Source: Clostridia bacterium (GTDB taxonomy: Bacteria > Bacillota > DSM-12270 > Thermacetogeniales > Thermacetogeniaceae). From it: a DNA stretch of 64,000 bases. The stretch covers positions 1 to 64,000 of the forward strand of contig CADDZD010000005.1 in NCBI GenBank assembly GCA_902812385.1. The letters are read 5' to 3'. The notes under the pieces were generated by a model that was not told the DNA's origin, searched no databases, and was given only the letters and a program-made list of their open reading frames with translations. This document shows, piece by piece, positions 1-64,000 of the stretch (the stretch's first letter is position 1; each line of letters opens with the position of its first letter). A program made the translations under genes and the position numbers.

Positions 1-123
1 TTTTTGCTATTTATGGGGTATTTTCCTGCCTGCTCGGGTTAAAAAATGCGAATTTATAAAGTTTTGCCTTGATACCGCCTTTCTTGCGCTGCATGGGCTT
101 CAGGGATTAGATGCGGAGTTCCT

Positions 124-145
124 GGAAGGTGCATTTACACCTTCC
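124..145. other. Palindrome downstream of ackA
   Basis: An 8-bp perfect inverted repeat (GGAAGGTG / CACCTTCC, 6-nt loop) lies just past the ackA stop. It could end the ackA-pta transcript, but no T-run follows on either strand, so it is not a canonical terminator. The rest of positions 1-170 shows no gene I can support. Confidence 0.35.
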
Positions 146-170
146 CCCAAACAATTTATCGTTATTCTTT

Positions 171-1520
171 TCAATTAGGCTGTCCGGGTATCTTTGCCCT
201 TGCTATTGCCAGTTCAGGCCTTTTCTGCATCTGCTTTGCAAGCTCCTCTTCCCGCAGCTTGTTTCGGTAAGCGGGGTCCTGGAACGAATACTTGAAGTTG
301 GTGTGCACATCGTAACGGTTTTCGAGAAGGGCAACCACATCTTCTACGAAGACAAGCTCTTCGTCTGTCGGGATGACAAAAATCTTCACTTTGGAATCAG
401 CCGCTGAAATATCGGACTCCTGATTTCTGGTCCGGGCGGCGTTGTTCTTTTCCGGATCGAACTTGATCCCCATGAATTCCAGGCCTTCCATTGCACGCGC
501 CCTAATGTCCGCCGCCATTTCCCCAACACCGGCTGTCCAGACGATAGCGTCAACTCCGCCCAGGGCTGCCGCATAGGCGCCGATATATTTCTTGATACGG
601 TAGCATTCCATCTCGAAGGCCAGCTTGGCCCGTTCGTCACCCTTAGCCATTGCCTCGAGTACATCCCGGCGGTCGGTGTACTGGCCGGTGATACCCAGAA
701 GACCGCTCTTCTTGTTGAGGATGTTGTCCATCTCTTTGGGGCCAATACCGAGTTTTTGCATCATGTAAAAGTCGAGGGCGGCGTCATGGTCGCCGGCCCG
801 GGTCCCCATTACGAGGCCTTCAAGGGGTGTAAAGCCCATGCTGGTATCAAACGAAACCCCTTTCTTTACGGCGTTGGCACTTACACCGTTGCCTATGTGC
901 AGGCTGATCAGGTTGACTTCAAAGGGATCTTTCCCGAGCAGAACTGCGGCACGCTTGGCAACATACAAGAGGGATGTGCCGTGAAATCCATAACGGCGAA
1001 CCTTATATTTCTCGTACCATTCATAGGGAACCGCATACATGAACTGCGCAGGCTGCATGGTCTGGTGCCAGGCGGTGTCCATCACGGCCATGTGCGGCAC
1101 GTTGGGCAGAACCGCTCTTGCAGCCTCGATACCTAAGATGTTCGCAGGGTTGTGCAGCGGTGCCAGGTCCTGGATTTCTTTAAAGGAATTGAGCACATCG
1201 TCGTCGATAATCACCGATTTCGCAAACTTTTCGCCTCCATGAACCACCCGATGGCCAACCGCGTTGATCTCTTTAACATCCTTTAAGACCCCATGTTCTG
1301 GACTCACCAGGAGTTCCAGGATAAGGCTGACCGCTTCCTTGTGAGTTGGACAATCTTTTTTGATCGTAACCTTATCGCGCCCGGTAACCTCATGCTCACA
1401 GAAGGAATCGCCGATGGTAACACGTTCCACGATACCCTTGCACATGATCTCCTTGTTTTCCCAATCGTAGACCATGTACTTGGCAGAGGAACTTCCGCAG
1501 TTCAGAACCAGGATTTTCAT
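171..1520 (-). CDS. ackA: Acetate kinase with C-terminal extension
   Basis: Acetate kinase converts acetyl phosphate and ADP to acetate and ATP in the cytoplasm, and works in reverse for acetate activation. The N-terminus [15 protein letters not shown] carries the conserved Asn of the ASKHA fold. [27 protein letters not shown] and HIGNGVSA follow in family order with the catalytic Asp and His. The protein is 449 residues, whereas the family is usually about 400: the core ends near residue 400 and about 49 extra charged residues follow. A purine-rich RBS precedes the ATG. The gene lies 20 bp after pta, so the two form the usual acetate operon. Confidence 0.97.
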
Positions 1521-1540
1521 ATCTTTCCCCCCCCTCTTAT

Positions 1541-2581
1541 TTAATCTCTTGACTCTCCATATGGCACCATCGCCTTGACGGCTACGATGGCAGCCACATT
1601 GACGATATCTTCCGCCTTGCAGCCGCGAGACAGGTCGTTGATCGGTTTTGCCAATCCCTGGAGCAGCGGCCCGTAGGCCTCGGCATTGGCCAGGCGTTCG
1701 GTTAATTTATATGCAATATTCCCTGCATTTAGATCCGGGAAAATGAGAATATTTGCCCGTCCTGCTACAGGACTGCCCGGAGCCTTTTTCTTGCCAATCT
1801 CAGGAACAAGAGCGGCATCTCCCTGTAACTCACCGTCGATCAGGAGATCGGGGCGCTTCTGGTTAGCGATCTTTGTCGCTTCAATGACCTTGTCGACAAT
1901 CGGATGTGAGGCGCTTCCTTTCGTCGAGTAAGATAACATTGCTGCACGCGGCTCTTCTATCCCGAAGATATTCTTAGCTGTTATGCATGTGGTGATGGCG
2001 ATATCAGCCAGTTCCTCAGCGGTGGGATTGGGATGGCCTCCGGAGTCAGCATAAAGGAAAAAGCCGTTTTCTCCGTACGGACAGTTAGGAACGATCATAG
2101 CAAAATAAGCGGACGCAATGGAGATCCCCTTGGCAGTCTTAATAATCTGGAAGGCAGGTCTTTCGACGTCGGCAGAAGTGTTCACGGCCCCCGCTACCAT
2201 ACCGTCGGCATCGTCAAGCTTAACCATAGTAACCCCAAAATAAAGGTAATTCTTTAAAAGATTTCTGGCATCATCGACAGTAGGGATTTTACCTTTTCTA
2301 ATCTCGAAGAGCTTTTGGGTATACTCATCTATTTTTTCATATTTATCAGGATCGACTATTGGTATATTGTCGATGTTTGCTCCAACTTCCTTTGCCCTCT
2401 TTCTGACCTCGTCTTCCTTACCAATCAGAGTTACTTTGCCCAGCCCGGCTTCCTCGATCATTTCCGCGGCGTGTAGTGTCCGCTCATCTTCAGTTTCCGG
2501 CAGGACGATTCTTTTTTGCCCCTGACGTGCCTTTTCCCAGATGCGCTCCATGATGGCATTTTTCGGAGCTACTCTAGCCAT
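1541..2581 (-). CDS. pta: Phosphate acetyltransferase
   Basis: Phosphotransacetylase interconverts acetyl-CoA and acetyl phosphate, feeding acetate kinase. The protein is a short, single-domain Pta type, with [13 protein letters not shown] near the N-terminus, [19 protein letters not shown] in the middle and the C-terminal segment [20 protein letters not shown]. The frame is open 25 codons further upstream, but I place the start at the ATG giving [15 protein letters not shown] (about 346 aa). A GGGGAGGG RBS sits just ahead of it, and a promoter at 2618-2646 would put the transcript start downstream of the longer start. It is the first gene of the ackA operon. Confidence 0.95.
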
Positions 2582-2617
2582 TACTTTTCCCTCCCCAAAA
2601 AGTAATATTTTAAGTTT

Positions 2618-2646
2618 ATTATATATCGATGCCATTCTCTTGAAAA
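2618..2646 (-). promoter_or_regulatory. Predicted sigma-A promoter of pta-ackA
   Basis: On the minus strand a perfect -10 TATAAT (2618-2623) is separated by exactly 17 bp from a -35-like TTTTCA (2641-2646). Transcription would start near 2611, about 30 nt before the chosen pta ATG. The call rests on consensus match only. Confidence 0.5.
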
Positions 2647-2781
2647 GCACCGACATTTTTATTTATATTAACCCGGAAACAGCTTAGGAAAGAGAATTTC
2701 GAGTCTATTTTCTACATCATGTATGTATAATCCTTCCTGGATATAATTTTTTATTAAAGACAAGGAGGTTTTGGTTTCCCG

Positions 2782-4038
2782 GTGCCACTTCGCCACCTGC
2801 TAATAATCAAGATCAAACAAGCCGGGTCCTTTCGGGAAGCTGCCGCTCCCTTTTTTTGGCTAATACTATGCCTGGCTTTTGGAACAGGGATGGTCTGTTT
2901 TCCCGCTGTTGTCTTCACTGCAGCAAAGCGTGGTTTGCAAACCTGGTGGGAAATCGTGCTTCCCAGCCTGCTCCCCTTTTTCATCATATCAGAACTCCTG
3001 ATGAATCTTGGTTTCGTATCTTTACTGGGGAGAATCCTGGAACCGGTCATGAAACCGCTCTTCAATCTGCCGGGATGCAGCGGGTTTATACTGGTAGTGA
3101 GCTATTTATCAGGGTCCCCATTGTGCGCTATATTAACCGCCCGCCTGCGGAAAGCAGATCTCTGCAGCAAGGAGGAGGGAGAACGTCTTGTCGCTTTCAC
3201 AAGCAACGCCAGTCCCCTCTTTATGCTGGGGGCGGTTAGCGTGGGAATGTTTGGCAACCCTACCCTGGGTCCATTTATTGCTCTAATCCATTATGTTTCA
3301 AATCTGTCATGTGGATTTCTCTTAAAGCTTTTTGCTAAGGCAAAGCCTTACAAGAGAGAAATCAAAAGAAATAGAAGCAGACTGAACTGTTCTATCAAGG
3401 ATGTTTTCAAGGGTTGCTCCCACCTGAAAGGTTCAAGTTTTGGTTCTTTGCTGGGGGAGACTGTAAGGAATGCGAGCACAACACTTCTGACCATCGGGGG
3501 TTTCATAACTCTGTTTTCAGTGCTCATAGAAATCATGCAGGCAACCGGCATCTTTCCGCTCATTATCAAGCTTTTGGTCCCGTTTGCCAGAATGTCGAAT
3601 ATCGATGCTTCTTTAGTGCGTTCCTTACTTTATGGTTTTTTTGAAATGACGGTAGGCATTAATGAAGCAAGTAAAAGTTCGGGAAGCTTGCTGCAACAAC
3701 TGATCGTTATTGAGGCAATCCTTGCCTGGAACGGTTTATCAATTCATGCTCAGATTGCAGGGATGATGCTGGGAACGGATCTATCAATCTTTCCCTACCT
3801 TACAACCCGAATCCTACAGGTTCCCCTGGCGGTATTGCTAACTTACCTTTTCTTCCCACTTTTATCCCGACAGCATATAGCTACCGCCACGTATCCTCCA
3901 GCATCAGACCGGATATGGTATAACCTGACGTTAACCCTTTGTGCTGTATTCCTCCTTTTGGTTTTGTCGTTAGCAGTCTGTTACTTTGGCAAATCTGTCT
4001 TTGAGTATTGCCGACAAAAGAAATATATCATCCACTAA
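2782..4038 (+). CDS. ylbJ: YlbJ-like sporulation integral membrane protein
   Basis: This is a 418-residue polytopic membrane protein of the nucleoside-recognition/gate superfamily. The segment LPSLLPFFIISELLMNLGF and the following GCSGFILVVSYLSGSP resemble B. subtilis YlbJ, which is needed for normal spore formation. Hydrophobic segments cover about residues 20-55, 60-90, 100-120, 140-180, 230-270, 330-355 and 385-410. The start is GTG with AAGGAGG about 13 nt upstream. It is the only plus-strand gene here and faces coaD and rsmD; B. subtilis also keeps ylbJ beside coaD and the rsmD homologue, which supports the call. The transported or sensed substrate is unknown. Confidence 0.85.
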   Translation: MPLRHLLIIKIKQAGSFREAAAPFFWLILCLAFGTGMVCFPAVVFTAAKRGLQTWWEIVLPSLLPFFIISELLMNLGFVSLLGRILEPVMKPLFNLPGCSGFILVVSYLSGSPLCAILTARLRKADLCSKEEGERLVAFTSNASPLFMLGAVSVGMFGNPTLGPFIALIHYVSNLSCGFLLKLFAKAKPYKREIKRNRSRLNCSIKDVFKGCSHLKGSSFGSLLGETVRNASTTLLTIGGFITLFSVLIEIMQATGIFPLIIKLLVPFARMSNIDASLVRSLLYGFFEMTVGINEASKSSGSLLQQLIVIEAILAWNGLSIHAQIAGMMLGTDLSIFPYLTTRILQVPLAVLLTYLFFPLLSRQHIATATYPPASDRIWYNLTLTLCAVFLLLVLSLAVCYFGKSVFEYCRQKKYIIH

Positions 4039-4493
4039 CCGATTTTCATATGGTTAAGTTCCTCTCTCGCCTTTCGGATGACTGAAAGGTTTTGGTCGAT
4101 ACTGTTTTCAAGCTGTTTTAAAATTTCGTCCGCGTACTCTGTTGCCCCGCTCTTTATTTCTTTAGCCAGTCGTTTTGCCTGAGTAATAATTTCTTCTGAA
4201 GCGGTCTGGGCCTGGCGGACCAATTCACTTTCACTGACCAGGTGATTGGCCTGCTCGCGTGCCTCACCGATAATACGCTCAGCCTCCTCCCGGGCCTCTT
4301 GTATGACCCGCTCCCTTTCTTTGCTCAGCCATTTTGCTTGATGGATTTCATCCGGGAGGATTGTTCTAATCCGGTCCAAAAAGTCAAGTATAACCTCTTC
4401 GCTCAACATCACCTTACCCGTAATCGGGACTTTCTTGCTATTTTTAACCAGTTCCTCAAGTTCATCAAGAATTTTAAAGATATCCATCTCCAT
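4035..4493 (-). CDS. Coiled-coil protein of unknown function
   Basis: The gene encodes a 152-residue, highly charged soluble protein with no membrane segment. Residues about 55-150 are nearly all helix-forming, with heptad-like Ala/Glu/Arg repeats (REEAERIIGEAREQANHL), so a long coiled coil is expected. Such proteins are often labelled ATP synthase B-subunit-like or DivIVA-like on composition alone. I do not assign either function. The gene lies 18 bp downstream of coaD and overlaps the ylbJ stop from the opposite strand. Linkage to coaD and rsmD suggests it is co-expressed with them. Confidence 0.8.
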   Translation of the reverse strand: MEMDIFKILDELEELVKNSKKVPITGKVMLSEEVILDFLDRIRTILPDEIHQAKWLSKERERVIQEAREEAERIIGEAREQANHLVSESELVRQAQTASEEIITQAKRLAKEIKSGATEYADEILKQLENSIDQNLSVIRKAREELNHMKIG

Positions 4494-4511
4494 GCCTCCC
4501 CCATCAACCCT

Positions 4512-4997
4512 TCATCTATTATTCAAAAATTTTTCCTTTAACCGCAAAGCGACATAATCAGAAACCAATCCTTTAACATCACCGCCAAAACTAGCAATTT
4601 CCTTGACAATACTGGAGCTTAAAAAGGAATACTCGGGCTTGGCCACCAAAAAAACGGTTTCCGCATAAGGGTTCAGTTTGCGGTTCATCAGGGCCATTTG
4701 AAACTCGTATTCAAAATCAGAGATCGCCCTTAATCCCCGAACAATTGCCTGTGCCCCCTGTTCCCTCACAAAGTCGCTTAACAACCCCTTAAAGGAACAG
4801 ACAACTACGTTCGATAAATAGGCACACTCCCGGGCTATCATTTCCGTCCTTTCGCTCATAGAGAAAAGGGGCTGCTTACCCGGGTTAATGCTGACGGCAA
4901 CCAAAACCCTGTCAAAGATTAGGGAAGCCCTTTCAATAATATCCAGATGTCCGAACGTAATCGGGTCAAAGCTGCCAGGATAGACCGCAATCTTCAA
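4512..4997 (-). CDS. coaD: Phosphopantetheine adenylyltransferase
   Basis: CoaD transfers AMP from ATP to 4'-phosphopantetheine, the penultimate step of coenzyme A synthesis. The 161-residue protein opens with MKIAVYPGSFDPITFGHLD, which holds the nucleotidyltransferase (T/H)xGH motif. The second nucleotide-binding segment, SFLSSSIVKEIASFGGDV, follows near residue 130. Length and order match the family. It lies 26 bp after rsmD, a pairing common in Firmicutes, and has an AGGAGG-type RBS. Confidence 0.97.
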   Translation of the reverse strand: MKIAVYPGSFDPITFGHLDIIERASLIFDRVLVAVSINPGKQPLFSMSERTEMIARECAYLSNVVVCSFKGLLSDFVREQGAQAIVRGLRAISDFEYEFQMALMNRKLNPYAETVFLVAKPEYSFLSSSIVKEIASFGGDVKGLVSDYVALRLKEKFLNNR

Positions 4998-5023
4998 AGA
5001 GGCACCTCCTTCTTTCGGATCCT

Positions 5024-5581
5024 TTATCCCTTTTCTCCTTGGTAAAACCTTAAGATACTGTCACCATATCTGCCTTCTCGCACCGGAACTCTTTGCACCA
5101 GATTTTCTTCTCCAAAGGCGCTGCGGGTTATGATTAATCCATCCGGCAGCAAAAGCTCAAACTCGGATATTTTTTCTAAAACCGTTCCCAACAAACCCTG
5201 TCTGAAAGGGGGATCCACAAAAATAAGATTAAAACGGCAACCTTTATTTGCCAGCAAGGAAATTGCTTTAAATACATCACAGGTATAAACTTCCGCCTGA
5301 TCAAGAAAACCGGTCAGAGCAAGATTTTCTTTGATCAAGGCGGCGTTTTGGGGATCCTTTTCTACGAAAACAACTTTTTTAGCACCGCGACTCAAGGCCT
5401 CTATTCCGATGCCTCCGCTCCCCGCAAACAGATCTAAAAAAACGCTGTCTGGAACTTTTCTAACCAAAATATTGAAAAGAGCCTCTTTTACATAATCAGT
5501 AGCAGGTCGAAGATTCTTCGCCTTTCTTGTCTTAAGCCGTCTACCTTTTGCAATTCCGCCAATAACCCTGATACCGCTCAT
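5024..5581 (-). CDS. rsmD: 16S rRNA (guanine-966-N2)-methyltransferase
   Basis: RsmD methylates G966 of 16S rRNA using S-adenosylmethionine during small-subunit assembly. The class I methyltransferase motif is DLFAGSGGIGIEALSRGA (about residues 50-67 from the chosen start), and the target-base motif DPPF lies near residue 120. Two starts are possible, a GTG at 5599 and an ATG at 5581. I use the ATG because the product then begins MSGIRVIGGIAKGRRL, as most RsmD proteins do. Neither has a strong RBS. It heads rsmD-coaD-coiled-coil gene. Confidence 0.93.
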   Translation of the reverse strand: MSGIRVIGGIAKGRRLKTRKAKNLRPATDYVKEALFNILVRKVPDSVFLDLFAGSGGIGIEALSRGAKKVVFVEKDPQNAALIKENLALTGFLDQAEVYTCDVFKAISLLANKGCRFNLIFVDPPFRQGLLGTVLEKISEFELLLPDGLIITRSAFGEENLVQRVPVREGRYGDSILRFYQGEKG

Positions 5582-5760
5582 TATTTCTGATTTTCCCACC
5601 AGAATTAAAATTCTGAAAAGATTATAACATAAAAAACAGGAAAACTCTTCCCAGATGACTTTCTCGATTCAAGACGAATAATTCTATGGTATTAATTACC
5701 ATTTAATTAGATGTATAAAAAAGCTTGAAATGTACAAAATAGGTAATGGCTAAAGGGTCT

Positions 5761-5835
5761 TCATGGGGAGGGGGACCCGTAACAGTTACCTCAAACAATT
5801 ATGAAGCAAGGGTAACAGAAAACCCTCCCCCATGA
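5761..5835. repeat. Imperfect long palindrome, possible MITE remnant
   Basis: TCATGGGGAGGG (5761-5772) is matched in inverted orientation by CCCTCCCCCATGA (5823-5835), and the interior holds GTTACC/GGTAAC pairs. The roughly 75-bp unit lies in the 5600-5942 gap, which shows no credible gene. It could be a small non-autonomous element or an RNA hairpin. No target-site duplication was identified. Confidence 0.4.
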
Positions 5836-5862
5836 GCTCTTCCTCCAGTTTCTCCTCTCCCA

Positions 5863-5899
5863 CGCCATTGAGTATGTCCTAAGTGATATACTCAATGGC
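5863..5899. repeat. Perfect 13-bp inverted repeat
   Basis: CGCCATTGAGTAT (5863-5875) pairs perfectly with ATACTCAATGGCG (5887-5899) across an 11-nt loop. No T-run follows on either strand, so it is probably not an intrinsic terminator. It sits between the 5761-5835 palindrome and the uracil-DNA glycosylase terminator. Confidence 0.55.
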
Positions 5900-5902
5900 G
5901 AC

Positions 5903-5942
5903 GAAAAGGAAAGGGGCTGTCCCAAAGAAAAGAGGATAGCCC
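5903..5942 (-). terminator. Terminator of the uracil-DNA glycosylase gene
   Basis: Immediately after the stop codon the minus strand forms a 10-bp GGGGCTATCC / GGACAGCCCC stem with one wobble pair, followed by a T-rich stretch. This fits a Rho-independent terminator. Confidence 0.7.
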
Positions 5943-6521
5943 CTATTTTGTTTTACATAGTTCTTTGATTTTCTTAAAATCCTGCCATACTGCCTTCTTT
6001 TTATTTGGATCTCGCAGCAAGGCAGCGGGATGATATGTAGGAATAATTTTTATCCCACCCTTTTCAAAGACCTGCCCACGAACGGCCGTTACCCTTGCTT
6101 CCCGGTGAACAAGAAATTGGGTGGCCAGGGTTCCCAGGCAAACAATCAGGCGGGGCTGAATCAATTCAATCTGCCGGACTAGATAAGGAAAACAGGATTC
6201 CGCCTCCTCTTTTTTGGGCACTCGATTCCCCGGCGGACGGCATTTGGCTATGTTTGTTATATAAACATCCTCCCGGACAATTCCGGCAGCGCCAAATATT
6301 CTATCTAAAAGTTTACCCGCGGCACCAACAAAAGGCCGACCCAGGCGGTCTTCCTCGGCCCCGGGCGCCTCTCCCACAAACATCAAATCCGAATTCTCGT
6401 TTCCCTCTCCAAAAACGACCCCTTTTACATTTTCGCGTAACCCGCAGGACCGGCACTGGAGACAGAGCTCTTTCAATTCCTGAAGATTATTGCAATGATC
6501 CAACTCCGGTAGCCAATCCAT
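5943..6521 (-). CDS. Family 4 uracil-DNA glycosylase
   Basis: This enzyme removes uracil from DNA to start base-excision repair and belongs to the iron-sulfur-containing family 4. The 192-residue protein carries motif GEAPGAEEDRLGRPFVG near residue 50 and HPAALLRDPNKK near residue 165. Four cysteines in the expected order can bind the cluster: two in LQCRSCGL near residue 25, one in AKCRPPG, and one in AESCFP. Family 4 enzymes are frequent in thermophiles and clostridia. The gene stands alone, with its own terminator, between rsmD and the divergent gpr. Confidence 0.93.
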   Translation of the reverse strand: MDWLPELDHCNNLQELKELCLQCRSCGLRENVKGVVFGEGNENSDLMFVGEAPGAEEDRLGRPFVGAAGKLLDRIFGAAGIVREDVYITNIAKCRPPGNRVPKKEEAESCFPYLVRQIELIQPRLIVCLGTLATQFLVHREARVTAVRGQVFEKGGIKIIPTYHPAALLRDPNKKKAVWQDFKKIKELCKTK

Positions 6522-6619
6522 GAAATCACCTCAGGATAAAGGCTTGAGTTGTATAAAATACTGAAAAATGTTAATCCTAACAAGAGAGCTTAATATCCAA
6601 AATCCAGGAGAGAAGGATC

Positions 6620-7582
6620 TTGGCACTGTATGAATTTTTGCACAGTAACTCAATCAAGATTGATCTCGCCCTCGAAGCCAGAGATCTCATTCGAGGCGCC
6701 ACAGGCCGGGAAATACCGGGCGTTATTGAAGAGAAACAAACGTTCCGGCATGGTACGGTTACCATTATCAAAATTATGGACCCAAAAGCAGAGGCCATAA
6801 TGGGAAAACCTCAGGGGACTTATATAACAATCGAATCCCCTGATCTCAGGTTCAAATCACCAGAAGTCCAGGAAAGCGTCGGTGATGTACTTGCTCAGCA
6901 TCTCAAAAATCTCCTGAAGATCTCGGAGCAGGCCACAGTATTGATTATCGGTCTGGGCAACTGGCAGGCAACGCCGGATGCCCTGGGACCAACGGTTGTT
7001 AAATACTCTCTTATCACCCGACACCTTCATCTGCACATGCCTCAAATGGTGGAAAATTATCGCTCTGTCTGTGCATTTGCGCCGGGCGTTTTGGGAATTA
7101 CAGGGATTGAAAGCGCCGAAATAATTCAAGGAATCGTGGAAAAGGTGCGGCCAGGCGTGATCATAGCCATCGATGCATTAGCGGCCACAAATATCTCACG
7201 ACTCGGCACAACCATCCAGATTGGAGACACGGGTATTGCACCAGGCTCTGGTGTTAATAATAAACGAATAGGAATAAATTTTCAAACTATGGGAGTACCC
7301 GTAATAGCCATTGGAGTTCCAACCGTAGTTAATGCAGCGGTAATCGCCCAAATGGCCGTGGAAAATCACAACAAGATAACAGGCAATAGAACCCCCGTTA
7401 ACTCTATACAAACAGGTCAGCTTATTCAGGAACTCTTTAAGCCTTTTCAGGGATCACTCATTGTTACACCACGAGAAATAGATGATTTAATATTAAATGC
7501 GGGACGCGCCATAAACCGGGGGATTACTCTTGCCCTCCATCCCAGGGTAGCAAGGGAAGACCTGGAAGCCGTACTTTGTTAA
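6620..7582 (+). CDS. gpr: Spore germination protease GPR
   Basis: GPR is the aspartic-type protease that degrades alpha/beta small acid-soluble proteins when spores germinate. The 320-residue protein shows IGLGNWQATPDALGP (about residues 110-124), FAPGVLGITGIESAEI and AIDALAATNISRLGTTIQI, all typical of GPR. Family members are zymogens with a cleaved N-terminal propeptide; the segment before residue 10 here is short. The start is TTG with AGGAG 9 nt upstream, because the nearby ATG is out of frame. It converges on two ssp genes that encode its likely substrates. Confidence 0.95.
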   Translation: MALYEFLHSNSIKIDLALEARDLIRGATGREIPGVIEEKQTFRHGTVTIIKIMDPKAEAIMGKPQGTYITIESPDLRFKSPEVQESVGDVLAQHLKNLLKISEQATVLIIGLGNWQATPDALGPTVVKYSLITRHLHLHMPQMVENYRSVCAFAPGVLGITGIESAEIIQGIVEKVRPGVIIAIDALAATNISRLGTTIQIGDTGIAPGSGVNNKRIGINFQTMGVPVIAIGVPTVVNAAVIAQMAVENHNKITGNRTPVNSIQTGQLIQELFKPFQGSLIVTPREIDDLILNAGRAINRGITLALHPRVAREDLEAVLC

Positions 7583-7589
7583 AATGAAG

Positions 7590-7610
7590 AGCGGACGACA
7601 AACGTCCGCT
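7590..7610. terminator. Hairpin between convergent gpr and ssp
   Basis: A perfect 8-bp stem (AGCGGACG / CGTCCGCT) with a 5-nt loop lies between the two converging stops. On the minus strand it is followed by a modestly T-rich stretch (TCTTCATTTT). It probably works as a bidirectional terminator. Confidence 0.55.
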
Positions 7611-7636
7611 TCAGATAGTGAGATTCGGTTTCATTC

Positions 7637-7888
7637 CTATCGAAGTGTAGTTGTGGTTGGGGATGCCTGCGGGCTCTGGCTTACTAAATTCTGCTGATAA
7701 GCCTGAATCATGCGCCGTACCATGGCACCCCCAACTGCTCCACAATCACGGGACGATATATATCCCCAGTAGTCACCCTGAATCTGGTTTTGAATGCCGA
7801 CCTCGTTGGCCATTTCATACTTAAACTGGTACATCGCCCTACTCGCTTCCGGCACAAGCAGCTTGTTGCTTTTTTGTCCCTGACCCAT
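7637..7888 (-). CDS. Alpha/beta-type small acid-soluble spore protein
   Basis: These proteins coat spore DNA and are degraded at germination. The 83-residue product contains the two family signatures. FKYEMANEVGIQ near residue 22 matches the GPR cleavage region, and SSRDCGAVGGAMVRRMI near residue 45 is the DNA-binding helix. It resembles the neighbouring copy at 7929-8195, so the two are tandem paralogues 40 bp apart. A GGAGGG RBS precedes the ATG. Transcription in the forespore, possibly from the promoter upstream of the second copy, is inferred. Confidence 0.95.
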   Translation of the reverse strand: MGQGQKSNKLLVPEASRAMYQFKYEMANEVGIQNQIQGDYWGYISSRDCGAVGGAMVRRMIQAYQQNLVSQSPQASPTTTTLR

Positions 7889-7928
7889 TTTTATCCCTCC
7901 TTCTTTTAAGTGATAGAACTAACGGAAC

Positions 7929-8195
7929 TTAAGGAACGTTTGGTGTGGATTGGGTTGCTGCAAGCAAGTTGCCGGGGCTACCCTGCTGCGCCAGAGTCTG
8001 TTCGACACTCTGGATCATCCGGCGAACCATACCCCCTCCTACGGCACCACAGTCCCGGGAAGAAATGTAGCCCCAATAATCACCCTGAATTTGGTTTTCG
8101 ATACCAACCTCCCGGGCCAGTTCGTACTTGAACTGGTACATCGCCTTGTTTGCCTCGGGAATAAGCAAGTTGTTTCTTTTTTGTCCTCGACCCAT
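7929..8195 (-). CDS. Alpha/beta-type small acid-soluble spore protein
   Basis: This is the upstream copy of the tandem pair, 88 residues, beginning MGRGQKRNNLLIPEANKA. It carries FKYELAREVGIE (GPR site region) and SSRDCGAVGGGMVRRMI (DNA-binding helix). The tail after residue 70 is Gln/Ser/Pro-rich and diverges from its paralogue. A strong AGGAGGG RBS precedes the ATG. A possible forespore sigma-G promoter lies 26 bp upstream. Confidence 0.95.
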   Translation of the reverse strand: MGRGQKRNNLLIPEANKAMYQFKYELAREVGIENQIQGDYWGYISSRDCGAVGGGMVRRMIQSVEQTLAQQGSPGNLLAATQSTPNVP

Positions 8196-8220
8196 CCTTA
8201 TCCCTCCTTTCTTTTGTTCT

Positions 8221-8249
8221 TAGTATTAACGCCTTAAAGTTTTTTATCC
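8221..8249 (-). promoter_or_regulatory. Possible sigma-G type promoter of the ssp pair
   Basis: On the minus strand GGATA (8245-8249) and AATACTA (8221-8227) are spaced by 17 bp. They resemble the forespore sigma-F/G -35 and -10 elements (GHATR and CATnHTA) with one mismatch in each. Gene content makes this plausible; the motif match is only approximate. Confidence 0.35.
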
Positions 8250-8348
8250 TAGTAAGTCTTTCCCAAGGAACCTTTTGTTATACAACTTTCCTGTCTTTAT
8301 TTATTATTCTGAGCGAAACACTTTGTAATAATACGAGAAAATTAAACC

Positions 8349-8382
8349 AAAAAGCCTCGTTTTTCAACAAACGAGGCTTTTT
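8349..8382. terminator. Intrinsic terminator after recG
   Basis: AAAAGCCTCGTTT and AAACGAGGCTTTTT form a strong stem with a short loop, A-rich on one side and T-rich on the other. It can terminate the recG operon on the minus strand and is symmetrical enough to work both ways. Confidence 0.8.
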
Positions 8383-8402
8383 GAAGATTATTTGTAAAAA
8401 AA

Positions 8403-10466
8403 TTAATATTTGCATACATAGGAAAGTGTTGGAAAGCGATAATTTATTTCCAGTACGACTTCATCTTCCAGGTTATATTGGTATTTTTTAACATATTCTG
8501 TTATTTTATTCAAATACATGTAATCCCGAAAAATATCGACGACACGGAAATCGGAAACACCATGCTGTCTGGTACCGACCAGTTCCCCCGGCCCCCTGAG
8601 CAACAGATCCTTCTCGGCCACCTGAAAGCCGTCAGAGCACTTGACGAGTGTTTTTATACGCTCACGGGCTTCACGGGTCTGAGGGTTCCCGATTAAAACA
8701 CAATAGCCCTGGTATTTCCCCCTTCCAACCCGACCGCGCAACTGGTGAAGCTGTGCCAAACCAAACCGTTCGGCTCCTTCAATAATAATGAGAGTAGCAT
8801 TAGGAACATCGACGCCGACCTCGATTACAGATGTAGCTACGAGAATCTGAATCTCACCCCGGCGGAAAGCATCCATCACCCTCTCCTTTTCCTCAATTTT
8901 CAACCTTCCGTGCAAAAGGCCGACCCTGTACTCCGGAAATTCCACCGTTAACTCCGAAGACCTTTTAACCGCAGCTTCGACTTCCAGTTTTTCCGATTCC
9001 TCTATTAACGGACAGACCACATATACCTGTCTACCCCTACCCAGTTCCTCTTTTAAAAAATGATATACTCTTCCTTTTTCCTTGACGGGAAGGAAGTAAG
9101 TCTTAACCCCCTGCCTCTGAGACGGCAGTTCATCTATCACAGACAGTTCCAGATCACCGTACACCGTTAGGGTCAAACTCCGGGGAATCGGCGTGGCAGT
9201 CATAATCAGAACGTCGGCGCTCTCGGCTTTGTTAGTCAAAAGATCGCGTTGATTAACCCCAAAACGATGCTGCTCGTCGATAACAATCAGCCCCAGGTTC
9301 TTAAAAACAACCTCTCTTTCAAGCAAGGCATGGGTACCCACCACGATATCGATTTCACCGGATCGCAATAGGGCGAGTTGTGTCTCCCGCTCTTTTTTTG
9401 TTAGCGAACCCGTAAGCAGCCCCACGCGCACCCCGAAGGATTCCGCAGTTTTACGCAGATAAAGGTAATGCTGCTCGGCCAATACTTCTGTAGGGGCCAT
9501 CAGCACTCCCTGATAGCCGGCTGCTACTACAAAGAAAAGTGCATATAGAGCCACAACAGTCTTGCCGCATCCAACATCACCCTGCAGCAAACGGTACATA
9601 CGCCGTTTGCTCGTTAAATCCTTTTCGATTTCGGCGATCACCCGCCTTTGAGCACGAGTTAAGGGAAAAGGCAGGGAATTTAAAAATTTTTGCGGTAGAT
9701 CGGAGCGAGGGATGTGCTCTACACCCTGGCTTTGTACTCTTTTCCTTACCCTTGATAACCCGCTCAGGAACAGAAAAAGCTCTTCTATCACCAGGCGTTC
9801 TCTGGCCTTTTTTAACCGCTCAAAATCATCGGGGAAATGCACTTGAAAGAGTGCTTCCGGAAGGGGCAGAAGGTCAAAAGCACCCTTCAATTGGGGAGGC
9901 AGAATGTCTTTGGCCCATACCGAAAAGTTTTTTACGCACTGGAACATGATCCTCCTTAAATAGCGCTGGCTTAAATCCTCGGTAGCTCCATAAATGGGAA
10001 CAATGCGCCCTACATGCAGAGGATACCCGGAAGATCCCACCTCGTAATCTATAACCGAAATTTCGTAACCGAACAGATTCCGGTCAACTTTACCCGTTAC
10101 ACTCAAGGGCAAACCCTTGCGCATACTTTTTTTTAAAAAGGGCTGATTAAACCAGATCGCTGTGACAGTCTCCGAATCGCAACCTATCTTGACACGCAGC
10201 AGAGAGAGGCCGCGCCTTAAAGAATGCTCCTCAACATCTAAAATTGTACCTTTAACCGTGGCAATCTGGCCTGCTTCCAGGCTGCTTAAAGGCCCCTGGT
10301 GAAGGCGCCTGTCCTCATACCGTCTGGGCAGGTAATAAAGCAAATCAAATAAATTCCTTATTCCCAGTTTCCTTAACAGCCTCGCCCGAACCTCGCCAAT
10401 TTGGGGTAAATCGGAAATCTCAACAGCACCTAATTGTCTCCCGGACAGTTGCCTATTAGCACTAAT
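8403..10466 (-). CDS. recG: ATP-dependent DNA helicase RecG (probable ATT start)
   Basis: RecG remodels stalled replication forks and branched DNA. The protein has the wedge OB domain, a helicase core with GDVGCGKT (Walker A) and DEQHRFG (motif II), SVIEVGVDVPNA, and the C-terminal TRQHG region. The first ATG/GTG/TTG in frame is a TTG at 10343, giving 646 aa. The frame stays open upstream, however, and encodes a RecG-like N-terminus (LPQIGEVRARLLRKLGIRNL). The best-placed start is an ATT at 10466, 8 nt after AGGAGAGG, giving about 687 aa, the normal family length. A CTG at 10448 is the alternative. The upstream fakA-like stop lies 17 bp before the ATT. Confidence 0.95.
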   Translation of the reverse strand: MSANRQLSGRQLGAVEISDLPQIGEVRARLLRKLGIRNLFDLLYYLPRRYEDRRLHQGPLSSLEAGQIATVKGTILDVEEHSLRRGLSLLRVKIGCDSETVTAIWFNQPFLKKSMRKGLPLSVTGKVDRNLFGYEISVIDYEVGSSGYPLHVGRIVPIYGATEDLSQRYLRRIMFQCVKNFSVWAKDILPPQLKGAFDLLPLPEALFQVHFPDDFERLKKARERLVIEELFLFLSGLSRVRKRVQSQGVEHIPRSDLPQKFLNSLPFPLTRAQRRVIAEIEKDLTSKRRMYRLLQGDVGCGKTVVALYALFFVVAAGYQGVLMAPTEVLAEQHYLYLRKTAESFGVRVGLLTGSLTKKERETQLALLRSGEIDIVVGTHALLEREVVFKNLGLIVIDEQHRFGVNQRDLLTNKAESADVLIMTATPIPRSLTLTVYGDLELSVIDELPSQRQGVKTYFLPVKEKGRVYHFLKEELGRGRQVYVVCPLIEESEKLEVEAAVKRSSELTVEFPEYRVGLLHGRLKIEEKERVMDAFRRGEIQILVATSVIEVGVDVPNATLIIIEGAERFGLAQLHQLRGRVGRGKYQGYCVLIGNPQTREARERIKTLVKCSDGFQVAEKDLLLRGPGELVGTRQHGVSDFRVVDIFRDYMYLNKITEYVKKYQYNLEDEVVLEINYRFPTLSYVCKY

Positions 10467-10480
10467 TTCGTGTTCCTCTC

Positions 10481-12118
10481 CTACTCAACACTGATTAAAT
10501 AGTAATATACCGGCTGCCCACCGAAATAAGTCTCTACTTCCATTTCCGGATGGGCCGCCCGAATTTTTTCCAAAATTCTATCCGATTCTTCCGGGGAGAC
10601 ATCGGCGCCAGAATACAGAGTAACCAGTTCGTCCTGGGGGCTGATAATTTGGTCGGTCAACCCGCAGACGACATCCTCTAAAGAAGAACCTACAGCAATA
10701 ATCTTTCCCTGATAAAGGCCTATAAAGTCCCCTTCTTTTATCTTTCTACCGTCAATAGATGCATCCCGCACCGCGTAGGTGACCTCACCGACCTTTATCT
10801 GATTTAATAGCTGGGTCATTCTTTCCCTGTTTTCGGCAATACCCAGGCTCGCGTTAAAGGTTAACATTGCCGCCAGCCCCCCCGGGATACTGGTGGAAGG
10901 GACAATTTCTACTTTTTTGCTAACCAGATCTTTGGCCTGTTCCGCTGCCAGGACTAAATTTTTATTGTTAGGAAGGATGATCACCTCTCGGGCATTTACT
11001 CTTTCAATGGAATTTACGAACTCCTCAACGGGCGGGTTCATTGTTTGTCCGCCTTCTATAATTTCGTGAACTCCGAGGCTTTCAAACAGTCTCTTAATTC
11101 CTTCACCGGCGGCTACTGCAACTATTCCGATTTCCGTCTGTTCTGCGGCTTCCGGTTCTTCCCCGCAACTCGCCTTTTCGGTTGCCCGGTTCTCCTCCCA
11201 TTGATCACGCATATTGGCAATCTCTATGTTGTGAAGGGTACCGTACTTCTGACAACATTCCAGGACTCTGCCGGGAGAGTTTGAATGCATGTGGAGTTTG
11301 ATAACATCCCCAGCTCCACCGATGACAATACTGTCACCCAAAGGATTGAGTTCATCCCGAATCCGGTTTGCGAAGGATGCATCTGCTTCAAGCAGAAAAC
11401 TGACACAGTAAAGGTAAGAGAAGTCTCCATCCTTTTGCAAAGGTGACTGCCCCAGCACAGCAGTGCTCTTCTCTTTTTTCAAAGAGGATTGGGCTCCGAT
11501 CCCTTCCCTCAGCGCCTGCAAACCGCCTTCGAGGATTACGAGCAAACCCTTTCCCCCGGCGTCCACAACCCCTGCTTTTTTCAAGACAGGCAGCAGATCG
11601 GGTGTTTTCTGAAGGGTTTTATAACCCTCTTTAATGGCCGTAGCCATTACAATTTCCAGACTTTTCTCTCTTGCGGCCGCTTCATTGATGCTGCGGGCAA
11701 ATTCTCTGGCAACTGTCAGCATCGTACCCTCCACCGGCTTAATTACAGCGCGGTAAGCTGTAGCGGCCGCCATTTGCCAGGCCCGGGCAAATTCCTGTAC
11801 CGAAATGCTCTCCTTCCCCTTGACTGCTTCAGCGAAGCCGCGGATTAATTGAGATAGAATAACACCGGAATTTCCCCTCGCCCCCAAAAGCGAACCTTTG
11901 GCAACTGCCTCGCTGACACTTCCTACACCTAAAGAATTTATTTTGTTCAATTCTTTTACTGCCGAAACCATAGTAAGATATAAATTTTTTCCAGTGTCGC
12001 CATCAGGAACCGGATAAACATTCAGTCGGTCAATCTCCTGCTGGTGCTCGGTAAGAGCCGCTAAACCACCTTCAAAGATCTGTTTAACCCGTTCCCCCGT
12101 TACAACATCCAAATCCAA
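10481..12118 (-). CDS. FakA/YloV-like DhaL-domain kinase
   Basis: The 545-residue protein has an N-terminal DhaL-type ATP-binding domain (about residues 1-200) with NVYPVPDGDTGKN, ARGNSGVILSQLIRGF and PVEGTMLTVARE. A middle domain and a C-terminal FakA_C/DAK1-like domain follow. Family members phosphorylate fatty acids presented by DegV/FakB proteins for use in phospholipid synthesis. No fakB/degV gene lies nearby, so the substrate is inferred from family. It follows an Asp23 protein gene by 12 bp and precedes recG, the same order as yloU-yloV-recG in Bacillus, which supports orthology to YloV. Confidence 0.9.
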   Translation of the reverse strand: MDLDVVTGERVKQIFEGGLAALTEHQQEIDRLNVYPVPDGDTGKNLYLTMVSAVKELNKINSLGVGSVSEAVAKGSLLGARGNSGVILSQLIRGFAEAVKGKESISVQEFARAWQMAAATAYRAVIKPVEGTMLTVAREFARSINEAAAREKSLEIVMATAIKEGYKTLQKTPDLLPVLKKAGVVDAGGKGLLVILEGGLQALREGIGAQSSLKKEKSTAVLGQSPLQKDGDFSYLYCVSFLLEADASFANRIRDELNPLGDSIVIGGAGDVIKLHMHSNSPGRVLECCQKYGTLHNIEIANMRDQWEENRATEKASCGEEPEAAEQTEIGIVAVAAGEGIKRLFESLGVHEIIEGGQTMNPPVEEFVNSIERVNAREVIILPNNKNLVLAAEQAKDLVSKKVEIVPSTSIPGGLAAMLTFNASLGIAENRERMTQLLNQIKVGEVTYAVRDASIDGRKIKEGDFIGLYQGKIIAVGSSLEDVVCGLTDQIISPQDELVTLYSGADVSPEESDRILEKIRAAHPEMEVETYFGGQPVYYYLISVE

Positions 12119-12130
12119 CCCGTTTCCCCC

Positions 12131-12493
12131 TCACGATTGCTGAAAAACTCTAACACCTACCACGTTAACATTGACTTCTACAGCACGCAGTCCTGTCATC
12201 TTTTCAATTTCGTAACGAACGGTCTCCATTACGCTGTGAGCAACTTCGGCTATATTAACGCCGTAACACATGACCACCCAGAGATCGATCTTCACTTCGT
12301 CCCCTTCCAGGGAAACTTCCACGCCCTGCCCTAAAGCATCCTTTCCCAGGATTTCTGCGACTCCCTGCCGTATCCCCCGGGGGACCATTCCCACGATACC
12401 GTAACAGCGAACGGCGGCGGCTCCTGCAATAGTTGCCAGTGCCTCACGGGCGATCTCTATGTTACCGTAATCGGTTTTGCGATTTTCGCTCAT
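12131..12493 (-). CDS. Asp23/Gls24 family protein (YloU-like)
   Basis: This is a 120-residue Asp23/DUF322 protein. Typical features are the early IAREALATIAGAAAVRC, GIVGMV and the C-terminal AVEVNVNVVGVRV. Members are linked to the cell envelope and alkaline stress in Gram-positives, but the biochemical role is unknown. There is no signal peptide or membrane segment. It is the first gene of the yloU-yloV-recG-like operon, has a GGAGGC RBS, and a TATAAT lies about 80 bp upstream (12571-12576) without a convincing -35. Confidence 0.92.
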   Translation of the reverse strand: MSENRKTDYGNIEIAREALATIAGAAAVRCYGIVGMVPRGIRQGVAEILGKDALGQGVEVSLEGDEVKIDLWVVMCYGVNIAEVAHSVMETVRYEIEKMTGLRAVEVNVNVVGVRVFQQS

Positions 12494-12698
12494 CTGTTCA
12501 GCCTCCTTTGTGGCCTCACAAAACTGCCACTCAAACCTAAATTCGCCAGTCTTACCGGAATTCCCTCCAAATTATATCCTTTAATCCCAAAAAAGAAAAG
12601 TTAGCCGCCAGGATAAGGAAGATTCCTTTACACAACGCACATGGGGCTGGAAAATTGGAACACAGACATAAAATAGAAACGAGAAATGCCTGTTTTCC

Positions 12699-12727
12699 TT
12701 GTCATGAGATCCTCTTTTTGTTAGAAT
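12699..12727 (+). promoter_or_regulatory. Sigma-A promoter of rpmB
   Basis: TTGTCA (12699-12704) and TAGAAT (12722-12727) are spaced by exactly 17 bp. They lie directly upstream of the AAAGGAGG RBS and rpmB ATG. The rest of the 12494-12754 gap holds only the yloU leader. Confidence 0.75.
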
Positions 12728-12754
12728 AGGGCTTGTGAGAAAGGAGGATATCAG

Positions 12755-12943
12755 ATGGCAAGATGTGCTATATGCGGAAAAGGGGTAAGGGTTGGGATGC
12801 AGGTAAGCCACTCCCATATTCGCACAAAAAGAACCTGGTCTCCCAACTTACAGCCCGTCCGGACCGTCATTAATGGAAGACCGGTTCGCATGCAGGTCTG
12901 CACCCGTTGTCTGAAATCGGGAAAAGTAAAACGAGCCCTTTAA
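12755..12943 (+). CDS. rpmB: 50S ribosomal protein L28
   Basis: L28 is a small protein of the large ribosomal subunit. The 62-residue product starts [20 protein letters not shown]. It keeps two CxxC pairs (CAIC near residue 4 and CTRC near residue 52), so it is the zinc-binding C+ form. A strong RBS (AAAGGAGG) and a 17-bp-spaced sigma-A promoter precede it. It is monocistronic, convergent with yfcE and divergent from the yloU homologue, the usual arrangement near yloU in Firmicutes. Confidence 0.97.
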
Positions 12944-12944
12944 T

Positions 12945-13499
12945 TTAGAATGAAGCTTCCTGAATGATCTCCCGGGTTTCGATGTCTACCAGGTAGGTGC
13001 GTCCGGCTTCCAGGATAGCAACTGTTCGCCTTTTTTGAGGGTCTTTAGAGAGTGACGGTGAACCCGGATTGATGAAAATTATTTCGTTTTTCTTTAAAAT
13101 TTCCGGGACATGCGAGTGCCCAAATATGAAAAACTGGACCCCATGACGTTCAGCCTGCGTCTGCATATCATGTGGAGCCAGCCGGTGCCCATGATTCACC
13201 AAAAAGCGCAGGCTTTCAATTTGCAGAAAGGCATATGGGGATTGCAACGGCCATGCCACCAGCATTTGATCGATTTCGGCATCACAATTCCCCCTGGAGA
13301 TAATGATCGGGATCCTGGAAGAATTGATAGCCGCGGCCAGTTTCTGGGGATCATATCCATCCGGCAGGGGGTTACGCGGGCCGTGATACAAGACATCCCC
13401 TGCATGGATGATCAAATCCACATCGTTAAAAACAGAAGAAGTAACCTTTTCCCAGGCAGAAAGCGACCCATGGGTGTCGCTGATAATTCCAATTCGCAT
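12945..13499 (-). CDS. yfcE: YfcE-type metallophosphodiesterase
   Basis: The 184-residue protein is a calcineurin-like phosphoesterase. The metal ligands are in order: SDTHGS near residue 7, GDVLYHGPRN, RGNCDAE, NHGHR and FGHSH near residue 126. DVLYHGPRNPLPDGY and GNCDAEIDQM are close to E. coli YfcE, a phosphodiesterase of unknown physiological substrate. It lies 12 bp after ribH and is probably co-transcribed with the riboflavin operon. Whether it acts in flavin metabolism cannot be told from sequence. Confidence 0.9.
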   Translation of the reverse strand: MRIGIISDTHGSLSAWEKVTSSVFNDVDLIIHAGDVLYHGPRNPLPDGYDPQKLAAAINSSRIPIIISRGNCDAEIDQMLVAWPLQSPYAFLQIESLRFLVNHGHRLAPHDMQTQAERHGVQFFIFGHSHVPEILKKNEIIFINPGSPSLSKDPQKRRTVAILEAGRTYLVDIETREIIQEASF

Positions 13500-13511
13500 C
13501 AGGATTCCCCT

Positions 13512-13997
13512 TTACACCCGTATTCCGGAATTCCCTTTTAATTCTTTAAAAAGGTTGATCATTTCCAGAACAGTGAGGGCAGCGTCGGCACCTTTATTGC
13601 CTGCCTTTGTTCCCGCCCGTTCAATGGCCTGCTCCAGGGTATCGGCGGTGATCAAGCCGTAGACCACCGGAACACCGGCCTCAAGACCCACCTGGGCAAT
13701 CCCTTTAGTGACCTCGCTGGCAATATAATCAAAGTGAGGAGTAGCCCCTCTGATCACCGCCCCGAGGCAGATAACGCCGTCATAGCCGCGCCCGATCATT
13801 TTTTTAGCAGCAAGAGGGATTTCGAAAGCACCCGGTACCCAGGCTATTTCAATCAGATCGCCCTCTACCCCATGCCTGTACAGCATATCAAGAGCTCCAC
13901 TGAGCAGTTTGCTGGTGATAAACTCGTTAAACCTTGCCACAACGATCCCAATCCGCAGTCCCTGTCCCAATAATTTTCCTTCAAAGGTTCTTACCAT
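13512..13997 (-). CDS. ribH: 6,7-dimethyl-8-ribityllumazine synthase
   Basis: RibH condenses 5-amino-6-ribitylamino-uracil with dihydroxybutanone phosphate to give lumazine, the riboflavin precursor. The 161-residue protein has the substrate-binding RFNEFIT near residue 23, the [12 protein letters not shown] loop, and the catalytic His in [10 protein letters not shown] near residue 90. It is the fourth gene of the riboflavin operon, 15 bp after ribBA. Family members assemble as pentamers or 60-mers. Confidence 0.97.
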
Positions 13998-14012
13998 GAA
14001 ACATGCTCCTTT

Positions 14013-15227
14013 CTATTTTCTCAGGGCAAGGAGATGCCCTAATTTTTCCTTTTTCGTTTTCAGGTACCGCTGATTCTCGGCAACGGGTGGAATTTCAATA
14101 GGCACTCTTTCCACAATTTCGAGCCCGTAACCCTCGAGACCTGCTATTTTCCTCGGGTTGTTTGTGAGCAGCCTGATTTTTTTCAACCCCAGGTCCACAA
14201 GAATCTGCGCCCCGAAACCGTAATCCCTCAGGTCAGGTGGAAAACCGAGCAGTTCGTTGGCCTCCACCGTGTCGCACCCTTTGTCCTGAAGATTGTAAGC
14301 GCGGATCTTATTCAACAAACCAATCCCCCGGCCCTCCTGACGCATGTAGAGGATGACACCGGTTCCCTCTTTGGCTATCATCCGCAGGGCCTGGGCCAGC
14401 TGTTCGCCACAGTCGCACCTGAGAGAGCCGAACACGTCCCCTGTCAAACACTCGGAATGGACCCTGGTCAGGACGGGGCGATCAGGAGTAATCTCCCCTT
14501 TAACCAGGGCAATGTGACAGTTGTGATCAAGGACGGTCTCATAGGCAACGGCGGTAAAATCGCCGTACTTTGTCGGGAGATGGGTGGTGGCAACCCTTCG
14601 AATCAACTTTTCGGTGCGGCGGCGGTATTCGATGAGATCTGCAATGGTGATGATCTTCAGGCCATGCTTTCTTGCAAACTCAAAGAGGGCAGGAACCCGC
14701 GCCATGGTACCGTCGTCATTCATTATTTCGCAGATTACTCCTGCAGGATAGAGCCCCGCCAGGCGGGCCAGGTCCACCGCCGCCTCGGTATGTCCAGCCC
14801 TCCTCAAAACACCCCCCTCTTTGGCCCGGAGCGGGAAAATATGGCCCGGCCGCCGGAGGTCGTGAGGCTTTGTTCTGGGATCTATGATCGTTTTCACCGT
14901 AAGGGCCCGTTCAAAGGCGGAGATCCCTGTGGTTACCGTGGCCGCGTCCACCGAAACGGTAAAGGCAGTTTCGAGGCTATCCGTGCTCTGAGTTACCATC
15001 GGCTGTATTTCCAGTTCGTCCAGGCGTTCTCCGGTAACAGGCATGCAGATCAGGCCTTTGCCATAAGTAGCCATGAAGTTGATGGCATGAGGAGTAACCT
15101 TCTCTGCTGCTATAACCAGATCCCCTTCGTTTTCCCTGTCCTCGTCGTCCACCACTATGACCATCCGGCCCCCCTTGATTTCCTCAATAGCCTCTTCGAT
15201 GGTGTTAAACTTGAAATTACCTGCCAT
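14013..15227 (-). CDS. ribBA: Bifunctional DHBP synthase / GTP cyclohydrolase II
   Basis: This fused enzyme makes both precursors of riboflavin. The N-terminal half (about residues 1-205) is RibB, with [10 protein letters not shown] and [11 protein letters not shown], producing dihydroxybutanone phosphate from ribulose 5-phosphate. The C-terminal half is RibA, with [20 protein letters not shown] holding the zinc cysteines and RQEGRGIGL, and opens the GTP ring. The 404-residue length is normal for the fusion. It lies between ribE and ribH under FMN riboswitch control. Confidence 0.97.
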
Positions 15228-15255
15228 ATTTACTCCCTCCTAAGGATTACAAAGG

Positions 15256-15900
15256 TTAGAAGAATCCGTGTTCAACCAGAAACTCCGGCGTTATCCTCCC
15301 CTCTCCTTTACCATTTTTTGTTAATAAATGATAGGTGTACTTCCCCAGTACGTCGGCTTCAATATTCACTTTATCCCCGGCCTTCCTGGAACCAAGGGTG
15401 GTTATCTTTTGGGTATGGGGAATCAGGCTGACCATGAAAGCGTCCGGGCTCAATTCTGCAACGGTCAGGCTGACGCCATCTACAGCTACAGATCCCTGTG
15501 GAATAAAATACTTTTCCATTCCCTGCGGGATGCTGATCCAGATGTCTGCCGCAATGCCGCGATCCCGCCGGCTGAGGACGGTGCCGGTGGCATCCACATG
15601 TCCGGTAACAAAATGGCCGTCTAACCTGTCTCCAACCTTTAAAGCCCTTTCCAGGTTTACCCGGCTACCTTCATATAACTGGCCGAGATTTGTTTTGGCG
15701 AGGGTTTCCGCCATCACATCAACAGTAAAGTTGTCTCCCGAAAAACCCGTTACTGTCAGGCAGACTCCGTTTACGGCAATGCTGTCCCCCTCCTCTAATT
15801 CATCCAAAACCTTGCCTGCCTTTATGGTCAGCAAAGCTGATAGTTGGCTTTTTACTACGCTTCGAACAATCCCTATTTCTTCAACCAGACCCGTAAACAA
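15256..15900 (-). CDS. ribE: Riboflavin synthase alpha subunit
   Basis: Riboflavin synthase dismutates two lumazines to riboflavin and the diamine precursor. The two lumazine-binding repeats span about residues 1-95 and 96-195, each ending in SLT-like segments (NGVCLTV and DGVSLTV). The frame could begin at a GTG at 15909. I prefer the TTG at 15900, which gives MFTGLVEEIG, the canonical N-terminus, and has AAGGAG 8 nt upstream. That RBS overlaps the ribD stop, implying translational coupling. Confidence 0.96.
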   Translation of the reverse strand: MFTGLVEEIGIVRSVVKSQLSALLTIKAGKVLDELEEGDSIAVNGVCLTVTGFSGDNFTVDVMAETLAKTNLGQLYEGSRVNLERALKVGDRLDGHFVTGHVDATGTVLSRRDRGIAADIWISIPQGMEKYFIPQGSVAVDGVSLTVAELSPDAFMVSLIPHTQKITTLGSRKAGDKVNIEADVLGKYTYHLLTKNGKGEGRITPEFLVEHGFF

Positions 15901-15905
15901 GGATG

Positions 15906-17018
15906 TCACTCCTTCGCCGGTTTGACCGGATAGCAGACCAGCATCAAATCGGCCCCAATCCTTTCCCAGCTTAATTCCGCAACCTCGAGGGCGTCCTTTA
16001 AGAGGTTTATCCCTGTGCCGCCAAAGGGGCCGGGAGCACCCTTCCCCCCAATAATCTTGGGAGCATAAAAGAAGATAAACTTGTCAACGATCCCCGCAGC
16101 CAGGGCAGCGGCGTTCAAAGTTGAGCCTCCTTCAAGGAGAACGCTCAAGACGCCTCTCTTCCCCAGTTCCTCCAGCAGCGAACAAAGGCCGACCCTCCCC
16201 TCCTTTTCCGGCAGTTCCCACACCTCCACACCCGCAGACTCCAGCTTCTCTTTTTTCTCAGCCTGACATTTTCCTTTGACAGCCGCCACCACCGTTGGCA
16301 CCTCCCGGGCCGTCCGAACCAGGCGGGACGTCAATGGTATACGCAGGCCGCTGTCTACCACAAGGCGGAGCGGCTTCCTGTCTTCCCCCGGAAGCCTGAC
16401 GGTAAGAAGCGGATCATCGGCAAGAACGGTTCCGATCCCCACCATGATGGCATCGTTTTCCGCCCGCAGCCTGTGAACATATGCCCGTGCTTCCGCTCCG
16501 GTAATCCACTTGGAATCACCGCTGGAGGTAGCGATCTTTCCATCCAGGCTCATAGCCGCTTTAAGGGTAACAAAGGGTCGCCTTTCCACCATATACTTAA
16601 AAAACGCCTCATTAAGACGGCGTGCCCTTGCCTCTAACATGCCGAGGCTTACCTCAATCCCGGCATCCTTCAATGCCTGTATTCCCTTGCCCGCCACCAG
16701 GGGATTGGGATCCTTCACGGCTACTACGACTTTTTTAATACCTGCGCGGATAATTGCATCGGTGCAAGGCGGAGTTTTACCATAATGGCAGCAGGGCTCC
16801 AGAGTGACGTAAAGCACGGCGTTCTTAGCTTTTTCGCCGGCCTGGCGGAGAGCGTGGATCTCGGCATGAGGAGTTCCCGCTTTTTGGTGATATCCTTCCC
16901 CAACTATTTCTCCATCCCGCACCACAACCGCTCCAACCAGCGGATTCGGGGAAGTCCTGCCCAGCGCCATGGCAGCTAATTCCAGCGCTCGCTCCATATA
17001 AGCGGTATCCTCTGTCAT
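15906..17018 (-). CDS. ribD: Bifunctional pyrimidine deaminase/reductase RibD
   Basis: RibD performs the second and third steps of riboflavin synthesis. The N-terminal deaminase (about residues 1-145) binds zinc through TPHAEIHAL and EPCCHYGKTPPC. The C-terminal NADPH-dependent reductase (about 150-365) has AMSLDGKIATSSGDSKWI and LLEGGSTLNAAAL. The 370-residue length is typical. It is first in ribD-ribE-ribBA-ribH, with a GGGGGGAG RBS directly downstream of the FMN riboswitch expression platform. Confidence 0.97.
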   Translation of the reverse strand: MTEDTAYMERALELAAMALGRTSPNPLVGAVVVRDGEIVGEGYHQKAGTPHAEIHALRQAGEKAKNAVLYVTLEPCCHYGKTPPCTDAIIRAGIKKVVVAVKDPNPLVAGKGIQALKDAGIEVSLGMLEARARRLNEAFFKYMVERRPFVTLKAAMSLDGKIATSSGDSKWITGAEARAYVHRLRAENDAIMVGIGTVLADDPLLTVRLPGEDRKPLRLVVDSGLRIPLTSRLVRTAREVPTVVAAVKGKCQAEKKEKLESAGVEVWELPEKEGRVGLCSLLEELGKRGVLSVLLEGGSTLNAAALAAGIVDKFIFFYAPKIIGGKGAPGPFGGTGINLLKDALEVAELSWERIGADLMLVCYPVKPAKE

Positions 17019-17040
17019 GGGTCTCCCCCCATCCCACAGA

Positions 17041-17080
17041 TGAAAAATAATAAAACCCGCTGATGAAGGGCCGGGTTTAA
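17041..17080 (-). terminator. Riboswitch expression-platform terminator
   Basis: Between the FMN aptamer and ribD the minus strand forms AAACCCG / CGGGTTT, followed by TATTATTTTT. This is the terminator half of a transcription-attenuation switch: FMN binding would favour it and shut off the rib operon. Confidence 0.8.
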
Positions 17081-17106
17081 AGAAAGGGTATAAACATAAA
17101 AAGCTC

Positions 17107-17246
17107 CCTTCTCCCTTCCAGACTTTTACTGTCGGCCCCGGATTCTCACCGGATCAACCCGGCCTTGCTAATACCGGGCTCGCGGGCTCGCCTCCTCTGC
17201 CGGAGACACACCGCCGGTGCGGAATTTCACCGGCCCCCGAAGGAAC
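17107..17246 (-). ncRNA. FMN riboswitch (RFN element)
   Basis: The conserved aptamer blocks appear in order on the minus strand: CCTTCGGGG at the 5' end, GGTGAAATTCCGCACCGGCGG, GCCCGCGAGC, TTGATCCGGTGAGAATCCGG and CCGACAGT, closing with GGGAGAAGG that pairs with the 5' block. It senses FMN and controls the downstream ribD operon through the adjacent terminator. All core blocks are present in canonical order. Confidence 0.95.
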
Positions 17247-17260
17247 CTTCATGCAAATAA

Positions 17261-17290
17261 ATTGTATACCTGCCGGTTAAAACTCGTCAA
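17261..17290 (-). promoter_or_regulatory. Predicted promoter of the riboflavin operon
   Basis: On the minus strand TTGACG (17285-17290) is spaced 18 bp from TACAAT (17261-17266). It overlaps the last codons of rpe, and transcription would begin a few bases before the FMN aptamer. The position fits well, so the rib operon probably has its own promoter rather than relying on rpe read-through. Confidence 0.6.
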
Positions 17291-17972
17291 CCTTTCTCCT
17301 GTGAATACAGCAAACCTTCTCCGCCGTCTTTCGATACTCCCGAACCGTCCCTGCCAAATCGGCCCCCTTGAAAAGAGCGGAACCTATTACAAGAGAATCG
17401 GCTCCGGCTGCGACGACGCTTTCAATGGTTGACAGATTGATACCACCGTCAACTTCCAACTCCACCTTAAAACCGGAGTCGTCGATCATCCTTCTCATTT
17501 TCTCGATCTTCCGGCATACCTGCTGGATAAACGCCTGTCCTCCCCAACCAGGATTTACAGTCATCAACAGCACCAAATCCACCTGATCCAGAACATACTC
17601 CATAACATGCAAAGGTGTGGCAGGGTTTAAAGCAACCCCAGCCCGCAGACCCAGGCCCTTGATGCTTTGAACCACACGATACAGATGAGGACAAACCTCC
17701 GCATGAACTGTCAGAATATCTGCACCTGCCTCGGTAAATGGCTCGAGAAAATGCTCAGGCTCCTGTACCATGAGGTGTACATCAAAGGGCAGACCTGTGA
17801 CTCTCCGGAGAGACTTTACGACAGGAGGACCAAAAGTCAGGTTCGGTACAAATTTCCCGTCCATCACGTCTAAATGAAGGTAATCGGCTCCACCTGCTTC
17901 GAGAAGGTGAACCTGGGGAGCCAGATTAGCAAAGTCGGCACTCAAAATAGATGGCGCAATCCTTATTTTCAT
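17277..17972 (-). CDS. rpe: Ribulose-phosphate 3-epimerase
   Basis: Rpe interconverts ribulose 5-phosphate and xylulose 5-phosphate in the pentose phosphate pathway. The TIM-barrel motifs are IAPSILSADFANL at the N-terminus, HLDVMDGKFVPNLTFGP, VNPGWGGQAF, and EVDGGINL with the catalytic Asp. A longer frame exists, but the ATG at 17972 overlaps the rsgA stop by 4 nt (ATGA) and gives the family N-terminus MKIRIAPSIL and 231 residues. The pairing rsgA-rpe is common in Firmicutes. Confidence 0.96.
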   Translation of the reverse strand: MKIRIAPSILSADFANLAPQVHLLEAGGADYLHLDVMDGKFVPNLTFGPPVVKSLRRVTGLPFDVHLMVQEPEHFLEPFTEAGADILTVHAEVCPHLYRVVQSIKGLGLRAGVALNPATPLHVMEYVLDQVDLVLLMTVNPGWGGQAFIQQVCRKIEKMRRMIDDSGFKVELEVDGGINLSTIESVVAAGADSLVIGSALFKGADLAGTVREYRKTAEKVCCIHRRKVDEF

Positions 17973-18844
17973 TCGTAGATTCGCTCCCTGGCCATAACCT
18001 CCGCTAGGAAGGTCACGTAGTTTTGATAACGGCACCGGCTGATGATCCCCTTATCAATGGCGGCCTTGACGGCACAGTCCGGTTCCTGGAAATGTAAGCA
18101 GTCCAAAAAACGGCACTGCCCTGCCAGATCGCTTATTTCGGGAAAATAGCGACCCAGTTCCGTCCTTTTCATGTCAGGAAGGTAAAGATTGCTGAAGCCG
18201 GGAGTATCGGCGATAAAACCGCCGGCAACAGGAAGCAGTTCCACATGTCGTGTTGTGTGCCTTCCTCTCTTCAGCTTGGAACTGATCTCCCCGGTTTTCA
18301 AAGCCATCCCCGGTTCCAGGGCATTGAGGATGGTGGACTTCCCCGCACCAGAAGGCCCCGCCACCACAGATATCTTTCCCTTTACCTTTTCCCGCAGACT
18401 CTCGATACCCATTTTTTTAATGGCTGACGTAAAGATTACCTCGTAACCTGCACCCTGATAGATACCGGCAAGCTTGGAAGCAAACTGTCCTGAGGCCAGA
18501 TCCACTTTATTTAAACAGATCAGAATATCTATTCTTTCTACTTCACACAAGATGAGAAGCCGATCCAGCAACTTTAGGTCCGGTTCTGGGTTGGCCAGAG
18601 CAAATACCAGTATCGCCTGATCCACATTGGCCACAGGAGGGCGGCTCAGGGTGTTTTTGCGCGGCAAGACCCTTTCGATGACGCCGGATCCATTCTCCAC
18701 TATGGTAAAGAGAACATGGTCTCCTACCAGGAGGGATTGTTCACTCATTTTCAGGCGCCCGCGCCCCGTGCACCGGCAGATCCCTCGATCCGACTGCACG
18801 AAATAAAAACCGCCGTACCCCTTTACAATCAGCCCCTGATGCAT
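17969..18844 (-). CDS. rsgA: Ribosome biogenesis GTPase RsgA
   Basis: RsgA is a circularly permuted GTPase that checks late 30S assembly. The 291-residue protein has an N-terminal OB domain (about 1-65), G4 motif NKVDL before the P-loop GPSGAGKST, then G3 DTPGFSN. The C-terminal zinc motif uses CRFLDCLHFQEPDC. The permuted order of motifs is diagnostic. It lies 16 bp after prkC and overlaps rpe, as in the conserved prkC-rsgA-rpe block. Confidence 0.96.
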   Translation of the reverse strand: MHQGLIVKGYGGFYFVQSDRGICRCTGRGRLKMSEQSLLVGDHVLFTIVENGSGVIERVLPRKNTLSRPPVANVDQAILVFALANPEPDLKLLDRLLILCEVERIDILICLNKVDLASGQFASKLAGIYQGAGYEVIFTSAIKKMGIESLREKVKGKISVVAGPSGAGKSTILNALEPGMALKTGEISSKLKRGRHTTRHVELLPVAGGFIADTPGFSNLYLPDMKRTELGRYFPEISDLAGQCRFLDCLHFQEPDCAVKAAIDKGIISRCRYQNYVTFLAEVMARERIYE

Positions 18845-18860
18845 GAATACCTCCCTTGAA

Positions 18861-20690
18861 TTATTCTACCGGAATTGTTCGCTTTAGCTGGTCCTGGAAG
18901 TAGATTAATATTTCTCCCGAACCATACACAACAAATTCTTTCTCAATTTTATCCCCGGTCTGGTGTTCCCCTTCGTAGGCAACCCGGCTCCCGCGGGAGT
19001 CGTTTATTACCACTTTTACCACACCGGGGCTATTCACCTTGAATTGCAGTGGAACAGTATGCTGCATCGGGCCGGGACCCTGACTAACCCCAACATCAAC
19101 CGTATCACCGGCCTTAACGGGAGTTCCCTCGCTTATGCTCTGACTGGAGATGGTCCCCTGCGGATACTGGCTGCTCGATTCTTCTCTAATCACCCCTAAA
19201 CTTAATCCCATCCTCGAGAGTATGGTTCTGGCCTGTTCGACCGTCTGCCCCAACAGGGAAGGCATGACCAGGTTGGCGGGGCCTTTACTGACTATGAGCT
19301 TAACCTCGGTTCCCTCCTTAACGTTCCGGTCACCAGGAGGCTCTTGGGAAATAACAGTGTCTGCCTTGACCGTATCGCTGTTGACTTCGGTCACGGTAAC
19401 CCGGAATCTGCCCTCTCTTTCCTCGAGCATCATTTTCGCTTCACTCAGCGGGAAACCGGTAACATCGGGCAGCCAGACAAGGCGTGCCCCCTTGCTTACC
19501 CACAGGCTGACGCCGCTGCCCTTTTTCGCCCTGAAGTTGCCCACCGGGTCCTGCCTGAACACAACACCGGGGGCGATATCGGCATTAAACACCTCAACGA
19601 TTTTTTGCACCCGAAAACCTGCTTCCTTCAGTTTTGCCTCTGCCTGTGCCAGCTGCATATGGGTCACATCGGGAACGACCGCATCTTCGACGAAAAACCA
19701 CTTAGAAAAAGCCCATAAGCCTCCGGCAACCAAAAGCAGGAAGAAGATACCTAAAGCAACCCATGCGGCGGGATGGAGACGCCGCCTGCTCCTGGAAGCA
19801 CTTAATTCATTTTCGGGATCGATGTGGAGGAAACGGGTGCGCTCATTTTCATCGAACCCATTCTGCTCCACAACAGAGCCCCCCGCCAGAGCGCTTTGCA
19901 TTTCCCGGGCAGAGGCAAAGCGTTGGTCCGGATCTTTGGCCATAGCCTTGAAAATAATCTCCTCCAGACTGCGGGGGACGGTCGGGTTTTCTTTGCGGAG
20001 TGAAGGTGGTTGTTCCTGTAAGTGTTTCAAAGCAACCGATATCGGGTTGTCGCCTTGAAAGGGCACATGTCCGGCAACGGTTTCATATAGAACAACCCCG
20101 AGGGAATAAAGGTCCGACTTAGGGCCCACCTCCTCACCCCTGGCCTGCTCCGGTGCAAAATAATGAACGGATCCCATCACCGTCCCCGATTGAGTTACCG
20201 TGGCAGCCGGCAAAGACAGGACCCGGGCCAAACCGAAATCCGCCACCTTGACCCGTCCCCCGGGCATAACCAGTATATTATGGGGCTTGATATCCCTGTG
20301 AATGATCCCCTTTTCGTGGGCGTGTGCCAGGGCTGCACACACCTGGATGCCTATGTTGATGGTTTCCCCCGGAGACAGCCTTCCCTCCCGCTTAATAATC
20401 TCCTTCAAATTAAAGCCCTCCACGTATTCCATCACCAGGTAGGGAAGACCGCCTTCCTCCCCCACATCATAGATGCTCACTATGTTGGGATGAGACAGGC
20501 TGGCGACCGCCTGGGCCTCAAGCTGAAAACGCCGTACAAAATCCTTGTCTTCGGCCAGTTCACCGCGCAGGATCTTGACCGTGACAATCCGGTTCAGGAC
20601 CCTGTCTTTTGCCTGGTAAACGTTGGCCATCCCCCCTGAACCGAGCTTGGCGATAACTTCATACCTGTTGCCGAGAATTTTTCCAACCAT
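18861..20690 (-). CDS. prkC: PASTA-domain Ser/Thr protein kinase
   Basis: This membrane kinase senses muropeptides or lipid II outside the cell and phosphorylates cytoplasmic targets; the B. subtilis homologue triggers germination. The kinase domain (about residues 10-270) has GSGGMANVY, HRDIKPHNIL and DFGLAR, with a Ser/Thr-rich activation loop. One membrane helix lies at about 305-330. Three PASTA repeats follow at about 337-400, 402-470 and 472-540, then a C-terminal beta domain. It is downstream of a PBP gene and the FHA-RodA gene. The PP2C phosphatase normally paired with it is absent here. Confidence 0.96.
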   Translation of the reverse strand: MVGKILGNRYEVIAKLGSGGMANVYQAKDRVLNRIVTVKILRGELAEDKDFVRRFQLEAQAVASLSHPNIVSIYDVGEEGGLPYLVMEYVEGFNLKEIIKREGRLSPGETINIGIQVCAALAHAHEKGIIHRDIKPHNILVMPGGRVKVADFGLARVLSLPAATVTQSGTVMGSVHYFAPEQARGEEVGPKSDLYSLGVVLYETVAGHVPFQGDNPISVALKHLQEQPPSLRKENPTVPRSLEEIIFKAMAKDPDQRFASAREMQSALAGGSVVEQNGFDENERTRFLHIDPENELSASRSRRRLHPAAWVALGIFFLLLVAGGLWAFSKWFFVEDAVVPDVTHMQLAQAEAKLKEAGFRVQKIVEVFNADIAPGVVFRQDPVGNFRAKKGSGVSLWVSKGARLVWLPDVTGFPLSEAKMMLEEREGRFRVTVTEVNSDTVKADTVISQEPPGDRNVKEGTEVKLIVSKGPANLVMPSLLGQTVEQARTILSRMGLSLGVIREESSSQYPQGTISSQSISEGTPVKAGDTVDVGVSQGPGPMQHTVPLQFKVNSPGVVKVVINDSRGSRVAYEGEHQTGDKIEKEFVVYGSGEILIYFQDQLKRTIPVE

Positions 20691-20693
20691 GCG

Positions 20694-22094
20694 CTATAAC
20701 CCCCTTCGGGCTAAGGCAGTTCTCATCAATTCCCTGGCGATGGGGGCAGCCGCTCTCCCGCCCTGTCCCCCGTGTTCAATTATAACGCTTACAACCACCT
20801 GGGGATCCCGGGCGGGAGCAAAGGCCACAAACCAGGCATGGGGTTTTCCGGTCGGATTCTCCGCCGAACCGGTTTTCCCCGCCACCTCAATCCCGGGAAG
20901 GGCTGCCGCGGTCCCTGTCCCGTTTCTCACAACCTCTATCATGGCATCCCGTACCTTGGCAGCTATTTCGGGAGATACAGCCAATCTTAATATTTGAGGC
21001 TGCGCCTTCCAGACAACAGATCCTTCATGGCTTCGAATCTCTCGCACAAGGTAGGGCTTCATCATCACGCCGTCATTGCCGATGGCTCCGGCCACCATGG
21101 CCATAAACAAGGGACTGACAACGATCTTACCCTGTCCTATGGCAGCCTCCGCAAGTCCTTCGGGTTTAGAGAAACTCTCCCTGGGAAGGGGAATAGTTTG
21201 TGTCGGCACGTCCAGGGTATAATCCTGCCCCCAGCCAAAAGCAGCAAGGCCCTCCGCGAAATCGCCTGCTCCCAGGCGAAGGCCGAGATTAGCAAAATAA
21301 CTGTTACAGGACACCGCCAGGGCGCGCTTTAAATCCACCAATCCATGGGCGCGCAGGTCCTTTAAAATTCTACCATGAATTTTTATTTCCCCACGACAAT
21401 CATATACATTGCCCTCAAGACCGGGAAACTTTTTCAACCCTGCAGCAGCAGTGACAATTTTAAGAATCGAACCCGGAGGGTACAACCCAACGGTCGCCCT
21501 GTTAACAAGAAGGCGACCGGGCTCCCTTTTTACCGTCTCCCAGTTTTTCTCCAGATATAAAGGATCGGGATCGAAACTCGGCGAACTCACCAGGGCGAGT
21601 ATCTCTCCGGTCTTAGGATTCAGAACAACCGCCGCCCCGGTATATGGTGAGAGCAGATTCCAGGCCTTCAACTGGAGCTGATGATCGACTGTAAGGTAAA
21701 GGTCGTTTCCCCTGATTCCCCTGACACCCCAGCGCACTTCGAGGCTTTTCTTGAGAGAGCCTTTCAATCCCAACAGTTGGTCATCGTAGGAGCTCTCCAG
21801 CCCTGTTTTTCCCAAACGCTTTGATTCGTATCCGGTGATCTGGGCGTAGATCCTCCCATAATAGTATTTTCTGGTAAAATGCTCCCCAACGGGAAGACTC
21901 TCCGCTATCTTTTCGCCCCCTCTCGCAAAAATTCCTCCTCTCTGGATACGACTCTCAAGGATCCATGGGCGTGGGTTGGCACCTTTCCGGTTAAGGACGG
22001 GGGCCCTCCAGACAACAAAATAAATAAGGTAAATTGCATACAGGACAAAGCATCCGATTAGAAAAAACCTGAACCCTTTTATGGCCTTCTGCAT
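20694..22094 (-). CDS. Class B penicillin-binding protein (PbpA-like)
   Basis: The 466-residue transpeptidase has one N-terminal membrane anchor (about residues 8-28). The penicillin-binding motifs are SILK (in PPGSILKIVTA), SCN (in AVSCNSYFANLG) and KTGS (in AGKTGSAENP). Its size and lack of a large N-terminal module fit the PbpA/SpoVD-like short class B enzymes that pair with a SEDS glycosyltransferase. It lies 3 bp after the FHA-RodA gene and 3 bp before prkC, so the trio is tightly coupled. It cross-links peptidoglycan outside the membrane. Confidence 0.93.
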   Translation of the reverse strand: MQKAIKGFRFFLIGCFVLYAIYLIYFVVWRAPVLNRKGANPRPWILESRIQRGGIFARGGEKIAESLPVGEHFTRKYYYGRIYAQITGYESKRLGKTGLESSYDDQLLGLKGSLKKSLEVRWGVRGIRGNDLYLTVDHQLQLKAWNLLSPYTGAAVVLNPKTGEILALVSSPSFDPDPLYLEKNWETVKREPGRLLVNRATVGLYPPGSILKIVTAAAGLKKFPGLEGNVYDCRGEIKIHGRILKDLRAHGLVDLKRALAVSCNSYFANLGLRLGAGDFAEGLAAFGWGQDYTLDVPTQTIPLPRESFSKPEGLAEAAIGQGKIVVSPLFMAMVAGAIGNDGVMMKPYLVREIRSHEGSVVWKAQPQILRLAVSPEIAAKVRDAMIEVVRNGTGTAAALPGIEVAGKTGSAENPTGKPHAWFVAFAPARDPQVVVSVIIEHGGQGGRAAAPIARELMRTALARRGL

Positions 22095-22097
22095 CTT

Positions 22098-23756
22098 CTA
22101 TTCCCCTTCGCCGATTTTGGTCAGTACTCCAAATAAAAAACAGTTAGAAACAAAGGAACTCCCTCCATAGCTCAGGAAGGGCAAGGGAATACCCGTCAGC
22201 GGTATCAGGTTGGTCACTCCCCCCAGAATGATCAACGCCTGCAAGGCCAGAAGGGAACTGCATCCAAATGCCAGCAGGCGCCCAAAACCCTCGGAGGTAA
22301 TCAGGGCAATTTGCAGGCCTCTCCAGATCAGCACAGCGTAAATAAAAACAACACCCAGAGCGCCGGCCAGACCTAATTCCTCCCCCAGAAGAGGAAATAT
22401 AAAATCAGTGTGCACAGCAGGTATCAATTCAGGAAAACCGCTCCCCAAGCCCCAGCCAAACACACCACCGCCTCCCAGGGCAAAGAGGGATTGGATGATC
22501 TGGTAGCCCCCGCTATCAGAAAACTTCCATGGGTTGAGATATACCGCTATCCTTTCCTGGACGTGTGGAAATATGTGAAACATGAGCCAGGCGCCGGCAG
22601 CAAAGAGCAAAACTCCGCTCAAAAGGTAAGAGAGGCGTCCGGTTGCAGCATATACCATTGTCAAAAAGATCGCAAAAAACAGAAGGGCCATCCCGAGGTC
22701 GCGCTGGAAGACCAAAAGCAGAAGAGACAGCCCGCATGCCGCCAACAGCGGACCCAGATAAGGCCAGTCGGGAATTAAAAAAGGCCCGAGCCTCCTGGTC
22801 CCCCGGGTGAGAATCTCCCGGTTTTCATCGAGGTAGCCTGCCAGAAAGATAACCATAAATATTTTCACCAATTCGGAAGGCTGAAAGCGGAAAGAGCCCA
22901 AAGAGAGCCAGCTTCGGGCCCCGCCCGCTTCGGTTCCCAACAATATGGTCAATAAAAGAAAAAGAACCCCAAGGGCCATAAATAAATATTTGTACTCGGT
23001 TAACCTTTCATAATGACGCAAGAAAATACGCACAATCCAGAAGGCGGCGATACCTGCCAGGACCCAGTAAGACTGCCGAAGCCCAAAAGCAGGGTTGATC
23101 CTGTACAAAAAGATCAGTCCCAGAGATGACAGGATTCCTATCAGCAAAAAAATAAGCGGATCCCCCCCTCCCTTGATAAAAGAAAACAGAGAACCCATGC
23201 TGAGAAAAAATGCTACACTCAGTAATACTGCAAAGTGGTGCGGGGAAAGAAATCTATTCAGGTAAAGGGCTATACCCCCTGCGGCGAGGATCAGGCCTGG
23301 ATAAAGGAACAAAGAAGAGATGCCCCGGTCTTCCCGGATCCGGGAGGGGGGATTGAACCCGAACACCACCCGGCCAATCCGCAGCTTATCCCCGGGTTTG
23401 ACAGGTGTGGGACCCACAATCCGCTCGCCATTTAAGAAAGTGCCGTTCCTGCTGCCCAAATCCTCCGCCATATAAATCCCGTTTACCTTAAAGATCCTTG
23501 CATGTCGTAAAGAAACGTAGGGATCCGGTATGCTGATCGGACAGCCCGGGTCCCTCCCGATAACCGTTTCGTTTTCTACATCCCACTCTCTTCCCACGTT
23601 CACCGAAAAGCAGCCAGAAGCAAGTACCGCAAGGGAGTGTTTGGGGTTTTTTACCTTAGTACCGGCGTGTTGTTTCAAGTACAGGAGCAGGGCTATAAAA
23701 AAAATGTAAAGCAGCAAGAGAACCACATACCTCAGGGCGAGTATGATCCAGAGCAC
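22098..23756 (-). CDS. FHA domain - RodA/FtsW SEDS fusion
   Basis: The 552-residue protein joins two modules. Residues about 5-27 are a membrane helix. Residues about 60-125 form an FHA phosphothreonine-binding domain with IGRDPGCPISI, SLRHARI and LGSRNGTFLNG. Residues about 150-550 are a ten-helix SEDS glycosyltransferase with GARSWLSLG, QPSELVKI, FQRDLG, and LPFLSYGGSSF near the C-terminus. SEDS enzymes polymerise glycan strands with a class B PBP, whose gene follows 3 bp later. The FHA domain probably docks on a PrkC phosphosite, making synthesis responsive to the kinase; this link is inference. Confidence 0.92.
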   Translation of the reverse strand: MLWIILALRYVVLLLLYIFFIALLLYLKQHAGTKVKNPKHSLAVLASGCFSVNVGREWDVENETVIGRDPGCPISIPDPYVSLRHARIFKVNGIYMAEDLGSRNGTFLNGERIVGPTPVKPGDKLRIGRVVFGFNPPSRIREDRGISSLFLYPGLILAAGGIALYLNRFLSPHHFAVLLSVAFFLSMGSLFSFIKGGGDPLIFLLIGILSSLGLIFLYRINPAFGLRQSYWVLAGIAAFWIVRIFLRHYERLTEYKYLFMALGVLFLLLTILLGTEAGGARSWLSLGSFRFQPSELVKIFMVIFLAGYLDENREILTRGTRRLGPFLIPDWPYLGPLLAACGLSLLLLVFQRDLGMALLFFAIFLTMVYAATGRLSYLLSGVLLFAAGAWLMFHIFPHVQERIAVYLNPWKFSDSGGYQIIQSLFALGGGGVFGWGLGSGFPELIPAVHTDFIFPLLGEELGLAGALGVVFIYAVLIWRGLQIALITSEGFGRLLAFGCSSLLALQALIILGGVTNLIPLTGIPLPFLSYGGSSFVSNCFLFGVLTKIGEGE

Positions 23757-23759
23757 GGT

Positions 23760-24536
23760 TCAGCCCCCTTCGATCTGCAGCAAGTTCTCCCCAATCTGAA
23801 TCTGATCACCGATCTCCACGCTTTTCTGGTCAATCCCGCTTCCGTTAACAAAGGTACCGTTCCTGCTGTTTAAATCGATGAGGTAGAGCTCACCGTGCCG
23901 GTATTCCAGAAGAGCGTGCTCGCGAGATGCATTTATATCCGAAAGAACGATGTGATTTGTGCTTTTACGTCCGATCATAAAGGGGCCCTCCCCTTCAAGG
24001 GGAAATTTTTTGCCCTGGTCGGGGCCTTGTATTACGGTGAGAATGATCTTTCTCCGTTCCGGAAACTCTTTTTCTTCTTTTCTAAAGATCATGGTATGAT
24101 CGAAAAACTGAACATCACCGCGCTCCGGCTCGGGAACATTTTCCTCGCTCTTTGGGGCGCATACGGCATTATCCGTTGCAGCATAACTGGAGCGAACCCG
24201 GATTTCCCCAATTCCAAGAGTTCGATCTTCTTCGAAAGAAACCCTTGGCCTGCCGATCAAGGTAAATCCCTTTTCAGCCGCTTTATGCCTGATGTGCTCC
24301 TCCAGTTCCTGACTGAGCGCAGCTTGCAGGGGCGCGGTTTTCTCAAAATCGTCGGCTCCCAGACTGATTGTAAAAATATTTGGGGCATAGATGCGGGATA
24401 CGCTGACACGTCTTTGCTGGGCCATTTCCCGGATAAGGGCACGCGCCATTTCAACCGGCTGTACCTGGCGGGATGATTTCAAAAAAATACCTTCCCAAAA
24501 GTTGGACAACAGGCGTTCCAGGTCCTGCAAACCCAC
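23760..24536 (-). CDS. FhaA-like protein (DUF3662 + FHA)
   Basis: The 258-residue soluble protein has an N-terminal FhaA/DUF3662 domain (about residues 1-120, SNFWEGIFLKSSRQVQPVE). A low-complexity linker follows, then a C-terminal FHA domain (about 170-255) with IGRKSTNHIVLSD, ASREHALLEYR and LNSRNGTFVNG. In mycobacteria FhaA binds a phosphorylated pseudokinase (MviN) and slows lipid II delivery; no such partner is in the window. The start is GTG. It opens the fhaA - FHA-rodA - pbpA - prkC - rsgA - rpe block, directly after rsmB. Confidence 0.9.
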   Translation of the reverse strand: MGLQDLERLLSNFWEGIFLKSSRQVQPVEMARALIREMAQQRRVSVSRIYAPNIFTISLGADDFEKTAPLQAALSQELEEHIRHKAAEKGFTLIGRPRVSFEEDRTLGIGEIRVRSSYAATDNAVCAPKSEENVPEPERGDVQFFDHTMIFRKEEKEFPERRKIILTVIQGPDQGKKFPLEGEGPFMIGRKSTNHIVLSDINASREHALLEYRHGELYLIDLNSRNGTFVNGSGIDQKSVEIGDQIQIGENLLQIEGG

Positions 24537-24540
24537 TGTC

Positions 24541-25935
24541 TCACCTACCCTTCTCTGTCTTACGCAAGCGTGCTATAAAAAAACCATCGGTTCCGTGCCG
24601 GTGCGGCAGCAACTGGAGATAACCGGATCTTGCCGTCCGGCAATCCTCTTCATAAACAAGTGGAAAGGGGATCAGGCCTGTTATATCCTCGAGCTGAAAT
24701 CCCTCCGTTTCCCTTAAAAATCGGTCAATCACATCCCGATTTTCCTCCGGCTCCGTGGAACAGGTGCTGTACACCAAAACACCGCCTGTCTTCAAAGTGA
24801 TAGCTGCACCCTTAAGAATTTCTAATTGTTGTTGAGCGTAAAGGGAAAGCTCATCAGGCGCCACCCTCCAGCGCAGGTCCGGGCGCCTCCTGATCACACC
24901 GAGTCCGGAGCAGGGTGCATCAACCAGGACATAGTCCGCCTTTCCCCGCAACTCCTGAGGGATCAACCGGGCGTCCAGCAGCTGCCTCTCTATAATAGTA
25001 ATACCCAACCGTTCAGCCGTTTCGGCAATCAACTGCAGTCGATGTTCATGTACGTCAAGGGCCAAGATTTTTCCTCTATTATTCATAATTTGGGCCAGAT
25101 GCGTTGTCTTACCCCCAGGACCGCTACAAGAGTCAATAACAAAGGACCCCGCTCTTGGGTTGAGGACGAGAGAGGCAAGCATGGAGCTTTCGTCCTGTAC
25201 AACAAAATAACCATCCCTAAAAAAGGGTAGCTCTGGCAAAGAAGTTATGTGCGACACTCTTACTCCCTCCGGGATATAGGGACTGGGTGCAGCCTCTATA
25301 TTATTTTTTTCCAGTTCCCGGCAGAGCTTTTCCGGCGTTGTCCTCAAGGTGTTGCATCGCAAAACGAGAGGCGGTCTCTCATTATTGGCCCTGCACAACG
25401 ATATTGTTTCCTCTTCCCTAAAGCGCTTCAGCCAGCGCTCCACGAGCCAGCGAGGATGGGAGTATTTGATGCTTATGTGGAGACCGGGGTCTTCTCTTAA
25501 AGGTGGATAAACGATCTGATCCCGGTTTCGAACAACACTGCGCAAGATCCCGTTTACAAAGCCGGACAGCCGCTCCAGCCCCCACGCCTTTGCCAGCTTC
25601 ACCGACTCGTTGCAGGCCGCGGCCGGGGGAATGCGTTCCAGGAAAAGCAACTGGTAGACCCCCATTCGCAGAATATTGCGAACAATATAATTCATCCTGT
25701 CGACAGGCAGTTTGCTGTACTGGTTGATCACCCAGTCAAGATTATTCCGCCAGCGTAGGGTACCGTAAACCAGTTCTGTAAGCAAAGCAGTCTCGGAGGG
25801 GTTCATCCTGTGCCTGGAGTGAAGCTTCTGCAGAGCAAGGTTGGCGTAAGCCCCTTCCTTTTCTACCGCTAGCAGCACCCGCAGCGAACCGTCCCTGGCC
25901 GAATAAACGTGATGGAATAGGTCCTGCTCCTTCAA
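24541..25935 (-). CDS. rsmB: 16S rRNA (cytosine-967-C5)-methyltransferase
   Basis: RsmB methylates C967 of 16S rRNA. The N-terminal NusB-like RNA-binding domain occupies about residues 1-140. The methyltransferase domain carries the SAM motif DSCSGPGGKTTHLAQ, the DAPCSGLGVIRRRPDLRW motif with one catalytic Cys, and STCSTEPEEN with a second. At 464 residues it has the usual length. It lies downstream of def-fmt-DUF116 and 4 bp before fhaA, as in many related clostridia. Confidence 0.95.
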   Translation of the reverse strand: MKEQDLFHHVYSARDGSLRVLLAVEKEGAYANLALQKLHSRHRMNPSETALLTELVYGTLRWRNNLDWVINQYSKLPVDRMNYIVRNILRMGVYQLLFLERIPPAAACNESVKLAKAWGLERLSGFVNGILRSVVRNRDQIVYPPLREDPGLHISIKYSHPRWLVERWLKRFREEETISLCRANNERPPLVLRCNTLRTTPEKLCRELEKNNIEAAPSPYIPEGVRVSHITSLPELPFFRDGYFVVQDESSMLASLVLNPRAGSFVIDSCSGPGGKTTHLAQIMNNRGKILALDVHEHRLQLIAETAERLGITIIERQLLDARLIPQELRGKADYVLVDAPCSGLGVIRRRPDLRWRVAPDELSLYAQQQLEILKGAAITLKTGGVLVYSTCSTEPEENRDVIDRFLRETEGFQLEDITGLIPFPLVYEEDCRTARSGYLQLLPHRHGTDGFFIARLRKTEKGR

Positions 25936-25964
25936 CGGCGATAATCCACCTCAATCAATTAAGT

Positions 25965-26732
25965 TTAGCCTTTAGACACAGGAACAGATTTTAAAAAGTA
26001 CAGCACCGCTTCTTCCACCTTCAGAAGATTTACACGGGTATTGAAGCAGGGCCCGTGGGGCCGTTCGTTGAGAATTCCCAGAACAGGCAGCGGGTTGGTA
26101 TCTTGAATCCCGCTTGCCAGATCTCTTTCACAGGCAATGGCGATAATAGCACGCGGTTTGTAGATCTGCACAAAGCGGCGCGCCAGGGTTCCACCTGTAG
26201 CAAAGGAAAGATTTATTCCATACCGGTCCCGCAGCGATAGCAGTTCACTCACCTGGCACTTTCCGCACCTTTTACAATTATCGGCGTGCAGCGTAATTTT
26301 GTAGGGGCATTCGGCGTTCTGGAGGCAGTGGGGAGCTAAAACCAGAATCTGGTCTGCAGCGAAGACCTCCCGCCGTGCCCGTACCAGTTGATTATTTACC
26401 TCGATAAAGGAGCCCCGTATTCTCTCCTGGCTGATTCCAAGGATTCTCCCCAGCATCAGGGCAACCGGAAATAAAAGATTGAGGGTTACCCGCATAGAAT
26501 GCCGCAGGGATGGTATTGTCCTGGCGCTCCAGATGGTAAGAACGATACCCGCAATTCCGGAAGAGATCACTCCTAAAATAACAATTATCAACAGGCATAC
26601 GATTAAAAGAATTATACGATTGATGGGTTGATCCCAGTTGATCATCAGGTAAGTTATAAAAATAAGCAGGATCAGGATCAACCCTACTGCCGCGCTCAGC
26701 AAACCTATAAACAGCCGCTTTTTGACGCGCAC
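25965..26732 (-). CDS. DUF116 membrane protein with cysteine cluster
   Basis: The 255-residue protein has two or three hydrophobic helices in the first 100 residues (FIGLLSAAVGLILILLIFIT and IILLIVCLLIIVILGVIS). A cytosolic DUF116 domain follows. That domain holds eight or more cysteines, including HCLQNAECPYK and CKRCGKCQVSEL, a spacing that suggests an iron-sulfur or zinc site. The function is unknown. DUF116 genes often sit between fmt and rsmB in clostridia, as here (fmt ends 9 bp upstream), and expression with translation genes is likely. Confidence 0.85.
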   Translation of the reverse strand: MRVKKRLFIGLLSAAVGLILILLIFITYLMINWDQPINRIILLIVCLLIIVILGVISSGIAGIVLTIWSARTIPSLRHSMRVTLNLLFPVALMLGRILGISQERIRGSFIEVNNQLVRARREVFAADQILVLAPHCLQNAECPYKITLHADNCKRCGKCQVSELLSLRDRYGINLSFATGGTLARRFVQIYKPRAIIAIACERDLASGIQDTNPLPVLGILNERPHGPCFNTRVNLLKVEEAVLYFLKSVPVSKG

Positions 26733-26741
26733 GGCAACCGC

Positions 26742-27680
26742 TTACTCTCCCAGCAGGAAACCCCGAAATATTTTATAGCCGCGAACAAATTCTGCTCCGC
26801 TCATATGAGAACGGCCGGCCGGTTGTACCTCTGTGATTAAAAGCTGCCCATCACCCGTTTGCATGGTAAAACCCGTCTTGGGATCGGCAGCCACAACCTG
26901 ACCGGGCCTGAAATGCTCACTAACGCCGTCCTCTGGCCTTGCGCGCCATATTTTGAGATTATTTCCTCTAAACAAAGTATACGCCCCCGGCCGGGGATTC
27001 ATACCCCTGATCAGGTTGTAGATCCTTTTGGCGCTGCGGGTCCAGTCGATTCTTTCTTCCTCCGCTTTAAGCGGAGGGGCGTAAGTCGCCCGGCTATGGT
27101 CCTGGGAAAGGCGCGGCGCTTTCCCCTCTTCGATCAGGGTTAAAGTCTTGAACATGAGAGCAGCCCCTCTTTTCGCTGCGAGGCTTGCAAATTCACCGTA
27201 AGTCACATCCTGGCCAATCTCAATTTCTTCCTGCAGGATGATATCTCCGGCGTCCATCTCCTCGTTTAAGTACATTGTGGTGATCCCGGTCCTGGTTTCT
27301 CCATTGATAATCGCTCTTTGCATGGGAGCAGCCCCGCGATACGCGGGAAGCAGGGATGGATGAAGATTGATGCATCCCAACGGTGGTGTTTTCAAGGTAT
27401 GGGAAGAGAGCAACTGGCCATAGGCAACGACAACGATGACGGCAGGTTTTATCTCCCCGCTTGTGAGAAGCTTCGTGAGTTCTCCGGGAGAGCCAGGCTG
27501 GTAAACGGGAATTCCCGTTCCCACCACATATTGTTTCACCGGAGGTGCAGCCAGTTTTCGCCCCCTTCCCCGGGGTCGATCGGGCTGTGTGACCACCCCC
27601 AGAAGAGGCCATCTACTGTTCCGGAGCATCTCCAAAGTTGGTATTGCAAATTCCGATGTTCCCATAAACAGGATGTCCAA
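26742..27680 (-). CDS. fmt: Methionyl-tRNA formyltransferase
   Basis: Fmt formylates initiator Met-tRNA using 10-formyltetrahydrofolate. The 312-residue protein begins MDILFMGTSEFAIPTLEML and has the formyl-transfer motif LHPSLLPAYRGAAPMQRAI near residue 110, with Asn/His/Asp catalytic residues (D in NEEMDAGDII). The C-terminal OB-like domain starts near residue 205. It follows def by 15 bp; the pair introduces and removes the formyl group on new proteins. Confidence 0.96.
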   Translation of the reverse strand: MDILFMGTSEFAIPTLEMLRNSRWPLLGVVTQPDRPRGRGRKLAAPPVKQYVVGTGIPVYQPGSPGELTKLLTSGEIKPAVIVVVAYGQLLSSHTLKTPPLGCINLHPSLLPAYRGAAPMQRAIINGETRTGITTMYLNEEMDAGDIILQEEIEIGQDVTYGEFASLAAKRGAALMFKTLTLIEEGKAPRLSQDHSRATYAPPLKAEEERIDWTRSAKRIYNLIRGMNPRPGAYTLFRGNNLKIWRARPEDGVSEHFRPGQVVAADPKTGFTMQTGDGQLLITEVQPAGRSHMSGAEFVRGYKIFRGFLLGE

Positions 27681-27695
27681 TTGGTTCTACGCCCC

Positions 27696-28157
27696 TCAGG
27701 ATTCTTTGCTGTCGATGAACCTGATCGCCTTGTCGATAAAGAGAATACCGTCAAGGTGATCGATCTCGTGTTGAAGCGCACGCGCTAATAAGCCGTTGGC
27801 TCGAACTTTGACAACTTTTCCAGCACGGTCCAAACCCTTGACCTCTACCTGTTCGGCACGCTTGACCTCTCCGGCCACTCCGGGAATGCTCAGGCAGCCC
27901 TCTACCGCAATATCTTCCCCACGACTGCCGATTATTTCAGGATTAACAAGCTCCAGCAGGCCCTCTCCGGCATCCACCACGATAACCCGTTTGGAAATAC
28001 CGATCTGGGGAGCAGCCAAACCCACCCCCTTTGCAGCATACATGGTATCGGCCAGGTTATCCAGCAGCTTGAGGATGTTCTTGTTAATCTCAGGAACTGG
28101 GCGTGCCTTTTCGCGCAGCACCTGATCCCCCAGCTCCACAATTCTGTAAACCGCCAT
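27696..28157 (-). CDS. def: Peptide deformylase
   Basis: Deformylase removes the N-formyl group from nascent proteins. The three metal-site motifs are all present in 153 residues: [10 protein letters not shown] (motif I, near residue 43), EGCLSIPG (motif II, Cys ligand, near 88) and QHEIDHLDG (motif III, two His ligands, near 130). It lies between priA and fmt, the widespread priA-def-fmt order. Confidence 0.97.
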
Positions 28158-28199
28158 AACTTTTCAGACACCTCGCAGCGCAAAATCAAATGCAATTTA

Positions 28200-30194
28200 T
28201 TAAAATCCATAAGGATCAACTTCAATACCAATTATAACATTAGTTTTTTTCCGGTAGCCCTGAATGCATGCACGAAGCTTACCGTGAATGCCGCTACAAT
28301 CCCCCTTCAGTATTAGCTGCCACCTGAAGCGGTTTTTCACACGCCGGACAGGAGATTGAGCAGGTCCCAGGACGGTCAGGTTCTCGTTTTGAAAGATACT
28401 TCGCAGGTCCTCCGCCAGGGCAGCCGCCAGGGAGGCCACCTCCTGCTCCTTTTCTCCGGTAAGGCGCAAGCGTATTAAATCCCCAAAAGGGGGATACCCG
28501 AGAAATTCCCGGGCCCGGGCCTCCTCCTTGTAGAACACATTATAGTCATTGCTGCAGGCTGCCACAATACTATAATGGTCAGGGAAATAAGTCTGTACAA
28601 CAACCTCTCCAGGTAACTGACCACGGCCGGCCCGGCCGGCAACCTGGGCAAGCAGTTGATAGGTTCTCTCCGCAGCCCGGTAATCGGGAAGATTCAGGGC
28701 CAGATCCGCATTTAATACTCCTACCAGGGTTACACAGGGGAAATCATGACCCTTTGCCACCATCTGGGTACCAAGCAGGATGTCGGTTTCTCTTCTTGCA
28801 AATTCACCTAATATTCTGGAAAAAGATCCTCTTTTTCGGGTTGTATCAAAATCAAGCCGCTGCAGGCTTGCACCGGGATACAACCTTCTGATTTCCTGTT
28901 CGACCCTTTGGATCCCCGTTCCCAGAAAAGATAGCCTCTTTGAACCCCCACACCAGGGACAGTGGTCCGGCAGGGAAGTCTTATAGTTGCAATAATGGCA
29001 CTGCAGGCTTCGGGTAGCTTGATGATAAACAAGAGATATGGAGCAGTGTTTACACCTTAACACATAGCCGCACTCAGAACAGAAGACGAGTGGTGCATAC
29101 CCCCGGCGATTGAGAAACAGGATCACCTGTTCCTTTCGTTCCAGGCGGAGCGCAATCTGCTCACGTAAATACCGGCTTATTAAACCAGAACCCCCTCCTT
29201 GTTGTTCAGATCTGAGATCAATAACAGTGATCCGGGGCAACTCACGTCCTGAAGGTCTCTGGTGCATGGTCAACATCCGGTAATGGCCCTTGACGGCATG
29301 CGTAAAGCTTTCCAGGGAGGGAGTGGCACTCCCCAGCACAAGGACCGCCCTGTTGTAACGGGCGCGCTGACAGGCAACGTCACGGGCATGGTAGTAAGGC
29401 TGCTCCTGCTGTTTGTAAGAGGGATCGTGCTCTTCATCAACGACAATCAGACCTAAGTTCTGAAAGGGAGCAAAAACCGCCGATCGGGGGCCGATGAGTA
29501 TTTTCACTCTCCCCAACTTGATATCCTCATAAATCCGGTATTTTTCGCAATGTCCCTGCCGGCTATGCCAGATCGCCACCTGATCCCCAAGGACGCTTCG
29601 AAACCATGCCTCCGCCTGGGGAGTAAGGGCGATTTCGGGTACCAGGTAGAGCACCTGGCGGTTCATGGACACAGCAGTGGCCGCCGCCCGCAGGTAGACC
29701 TCGGTTTTCCCGCTACCGGTAACCCCGTGCAGCAAAAATTGTTTAAAACAGCCGGCTTGAAGAGCAAACTCAATCTCACGCAAAGCTTTAAGCTGTTCCC
29801 CTGAAAGTACAAGCCGTTGCGGGCGGGTAAAGGTAAGCGTATTTTGACCGGTCTGTGTTTTTAAATTCCTCAAAGGCTTTGCTGGTGGGGTCATCAGTTT
29901 TAATATTTCAGCCAGAGGCTGCACGTAATAATCCGCCATCCAGCGCCCGATCGTTAAGAGTTCAGGAGTCAAACCGGGATCGGAACTAACCGAAAGGATC
30001 TCCTTTAGATGAATTCCGCTCGGAGGTTCACTGTACCCGATGATCCATCCATCAACGATGAGGGACCCAAAAGGGACTACCACCCGGGTTCCAATTTCCG
30101 GTTTAGGCAAATGGGGAGGAACCCGATAGTAGAAAAAATGATCAAGAGAAGGATGGTTGATATCAACAGTTACTTCTGCACAAGCTTCCCCCAC
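28200..30194 (-). CDS. priA: Primosomal replication protein / helicase PriA
   Basis: PriA restarts collapsed replication forks. The helicase core has GVTGSGKTEVYL (Walker A, about residue 155) and DEEHDPSYKQ (Walker B). Eight cysteines in two zinc ribbons follow, from CSECGYVLRCKHC to CHYC and CPWCG, then SVI-like motifs including QMVAKGHDFP. The frame opens with a TTG at 30212. GGAGG lies 8 nt before a GTG at 30194, which I take as the start (664 aa). This is shorter than typical PriA, mainly in the N-terminal domain. Confidence 0.94.
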   Translation of the reverse strand: MGEACAEVTVDINHPSLDHFFYYRVPPHLPKPEIGTRVVVPFGSLIVDGWIIGYSEPPSGIHLKEILSVSSDPGLTPELLTIGRWMADYYVQPLAEILKLMTPPAKPLRNLKTQTGQNTLTFTRPQRLVLSGEQLKALREIEFALQAGCFKQFLLHGVTGSGKTEVYLRAAATAVSMNRQVLYLVPEIALTPQAEAWFRSVLGDQVAIWHSRQGHCEKYRIYEDIKLGRVKILIGPRSAVFAPFQNLGLIVVDEEHDPSYKQQEQPYYHARDVACQRARYNRAVLVLGSATPSLESFTHAVKGHYRMLTMHQRPSGRELPRITVIDLRSEQQGGGSGLISRYLREQIALRLERKEQVILFLNRRGYAPLVFCSECGYVLRCKHCSISLVYHQATRSLQCHYCNYKTSLPDHCPWCGGSKRLSFLGTGIQRVEQEIRRLYPGASLQRLDFDTTRKRGSFSRILGEFARRETDILLGTQMVAKGHDFPCVTLVGVLNADLALNLPDYRAAERTYQLLAQVAGRAGRGQLPGEVVVQTYFPDHYSIVAACSNDYNVFYKEEARAREFLGYPPFGDLIRLRLTGEKEQEVASLAAALAEDLRSIFQNENLTVLGPAQSPVRRVKNRFRWQLILKGDCSGIHGKLRACIQGYRKKTNVIIGIEVDPYGF

Positions 30195-30243
30195 TGAAAT
30201 TTCCTCCAGCAACTCTCAATACTTCTAATCTTCTCAATTCCCT

Positions 30244-30271
30244 ATTATAACAGGGAAAAAAGGCTGCACAA
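30244..30271 (-). promoter_or_regulatory. Possible promoter of priA
   Basis: TATAAT (30244-30249) has a weak TTGTGC -35 about 16 bp upstream that lies inside the metK-side terminator. The -10 match is perfect; the -35 is poor. Confidence 0.35.
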
Positions 30272-30281
30272 ACGCAGCCTT
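30250..30281 (-). terminator. Terminator downstream of metK
   Basis: On the minus strand AAGGCTGC / GCAGCCTT forms a perfect 8-bp stem with a 6-nt loop, followed by TTTTTCCC. It should end the transcript carrying yicC-remA-gmk-rpoZ-coaBC-metK. Confidence 0.85.
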
Positions 30282-30323
30282 CGCCAGTGGCAAAAAGTTA
30301 GAAATTAAGCAGGAATAAGATTA

Positions 30324-31514
30324 TTACCTTGCCAGAGTTGCCGCTTCTTTTCGGAGGTATTCGGCCCGGTCTGCCTTCTCCCAGGGAAGATCGAGATCCG
30401 AACGCCCAAAATGTCCATAGGCGGCGGTTTGCTTGTAGATAGGACGGCGCAAATCCAACGCCTTGATAATAGAGGAAGGTTTAAAATCAAATATCTCCTT
30501 AATCAATCGGCAGATAGCATCGTCAGGAATTACTCCCGTCCCAAAGGTATCCACTGAAATTGAAATCGGGTTGGCAACACCGATGGCATAGGCAAACTGC
30601 ACTTCGCAACGCCGGGCCAATCCCGCAGCTACAATGTTTTTGGCAACATACCTGGCAAAATAGGATGCGGAGCGGTCGACTTTGGTGGGATCCTTTCCGG
30701 AAAAAGCCCCCCCGCCATGCCGCGCCATACCTCCATATGTATCGACGATGATCTTACGGCCGGTCAATCCCGTATCTCCTTGAGGCCCACCGATGACGAA
30801 ACGGCCTGTGGGATTGACATAGAAACGCGTTCTCTGATCGATGTATTCGGGTGGAATGGTGGTTTTAATCACCTGCTCGATAATATCCTGCTTGATCCGC
30901 TCCAGCGGCACATCCGGTCTATGCTGAGCCGATACGACAACCGCATCCACCCGCACTGGCCTGTCATCCTCGTATTCCACGGTTACCTGGGTTTTCCCAT
31001 CCGGACGAAGATAAGGCAGAATCCGCTTTTTACGCACTTCGGCCAGCCGCCGGGCAAGGTTGTGAGCAAGGTTGATCGGCATGGGCATCAAATCGGGAGT
31101 CTCATCGGTGGCGTAACCAAACATCATCCCCTGGTCCCCTGCTCCCAGCTCCTGCGACTGAATTTCACCCGTTTTAACTTCAAAGGCGCTGTCTACACCC
31201 AGGGCAATATCAGGAGATTGCTCCTCTATGGAGGTGATGACGGCACAAGTGTCACAATCAAAGCCGTATTTTGCCCTGGTATAGCCGATTCCCCTGATGG
31301 TTTCTCTAACAATCCGCGGAATGTCGATATAGCATTCGGTGGTGATCTGCCCGGCAACAAGAACAAGGCCGGTCGCTACCAGGGTTTCACAGGCAACACG
31401 AGCCAAATTGTCCTTTTCATAAATAGCATCCAGAATAGCATCAGAGATCTGGTCAGCGATCTTATCGGGATGCCCCTCTGTCACCGATTCGGAAGTAAAT
31501 AAACGCCTCGCCAA
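30324..31514 (-). CDS. metK: S-adenosylmethionine synthetase
   Basis: MetK makes S-adenosylmethionine from methionine and ATP. The 396-residue protein has [16 protein letters not shown] at the N-terminus, the ATP-binding [17 protein letters not shown] near residue 122, and the P-loop-like [17 protein letters not shown] near residue 265. The start is TTG ([15 protein letters not shown]). No SAM riboswitch is visible; the gene follows coaBC by 4 bp and is co-transcribed with it. Confidence 0.97.
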
Positions 31515-31518
31515 AACC

Positions 31519-32718
31519 TCACACCATCCTTTTCTTCGTTAGCTTTATGACTTCATCAATAATCACACGCGCTAACTCTCTTTTTGTCATTTTGGGAAGC
31601 TTTACGGCCGTTCCGTCGGGAAAAAGCAGTGTTGCCACATTGGTGTCCACCCCAAAACCGGCACCTTCTTCGGTCAGGTCATTGGCAACAAGGAGATCGA
31701 GGTTTTTCCGGGTTAATTTAGCCTTAGCGTTTTCCAAAATATTCTCTGTCTCCGCTGCAAAGCCGACCAGAACCTGCTCTCTTTTATTGTCACCGAGATA
31801 CTGAAGAATGTCCGGGGTACGCTCCAACTCAAGGGTCACAACGGCCTTATCTTTTTTAATTTTTTCAGCGGCCCTTTGTCTCGGCCTGAAATCGGCTACG
31901 GCTGCAGCCTTGATGACAACATCTGCAGTGTCGAAATGTTTTATCACAGCATCGAACATTTCCTGGGCGGTTTCGACCGGTATCAGATCTACCCCCGCAG
32001 GCGGCTCTAGATGGCAGGGGCCGCTCACCAGTGTGACCCGGGCTCCCCGTTCTCTTGCCTCCTGTGCGATGGCATAACCCATCTTTCCGGAACTGTAGTT
32101 GGACAAAAAGCGCACAGGATCGATCGGTTCCCGGGTCGGGCCTGCCGTCACGAGGACATGTTTCCCCCTCAACTCATTTTTGGTAGAAAAAATCCTCTCA
32201 ACGGTGGAAACAATTTCCTCCAAATTAGCAAGCCTTCCCCTTCCCGTCATGCCGCAGGCCAACCTGCCTTCCTCCGGCTCCACGAAAAAGTACCCCTGTT
32301 CCTTTAAAAATTGCATCGATTTTTGAAAAATAGGGTTTTCGTACATTTCCACGTTCATGGCCGGAGCGATCACTACCGGAGCCCTCGTGGCAAGCAGTGT
32401 TGCCGAAAGAAGGTCGTCCGCCAGACCTGCTGCCAGTTTTGCAATAAAATTTGCCGTGGCAGGTGCTATCAATACCACATCGGCACGTTGAGCAAGACTG
32501 ATATGCCCGATTTCCCAACTCTGGGGCGAATCAAACATTTCAACATAAACAGAATGCTGTGAAAGAGTCTGCAGCGTAAGCGGAGTCACAAATTTCGTGG
32601 CGGCCTTTGTCATGATCACATAAACTTCATATCCCTTTTTAACAAGCATGCTGGTCAATTCAGCTGCTTTATATGCGGCAATGCTGCCCGTGATTCCGAG
32701 GACAATGCTTTTCTTCAT
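31519..32718 (-). CDS. coaBC: Bifunctional PPC decarboxylase / PPC synthase
   Basis: CoaBC joins cysteine to 4'-phosphopantothenate and then decarboxylates the product, two steps of coenzyme A synthesis. The N-terminal flavoprotein CoaC (about residues 1-180) has [11 protein letters not shown], the [11 protein letters not shown] motif and the catalytic Cys in [12 protein letters not shown]. The C-terminal CoaB (about 185-399) has [18 protein letters not shown] and KIKKDK. It overlaps rpoZ by 4 nt, a conserved gmk-rpoZ-coaBC order. Confidence 0.96.
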
Positions 32719-32921
32719 TTTATCTTCAGCTTGGGCCGCTCAATCTGGAGTTTCCCCTGGGCAATCTCCTCAAGGGCAATACTCACAGGTTTTAATGAAT
32801 TTCCTTCTCCTTCGGCCTGGTCAACTTCCGTTAGCCTGCGGGCCCGCTTCGCTGCCGCCACTACCAGTTCATATTTGCTTTCTACTTTTTTTATTAAGAC
32901 ATCAAGGCTTGGCTGTTGCAA
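32715..32921 (-). CDS. rpoZ: RNA polymerase omega subunit
   Basis: Omega aids assembly of RNA polymerase. The product has the family segment SKYELVVAAAKRARRL near residue 20 and is 68 residues long from the chosen start. The frame is open from a GTG at 32939. I pick the TTG at 32921 because AAGGGAGG lies 7 nt before it and overlaps the gmk stop, giving MQQPSLDVLIKKVESKY. It sits between gmk and coaBC. Confidence 0.93.
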   Translation of the reverse strand: MQQPSLDVLIKKVESKYELVVAAAKRARRLTEVDQAEGEGNSLKPVSIALEEIAQGKLQIERPKLKIK

Positions 32922-32935
32922 TTGAATTCCTCCCT

Positions 32936-33511
32936 TCACCAGCTCCTGCGGGCTTTTTCTTGCCTGATTATTTCCATCATTTCTTCCAAAGCCCTTTCCT
33001 GCTGATCATTAACAACCACATAATCATAATCGGAGGCAGCCTTAAGTTCTTGATTCGCAGAACTTAAGCGTTTCCTGATCGCCTCCTGCGAGTCGGTACC
33101 TCGTTTGGTAATTCGGGCACCAAGCTCTTCTAAGGACGGTGGCCTAATAAAAATTAAAACTGCATCCGGAAACAGCTTCTTTACCTGGTTCGCTCCCTGG
33201 ATATCCAGTTCCAGCAAAACGTCTTTTCCGTATTGCAGGCTGTCTTTTACGTAGGAGATGGGTGTTCCGTAATAATTATCGTAAACCTTGGCCCACTCGA
33301 GAAATTCACCTCTTTTGATTTTATCCAAAAATTCATCGGTAGACACGAAAAAATAATCCACCCCGTTTCTTTCACCTGGACGGGGAGGGCGCGTTGTCAC
33401 CGATACCGAATAAGCCAGATCAGGAAGTCGTTGCCGCAATAAAGTGCATAAAGTACCTTTTCCTGAACCTGATGGTCCAGATACTACGATGAGAAGTGGT
33501 TTTGCGGTCAA
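32936..33511 (-). CDS. gmk: Guanylate kinase
   Basis: Gmk phosphorylates GMP to GDP. The 191-residue protein has the P-loop VSGPSGSGKGTLC near residue 10, the GMP-binding RPPRPGERNGVDYFFV segment near residue 42, and the C-terminal DYDYVVVND. It follows remA and precedes rpoZ in the conserved yicC-remA-gmk-rpoZ-coaBC order. Confidence 0.97.
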   Translation of the reverse strand: MTAKPLLIVVSGPSGSGKGTLCTLLRQRLPDLAYSVSVTTRPPRPGERNGVDYFFVSTDEFLDKIKRGEFLEWAKVYDNYYGTPISYVKDSLQYGKDVLLELDIQGANQVKKLFPDAVLIFIRPPSLEELGARITKRGTDSQEAIRKRLSSANQELKAASDYDYVVVNDQQERALEEMMEIIRQEKARRSW

Positions 33512-33537
33512 TTCCGCCCTGTCCTCCTGTTGTCCGA

Positions 33538-33804
33538 TTATTCCTCCAGCTGCTGGGATGGTTCCTTGACAGAGAGACGATTTGCTACAGTCTCAGGCTG
33601 CACAGCGGAAAGAATCACGTGATCACTATCCGTGATGATCACGGCTCTTGTCCGTCTTCCATAGGTTGCGTCGATCAACATTCCCCGGTCCCGGGCTTCC
33701 TGAATGATCCGCTTGATCGGAGCCGACTCCGGACTGACAATTGCCACGATCCGGTTAGCGGAGACAATATTGCCAAAACCGATGTTAATCAATTTTATTT
33801 CCAT
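33538..33804 (-). CDS. remA: RemA-type regulatory protein (DUF370)
   Basis: RemA is a small DNA-binding regulator; in B. subtilis it activates matrix and osmoprotection genes. The 88-residue protein starts [18 protein letters not shown] and includes [20 protein letters not shown], both hallmarks of the family. It lacks any membrane segment. Position between yicC and gmk is typical of Firmicutes. Targets in this organism are unknown. Confidence 0.95.
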
Positions 33805-33834
33805 AATAACCTCCCTCTAGTTAACTCCTCACAG

Positions 33835-34710
33835 CTATTCCACGTTTTGTACCTGCTCCCGCATTTTTTCCAGCTCACTCTTGACCTCAACTACCAAAGG
33901 CGAAATAACGAGGTCCGCCGCCTTTGATCCGATGGTATTAATTTCCCGGTTCATCTCCTGGATTAAGAATTCTATCCTTCTTCCAACCGGCTCGGTAGAG
34001 TGCAGCATCTCTGCCAGTTGCTCAAGATGGCTTGACAACCGCACAATTTCTTCCGTGATGCTGCTTCTCTCGGCATACAGGACGACCTCGCTCAGAAGCC
34101 GCGCTTCATCAATTTCCGCATCCTCCAGCAAGGCCTGGAGTCGACTTTTCAAGCGGTTCATCAACTCTTGACTTAAAACAGGTATTCTTTGTTCAATCGT
34201 TGACAGGATCCCTGATATGCGGGTTTTGCGCTCTGTAAAATCCTCGAATATTCTTTTACCTTCCCGCACCCGCATGGAAACAAGCTGCTCCAAGGCTTCG
34301 TTTAAGGCCTTTTGCAATACCGCCCACGCTTTTTCAAGGTCCTCTTCCTGTTCTTCAACAACTATTACCTCCGGAAACTGAGCAAGCTGGATAACATTCA
34401 ATTGGAAATCAATATTAAGCATTTCCGCCAATTCCCTTAAGCAATTATAATACGCAATAACCAAATCTTTGTCAAGCTTAACGTTACGTTTTTTCTCACC
34501 CTCATCCTCAATATTAACATATACTTCCAAATGCCCCCTGACCACTCTTTTCTGGATCTCTTGCTTGATCCGCTCCTCTAAGGAGATGTACGGCCGCGGT
34601 ATTCTTACCATTATTTCGCAAAAACGGTGGTTCACACTGCGAATCTCAATGCTCACCTTGAGACCTGCTTCTACAGCTTTACCGCTTCCAAAGCCAGTCA
34701 TACTCTTCAA
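33835..34710 (-). CDS. YicC-family endoribonuclease
   Basis: YicC proteins are RNA-binding endoribonucleases; the E. coli member acts on small RNAs. The product begins KSMTGFGSGKA, the family signature. Its C-terminal half holds EERIKQEIQKRVVRGHLEV and the conserved GRRIEFLIQEMNREINTIGS. The frame is open from a TTG at 34734. I place the start at the TTG at 34710, which gives MKSMTGFG as in most homologues, though no clear RBS supports either. It begins the yicC-remA-gmk-rpoZ-coaBC-metK block. Confidence 0.93.
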   Translation of the reverse strand: MKSMTGFGSGKAVEAGLKVSIEIRSVNHRFCEIMVRIPRPYISLEERIKQEIQKRVVRGHLEVYVNIEDEGEKKRNVKLDKDLVIAYYNCLRELAEMLNIDFQLNVIQLAQFPEVIVVEEQEEDLEKAWAVLQKALNEALEQLVSMRVREGKRIFEDFTERKTRISGILSTIEQRIPVLSQELMNRLKSRLQALLEDAEIDEARLLSEVVLYAERSSITEEIVRLSSHLEQLAEMLHSTEPVGRRIEFLIQEMNREINTIGSKAADLVISPLVVEVKSELEKMREQVQNVE

Positions 34711-34793
34711 CACAAAGGCGCCCGGCCATACCAACGACGTCTAAAGCGTTGGAGGCCAGGCTTTCAACTCCTTCCCAAGCGTAATCTGACATA

Positions 34794-35963
34794 TTACCAG
34801 AGCCTACCGAAAGCGTTCTTGATCCTGGTAAAGGCCTCTGCGATCCGTTCTTTATCAACCGTCAAGGCGATCCGGAAATACCCCTCGCCATGCTCTCCAT
34901 AACCAATCCCCGGTGTAATGACAACCCCTGCTCTTTCCAATACCAGTTCTGCGAACTGCGTCGAGGTGTAACCATGAGGAACCTGAATCCACATATAGAT
35001 AGTGGCCTTTGGTAATGTGCCGTTCCAGCCTATGCTGCGCAGCCCCTCTACGGCAACGTCCCGCCTTTCCTGATAAACAGTCCTCATCCTCTCAATACAC
35101 CCCTGTGGGCCTTCCAGCGCAGCGATCCCGGCATATTGAATTGCCTGAAAGACACCGGAATCCAGGTTTGATTTAAGCGTTCCCAGCGCTTTGATTATTT
35201 CCGGATTCCCGGCTGCCCATCCCAACCGCCAGCCCGTCATGTTATAAGTCTTCGATAAAGAGTGAAATTCAATACCGACATCTTTCGCACCCTGAACCTC
35301 TAAGAAGCTTGGAGCAGCATAACCGTCAAAGGTGATTTCGGAATAGGCGGCGTCATGACAGACAATTATATCATAGGCCCGGGCAAAGCTTACTACTTCT
35401 TCGTAGAATTTCTTGTCGGCTACTGCCCCTGTCGGGTTGTTCGGATAATTGATGAAGAGCAGCTTGGCCTTTCGGGCAACGTCCGACGGTACCAAACTCA
35501 AATCAAGGAGAAAGCCCTTATCCTCGTCGAGCGGGAGGAAATAGTTCTGGGCCCCGGCCAGCGACGCTCCTATGGAATAAACAGGATACCCGGGATCTGG
35601 TACCAGAGCGTAATCACCTTCCTGGAGATAGCAGAAAGAAATGTGCCCGATACCCTCCTTGGAACCGATCAAAGTAACAATCTCGCTATTTGGGTCGAGG
35701 GTTACACCGAATCTTGCTTGATACCATTTTGCCACGGCAGTCCTAAATGAAAGAAGACCCGTCGAAGTAGGATAACGGTGGTTTTCGGGATTGTACGCCT
35801 GTTTTACAAGAACCTCGACAATATGCTCAGGTGTCGGCAGATCCGGGTCACCAATTCCCAGGCTGATTACATCAACCCCCTTAGTTTTGGCTTCCTCAAT
35901 TTTTTGCTCAATTCTGGCAAACAAATAAGGCGGCAATGTTGCCAGGCGATTTGCAACTTTCAT
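34794..35963 (-). CDS. dapL: LL-diaminopimelate aminotransferase
   Basis: DapL converts tetrahydrodipicolinate directly to LL-diaminopimelate, bypassing succinylated or acetylated intermediates. The fold type I PLP aminotransferase has [10 protein letters not shown] near residue 35, NYPNNPTGA, the PLP-binding lysine in [15 protein letters not shown] near residue 235, and FRIALT at the C-terminus. The start ATG (35963) has a GAGG 6 nt upstream. Assignment to DapL over other aminotransferases is supported by direct linkage to dapF, which acts on its product. Confidence 0.88.
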
Positions 35964-35971
35964 GCAGAACC

Positions 35972-36835
35972 TCAACTCCTTTGATGATGATTTAAAAAGC
36001 TCTCACTCAATCTTCCTTCAAATACTTCTTCCGCCGGACCTGTCATGTAAACATGATTGTTGGCTGCCCACTCCACAAGAAGCCGCCCGCCGGGCAGATT
36101 TACCTGTACCCTCCGGTCTAGCCTGCCTGTCAGAACGCCTCCCACCACCGCGGCGCAGGTACCCGTCCCACAGGCCAGGGTCTCTCCAACTCCTCGCTCC
36201 CAAACCCGGAGATTAATCTCTTCCGGAGTCTTGACTTCGATAAACTCCACATTGGTCTGGTTTGGAAAGATCTCATGATGTTCCAGGCGCGGTCCCAGGG
36301 TTTTTACAGGAGCATTCGATACGTTGGGAACAAAAAGCAGACAATGCGGGTTTCCCATAGAAACGGCAGTAAACTTAAAACTTTCGTCTCCCACGGTAAT
36401 ATCTTCTTCGATTACCCTTGCACCATCATAACCTGCAACGGGAATCGCATCCCCGGTTAAGATGGGCTCTCCCATATCTACTTTTACGGCGACGACTTTT
36501 TCACCGTCCATGATGATTTCCGGCAGCTTGATGCCCGACCTGGTGTTTATCTCGAAGGACCTGTCTTTAACAAGGCCGCGTTCATAAACATACCTTGCAA
36601 CGCAGCGGATAGCGTTGCCGCACATTTCGGCTTCCGAACCGTCGGCGTTGAAGATGCGCATATTCAAAAGACCCTGCTCTTGAAATACGAGCACAAGGCC
36701 GTCCCCACCCACACCAAAGTTCCGGTCACAGATCCTTCTAGCAAAACCGGACAGCTGATCCTCAGCTATAAAGCCGGGATCCTCTTCTATCAGAATGAAA
36801 TCATTCCCCAATCCATGCCACTTGGTAAAATGCAT
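35972..36835 (-). CDS. dapF: Diaminopimelate epimerase
   Basis: DapF converts LL- to meso-diaminopimelate for lysine and peptidoglycan. The two catalytic cysteines are in [14 protein letters not shown] (about residue 75) and [10 protein letters not shown] (about residue 220). The N-terminus [16 protein letters not shown] is canonical and the length (287) normal. It lies 8 bp upstream of dapL; together they give the short aminotransferase route. Confidence 0.97.
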
Positions 36836-36917
36836 GATTCTTCTCCACTACCTCTCCACCCAGTTCCCGTTTCAGCGGAGATAAAAACATCGGTACCCAC
36901 CTGTTACTAGATTAACC

Positions 36918-36996
36918 TATAATAACTGAAACAGCAAGAAGGAGAAAAAACATGGCAGACCTTCACGTCACTTCCGGTGACACCAGCAGAGGATGA
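36918..36996 (+). other. Promoter-like -10, RBS and 14-codon ORF
   Basis: Within the 36836-37284 gap, TATAAT (36918-36923) and AAGGAG (36939-36944) precede an ATG at 36952. The ORF encodes MADLHVTSGDTSRG and stops at TGA (36994-36996). It contains a small GTCAC/GTGAC hairpin. It may be a leader peptide or a gene relic; no homologue is recognised and no good -35 is seen. Confidence 0.35.
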
Positions 36997-37163
36997 AATC
37001 TGGTTATCCTTGCGCTTGCTCCCGGACTCCGGTTGAACTCGCTTATAACGCGTCGCAGACCTTACCACAACCTCCAGAACTCCATGAATGGAACGAGCAT
37101 TTATTAAGAAATCCTTAGCAAATATTTAGGTTAAACAGAAGGATATGCCATTCAATAACGGCT

Positions 37164-37192
37164 TTTAAAGAAAGAAAGATTATTGTTACAAT
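37164..37192 (+). promoter_or_regulatory. Possible promoter of cooC
   Basis: TTTAAA (37164-37169) and TACAAT (37187-37192) are spaced by 17 bp, about 90 bp before the cooC ATG. The match is moderate. Confidence 0.4.
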
Positions 37193-37284
37193 ATTAAGGG
37201 ATGAGCCCGAGCAACAGTGGTATGTAACAAACAAGTAGCCTGGGACTTGACCCTCTAAAAAGAAAAAAGAAAGGTGGAATCAGT

Positions 37285-38034
37285 ATGGAGAGGTCCAAAC
37301 ATATCGCAGTAGCGGGCAAAGGGGGAACAGGAAAGACCACCACTGCAGCCCTTCTGATCAGGTATCTGATTGAGAATAAAAAAGGATCGATTCTTGCAGT
37401 GGATGCCGATCCCAATTCAAACTTAAATGAAGCTCTGGGGGTCAAAGTAGAAAATACTATCTCCAATATTCTGGTGGATGTTAAAAAGAATAACGTCCCG
37501 ACAGGTATGACCAAGCAAACTTATTTGGAACTGAAGTTACACCAGTCTCTAACCGAAACAAAATACTACGATCTGCTGGTCATGGGGGGACCACAAGGGC
37601 CCGGCTGCTATTGCTTCCCCACAGAACTACTGAAAAAACACATCGACGTTTTGGACAACAATTATGATTATATGGTCATCGACAACGAAGCGGGGATGGA
37701 ACACATCAGCCGCGAGACCATTGAAAACGTCGATATCCTTCTGTTAATATCCGACCCTACCGCTAAGGGTGTACGCACGGTCGGCAGAATCTACGAGCTT
37801 GCAAAGTCATTGAAAATCAATATCGGTGAGGCATACATCATCATCACCAAAACAGAGGACGCCTCAGACCTGCAGAATGAAATTGATGCCACCGGGCTCA
37901 AGCTATTAGGGGTTGTTCCCAACGACCCACTTGTAGCCGAATACGATCTGAAAGGAAAGCCCCTGATGGACCTCCCCGAGGATAGCCCGGCAGTACGGGC
38001 AACCCGGGAAATCTTCGGGAAGCTAAAGCTTTAA
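37285..38034 (+). CDS. cooC: CooC/AcsF-type nickel-insertion ATPase
   Basis: These MinD-family ATPases help insert nickel into CO dehydrogenase / acetyl-CoA synthase. The 249-residue protein has the deviant Walker A AGKGGTGKTTTAALL at residue 9, DADPNSNLNEALG near 39, and a PGCYCF motif near residue 109 matching the CxC metal-binding pair of CooC. An AAAGGTGG RBS precedes the ATG. No CODH/ACS gene is in the window, so the partner enzyme lies elsewhere. Its presence implies a Wood-Ljungdahl or CO-oxidising metabolism. Confidence 0.9.
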   Translation: MERSKHIAVAGKGGTGKTTTAALLIRYLIENKKGSILAVDADPNSNLNEALGVKVENTISNILVDVKKNNVPTGMTKQTYLELKLHQSLTETKYYDLLVMGGPQGPGCYCFPTELLKKHIDVLDNNYDYMVIDNEAGMEHISRETIENVDILLLISDPTAKGVRTVGRIYELAKSLKINIGEAYIIITKTEDASDLQNEIDATGLKLLGVVPNDPLVAEYDLKGKPLMDLPEDSPAVRATREIFGKLKL

Positions 38035-38081
38035 AACCGGAACCGTAATCCAGAGGGAGGACCCTTTAAGAGGAACACATT

Positions 38082-39848
38082 ATGTCACCGGACGGGATCA
38101 CTATTCACCTGATAACCAAGGAACTCCAGGCATTGCTTAACGGGAGGGTGGAGCGCGTCTACCAACCGGAGCAGCACGAAATTCTCCTCATAATTCGCTG
38201 CTCCGGTCAAAACTTTCGTTTGCTTTTATCGGCGCAAGCCGAAAGCGCCAGAATTCACCTAACCACCCGGGAAAAAGCCAATCCCCCTGCTCCACCCCTG
38301 TTCTGCCTCCTCCTGAGAAAATACCTGGAGGGCAGCCGCCTGCTGCGCATCGAACAGGTTGGCCTCGACAGGGTCGTTCACCTGACCTTTTCCAGGCTTG
38401 ATGAGAGCGGGGAGTTCAAGGAGATCGCTTTTATCAGCGAAATCATGGGTAAACACAGCAACCTGATCCTGCTGGATCCCCAATCCGGTGTCATAATCGA
38501 CGGCATCAGGCGCTATTCCCAGGCCTTAAGCAGGTACCGGGAAGTGTTGCCGGGACGGCCCTACCTTCCCCCTCCCGGTCAACAAAAAGAGCACCCGGCG
38601 GATTTGAATTTGGAAAAGTTTATCAGGATCATCCTCCAGGATCCTCTCGATAAAACCCTGGAAGAAGCCGTTTTCCACAAGATAGCAGGAATCGGACCGG
38701 AACTGGTGCGGGAGGCCCTCTACCGGGCGAACCTGGAACCGCAGCTGCGCCTTGAATACTGCGGTGAATACGAACTGCGCAGCCTCTGGGATTCCATACG
38801 GCAGATTCTCTCCCCTCTGCTGGAGGGCGAACCCATCCCGACAATCGTGTACGACGGGAAACGCCCGGTCTGCTATGCACCGGTGGTGTTAACCCAGTAC
38901 CGCGGGCTTAATCTTCAGAAATGCAAAACGGTCAATCAGATGCTGGATGAGTTTTATGCGGCCCGCAGTGCCATCACCAGGTTTCAACAACTTCAAATCC
39001 ATCTCCTCGGCATACTCAAACGTGAAATGGGGCGCTGCACAAAAAAACTGGTTCTACAGCAGCAGGCCGAAGCAGAAGCAAAACAGGCCGATGCTTACCG
39101 GATCCAGGGAGAAATGCTCCTGGCCCATCTCCACCTGGTCAGGCCGGGACAAAGGGAAGTATTTGTTCCAAACCTTTACGAGCCGGATACCCCTCTTCTC
39201 CAGATCGAACTGGACCCGTCACTTTCACCGGCACAAAATGCCCAAAGATTGTTTAAAAGGTACGATAAGGCACGGGATTCCCTGAAAGCCATAAAAAAAC
39301 AGGTCGAGCTTACCACGGAGGAACTCAACTACCTGGCAAGCGTTAAAACCGCCCTTGACCAGGCGGAAACCCTCACCGAGCTAAACGAGATCAAATCCGA
39401 ACTGGAAGAGACGGGATATCTTAAACTCAAAGACACCGGTAAAACAAAGGTACCGGCTAAGAAAAATCCACCACAGGTTGTACGGTTGACCTCCCGTGAT
39501 GGGCTGGAAATACTGATCGGAAAAAATAACAGGCAGAACGATTATCTGACAATGCGTCTGGCCAAAGACAATGACCTGTGGCTGCACGTCAAAGAGGCGG
39601 CGGGAGCTCACGTAATCGTTAAAGCCAAACCGGGCGGTGAAATTCCTTCGACCACCCTGGAAGAGGCGGCTCAAATCGCGGCTTATTTCAGTGAAGCACG
39701 CCACTCATCCAAGGTTCCCGTGGACTACACAAGGCGGAAAAACGTCACAAAGCCGCCGAAGGCCCGACCCGGTTTTGTAATCTATAGAGATTACCAGACC
39801 ATCCTGGTCAACCCGGCCGCACCGGGATCGCCGTCCGAAACCAGGTAG
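38082..39848 (+). CDS. rqcH: NFACT protein RqcH
   Basis: RqcH binds stalled 50S-peptidyl-tRNA complexes and adds C-terminal alanine tails that mark the peptide for degradation. Older annotations call the family fibronectin-binding. The 588-residue protein has NFACT-N (about 1-220), a helix-hairpin-helix and long coiled coil (about 280-430), and the NFACT-R domain (about 455-570) with LEILIGKNNRQNDYLTMRL and DLWLHVKEAAGAHVI. It follows cooC by 47 bp on the plus strand, with an AGGAGG-type RBS some distance upstream. Confidence 0.93.
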   Translation: MSPDGITIHLITKELQALLNGRVERVYQPEQHEILLIIRCSGQNFRLLLSAQAESARIHLTTREKANPPAPPLFCLLLRKYLEGSRLLRIEQVGLDRVVHLTFSRLDESGEFKEIAFISEIMGKHSNLILLDPQSGVIIDGIRRYSQALSRYREVLPGRPYLPPPGQQKEHPADLNLEKFIRIILQDPLDKTLEEAVFHKIAGIGPELVREALYRANLEPQLRLEYCGEYELRSLWDSIRQILSPLLEGEPIPTIVYDGKRPVCYAPVVLTQYRGLNLQKCKTVNQMLDEFYAARSAITRFQQLQIHLLGILKREMGRCTKKLVLQQQAEAEAKQADAYRIQGEMLLAHLHLVRPGQREVFVPNLYEPDTPLLQIELDPSLSPAQNAQRLFKRYDKARDSLKAIKKQVELTTEELNYLASVKTALDQAETLTELNEIKSELEETGYLKLKDTGKTKVPAKKNPPQVVRLTSRDGLEILIGKNNRQNDYLTMRLAKDNDLWLHVKEAAGAHVIVKAKPGGEIPSTTLEEAAQIAAYFSEARHSSKVPVDYTRRKNVTKPPKARPGFVIYRDYQTILVNPAAPGSPSETR

Positions 39849-39872
39849 GCAAATCTGCGTCTGGGGACATTG

Positions 39873-40079
39873 CTACTGTTTATTGGGATTGGGAATCATG
39901 TGGTTTCCACCGTAACGGCCGTGCAGGAACCCGACTCTATCGGCGGAGATCCCTTCCTTTCGCCTTCCCACCACCCTGCGCACGAAATTCTCCGTCTTGT
40001 TCTCCTGCAGCTCCCCTAACTCTTTTGCCGTCTCATAATCAAACGGGTAATTTTCATTATTTTTCTTTCGGGTCACCAC
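39873..40079 (-). CDS. Small basic protein, unknown, SASP-like motif
   Basis: A 68-residue hydrophilic protein starts at a GTG 6 nt after an AGGGG stretch. Residues about 12-25 read PFDYETAKELGEL, which resembles the FKYELAKDLG segment of SspF-type spore proteins where GPR cuts. The rest (FVRRVVGRRKEG, FLHGRYGGNHM) does not match the second SASP signature. A divergent spore protein is possible but unproven. It lies between the converging rqcH and the pyrE end of the pyr operon. Confidence 0.55.
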   Translation of the reverse strand: MVTRKKNNENYPFDYETAKELGELQENKTENFVRRVVGRRKEGISADRVGFLHGRYGGNHMIPNPNKQ

Positions 40080-40134
40080 TATCACCCCTACCCTTTTTTA
40101 TTAATTTCGGTCCCGTTCCTCTTTCTTAATCATG

Positions 40135-40737
40135 TTACTTTGAGGAACTATAACCTGCCTCTACCTTCCCCTGTCGGCTACCCGGTTTCACCAGAGAAAG
40201 GCCCTCCCTGCAAAGGGGGCAGCTTTCAGGTGAGTAGGTGGCGATTTCCAACCGCAACAGGGCATGAAAGGGCACCTTAAAATCCAGTGTTCCCGTATGG
40301 CGGTCGACCAGGGCGCCGATCCCCACCACTTCGGCACCATAGCCTTCTACTACTTGTATGACCTCCCGGGTGGAGCTTCCCGTCGTAACGACGTCTTCCA
40401 CTACCAGCACCCTTTCACCTTGCTCGACGGTAAAACCCCGGCGCAGGGTCATAGCCCCCTGCTCCCTTTCGGTAAAGAGCGCTCTGGCCTTAAGCCAGCG
40501 GGCTACCTCCTGGGCGACCAGTATGCCACCCAGCGCCGGCCCCACAACAACATCCACCTGGAGATCTTGAAAACAGGCGGCAAGGTCGGCACCCAGATCT
40601 GTGGCAAGCTCCGGGTACTGGAGCACCTTCGCACACTGAATGTAGCGGTTGCTGTGAAGCCCGGAGGTCAGCAGAAAGTGTCCCTCCAGCAAAGCGCCGC
40701 AATCATGAAATATTTTCATTATTTCTCGTTCTTTCAT
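40135..40737 (-). CDS. pyrE: Orotate phosphoribosyltransferase
   Basis: PyrE joins orotate with PRPP to form OMP. The PRPP-binding motif is VLVVEDVVTTGSSTREV near residue 110, and the flexible loop is FTEREQGAMTLRRGF. The 200-residue protein ends with a short tail bearing CPLCREG, a cysteine pair often seen in this clostridial branch. It is the last gene of the pyr operon and overlaps pyrF by 4 nt. Confidence 0.96.
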   Translation of the reverse strand: MKEREIMKIFHDCGALLEGHFLLTSGLHSNRYIQCAKVLQYPELATDLGADLAACFQDLQVDVVVGPALGGILVAQEVARWLKARALFTEREQGAMTLRRGFTVEQGERVLVVEDVVTTGSSTREVIQVVEGYGAEVVGIGALVDRHTGTLDFKVPFHALLRLEIATYSPESCPLCREGLSLVKPGSRQGKVEAGYSSSK

Positions 40738-41453
40738 TCCTCAGCATCCTCCATTTCTCTGATAATCTCCCGGGCAGCCTGAAGGGGATCGGCAGCTTTT
40801 ACAATCGGCCGCCCCACCACCAGGTAGTCGGCACCCGCCCTCAATGCCGCGGCCGGTGTGCTGATCCTGATCTGATCGTCCGGAACCGCTCCCGCCGGGC
40901 GTATGCCCGGTGATACAATCAAGAAATCCTTGCCGCAGCGGGCACGGATCGCAGACACCTCCCTCGGTGAAGCGACAACTCCGGAAAGCCCGCATTCCCG
41001 GGCAAGCTCCGCCCAGAAGAGCACCTGGTCGAGGGGAGAGCGGTCAATGCCGATTTCCGATCTCAACTCTTCCGTTCCGAGACTGGTGAGGACGGTAACC
41101 CCCAGCACCTTTGGAATACCCCCCGGTCCCGCCTCCTCCTGCACGGCCTCCACCACCGCCTTGAGCATTTCCCTTCCGCCAGCGATGTGTACGTTGAACA
41201 TATAAACGCCCATCCGGACGGCCGCTCGCGCCGCCTGGGCCGCCGTCCTGGGAATGTCGTGAAACTTGAGGTCGAGGAAAACCCTTCCCCCCATTTCCTG
41301 AACCGCTTTCACAAAGCCGGGACCGTAAAGGCAAAAAGGCTCCAACCCCACTTTGAACATTCCCACGGATCCCCGTAACTGTTCCACAAGCTGCCGGGCC
41401 TTCCCGGCATCATCAACGTCGAGCGCAACAATCAACCTGTCCTTGAAACCCAT
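40734..41453 (-). CDS. pyrF: Orotidine 5'-phosphate decarboxylase
   Basis: PyrF decarboxylates OMP to UMP. The barrel has VALDVDDAGKARQL near the N-terminus, the catalytic DLKFHDIPRTA near residue 60, and SPGIRPAG near residue 180. The 239-residue length is normal. It overlaps pyrE (ATGA) and follows pyrD by 14 bp. Confidence 0.97.
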   Translation of the reverse strand: MGFKDRLIVALDVDDAGKARQLVEQLRGSVGMFKVGLEPFCLYGPGFVKAVQEMGGRVFLDLKFHDIPRTAAQAARAAVRMGVYMFNVHIAGGREMLKAVVEAVQEEAGPGGIPKVLGVTVLTSLGTEELRSEIGIDRSPLDQVLFWAELARECGLSGVVASPREVSAIRARCGKDFLIVSPGIRPAGAVPDDQIRISTPAAALRAGADYLVVGRPIVKAADPLQAAREIIREMEDAEE

Positions 41454-41467
41454 AACAATCCGCTCCG

Positions 41468-42382
41468 TTATTTGTTTTTCCAGGCAGTTCCGATAAGTTT
41501 CTGCCAGTCATTAATTCCATTTTCTTCGCAATAGTGCTCCAGATAAGAAATGATTTTCATCGCCGCCAGGGGATCGCGAAAGTGCGCCGACCCTACCGCA
41601 ACCGCCGTGGCCCCGGCCAGGATGAATTCGAGGGCGTCTTCCCCCCGGCAGATTCCTCCCATACCGATAACAGGAACATCCACCGCCTGGGATACCTGCC
41701 AGACCGCCCGCACCGCAACCGGACGGATGGCGGGGCCGGAAAGCCCTCCCAGCACATTCCCCAATACCGGCCTGCGTGATTTAATATCGATGGCCATCCC
41801 GAGCAGAGTGTTTATCAGCGAAAGAGCATCGGCGCCGGCATCTGTGACCGCCCGGGCGAGGGCCACAATATCGGTGACATTGGGGGTCAACTTGACGATC
41901 ACCGGGAGACTTGTTGACTCAACCACCGCCTCAACCACCTCGGCCGCCAGTTCCGGCACGGTTCCCAGGGCCATCCCGCCACTTTTGACATTGGGGCAGG
42001 AGATATTTATTTCCAGCCCATCAACCCCCGTCCCTGTGAGGCGCTCAGCTATCTCCACGAATTCCTCTTTGGTGAATCCGGCGATATTGGCGATCACGGG
42101 AACACCGTATCCTTTCATCACAGGCAGGATTTCGTGAATGAAGGCATCCACACCGGGGTTCTGAAGACCTACGGCGTTCAGCAGCCCCGCAGGAGTTTCG
42201 CAGATCCGGGGCGGCTTATTTCCCTGCCAGGGCTTTAGAGTAATCCCCTTGGTAACGAGGGCTCCCAGACGCCCCACATCAAACAGGGGTGAATACTCCT
42301 CTCCGCAGCCGAAGGTCCCGGAGGCGACCAGGACCGGATTTTGCATCCTGATTCCGGCAACTTCAACCGAAAGGTCAATCAT
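41468..42382 (-). CDS. pyrD: Dihydroorotate dehydrogenase B, catalytic subunit
   Basis: This class 1B enzyme oxidises dihydroorotate and passes electrons through PyrK to NAD. The FMN-barrel has the catalytic Cys in NISCPNVKSGGMALG near residue 130 and GMGGICRGEDALEFI near residue 240. The 304-residue length and the adjacent, overlapping pyrK identify the 1B class. Confidence 0.97.
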   Translation of the reverse strand: MIDLSVEVAGIRMQNPVLVASGTFGCGEEYSPLFDVGRLGALVTKGITLKPWQGNKPPRICETPAGLLNAVGLQNPGVDAFIHEILPVMKGYGVPVIANIAGFTKEEFVEIAERLTGTGVDGLEINISCPNVKSGGMALGTVPELAAEVVEAVVESTSLPVIVKLTPNVTDIVALARAVTDAGADALSLINTLLGMAIDIKSRRPVLGNVLGGLSGPAIRPVAVRAVWQVSQAVDVPVIGMGGICRGEDALEFILAGATAVAVGSAHFRDPLAAMKIISYLEHYCEENGINDWQKLIGTAWKNK

Positions 42383-43184
42383 CCAGAATCACCTCTCCGG
42401 CATCGAAGACGGGGCCCTCCCTGCAGACCCGCAGGTATCCGGAGGAGGATGCCGAACGGCAAGCACAACCCAGGCATGCACCGAGACCGCAGGCCATCCT
42501 TTCCTCGACGGAGATCTGGGCAGGAATCCCGGTCCGGGCACTGATCTCCTGAACGGCTTTGAGAACTACCCGGGGGCCGCAGGCATAAATGGTATCCCAC
42601 CCGCCCCTATTGATTTCTTCCTGTAAAAGATCAAGGATCGTCCCCTTTTTGGGAGTGCTTCCGTCTTCCGTGACGGTCCTAACGGTTCCGAACCGCTCAA
42701 AGGCATCGGCCCGCAGAATGCCGGTCCTTGTGGGCGCACCCAGCAAAACCGTGAGGCTCCATGCCTGCCGGGAGAGTCTTTCCGCCAAAAAAAGCAGGGG
42801 AGCCGCCCCCAGACCTGCACCCACCAGCAGCCCTCTTTTACCGCGATCCGAATGGCGGAACCCGCGACCCAGGGGCCCCAGTACGGGGATCACGTCACCC
42901 CTGCGACGCTCCGCAAGCCATTGAGTTCCGCTCCCCTTCACCCGGTAGAGAAAACTCACCTTCCCCCGCTTCACGTCAACCCGGTGAAAGCTTAAAGGGC
43001 GGCGCAAAAAAGGGTCGTAACCGGTGCCGCAACCCAGCAAGGCAAACTGGCCCGGGGAAGCAGCCCGGGCCAGCCCGGGAGAAGAGACGGTTAGAAGACG
43101 GCAACCCGGTGCCACAGCAACCTGTTCAAGAACCCTGGCAGCATAATCAGAAAGTTGCGCATCTGCTCTACATTCAGTTCCCAT
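42375..43184 (-). CDS. pyrK: Dihydroorotate dehydrogenase electron-transfer subunit
   Basis: PyrK carries FAD and a 2Fe-2S cluster linking PyrD to NAD. FAD binding is at RRPLSFHRVD near residue 60, nucleotide binding at LLVGAGLGAAPLLFLA, and the cluster cysteines are in CGLGACLGCACR plus a distal RVCREGPVF. The 269-residue protein overlaps pyrD by 8 nt, implying coupled translation. Confidence 0.96.
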   Translation of the reverse strand: MGTECRADAQLSDYAARVLEQVAVAPGCRLLTVSSPGLARAASPGQFALLGCGTGYDPFLRRPLSFHRVDVKRGKVSFLYRVKGSGTQWLAERRRGDVIPVLGPLGRGFRHSDRGKRGLLVGAGLGAAPLLFLAERLSRQAWSLTVLLGAPTRTGILRADAFERFGTVRTVTEDGSTPKKGTILDLLQEEINRGGWDTIYACGPRVVLKAVQEISARTGIPAQISVEERMACGLGACLGCACRSASSSGYLRVCREGPVFDAGEVILDD

Positions 43185-43187
43185 AAT

Positions 43188-46100
43188 TTACCTCCCATAC
43201 TCGTCCAGAGCTACCAGTGAGGTCTCTTTTCCACTCTGCAAAAAGGAGATCACTTCCAGAAGGGCCTGCGCCGTATCCAGGGAAGTGAGACAGGGGATGC
43301 CGTGTTCGACGGCGGCGCGCCGGATCTGGAATCCGTCCCTAACCGGTTCCCGCCCTTCATTGTAGGTATTGATCACAAAATTGACCTTCCCGGATCTGAT
43401 CAGGTCGACCACGTGAGGAGAGCCCCCGGCAATCTTGTTGACCTCCGCCACCTCAATCCCGTTGTTACTCAGGAAGCGGGCGGTCCCCCGGGTTGCGTAG
43501 AATTTCAACCCCAGCCCGGCCAGACCGCGCACCACCGGCAAAGCGGCATTTTTATCCCGATCGGCAATGGTAAGGAGCACCGCTCCTGAACGGGGGACGG
43601 AACAACCGGCAGCAAGCAACCCCTTGTAGAGAGCCTGGGAAACGGAGCGGTCGACCCCCATTACCTCCCCTGTGGACTTCATTTCGGGGCCCAGGAAGGT
43701 ATCCACTCCTGTCAGCTTTCCGAAAGAGAAAACCGGCACCTTTACGGCAACAAAAGAGTTCCGCTGCGCAAGCCCCCCGCTGTAACCCAGTTCCCGCAGT
43801 GTTCTTCCGAGCATGATCTTTGTCGCCAAGCGTACCATGGGAATCCCGGTGATCTTGCTTAAATAAGGAACCGTGCGGCTGGCACGGGGGTTGACTTCGA
43901 TGACGTAAACCTCGTCATTGTAGTATACGTACTGGATGTTGAGAATACCCCTTACCTGGAGTGCCCGCGCTATCTTACAGGTATCCTCTACGATCCTGTC
44001 CTGAACACCTTGGGGAAGCCGCGCCGGGTAAACGGCAATGCTGTCACCGGAATGGACACCGGCCCGTTCGATGTGTTCCATAATCCCCGGAATCAGCACG
44101 TCCTGCCCGTCGCATACTGCGTCAACCTCGATCTCCTTACCCTGAAAATACTTATCCACGAGGATGGGGTGGTGCTGCGAGACCGCCACCGCGTTTTTCA
44201 CGTAGTTTATGAGGTCCCCCTCATGGTAAACGATTTCCATCGCCCGACCTCCCAGGACGTAAGAGGGGCGAACCAGCACCGGATATCCGATCTCACGGGC
44301 GATTGCCAGCGCCTCCTCAGGGGAGGATGCCCCGCGACCCGGAGGCTTCGGGATATTCAGAAGGGACAAAAGCCTTTCGAACCGCTCCCTGTCTTCGGCT
44401 TCGTCGATCTTTTCCACCGCCGTTCCTAAAATTCGGACCCCCGCCCGAGCCAGGGGTTCGGCCAGATTAATGGCGGTCTGGCCGCCGAACTGGACGATCA
44501 CACCCTCCGGTTGTTCCAGTTCCACCACATGCAACACATCCTCAAGGGTTAACGGCTCAAAGTAGAGCCGATCAGCAGTATCAAAGTCGGTGCTGACCGT
44601 TTCCGGATTGTTGTTAATGATTAAAGCCTCAATTCCTTCCTCTCTTAAGGCCCGGACCGAATGCACGGAACAGTAATCAAACTCGATCCCCTGCCCGATC
44701 CGGATGGGGCCTGAACCGAGTACGAGTACTTTTCTCTTTGAAGTTGGAATCGCTTCATTCTCAGAGTCATAGGTGGAATAAAAATAGGGAGTTGCCGCTT
44801 CAAATTCTGCCGCACAGGTATCCACCATTTTATAAACGGGCTTGATTCCAAAGCCGGTACGGAACTGCCTGATCTCTTCAGGATCAATGCCGGTCAGGCG
44901 GCCGATCAGGTCATCACTCATCCCCTTCAGCTTGGCTTGACGAATAAGCGCAGGGGTAAGATCGGCAATGTCCTTAACCTCTGATAATACCTTTGCCAGG
45001 TCCGTGATTTCTTTAATCTTCATCAAAAAGAAGCGATCAATACCCGTCAGTTCGGCGATTACGCCAACATCAAATCCTCGCTGCAGGGCATGGGCAACCA
45101 AAAACAGCCGGTCGTCCGAAGGAGTGCGAAGCCTCTCTTTTAATTGAACTTCACCGAGTGTTTGATACTCGGGACTGTTCAAGCAAGCGTTAGAAATTTC
45201 CAGTGAACGCACGGCTTTCAAGAGGGCACCCTCAAAGGTGCGATCAATTGCCATGACCTCACCTGTCGCCTTCATTTGCGTCCCCAGCGAGCGATCCGCC
45301 TCCCTGAATTTATCAAAGGGCCACCGGGGAATCTTTACAACACAGTAATCAAGAGCCGGCTCAAAACAGGCGCTGGTCTTGCCGGTAACGGCGTTTTTAA
45401 TTTCATCCAGTCTGTATCCCAAGGCGATCTTTGCGGCAACCCGGGCGATCGGGTAACCTGTTGCCTTTGAGGCCAGGGCACTGGAGCGGCTGACCCGCGG
45501 ATTCACCTCAATTACGTAATAATTGAAACTGCTCGGGTCTAAAGCAAACTGGATGTTGCAGCCACCCTCGACTCCCAGGGCTCTGATGATCTTCAAGGAA
45601 GCTGTCCGGAGTAACTGAAACTCGAAATCGCTCAGGGTTTGAGATGGTGCCACTACAATGCTGTCACCGGTATGAATGCCCATGGGATCGATGTTTTCCA
45701 TGTTGCAGATGGTGATACAATTGCCCGCACCGTCCCGCATGACCTCATACTCAATTTCCTTCCAACCGGCCACACTGCGCTCCACCAGCACCTGACCGAT
45801 CATGCTCAAGGCCAGCCCCCGGCTCACGGTATCTCGCAGCTCCTTCTCGTTGCCTGCCAGCCCACCCCCTGTGCCTCCAAGGGTGTAGGCAGGGCGGACG
45901 ACAACCGGGTAGCCCACTTCATTTGCAAAAGCAACGGCGTCTTCGACTGTTTCAACCACAATGCTTTCCGGTACCGGTTCTCCGATCTCATCCAGCATCC
46001 TCTTAAAAAGTTGCCGATCCTCCGCCTTTTTGATGGCTTCCAGGGGAGTTCCGAGCAGCGCCACCCCGTATTCTGCCAAAACACCGGCCTCGGCCAACTG

Positions 46101-46400
46101 TACTGCCAGATTAAGTCCCACCTGCCCTCCCAGTGTCGGCAACAGACCCTGGGGGTGCTCCTTCGCGATCACCCAGGTGAGGAACTCCAGAGTCAAGGGT
46201 TCGATGTATATTTTATCGGCCATCTCGGGATCGGTCATGATTGTCGCCGGGTTGCTGTTGATCAGCACCACCTCGATCCCCTCTTCCTTGAGCGCCCGGC
46301 AGGCCTGGGTTCCGGCATAATCGAATTCCGCAGCCTGACCGATAATGATCGGCCCCGATCCGATCACCATTACTTTTTTTAATGCTGGATTAAGAGGCAT
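43188..46400 (-). CDS. carB: Carbamoyl-phosphate synthase large subunit
   Basis: CarB makes carbamoyl phosphate from ammonia, bicarbonate and two ATP. The 1070-residue protein has two homologous ATP-grasp halves (about residues 1-400 and 550-935), with [19 protein letters not shown] and [19 protein letters not shown] at their starts. A C-terminal MGS-like allosteric domain follows. It lies 36 bp downstream of carA in the pyr operon, so it serves pyrimidine synthesis and probably arginine too. Confidence 0.98.
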
Positions 46401-46436
46401 AAGCTCCTCCCCCTCTATTCAATAAAACCATCCTAT

Positions 46437-47504
46437 CTAAGCAAGCATGTTCATAAAATGATCGAAGAGATATCCGGAATCCATGGGGCCAGGTGCTCCC
46501 TCCGGGTGAAACTGCACCGAAAAAACCGGAAGCTTGAGGTGGCGAAGCCCTTCTACGGTCCCGTCGTTCAAATTGCGGTGGCTGACCACCACTTCGCTTT
46601 CCGGCAGGCTCTTCTCCTCCACGGCGAAGCCGTGGTTTTGGGAGGTGATATATACCCTGCCGGTTTCGCAGTCCCTTACGGGATGGTTGGAGCCTCTGTG
46701 CCCGAATTTGAGTTTGTAGGTATCCCCTCCCAGGGCCAGGGCCAGGATCTGGTGGCCGAGGCAGATACCCATAATGGGAACCTTCCCGATCAACTGGCGG
46801 ACGGTCTCCACGGCATACATGACATCCTTGGGATCACCGGGGCCGTTGGAAAGCACAACACCATCCGGTTGATAGCTCAGAATCTCCTCTCCGGTGGTCC
46901 AGGCAGGAACGAGGTACACGGTGCAGTTGCGCCGTACCAGTGAACGCAAGATGTTGGACTTTGCCCCGAAATCAACCACAACAACCCTCGTAGGGCCTTC
47001 CCCCCACACTTCCACTTGCCGGGTGGAAACCGCCCGGACGAGATCCTGACCGGAAATGGAAGGGGCGCCCTGCGCCGCCTTTACCAGCTTTTCGGGGTCC
47101 TGTTCCCCGGAGGCGATGATCCCCCGCATGGTTCCGTAATTGCGCAATCTCCTGGTTAGGGCCCTGGTGTCGATTCCGGTAAGTCCCGGTATTCCGTATT
47201 TCCTGCAGAACTCATCCAGTTTCATCACGGAGCGCCAGTTGCTCGGATAATCGCACAGTTCTTTTACGACAAAGCCCCGCACCCAGGGTTTTTTTGACTC
47301 AAAATCGTCGTTGTTGGTACCGTAATTGCCGATCAGGGGATAGGTCAGCACCACGATCTGCCCGCAGTACGAGGGGTCTGTCAGGATTTTCTGGTAGCCG
47401 GTCATACCGGTATTGAAAACCACCTCGCCGGAGTGGGCCACATCGCTTCCGAAGGCTTCCCCCTGAAAAACGGTGCCATCCTCCAGGGCAAGATAAGCAC
47501 GCAT
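46437..47504 (-). CDS. carA: Carbamoyl-phosphate synthase small subunit
   Basis: CarA is the glutaminase that supplies ammonia to CarB. The C-terminal class I amidotransferase has the nucleophile Cys in MGICLGHQILALALGG and the His/Glu pair in VQFHPEGAPGPMDS. The frame extends upstream to 47567, but the ATG at 47504 has AAGGAG 7-8 nt ahead and yields the canonical MRAYLALEDGTVFQG (355 aa). It lies just after pyrC. Confidence 0.96.
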   Translation of the reverse strand: MRAYLALEDGTVFQGEAFGSDVAHSGEVVFNTGMTGYQKILTDPSYCGQIVVLTYPLIGNYGTNNDDFESKKPWVRGFVVKELCDYPSNWRSVMKLDEFCRKYGIPGLTGIDTRALTRRLRNYGTMRGIIASGEQDPEKLVKAAQGAPSISGQDLVRAVSTRQVEVWGEGPTRVVVVDFGAKSNILRSLVRRNCTVYLVPAWTTGEEILSYQPDGVVLSNGPGDPKDVMYAVETVRQLIGKVPIMGICLGHQILALALGGDTYKLKFGHRGSNHPVRDCETGRVYITSQNHGFAVEEKSLPESEVVVSHRNLNDGTVEGLRHLKLPVFSVQFHPEGAPGPMDSGYLFDHFMNMLA

Positions 47505-47508
47505 CGCC

Positions 47509-48807
47509 TTAACTCCTTTCACTGCCGGTAAGCTTTCCTTCCGACATGACAATTTTCCCCGCCACAATGGTCAGGACCGGCCACCCCAGCAGCTCCCAAC
47601 CGTTGAAGGGCGAGTTTTTTCCCTTTGAGACAAAGCTCTCTACCCGAACAGGCTGTTTCAACTGCGGGTTGATCACAGTAAGATTCGCTGCATTTCCCAC
47701 CTTTACCGAGCGCTCCGGTAACCCCAAAATTTTTGCCGGGTTGCAGGCCATTTTTTGTGCCAACTGCACCGGCGTCAGAATCCCCTTCGCCACCAGCCGG
47801 TCCCACATGAGAGAAACCGCTGTTTCCAATCCGGATATCCCGAAAGGAGCGTAGTTATACTCAACATCCTTTTCTTCCAGCGTATGAGGGGCGTGATCGG
47901 TGGCAATCACGTCAATCGTCCCATCCCGAAGTCCGGCACAGAGGGCCTCCACATCCTCTGGTGTGCGCAGGGGTGGATTTACCTTTGTGTTTGTATCGAA
48001 GGTCATAACCGCTTCATCGGTCAGGCAAAGGTGATGCGGGGTCACTTCTGCCGTCACCCTGACCCCTCGCTGTTTGGCCTCTCTGATCAGCCGCACCGAA
48101 CCGGCGCTGCTCACGTGGGCGATATGCAGCCGGGCTCCTGTCATCTCGGCCAGTATAATGTCCCTGGCTACGTGAATTTCTTCTGCCGCTCTGGGTATTC
48201 CCCGCAGTCCAAGGAGGGTTGATATATAGCCCTCATGCATGATACCGCCGGCGCTCAAGTGAGTATCCTCACAGTGGCTGATGATCAAAAGGTTAAACAT
48301 GGTGCTGTATTCCATCACACGCCTTAAGACCTCGCTGTTCATCACCGGGTTGCCGTCATCCGAAAGGGCTACAATACCTGCCTCCACCAGATCGCCTATT
48401 TCAGCAAGCTCCAGCCCCTTCCGCTCCTTGGTGGCACAGCCCACCGGGTAGACCGGAACAGGCGCAGCTTCCGCCTGCCCTTTGACAAGCTCGATGACAG
48501 CCCTGCTGTCAGCCGGCGGCTTCGTGTTTCCCATGGCGACCACTGCGGTAAATCCACCCCGGGCTGCCGCCCTTGTTCCTGTAAGAATCGTCTCTTTCAT
48601 TTCTTCTCCGGGCTCCCGGAGGTGGCAGTGCATGTCGATGAAGCCGGGGCATATGTAACACCCCTCCACCGGGATCGTTTGGGCGTCCGGAGCCTTGAGG
48701 CCGGGCTGGATCGCCGCAATTCTCCCCTCTTCCAGGAGAACATCCGCTTTTTTGATACTATTGCGGTCCGGATCAACAACCAGGCCACCTTTAAGCAGTA
48801 AGCACAT
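47509..48807 (-). CDS. pyrC: Dihydroorotase
   Basis: Dihydroorotase closes the carbamoyl-aspartate ring. The metal-binding [12 protein letters not shown] is near residue 58, with later His ligands in [10 protein letters not shown] and IAHVSSAGS and the catalytic Asp in IATDHAPHT. At 432 residues it is the class I type usual in Gram-positives. Its ATG overlaps the pyrB end by 17 nt, with a GGGGGGAAGAGG RBS inside pyrB. Confidence 0.97.
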
Positions 48808-49732
48808 CCTCTTCCCCCCTCCCCATCAGGAGATAAAGCAGGGCCATGCGCACCGCCACACCGTTCTTCACCTGTTCGTTGATGACGGCATGCGGCCCAT
48901 CCTGTACCTCCGGGCTGATCTCGATGCCGCGATTAACCGGACCGGGGTGAAGCACCAGCACGTCAGGCTTCGCACAGCGCAGTTTTTCTTCATCCAGACC
49001 ATATAGCCGGGTGTATTCCCTGATGCTGGGGAACAGGCCCTTCTGCTGGCGTTCCAGTTGAATTCGCAGGACGTTGATCACGTCCACGTCTTTCAGGCCA
49101 TCTTCCCACCGGTAAAAGACCCTGGCCCCCATTTTGTGAATATCGGGAGGCATTAATGTCGGAGGGCCGATTACCCTCACCTCGGCTCCCATTTTCGTAA
49201 GCCCCCAGATATTGGACCGCGCCACCCTGCTGTGGGCAATATCGCCGAGAATGGCCACCTTGAGTCCGCTAAGGCGCCCTTTCTTCTCCCGGATCGTAAA
49301 CATGTCCAGCAGGGCCTGGGTGGGGTGCTCGTGAGCGCCGTCACCCGCATTGATGACCCGGGCCTTGACGTAACGAGAAAGCAGGTGAGGAGCACCCGCT
49401 GCGGCATGCCTGATGATAATGACATCGATACCCATCATTTCAATGGTTTTGGCAGTATCCCTCAGACTTTCTCCTTTCTGGACACTGCTCGTGGCTACAG
49501 CAATGCTTGCCGTATCCGCACCCAGATACTTGGCAGCGAGCTCAAAGGAAGTGCGCGTGCGTGTGCTGGGTTCGTAAAACAGGGTCACCACAGAATGCCC
49601 GCGCAGTGTCGGGACTTTCTTAAGCTCCCGTCCCAGGATCTCCTTCATCGGCTCAGCAGTATCCAGGATCAACTCTATTTCCTCAGCACTTAAATCCTGC
49701 AGCCCCAGGATATCCTTGCGCTTAAAATCCAT
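48791..49732 (-). CDS. pyrB: Aspartate carbamoyltransferase catalytic subunit
   Basis: PyrB makes carbamoyl-aspartate, the committed step of pyrimidine synthesis. The carbamoyl-phosphate site is [13 protein letters not shown] near residue 53 and the HPTQALLD motif is near residue 136. The 313-residue length is normal. No pyrI gene is present, so feedback control is expected at the RNA level through PyrR. It follows the second PyrR-type attenuator. Confidence 0.97.
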
Positions 49733-49754
49733 AAACCTCTACCCTCCTCGCATC

Positions 49755-49798
49755 AAAAAACCTCTTTGCCGGCCATTGCGGAGGCCAACAAAGAGGTT
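49755..49798 (-). terminator. Attenuator terminator before pyrB
   Basis: On the minus strand AACCTCTTTG and CAAAGAGGTT form a 10-bp outer stem enclosing GGCC-rich pairs, followed by TTTTTTG. It sits directly downstream of a PyrR-binding sequence and is the terminator of the pyrR-pyrB intergenic attenuator. Confidence 0.85.
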
Positions 49799-49803
49799 GC
49801 TTT

Positions 49804-49845
49804 CCTTACATTCCCCTTGCCAGCCTCTCAGGACCAGTTTAAAGG
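49804..49845 (-). promoter_or_regulatory. PyrR-binding loop, pyrR-pyrB leader
   Basis: The minus strand carries TTTAAACTGGTCCTGAGAGG followed by CTGGCAAGG, which matches the PyrR-binding loop consensus (GUCCnGAGAGGCUnGnAAGG). UMP-bound PyrR would stabilise it and favour the adjoining terminator. Confidence 0.85.
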
Positions 49846-49856
49846 GTGTTTTTCTG

Positions 49857-50474
<618 letters not shown>

Positions 50475-50497
50475 TTATTCAAAACATGGATTTTTGC

Positions 50498-50530
50498 TTC
50501 CTTTTCAGCCTCTCGGGACTGATCCTTAAA
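50498..50530 (-). promoter_or_regulatory. PyrR-binding loop upstream of pyrR
   Basis: The minus strand reads AGGATCAGTCCCGAGAGG then CTGAAAAGG, matching the PyrR-binding loop consensus. It lies about 20 nt after the predicted transcription start of the pyr operon. Confidence 0.85.
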
Positions 50531-50545
50531 GGAACCTCTTTATTT

Positions 50546-50573
50546 AGTATAACACCCCGACAACCGCTGTCAA
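50546..50573 (-). promoter_or_regulatory. Sigma-A promoter of the pyr operon
   Basis: A consensus TTGACA (50568-50573) is spaced 16 bp from TATACT (50546-50551) on the minus strand, directly upstream of the first PyrR site. It overlaps the 3' end region of rluD's neighbourhood by a few bases only. Confidence 0.8.
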
Positions 50574-50580
50574 TAAAAAT

Positions 50581-51525
50581 TTAGTTGCTCCGGAGGCTCC
50601 TGAGATAATCCAGCGCCTGCGAAAAGGTAGGCGGCGGCGGGGCCTCAAAATTAAGCAGTTCTCCGGTACGGGGGTGGGTGAAGGTTATCCGGTAGGCATG
50701 CAGGGCCTGTCCCGGCAGGTTCAAGGGATTGCGGCGCGGCCCATAGACAGGGTCTCCGGCAACGGGATACCCGGCATAGGCCAGGTGCACGCGGATCTGG
50801 TGGGTTCGTCCTGTTTCCAACTCCACATCAAGGAGGGTGTAACCCGGAAACCTCTCCTTCACCCGGTAATGGGTGCGCGCCTCACGCCCGTACGGATCAT
50901 CTTTAGGTAGAACGGCGATTCTTTTTCGATTTAGAGGATCCCTTCCGAGAGGAGCGTCGATAAGGCCCTTTTCTTCTCGCACCTCCCCGTGAACCAGTGC
51001 CAGGTACTTTCTCTTGATCTTCCGGGCCTTGAGTTGGGCGGCCAATTCCTGGTGAGCCAGGTCGCTCTTACTTATAAGCATCAGCCCGGAAGTATCCTTG
51101 TCCAACCGGTGAACGATCCCCGGACGCAGGTACCCACCTATCCCAGATAAATCGGGGCAGTGGTTGAGAAGGGCGTTTACAAGGGTGCCGCTCCAGTGTC
51201 CGGCGGCAGGGTGAACGACCAAACCGGCAGGTTTGTTGATCACCAGCAGGTCATCGTCTTCGTAAAGGATATCCAGGGGAATAGGCTCCGGAGAAAGGGT
51301 GATTTGTTCGGGAGGTGGAACGATCATCTCAACTTCGTCGTTTAAACGCACTCGAAAACTGGAACGTCCCCTCTTTGAGTTTACCAGTACATTCCCTTTT
51401 TCAATCAGGCGCTGCACCTGGCTGCGGCTCAAGGACGGGACGCAATGGGTAAGAAATTGATCGAGACGTTTTCCGGCCGCATCCCGGTCAACTTTAAAGC
51501 GGTATATTTCCGCCAAATGCATCAC
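50581..51525 (-). CDS. RluA/RluD-family pseudouridine synthase
   Basis: The 314-residue protein has an N-terminal S4 RNA-binding domain (about residues 15-75) and a pseudouridine synthase domain with the catalytic Asp in HRLDKDTSGLMLISKS near residue 140. RTHQIRVHLAYAGYPVAGD follows near residue 230. It is closest in layout to RluD, which modifies 23S rRNA helix 69; the exact target is inferred. It overlaps the lspA stop, as in the common lspA-rluD pair, and precedes the pyr operon promoter. Confidence 0.93.
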   Translation of the reverse strand: MMHLAEIYRFKVDRDAAGKRLDQFLTHCVPSLSRSQVQRLIEKGNVLVNSKRGRSSFRVRLNDEVEMIVPPPEQITLSPEPIPLDILYEDDDLLVINKPAGLVVHPAAGHWSGTLVNALLNHCPDLSGIGGYLRPGIVHRLDKDTSGLMLISKSDLAHQELAAQLKARKIKRKYLALVHGEVREEKGLIDAPLGRDPLNRKRIAVLPKDDPYGREARTHYRVKERFPGYTLLDVELETGRTHQIRVHLAYAGYPVAGDPVYGPRRNPLNLPGQALHAYRITFTHPRTGELLNFEAPPPPTFSQALDYLRSLRSN

Positions 51526-51977
51526 CTACCCCTAACTGCACCTCGCCTGGGGCTGATTAATATTACAAAAAGGAGAAATATCCCGATAAAAATGAATATA
51601 TCCGCAAAGTTAAATACAGGCCAGATGTGAAAATCAAGAAAATCTGTTACATATCCGGTGCGGACCCTGTCAATTAAATTTCCCAGAACACCGCCTGTTA
51701 AAATTCCAAGGCTCAAGGTCAGCTTGACATCCCTTTTTGGTAAATACAAAAGTGCAGCAACAACCCCGATAACCAGAAGAAGCCCTATGGCTATGAACAG
51801 AGGAGTTTGGTGCGCCAGAATCCTGAATGCCCCGCCCGGGTTTTCGGCGTAAGTAATACTGAATATATACGGTACAACAGTGATAGACTCGCCCAGCTTC
51901 ATGTGTGAGATGACGTAAAGTTTTGTCAATTGGTCAATGGCCAGAACCGCAAGGCAGATCATAATAAACAAAGCCAT
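51522..51977 (-). CDS. lspA: Lipoprotein signal peptidase
   Basis: LspA cleaves the signal peptide of lipidated prolipoproteins in the membrane. The 151-residue protein has four hydrophobic helices. Its two catalytic aspartates lie in TDFLDFHIWP and in FNFADIFIF near residues 115-135, and NLIDRVRTGYV precedes them. Its ATG overlaps the glycosyltransferase stop (TAATG), and its stop overlaps the rluD start. Confidence 0.97.
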   Translation of the reverse strand: MALFIMICLAVLAIDQLTKLYVISHMKLGESITVVPYIFSITYAENPGGAFRILAHQTPLFIAIGLLLVIGVVAALLYLPKRDVKLTLSLGILTGGVLGNLIDRVRTGYVTDFLDFHIWPVFNFADIFIFIGIFLLFVILISPRRGAVRGR

Positions 51978-53155
51978 TAAATCTCTTCCTCGGCTAAATT
52001 GTCGATAACATCTCGAGCACCGGTGATCAGGGCATTGTACACCTTTTCAAGGCGGACTGCCATTTTATCCGCGGAAAGCCGTTCTGCTCTCCTTTGACCT
52101 GCCACTCCCATCCTTTGGCGCAGGTCCGAATCCTCGAGAAGGGAAAGAATCAGCTCCGCAAACTTCTCTTTACCCTCTCTGCAAAGATATCCGGTAACAC
52201 CGTCCTTAACCATTGCCAGAGAGCCGTAGGCGGCTTGAGCCACCACAGGCAGTCCCGCGGCCATCGCCTCTGCCAGGACGAGCCCCTGGGTTTCTGTTAC
52301 CGACGGAAAAACAAATATGTCCGCGCTCTTATAGGCTCCTGCTACCACTTCAGGTTCCAAGAGGCCGGTAAAGATCACCTTGCCAGAAATACCCATCTCC
52401 CGGGTTCTCTCTTGCAGCTTCTTCATTTCGGGTCCGTTTCCCACTAAAACAAGGGAAACCCGCCTGTTTTTCCGAAGCACAAGAAAAAAGGCGTCAAGCA
52501 GATAATCAAGGTTCTTCTCCTTCCCGATCCGCCCAACAAAAAGAAGAATCTTATCTTCAGGGGGGATTCCGAAGCTGTTCTTGAGATAATCAGCGCCCCC
52601 GGAACGGAAACGTTCGGGCTCAATCCCCGTCGGGATAGGAACAACGGGCGTCGTTATTCCGTAACCGGTCAGGAGATCTTTAATCACCCTTGTAGGCGTT
52701 ATCACCAGGTCGCACCGGTTACAGAAATCTCTGGCAAAAGCAATCACACCTTTTTTCACAAGGCGGGGAGCTAGTGGGGAATAGTGTACGTATTGATCAT
52801 ATAAAGTATGATAGGTGAACACCAGCGGCAGATCTAATTTGCGCGCAAAAAAAGCTCCCAGGTGGCCGAGCAAAAAAGGTGAGTGAACATGAATGACATC
52901 AAGATCCCACTCGAATACATACCTTTTGGCCGGCCAGGGAATAGGCAGCCCAATGTAGAAATCTGGATAAAAGGGTGTGTGGAACGACGGGAACCGGTAA
53001 ATGTTTACCTCATCCTCCCCATTGTGCGGATAACGGGGAGCAAATATATATACTTCGTGGCCGCGGCGCATCAGTTCACGGGAAAAAGTATCAATAGAGC
53101 GGACCACGCCGCTAATGTAAGGCCTGTAGCTGTCCGTAAAGAAACCGATTTTCAT
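51977..53155 (-). CDS. GT4-family glycosyltransferase
   Basis: The 392-residue protein is a GT-B glycosyltransferase. The N-terminus FFTDSYRPYISGVVRSIDTF and the C-terminal EX7E motif in TETQGLVLAEAMAAGLPV (about residue 285) are typical of family 4. It most resembles enzymes adding glucose or mannose to diacylglycerol for glycolipid and lipoteichoic-acid anchors, but the acceptor cannot be read from sequence. It has no membrane segment. Coupling to lspA suggests an envelope role. Confidence 0.85.
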   Translation of the reverse strand: MKIGFFTDSYRPYISGVVRSIDTFSRELMRRGHEVYIFAPRYPHNGEDEVNIYRFPSFHTPFYPDFYIGLPIPWPAKRYVFEWDLDVIHVHSPFLLGHLGAFFARKLDLPLVFTYHTLYDQYVHYSPLAPRLVKKGVIAFARDFCNRCDLVITPTRVIKDLLTGYGITTPVVPIPTGIEPERFRSGGADYLKNSFGIPPEDKILLFVGRIGKEKNLDYLLDAFFLVLRKNRRVSLVLVGNGPEMKKLQERTREMGISGKVIFTGLLEPEVVAGAYKSADIFVFPSVTETQGLVLAEAMAAGLPVVAQAAYGSLAMVKDGVTGYLCREGKEKFAELILSLLEDSDLRQRMGVAGQRRAERLSADKMAVRLEKVYNALITGARDVIDNLAEEEI

Positions 53156-53167
53156 GACATTCCTAAA

Positions 53168-53851
53168 CTAAAAAGGCTCCTTCCCCGGCGTCCTCTCATC
53201 ATCTTTGCCCCGGTAATCCCGGTAAATGGTTCCATCTGGATCACGATAATAAGGGACAGATTCCACATCTTCCACCAACCCCAAGTCTTCCCCCGCTTCG
53301 GTCGAAGGAAGTCCCAGCTCCCCTTTCACCACATCGGAAGAATTGCCGTAGCGGGCCACCGCCTGCCAGGAGTCTTCACCGTCGAACTCTACTTCCTGCT
53401 CCGTATAGAGGCGGTCTTCAGGAAAGCCGCCAAAGGGAGGCATCACGACGCCCTCCTCAACCGGCCTTCGGTAAAACCTTAACCTTTCTTCCTCCCCCCT
53501 CTGGCATTCCAGACACAGGGCTGCAGACGGAATGGCCTCGAGCCTTTCTTCGGGAATCTCTTTCCCGCACCGCTCGCACCTGCCATAAGTCCCGTAATCA
53601 AGCCTCTCAAGGGCTCTCCTGTTTCTGGCGAGCTGAACCCGGGCCAGATCGCGCAAACCAATGTCTTTGCTCCTCTCAAAGGTTTCCGTTCCAATATCCG
53701 CCGGGTGGTTGTCAAACATGGAGAGTTCCGATGTGGAATCCTGCAGGCTGTTTAACGCTTCGGCATCTTCCATATGTGATAACCTATCCATCAGTTCTCG
53801 TTGTTCCTCTTCCAGCAGTTGTCGAAAATATTGCAGCTTTTCCGGTTCCAA
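53168..53851 (-). CDS. YteA-family TraR/DksA zinc-finger protein
   Basis: The protein has an N-terminal coiled-coil hairpin (EPEKLQYFRQLLEEEQRELM), a DksA-type zinc finger CERCGKEIP..CLEC near residues 95-120, and an acidic C-terminal tail of about 100 residues. This layout fits the YteA family found in spore-formers; its role is not well defined. The frame runs upstream to 54001 but overlaps the preceding gene. The TTG at 53851, 8 nt after GGAGG, gives MEPEKLQYF and about 227 residues. It follows the DUF5665 gene. Confidence 0.88.
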   Translation of the reverse strand: MEPEKLQYFRQLLEEEQRELMDRLSHMEDAEALNSLQDSTSELSMFDNHPADIGTETFERSKDIGLRDLARVQLARNRRALERLDYGTYGRCERCGKEIPEERLEAIPSAALCLECQRGEEERLRFYRRPVEEGVVMPPFGGFPEDRLYTEQEVEFDGEDSWQAVARYGNSSDVVKGELGLPSTEAGEDLGLVEDVESVPYYRDPDGTIYRDYRGKDDERTPGKEPF

Positions 53852-53879
53852 ACAGCCACCCTCCATTGCGCATAAAAGC

Positions 53880-54188
53880 TTAAGAAACCCCGGTATGCAA
53901 TTGTACCTGTACCAGGCGGATGATTTGGGCAATAAAATCGCTGATGACGGGTAGATGGAGCACCACCAGGCGCTGTAGAATAAGCAACAGCAGCGCTCCA
54001 AGCAATGAAAACCCTACTGCAATACCCACCCCCCTGGCCAGACCGGAAATAAAATTGATATACAAAAGACGACCGGGTTTGTTGAGCAGTTCCACATACT
54101 CAGCAAGCTTCATCCGCTCAAGATTCAGAGACAGTTGTTCAACCTTATCTTTTAAAGCCGCAATAAGATCCCCTGTTATTTCCTTCAA
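53880..54188 (-). CDS. DUF5665 membrane protein
   Basis: The 102-residue protein has an amphipathic N-terminal half (KDKVEQLSLNLERMKLAEYV) and one or two hydrophobic segments after LLYINFISGLARGVGIAVGF, about residues 48-75. This matches the DUF5665 family, common in Firmicutes and of unknown function. It is probably anchored in the cytoplasmic membrane with a coiled-coil N-terminus inside. It lies upstream of the YteA-like gene and about 55 bp after DUF711. Confidence 0.82.
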   Translation of the reverse strand: MKEITGDLIAALKDKVEQLSLNLERMKLAEYVELLNKPGRLLYINFISGLARGVGIAVGFSLLGALLLLILQRLVVLHLPVISDFIAQIIRLVQVQLHTGVS

Positions 54189-54243
54189 TTGTTACTCCCC
54201 TCATTTAATTCTGCCCAATATTTCAGTTTTCAATTAATCTTAT

Positions 54244-55611
54244 TTAATTGGTCAGGGCCTGGAGAGGAGCAGGAATGCGGCCACCACGCCGGACGAAACG
54301 GGCTGCGCTATACCTGCTAACGGCCATTACCGGTGCCCTTCCAAGCAAGCCCCCAAACTCCACATAGTCACCGGGCACCTTGCCCGGTGCAGGAATAATC
54401 CGGACACCCGTAGTTTTCTTGTTGACCATTCCGATCGCAGCCTCATCCGCAATAATCGCCGCAATGGTCTCTACCGGTGTATCCCCGGGGATCACGATCA
54501 TATCCAACCCCACGGAACAGATGCAGGTCATGGCCTCCAGCTTCTCAATGCTCAAGGCCCCCTCTGCGGCGGCCCTTGCCATGCCCGCATCCTCGCTGAC
54601 AGGTATAAAGGCTCCACTAAGGCCTCCCACGTAGGAGGATGCCATCGCCCCGCCCTTTTTAACAGCGTCGTTTAGAATGGCCAGAGCAGCCGTCCTGCCG
54701 GGGGCGCCACAGCGCTCCAGGCCCATTGCCTCAAGAATGTCGGCCACGCTGTCCCCTATTGCCGGAGTAGGGGCAAGGGAGAGATCAACCACGCCAAAGG
54801 GAACGTTCAACCTTGCTGAAGCGGCACGCCCGATCAGTTCACCCATACGGGTGATCTTAAAAGCGGTCTGTTTGATCAAGGTGGCCAGGGTTCCCAAATC
54901 GGCATCAGGGTGATTGCGCACCACGCTTAAGATTACTCCTGGCCCGCTCACCCCTACGTTCAAAGCGCATTCCGGCTCTCCAACCCCGTGAAATGCCCCT
55001 GCCATGAAGGGGTTATCCTCAGGGGCATTGCAGAAAACCACCAGCTTGGCGCAACCGAGACCGTCCCTCTCGGCGGAAAGCTCCGCCGTCTCCCTGATAA
55101 CCTCACCCATCATCATAACAGCTTCCATATTAATTCCGGCCTTGGTGGTGCCGACATTCACGGCGGCGCAGACACGCTCCGTCTGGCTTAAGGCACGAGG
55201 TATCGATTTAATCAGTTTGAGATCCCCTGCTGTGAACCCCTTATGCACCAGGGCAGCATACCCGCCGATAAAATTGACGCCGATTTCCTGAGCGGCTTCT
55301 TCCAACACCTCGGCCAGACCGTAATAATCCTCCTCATCACAGCTTTCTGCTACCAGGGAAACAGGCGTTACCGCCACCCTTTTGTTAATGATCGGGATGC
55401 CATAGGTGCGCTCCAGTTCTTCTCCGACCTCAACAAGGTTACCGGCGGTGCGCACAATCTTCTCATAAATCTTTTTTCCTACAGTTTTTATATTTGAATC
55501 CGCACAGTCCCTCAGGCTGATACCTAAGGTGATTGTCCTGATATCCAGGTTTTCTAATTCCACCATTCGGACCGTTTCGAGAATCTCTTCGGGTGCATAA
55601 GGAAGAGGCAT
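54244..55611 (-). CDS. DUF711 (UPF0210/PFL) protein
   Basis: This is a 455-residue UPF0210/DUF711 protein. Conserved segments include [27 protein letters not shown] (split across residues 6-32), [51 protein letters not shown] and [17 protein letters not shown]-like text near residue 390. The function is unknown. Frames extend to 55686, but the ATG at 55611 has GAAAGGA 8 nt upstream and gives the normal length. It follows an ACT-domain gene, the conserved UPF0237-UPF0210 pair. Confidence 0.9.
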
Positions 55612-55698
55612 GATCCACATCCTTTCTCCGTACCCCAAGGCGAAACCATACAGAGCGCCGGGCGTTTTTACTGTTATCAGAAACAATTTACATTCAGG

Positions 55699-56157
55699 CT
55701 AGACCCGGTGCATATACCGGAAGATGTCTTCATGCTGCAGGGTGATGTTTAATTCCATTTCCTCACCTTTATCCTCCAGCATCTTGCGCAGTGTGGCAAA
55801 ATCGACCCTGCACTGAGACAGGTCAACGATCATGATCATCGAGAAGAAGTCCTGTAAAACAGTCTGGCTGATGTCCAGAATGTTGACGTTTACACCGGCC
55901 AGGACACCGGCCACAGCTGCGATAATACCAACCCTGTCATAACCAAGGACGGTGACTATCGCCCGCTTAACCTCCTTCTCTTTTCCGGCCTCCCGAACAG
56001 GCGCTGAATCCTGTTCTCTCAAAAATCCCAGTTTAATTCCCTTTTCTCTCGCCCAGTCCCTTGCGGCCTGTGTCAAAATTGTCCCCACCGGAAAAACAAT
56101 CTCTTTCCTGTCGGCGGCCATTTTTTCGAGTTTTGCTTTTGTTATGACTTCCCGCAT
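55699..56157 (-). CDS. ACT-domain protein with N-terminal extension
   Basis: Residues about 65-150 form a UPF0237-type ACT domain (AIVTVLGYDRVGIIAAVAGVL and QTVLQDFFSMIMIVDLSQ), as found next to DUF711 genes and presumed to bind a small ligand. Stand-alone members are about 90 residues. This one has about 60 more at the N-terminus (KEIVFPVGTILTQAARDWAR), a segment seen in some clostridial versions and suggestive of a small fused module. A GGCGGAGG RBS lies 11 nt before the ATG at 56157; a GTG at 56169 is the alternative. It lies 12 bp after ileS. Confidence 0.85.
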   Translation of the reverse strand: MREVITKAKLEKMAADRKEIVFPVGTILTQAARDWAREKGIKLGFLREQDSAPVREAGKEKEVKRAIVTVLGYDRVGIIAAVAGVLAGVNVNILDISQTVLQDFFSMIMIVDLSQCRVDFATLRKMLEDKGEEMELNITLQHEDIFRYMHRV

Positions 56158-56181
56158 ATTTACTTTCACCTCCGCCGCAAG

Positions 56182-58992
56182 TTAGGTTGGAATCTTCGTT
56201 TCATGTTCACGGACTACAGTGTAACATCGCCTGCAGAGGGTCGGGTGCTCGCCAAAGGTGCCCACCGATTCATCGTAAAGCCAGCACCTGGTGCATTTCT
56301 GCCCGCCGGCCCTCTCCACATGTACTTTTAGGGCGTGCCCGTCTTCGGCGCTCACGGCAGTCGCAGGAGCAGCCTCCCAGATTTCGTGAAGCTTGAATCC
56401 CGATACGATTAATAGTCTGGCGAGCTCACCCTCAAACTCCCGTAAAAACGCATGGGTTTCCTCGTTTTCCGGGTAGATCGAAACGAAAGCCTCCGTGGAG
56501 GGTCCGATCAGTTTCTGTCTTCTTGCCTCTTCCAGGATTCCGGTGATCTTTTCTCTGAGGCCTATAATCCGGTCCCACTTGTTCTCCAGATCCTTATCCA
56601 AATAACGACGGTTCACCTCCGGCCACGACGCCATGTGGATGCTCTCCCAGCGCTCTTTGGCCCGGGGAAGATAACCCCAGATCTCTTCGGTGGTAAAGCT
56701 TAATATAGGAGCGAGCATCCTGGCAAGCACATGGCAGGTTTCGTATAAAACCGTCTGGATGCTGCGTCGCTCACGGCTGTCTGAAGAGGAACAATATAAT
56801 GTGTCCTTAGTGACGTCCAGATAGAAAGAACTCAGATCAACCACACAGAAATTGGCGACCGCATGATAAACCACATGGAATTCGTAGTTCTCGTATGCCT
56901 TTGTCACCCGCTGGAGCAGTTTGTGGAGTTTCAACAGGGCATACCTGTCAAGCAGACTTAAATCCTCGTAGGGAAGAGCATCCCGGGATGGGTCAAAGTC
57001 GTAAAGGTTTCCCAGCATGAAACGGAAGGTGTTGCGAATCTTCCGGTATGCGTCCGTAAGCTGGGACATAATGTTCTGAGAAACGGCCACATCGCTCCTG
57101 TAATCGGCGGAGGAAACCCAGAGCCGGAGGAGATCGGCACCGAATTTCTCAATCAGATCGTGGGGATCTATGACATTTCCAACAGATTTGGACATCTTCC
57201 GGCCCTCTTCATCCACCACAAACCCGTGGGTCAAAACCGCCCTGTACGGGGCAGTACCCCTGGTTGCCACCGAAGTACAAAGGGATGAGTTAAACCATCC
57301 CCGGTGCTGGTCACTGCCTTCAAGGTAGAGGTCGGCCGGCCACCGCAGTTCGGGGCGCCGATCGCAGACCGCAACGTGGCTGGAACCGGAGTCAAACCAG
57401 ACATCCATCGTATCCGTCTCTTTTCGGAAATGGTTCCCCTTACACTTGGGACATCTGAAATCAGGTGGTAGCAGTTCGCGGGCTGAGCGCTCAAACCACA
57501 CACCTGAACCATAACGCCGAAACAGCTTCTGGAGCCAGCCTATAGTTTCGTCGTTGATAATGATCTCCTCGCAATCATTGCAATAAAAGATGGGAATGGG
57601 AACTCCCCAGACACGCTGCCTGGAGATGCACCAATCCTCGCGTTCGGCCACCATGTTATGAATCCGTTCCTTACCCCAAAACGGTATCCATTTTACTTCC
57701 TCAATGGCATCCAGAGCCTCTTTCCGGAAACCCTCGATAGAAGCAAACCATTGTTCCGTTGCCCGGAACATCAAGGGCTCCTTGCACCGCCAGCAATGAG
57801 GATACTGGTGGGTTATTGTTTCCTGGTGATACAAAAGGTTTCGCTTTTTCAACTCATCGATCACTTTGGCGTTGCCATCCCAGATGCTTACACCGGCCAC
57901 AAAACCGGCCTCTTCAGTAAAGATTCCCTTGCCGTCAACCAGTGACACAACCGGGATGTTGTATCTCTGGCAAACCAGGAAGTCATCCATACCGTAGGCG
58001 GGAGCCGTGTGCACGGCACCGGTGCCCTGTTCCAAAGTGACGTGTTCACCCACCACCACCAGGGAATTCCGGTCATAGATGGGGTGTGCACAGAGCAGGC
58101 CCTCAAGCTGGCGTCCCTTCCAGGTACCCAGGATCTGGATGTCGGCTTCCGTTTTACCCTTTATGCCAAGCACCGGTCTTAAGAGTTCTTTGGCTACCAG
58201 TATTTTCAACCCGTCAAGATCCACCATTACATAGTCGTAGTCAGGGTGCAAACTGATTGCCATGTTGCCGGGGATTGTCCAGGGTGTGGTGGTCCAGATC
58301 AGAATAAAGGTTCGATCCTCCACCGGAAATAATCCCTTGCTGTCTTTGACCGGGAAAAGAACATAAATTGAGTGAGACTCATCCTCCTGGTATTCTACTT
58401 CGGCGTCGGCCAGTGCCGTCTCACAGTCAGTGCACCAGTAAACAGGTTTTAAACCTTTATAAATGAATCCCCGTTTGGCCATTTCACCGAAAACTCCGAT
58501 CTGTACAGCCTCATAACCAGGCTCGAGAGTAAGATAGGGATGTTCCCAGTCCCCGAGGACTCCCAGGCGCTTAAACTCCTCCCGCTGAATATTTACATAC
58601 TTGAGGGCGTATTCTTTACACATCCGGCGAAATTCGGAAATCTCCACCTGATGGCGGTCAACTCCCAGGGCCTTTATGGCCTGCTGTTCGATGGGAAGGC
58701 CATGAGTATCCCACCCGGGTATGTAAGGAGCATCATACCCGGTCATTGCTTTGTATTTTACAATGATATCCTTCAGGATCTTGTTCAGGGTGTGCCCCAA
58801 GTGAATATGGCCGTTGGCGTAGGGAGGGCCGTCGTGCAGGATAAATTTCGGTTTTCCCCGAGACTGTTCCTGAATTCGCCGGTAAAGGTCGATTTCATCC
58901 CAATAGCGAAGAATTTCCGGTTCCTTTTTCGGCAAATTGGCACGCATGGGGAAGTCGGTCTGCGGTAAATTTAAAGTGGTTTTGTACTCCAT
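56182..58992 (-). CDS. ileS: Isoleucyl-tRNA synthetase
   Basis: IleS charges tRNA-Ile and edits misactivated valine. The 936-residue class I enzyme has HDGPPYANGHIHLGHTLNK (HIGH) near residue 55, the CP1 editing domain (about 190-390), GRKMSKSVGN (KMSKS) near 600, and a C-terminal zinc finger CTRCWLY..CRRC. It is the bacterial (type 1) form with the zinc domain. GAGGTGG precedes the ATG; a GTG one codon earlier is also possible. The leader is short and lacks a T-box. Confidence 0.97.
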   Translation of the reverse strand: MEYKTTLNLPQTDFPMRANLPKKEPEILRYWDEIDLYRRIQEQSRGKPKFILHDGPPYANGHIHLGHTLNKILKDIIVKYKAMTGYDAPYIPGWDTHGLPIEQQAIKALGVDRHQVEISEFRRMCKEYALKYVNIQREEFKRLGVLGDWEHPYLTLEPGYEAVQIGVFGEMAKRGFIYKGLKPVYWCTDCETALADAEVEYQEDESHSIYVLFPVKDSKGLFPVEDRTFILIWTTTPWTIPGNMAISLHPDYDYVMVDLDGLKILVAKELLRPVLGIKGKTEADIQILGTWKGRQLEGLLCAHPIYDRNSLVVVGEHVTLEQGTGAVHTAPAYGMDDFLVCQRYNIPVVSLVDGKGIFTEEAGFVAGVSIWDGNAKVIDELKKRNLLYHQETITHQYPHCWRCKEPLMFRATEQWFASIEGFRKEALDAIEEVKWIPFWGKERIHNMVAEREDWCISRQRVWGVPIPIFYCNDCEEIIINDETIGWLQKLFRRYGSGVWFERSARELLPPDFRCPKCKGNHFRKETDTMDVWFDSGSSHVAVCDRRPELRWPADLYLEGSDQHRGWFNSSLCTSVATRGTAPYRAVLTHGFVVDEEGRKMSKSVGNVIDPHDLIEKFGADLLRLWVSSADYRSDVAVSQNIMSQLTDAYRKIRNTFRFMLGNLYDFDPSRDALPYEDLSLLDRYALLKLHKLLQRVTKAYENYEFHVVYHAVANFCVVDLSSFYLDVTKDTLYCSSSDSRERRSIQTVLYETCHVLARMLAPILSFTTEEIWGYLPRAKERWESIHMASWPEVNRRYLDKDLENKWDRIIGLREKITGILEEARRQKLIGPSTEAFVSIYPENEETHAFLREFEGELARLLIVSGFKLHEIWEAAPATAVSAEDGHALKVHVERAGGQKCTRCWLYDESVGTFGEHPTLCRRCYTVVREHETKIPT

Positions 58993-59023
58993 CACTCCAC
59001 CTCATTATATTGGCAAAATATGA

Positions 59024-59049
59024 ACCTCTCACCTTCATGGGCGAGAGGT
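59024..59049. other. Hairpin in the ileS leader
   Basis: ACCTCTC (59024-59030) and GAGAGGT (59043-59049) form a perfect 7-bp stem with a 12-nt loop, about 35 nt before ileS. On the plus strand it is followed by TTTTTA and on the minus strand by TTCATATTTT, so it might act as a terminator in either direction. Confidence 0.45.
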
Positions 59050-59122
59050 TTTTATCCTAATCCTCCCACTCTTTGTTATCTGCTCATAAAACTTTATCTC
59101 TTTCATATTCAACTTTGAAGTA

Positions 59123-59151
59123 ATTATACGGAATCTTACACTTTCCGTCAA
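59123..59151 (-). promoter_or_regulatory. Sigma-A promoter of ileS
   Basis: TTGACG (59146-59151) and TATAAT (59123-59128) are spaced by exactly 17 bp on the minus strand. Transcription would start near 59116, giving a leader of about 125 nt. Confidence 0.75.
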
Positions 59152-59235
59152 GGATACCAGGATTTTATCAGAGCCCACTCTCCCAGTATTTGTCAGTCTT
59201 GTATTCCAACAGCCACAAGGCTTCCAGCTACAGCA

Positions 59236-60478
59236 CCTGGTAAAGAGTGTAAATAACCCCTTTTCCCTAAATTACCTATTTTTTCAGGGAACATTTTCGA
59301 AGAATCTTATTTGTCATGGTGCCTGCTACATCCCAAAAAGTCGCCTTTACACTAGCTTGTGTCAAAGAGATACTGCGCCAGGCTCCTGTCCCTGATATAC
59401 TCCAGGGCGCTGCCTCTACCACCCTTTCCCTCGGGTCGGTACCGCCTCCGCAGGGTTGTTCCCAGGCATCTTTCCAGGCGTGGAAACGTTCTTCAGCTTC
59501 TTCATGGGAGCCTGCATAAAAGATGCGCTTGGCGTGGGCAAGACAATCTTTCTGGATTTTGCGGGAAAGTTTTGAAGCGATGTTCCGGAGCTTGTGGACG
59601 ACGCACCTCTGCACTTTGGCTTTTGGGAAGGCCTCGGTGAAGGCGCTTTCCAGGCCCGGCAGGCCGTCCATGATTCCCATGATTAAATGCTCTCCTTTGA
59701 AGCCCCGCCTTTTTAAGTCTTTGAAAAACTCCCTCCAGGAAGCTGAACTTTCCCTGTCTCCAAGCTGGACCCCCAGGATCTTTCTGTATCCGTCGATGGT
59801 GATGCCGGTGGCCACCAGAAGGGATTCCTTGCTCACCGTAAACCGCTTAACCGGCAGGTTTAGGCCGTCTAAGAAGATGTAGATGATGTTGTCTTCGATG
59901 GGCTGTTCGAGCCAGGCTCGCATCTCCTGGGTGAGTTGCTTGTTGATCCGGGAGATGGTGCCGGCGGAATAACCTTTGCCCAGCAGTTCTTTGGTGATCT
60001 TCTTCATTTTCCGGGTGCTGATTCCACCAATGAAAAGGTCGATGATCTGTCTGTCGATTTTCTCTTCTCTCCGCTTGTAGCGAGAAAGAACCTTTGATTC
60101 GAATTCGCCGTTGCGGTCTCTTGCTACTTGAATATCTTCAATCAAGCCAAACCTTGTGAGGAGATCCCGTTTGTAAGATCCGTTGCGGTTGTTATCCCTT
60201 TTGCCATTTCCTCTCTGTATTGCTCGTAACCAAGAAATTTGGTCAGTTCCTGCTTTATTGCTTCTTCCAAGGCATGTTTGATGAACTGCCTGATATAGAG
60301 GGCCAGATCGTTGATGAAAATTTCCTGTCCCCAGTTCTCGTTGACCTCGACATTCAGCATTTCTTTTGTTAAACTGTTTCCAAAGGTGTACCCTTCTTTT
60401 GGTTGTTTTTGGGAATTGTCTATATTTTGAGGGTACGCCCTTTTTTGTGGTTTTCCTTTTTACACAATTGATTTTAAG
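59236..60478 (-). mobile_element. Decayed IS256-family insertion sequence
   Basis: The segment contains a broken IS256-type transposase bounded by GGTAAAGAGTGTAAAT near 59239 and the inverted counterpart ATTGTGTAAAAAGG near 60456-60470. Both contain the TGTAAA core typical of IS256-family ends. The span of about 1.24 kb is close to full length. Frameshifts in the transposase indicate that the copy is inactive. Exact ends and a target duplication could not be fixed by eye. Confidence 0.7.
59276..60360 (-). pseudogene. IS256-family transposase, frameshifted
   Basis: The N-terminal piece (60142-60360) reads ALEEAIKQELTKFLGYEQY, then shifts frame at GCAAAAGGGA. The -1 frame continues the expected RNGSYKRDLLTRFGLIEDIQ into the second piece (59276-60145), with RDRNGEFESKVLSRYKRRE, the DDE-fold segment IFLDGLNLPVKR and GIMDGLPGLESAF. 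After about WKDAWEQ the C-terminal part no longer matches: the usual RTTN..RRRTR segment is missing. At least two lesions are therefore present. IS256 elements do not normally use frameshifting, so I treat this as decay. Confidence 0.8.
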
Positions 60479-60516
60479 CTACCTAAGTCTCGAAGCGCAA
60501 CACGAAGGGGCCTCCC

Positions 60517-60559
60517 GGCCCGCAAACCATTCTCCCGAAAGGAGGGAATGAGGCGGGCC
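60517..60559. repeat. GC-rich hairpin with GAAA loop
   Basis: GGCCCGC (60517-60523) pairs with GCGGGCC (60553-60559), enclosing an imperfect inner stem CATTC..GAATG around a GAAA loop. No T-run follows. It may be a mobile-element end or an RNA hairpin. Confidence 0.5.
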
Positions 60560-60581
60560 GGTTGGCCACCCCCCGAACGTT

Positions 60582-60710
60582 ATGGAAAAAAGCGACATAA
60601 CTGTTGATGAGCGTAAAGCGGTAACTGACGAGCTTGTTCACAAGTGGGCAGCCGAGATCAACGGATACCATCTCGCTATATGGCCGGCTTGGACGGATTG
60701 CGGACACTGA
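60582..60710 (+). other. Short coding-like relic
   Basis: A 42-codon ORF begins MEKSDITVDERKAVTDELV. Its composition is protein-like and amphipathic, but it has no good RBS and ends abruptly after about 32 plausible residues. The +1 frame then continues with protein-like sequence (YGRLGRIADTDDAHSYRLLS). This suggests a frameshifted gene fragment. I do not recognise a family. Confidence 0.25.
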
Positions 60711-60800
60711 TGATGCTCACAGTTATCGCCTCCTATCTCAACCTGAGCTTTGCACCAGGCGGGCCCCTCGCTGTCGGCGTGTTATTCTTGTTGCAGCCCC

Positions 60801-60832
60801 TTGACTCTCCCCCAGGGGGAGTCTTGTAGAAT
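60801..60832 (+). promoter_or_regulatory. MerR-family operator/promoter
   Basis: TTGACT (60801-60806) and TAGAAT (60827-60832) are separated by 20 bp, longer than normal. The spacer holds the dyad GACTCTCCCCCAGGGGGAGTC (60803-60823, key arms CTCCCC/GGGGGAG). An overlong spacer with this dyad is the hallmark of promoters twisted and activated by MerR-family regulators. It lies directly upstream of a truncated merR start. Confidence 0.75.
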
Positions 60833-60849
60833 AAAGCTGGAGGTCAGCC

Positions 60850-60921
60850 ATGGAAAAATATTCTATTGGGGTTGACAACTGCTACATAAAATATCCCTAT
60901 ATAGTTGCGTTTATGATATAA
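60850..60921 (+). pseudogene. Truncated MerR-family regulator start
   Basis: GGAGGT (60839-60844) and an ATG at 60850 start MEKYSIG, the typical beginning of MerR-type regulators, which usually continues EVAKLTGVS. Here the frame instead runs into unrelated AT-rich sequence and stops at 60921 after 23 codons. The break falls at about 60871. The upstream MerR-type promoter supports the identity. The remainder of the regulator is not found downstream. Confidence 0.5.
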
Positions 60922-60951
60922 TGTCTACATATAGCTCATATTCGATTAAGC

Positions 60952-60976
60952 GGGCCTTTAACCGCAACTACGGTTA
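60952..60976. repeat. Palindrome TTTAACCG-CGGTTAAA
   Basis: An 8-bp perfect inverted repeat (TTTAACCG / CGGTTAAA, 6-nt loop CAACTA) lies downstream of an AT-rich stretch in the relic region. It could be an operator or the end of a lost element. Confidence 0.4.
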
Positions 60977-61017
60977 AACGGTAATTAGACAATCTAAGCC
61001 AGCCCTTTATCCGCCGC

Positions 61018-61492
61018 ATGGCTCAGGCTGCTGACTTGCTCGACACAACGCAGCAGATGGATCGAGTGTATCAACTTATCACTGATGCCCTTAACAGTCG
61101 CTTGCGATGCCTTATTAGGAAGAGAAAATCCTGAATCCGATGATAAGCCACCAGAAGAAGATTGACGCGGTAAGCCTGGCAGGGGCATCGTGGCAGGGCC
61201 GGATTAGGCGCAGATTGTTAGATTACTGGAAGAAGCGCAGGATGTGATTGATGGCGCCGAGAAGTCTGGCATCAAGTTCATGAACAACTTCTCAACGGGA
61301 CCTACCAGCCGAAGCCAGTCCGCCGGGTCGAAATCCCAAAACCAGGAGGAGGCACGAGGCTCTTAGGGATACCCACCGTTTTGGACCGCTCAGATCCTAC
61401 AGGCACTATTGCAGTTACTCGACCTTGTAATCGCAGCGCAGGGAAAACGGAGAAATCGTTTTGCCCCACGAAGAGTGCTAACTCCTGCATGA
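61018..61492 (+). other. Coding relics, unassigned
   Basis: Positions 61018-61134 encode MAQAADLLDTTQQMDRVYQL and onward, then appear to shift frame to ACDALLGRENPESDDKPPEE. Positions 61208-61492 form one frame broken only by a TAG at 61364: before it lies QIVRLLEEAQDVIDGAEKSG and after it WTAQILQALLQLLDLVIAA. Both look like eroded protein genes, perhaps of a phage or plasmid. No family is recognised. Confidence 0.25.
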
Positions 61493-61500
61493 AAATCACC

Positions 61501-61536
61501 CCCTGAAAAAACAAAAGCCCTGCGCGGGGCAGGGCT
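61501..61536 (-). terminator. Terminator downstream of the aldehyde oxidoreductase gene
   Basis: On the minus strand AGCCCTGC / GCAGGGCT forms a perfect 8-bp stem with a 5-nt loop, followed by TTTTGTTTTTT. It lies 18 bp after the stop codon of the oxidoreductase gene. Confidence 0.9.
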
Positions 61537-61554
61537 ACGAAAGTTTAAGCTTTT

Positions 61555-63252
61555 TTATGCGTGTAACTCCTCACTTGTGATATCGAAAATTGCATTGTGT
61601 GGTGGAAGTGGTTCCCTGTACATAAATTCCGGCAATCGGTCATGCGCTTCAGTTATTCCGGCACGCTGGTTGAATTCTTTTTCTTGCTTCAAACATTCCG
61701 CCCCAATACTAAGCATTCCTTTAACGTCTAGTGAAGTACCATACAGAGCGTTCACCATATCTGCAAGATATTGCATATTTTCCTGCTTGTCAAAGCAGAA
61801 AAATACGAATATGCAGAGGCCAAGCGAATCCATAGTTGCCATCAAGGCTTGGAGATCCCTTGATAATGCAACCTGCCCTTCTTTTTTAAGGGGGTCCACC
61901 ATCGGGTTCCCCAATGTGTTTCCGGCTGTGTGATCCGCCCCCATGGGACTGGTCGCGTAAGTCACGCCGGTTCCCTTAAGCGCCCTGGGATCATAAGCCG
62001 CAAGGCTCTGGCCTTTTACCACCGGCACCCTTTTAGCGCCAAGAACTCTCCCTGTTACAGCTGCGCCCTGACCGAGGATTTTGCCAAGGTAAGTTCCTTG
62101 CATAATTTCTTCGACCAATTTCCTCTGTTCAGTAGGGTCGCCAAAGTTCGCCAGGCCCAACTCCATCGCCAAACCAATAGTCCCACCGGTTTCGATAGTG
62201 TCCAGGCCAAAATCGTCGCAAAGGCGATCCAGTTGAGCAATGGCGTCAAGATCCAGAACGCCGCAATTACCGCCCAGCATGCCGATCGTTTCGTATTCCA
62301 AGCCGGAGGTCAGGTAATTACCGTTCGCATCATTATAGATGTTCGAACACCTTATGACACAACCCGGTTGGCATGCGTGTCTTACGGTTCCTCCCCTGGT
62401 TTTTTGCAACTCCGCCAACTTCTCCCCGCTAATTCTTTCTGCCCTCTCGGAAGTACCCGCAGAGTAGTTCCGCGTCGGAAAAGTCCCGATGGCGTTCACC
62501 ATGTTGACCAGTACGGCGGTACCAAACGACGGTAAAGCTTTTCCCGTCACGGGGTTGTCACGGAGCGCCTTGGAAAGAGCAGCAGAGGCCTTTTTAAATG
62601 TTTCCGGATCGATCATTTCCAGTCTCCCATTACCCAGTTCATCAACGACTATCGCTTTCACTCCTTTGGAAGCCATCACGGCTCCCAGCCCGCCGCGGGC
62701 GGCATGCCTGGTCGGTTTTCCCTGCATGTCTGAAACAGCCACTGTCGAATTCGCATAACCTCTTTCCCCAGCCGGACCAGTCGATAAAATAGCCACTTGC
62801 TCGCCGTAAATGCTTCTTAAACGTTCAAATAGGGCGTAATTCCCCAGTCCAGCCAGCGAATCTGCAGCTTCCAAGGTTATGCTATGCGGGCGAATGACCA
62901 GAATCTTGCATTCAGGCTTTTCCGGGGCGTTCTCCAAAATTATTGCCTTAATCCCGTAACGAGACAACCTGTGGCCAACCGTGCCGCCAGCGTTGGCTTC
63001 TTTGATCCCGCCAGTGAGTGGGCTTTTTCCTCCCACGGAAATTCTCCCTGAACTCGAAGCCGAAGTTCCGCCCAAAATACCAGGACAAACGATAAATTTA
63101 TTCCGCGGACCGAGTGGTTCGCAAGCAGGGTCTACTTCCTCGTTTAAAATGCGGGCGATTAAACTTCTTCCTCCTGCTAACCTATATTGTTCGAGAACCG
63201 GTTCCTTTTTCACGCTTCCCGTGACTGTATCAACACGGATTAACCAACTCAT
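61555..63252 (-). CDS. Tungsten aldehyde:ferredoxin oxidoreductase family protein
   Basis: AOR-family enzymes bind a tungsten or molybdenum bispterin cofactor and a 4Fe-4S cluster, and interconvert aldehydes and carboxylic acids with ferredoxin. The 565-residue protein opens with the AOR_N beta domain (GGRSLIARILNEEVDP near 27, GRISVGGKSPLTGGIKEANA near 70). The cluster cysteines are in CQPGCVIRC near residue 300 and LGLC near residue 495. The first pair is spaced Cx3C, whereas classical AOR has Cx2C. The ATG at 63252 has GAGGTGG 6 nt upstream. The substrate is unknown. Its upstream neighbours are a truncated dehydrogenase and a TPP enzyme. Confidence 0.93.
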   Translation of the reverse strand: MSWLIRVDTVTGSVKKEPVLEQYRLAGGRSLIARILNEEVDPACEPLGPRNKFIVCPGILGGTSASSSGRISVGGKSPLTGGIKEANAGGTVGHRLSRYGIKAIILENAPEKPECKILVIRPHSITLEAADSLAGLGNYALFERLRSIYGEQVAILSTGPAGERGYANSTVAVSDMQGKPTRHAARGGLGAVMASKGVKAIVVDELGNGRLEMIDPETFKKASAALSKALRDNPVTGKALPSFGTAVLVNMVNAIGTFPTRNYSAGTSERAERISGEKLAELQKTRGGTVRHACQPGCVIRCSNIYNDANGNYLTSGLEYETIGMLGGNCGVLDLDAIAQLDRLCDDFGLDTIETGGTIGLAMELGLANFGDPTEQRKLVEEIMQGTYLGKILGQGAAVTGRVLGAKRVPVVKGQSLAAYDPRALKGTGVTYATSPMGADHTAGNTLGNPMVDPLKKEGQVALSRDLQALMATMDSLGLCIFVFFCFDKQENMQYLADMVNALYGTSLDVKGMLSIGAECLKQEKEFNQRAGITEAHDRLPEFMYREPLPPHNAIFDITSEELHA

Positions 63253-63458
63253 TAAATTCCACCTCAACTTTCTTTTTCAAGAAACCATTAGACAAAGCCT
63301 TAAAAGGCAACTAAATAACTTAACTTTTTCATCTTTCCAAACCCGTTTGCTTTTCAATAACCCATACCTCTTTCCTGGGCAGCAACTGGGACCGTTTCAA
63401 CTTAGGAAGATAGCGAGACCTATAAAATTCCGCTTCTCCGTCTGCTGACTAATTAATT

Positions 63459-63602
63459 TTACTCTTTCTTTCCCTCCTCATGATTTATGTCGGCAACAAT
63501 TATCCTGACTCCTTTCTCGGCCAGCCTGATACAGATCGCCCGGCCGATTCCGGCACCACCGCCGGCAACAACAGCAACCCGGCCCTTTAAGCCCCCAGTC
63601 AT
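63459..63602 (-). pseudogene. Truncated short-chain dehydrogenase/reductase
   Basis: The ATG at 63602 has GAGGAGG upstream and starts MTGGLKGRVAVVAGGGAGIG, the Rossmann glycine motif of SDR enzymes, followed by RAICIRLAEKGVRIIVADIN. The frame stops after 47 codons, while SDRs are about 250 residues. The rest of the fold, including the Ser-Tyr-Lys catalytic residues, is not found in the 200 bp before the oxidoreductase gene. It is therefore a deletion remnant. The 63268-63458 interval shows nothing else I can support. Confidence 0.8.
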
Positions 63603-63639
63603 ATACTTATCCTCCTCTGCTTTTGACTTGCTTTTCCCT

Positions 63640-64000
63640 TCACACTTTTTCTGCATTTCCTGCCGGCACAGGCAGTTCGCAACCCGCCAGGACTGACTCA
63701 ACCCAGAACCGGTCAACAGGGTGAGGCGTGAACTGGGTAATAATGTCTATAACCGCCGGCTTGCCCGCCGCAAAGGCGCGCTGTAGTGCGGGCTTGATTT
63801 CTTCGGCCCTGGTTACCCTCTCGCCATAAGCGCCAAACCCCCGGGCTACCTCCGCGTAATCCGTATCAAAAAAGTCGGTTCCTACCGGATTGTTATATAA
63901 CCCTACCTGGCCTGCCTTGATCATGCCCCAGGCCCGATCGTTGAAAATAATATTCACCACTGGGAGATTATACCGAACCGCCGTCTCCAGTTCCTGGCAG
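63640..64000 (-). CDS. Thiamine-pyrophosphate enzyme, C-terminal part
   Basis: The frame runs off the window edge, so only about 120 C-terminal residues are visible. ELETAVRYNLPVVNIIFND (in the last 60 bp) and MIKAGQVGL, then DYAEVARGFGAYGERV and KPAVIDIIT, match the TPP-binding C-terminal domain of the acetolactate synthase / benzoylformate decarboxylase superfamily. The specific reaction cannot be told without the N-terminal domains. It ends 37 bp before the truncated SDR gene and probably shares an operon with it and the aldehyde oxidoreductase. Confidence 0.85.
   Translation of the reverse strand, partial: CQELETAVRYNLPVVNIIFNDRAWGMIKAGQVGLYNNPVGTDFFDTDYAEVARGFGAYGERVTRAEEIKPALQRAFAAGKPAVIDIITQFTPHPVDRFWVESVLAGCELPVPAGNAEKV

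Follow-up and report, generated by a model that had tools for sequence, protein, structure and literature searches.

The window, by which we mean the whole 64,000-nucleotide stretch of DNA analysed, contains a merR pseudogene made of three parts: codons 1–7 of the gene, a 68 bp left end of an IS607-family insertion sequence, and codons 239–297. We consider it very likely (probability about 0.93) that the locus arose by insertion of an IS607-family element into merR and a subsequent deletion. Its features are the following.

60801–60832, plus strand: MerR-type promoter, read directly, with the −35 element TTGACT at 60801–60806, a 20-bp spacer at 60807–60826 and the −10 element TAGAAT at 60827–60832.
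60807–60821, strandless: presumed operator, a perfect 7+1+7 dyad (CTCCCCCAGGGGGAG) inside the spacer.
60850–60870, plus strand: merR codons 1–7 (MEKYSIG), with the IS607 target GGG as the last codon, from the alignment to genome G032.
60871–60938, plus strand: IS607-family left end, 68 bp, from the match to copies in the same assembly.
60938–61113, plus strand: merR 3′ remnant, residues 239–297 with one internal TAA, from a protein search and blastn against G032.

PMC1526738 describes MerR-family promoters as carrying a strong palindrome within a spacer of 19 or 20 bp; in the window the spacer measures 20 bp and holds the 7+1+7 dyad. The preliminary description had taken these features as typical of a MerR promoter followed by a ribosome-binding site (RBS) and MEKYSIG, and all of these elements were found where it had placed them, with the RBS lying between the −10 element and the ATG at 60850. 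Over 60796–60870, 69 of 75 bases (92%; E 1.2e-24) agree with the intact merR gene of G032, in its promoter and first codons, a match not due to chance. At the same place, the dyad of the G032 gene reads CTCCCCCAAGGGGAA and is less perfect than that of the window.

G032 is another genome of the phylum. Its merR encodes a regulator of 304 residues (P0001) with a MerR helix-turn-helix domain scoring above the cut-off for both PF13411 (65.2 bits) and PF00376 (50.1 bits); this domain is deleted in the window copy. The best solved chains for the G032 regulator are SkgA, Mta and TipA; beyond its N-terminal domain, no Pfam family matched and no NCBIfam match reached the cut-off. The N-terminal MerR domain of the G032 relative and the 20-bp promoter spacer with its dyad are shared with long-type MerR regulators (SkgA, TipA, Mta, BmrR), from which the window copy differs in keeping only codons 1–7 and 239–297.

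The match to G032 stops at 60870. There the G032 protein reads MEKYPIG and continues with TLARKSG, whereas the open reading frame that starts at 60850 comprises only 23 residues, MEKYSIG and a further 16 residues read out of inserted DNA, and ends in TAA. The precise insertion junction proposed near 60871 is therefore confirmed at 60870/60871, directly after codon 7. That merR is cut at about codon 8 also holds, but the unrelated AT-rich DNA that was thought to follow is not open-ended: it is the 68 bp IS607-family left end, and merR resumes from 60938. The preliminary description, which called the gene decapitated, overlooked its tail: residues 239–297 are kept just downstream, and it is the middle that has gone.

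The identity of the inserted DNA follows from other copies of the element. The stretch from 60867–60869 onward recurs at five other sites of the assembly, with 100% identity in four of them and 98% in one (a sixth copy, on contig C60, is 86% alike and was excluded from the left-end counts). Over 60871–60930, all 60 bases are identical to four of the five closely matching left ends and 59 of 60 to the fifth. With 60 bp of the left end unchanged, the site illustrates cleanly the scar that an IS607 insertion can leave. Bases 60931–60932 differ from all five, and 60933–60938 match again. In the five other copies the left end is directly followed by tnpA (MKLSEWARKQGINYK...), which is whole in L006. 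The TnpA protein of this copy (1562–2134), the one scanned, yielded 212.7 bits against NF033518 (cut-off 110) and 69 bits against the resolvase domain PF00239. A second open frame in L006 begins at 2121, before tnpA has ended, and is the putative tnpB neighbour expected in this family; contig C129 encodes a TnpB C-terminus (NF040570, 176.4 bits).

All six close left ends, including that of the window, read GG followed by GTTGACAA. There are seven right-end matches, and the three closest, which were read at their ends, finish in GGTGGAACGG, with CGG as the last bases and different DNA beyond each. The GG at the left ends and the GGTGGAACGG at the right ends agree with PMC6188088, according to which IS607 inserts at GG and prefers (G)GG; the same paper reports that no target duplication is produced. 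In merR, codon 7 supplies the GGG target; the window copy shows its GG on the left side only, as its right junction is lost. An IS607 right end is absent from the whole window, in which the best candidate is an 18-base match (E 0.74). The element hence shares with the IS607 family the GG at its ends and, in other copies of the assembly, TnpA and the C-terminus of TnpB, but in the window it is reduced to a solo 68-bp left end without tnpA, tnpB or right end.

The 3′ remnant encodes a protein segment 81% identical to the G032 regulator (E 1.8e-23, protein search of the window's own genome, match at 60937–61113), and at the DNA level 150 of its 176 bases are identical (85% by blastn). Base 60938 fits both the IS607 left end and the merR tail; past residue 297 the window sequence diverges from G032. 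The 20 codons changed relative to G032 comprise ten synonymous and ten non-synonymous changes, the stop being counted among the latter, which is the pattern of a weakly constrained gene.

The locus is best accounted for by two steps. An IS607-family element would have been inserted at the GGG of merR codon 7 by its own serine-recombinase transposase. A later deletion, reaching from close to the start codon of tnpA, 60–68 bp into the element, to around merR codon 239, would then have removed the remaining IS607 body together with merR codons 8 to about 238 (∼231 codons), leaving the promoter and operator, seven codons, the solo left end and the merR tail. The sequence shows three joined parts, what each of them is, the GG at the junction and the lack of a right end in the window; from this we infer that the insertion came before the deletion, that the deletion was a single event and that the regulator function was lost. 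The order of events is not itself observed, because neither an undamaged nor an IS-only stage was found in any of the 19 other genomes of the window's class. Owing to the mismatch of 60931–60932 with all five left ends, the exact end of the deletion is uncertain: the break may lie at 60930, followed by a short filler, or else at 60938, two bases having changed later. Pseudogenes inactivated by insertion sequences, with an adjacent deletion, are well known in bacteria. The present case shares with them a gene cut at the end of an insertion sequence and the loss of neighbouring DNA, and differs only in the particular genes; it is ordinary gene decay, real and well resolved.

The middle of merR could also have been lost first, with IS607 arriving afterwards and only the element body being deleted later. 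Middle deletions of merR without IS607 do occur: genome G068 has two merR copies, both broken (L021 6196–8600 and L022 13715–14032), and the copy that shares synteny with the G032 locus runs from codon 14 straight into about codon 222–223. In the window, however, the left end abuts codon 239 directly with no right end between them, so that two deletions would be needed where one suffices, and we regard this order of events as improbable.

An assembly chimaera, in which unrelated contigs were joined via the repeated IS607 left end, is slightly less probable still. The left end is indeed a repeat, and the contigs of all five close copies end inside the element, after only 124 to 870 bases of it. 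The two flanks of the 68-bp left end are nevertheless parts of one merR gene, collinear with it and on one strand, which a random join would not yield and which makes a chimaera unlikely; moreover, joining via an intact element would not remove merR codons 8–238.

Least probable of all is that the promoter and the 23-residue frame form a real short gene, or that selection maintains the operator as a functional decoy: compared with G032, the promoter and RBS carry fewer changes (3 of 54 bases) than the coding remnants (29 of 197), and both broken G068 copies retain the promoter, one with two extra spacer bases, but the difference in change rate is not significant (Fisher p 0.10), and the peptide past codon 7 is read out of IS607 end sequence that precedes tnpA in five other copies. 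The promoter is slightly better conserved than the coding remnants, though not significantly so, and from its own ATG it can express only a 23-residue hybrid peptide. Conservation of the 23-codon frame in relatives, which would speak for a real gene, was not seen in a DNA search with 60560–60871 of 61 genomes (the own genome and 60 relatives). Matches were obtained in three of them, namely the own genome, G032 and G055, and that in G055 is weak (36 bases, ∼60718–60753, E 6e-4) and lies outside the frame. The upstream stretch also has a short DNA match on contig C47 (E 0.0025).

As the assembly yielded no intact copy of merR, the operator looks to be left without its cognate regulator. The preliminary description had spoken of an orphan operator and had proposed a search of the genome for a MerR regulator with a matching 5′ end. 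A recurrence of the merR 5′ part elsewhere in the own genome was rejected, as the genome searches gave no such match; DNA and protein searches of the assembly detected neither another copy of this merR nor the cognate regulator. The nearest protein in the assembly is a MerR paralogue on contig C31, which is 30% identical and whose promoter sequence differs by eye. Since completeness is 91.87%, over 172 contigs, an intact merR copy could be missing from the assembly. The history proposed here explains a puzzling orphan operator and keeps the 23-residue frame from being annotated as a gene; otherwise it adds little beyond annotation.

The regulator is rare. Of 398 genomes searched across the phylum, three gave it at E 1e-25 (G032, G068 and G187, the last with only 38% identity), a cut-off below which the window remnant itself scores. 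At E 1e-20, two of the 18 genomes in the G032 family and two of the 22 in the G032 class have it, and within the window's class the own genome only (1 of 20); the phylum, family and class genome sets overlap. No intact copy other than that of G032 was seen among the close relatives. The G068 copy outside the syntenic locus breaks off past about codon 146, where it is interrupted by DNA resembling a gene pair that in G032 lies ∼6 kb from merR. This pair encodes a PIN domain (PF01850, 45.4 bits) and a MazE-like antitoxin domain, whose score of 23.4 bits against PF04014 narrowly misses the cut-off of 24.7. One G068 copy also has a fragment of codons 7–18 joined to about codon 258 and starting at the GGG of codon 7. 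We rejected this scrap as a second IS607 scar: the DNA preceding it matches G032, and neither IS607 end gave a match there that exceeds chance (at best 14 bases in L021, E 3.6).

A scan of 13 genomes for the operator-promoter pattern, allowing up to three mismatches, returned only the three known loci, one each in G000, G032 and G068; the second G068 copy could not match because of its extended spacer. A scan of a genome contig collection with the intact MerR as query gave 19 pattern matches, none of which was confirmed as a relative. Matches to the MerR protein in plasmids (70 records) and phages (9 records) were all below 60% identity; these collections thus revealed no mobile element carrying this merR. 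It is conceivable, but in our estimate improbable, that merR behaves as a small travelling unit of promoter and gene, reaching distant lineages and decaying there repeatedly while its promoter survives, and that surviving operators might serve as titration sites or entry promoters. If true, this would point to selection on operators lacking regulators.

The pseudogene lies within a patch of genomic debris that extends from 59168–59169 to ∼61500 and contains, besides the merR remnant, unassigned DNA and the remains of two further genes.

59276–60360, minus strand: broken IS256-family transposase gene in two frames (NF033543, 248.7 bits on 59279–60145).
61282–61392, plus strand: group II intron reverse transcriptase fragment, 37 residues (TIGR04416, 51 bits, E 1.2e-13, under the full-length cut-off of 300).

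The IS256 frame at 60145–60360 has no family match on its own. The DNA at 59456–60483 matches G011 at 92%, and G011 holds close relatives of the IS256 gene (92% and 87%). Some 170 bases separate merR residue 297 from the intron scrap, which may span 61217–61410 on the plus strand, the part before 61282 looking by eye like another frame. A search of 59000–61600 against Rfam with E up to 0.5 gave no match. Beside ileS, two congeners, G001 and G002, match the window only as far as 59168–59169, just upstream of ileS; past this synteny break they carry a sodium:neurotransmitter symporter gene instead (PF00209, 131 and 122 bits). The downstream stretch has a 31-base DNA match on contig C118 (E 1.2e-4). 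The ∼125 bp at 59169–59293 have many repeats in G002, several of them at contig ends, and a few in G000; they probably represent one end of a further abundant mobile element.
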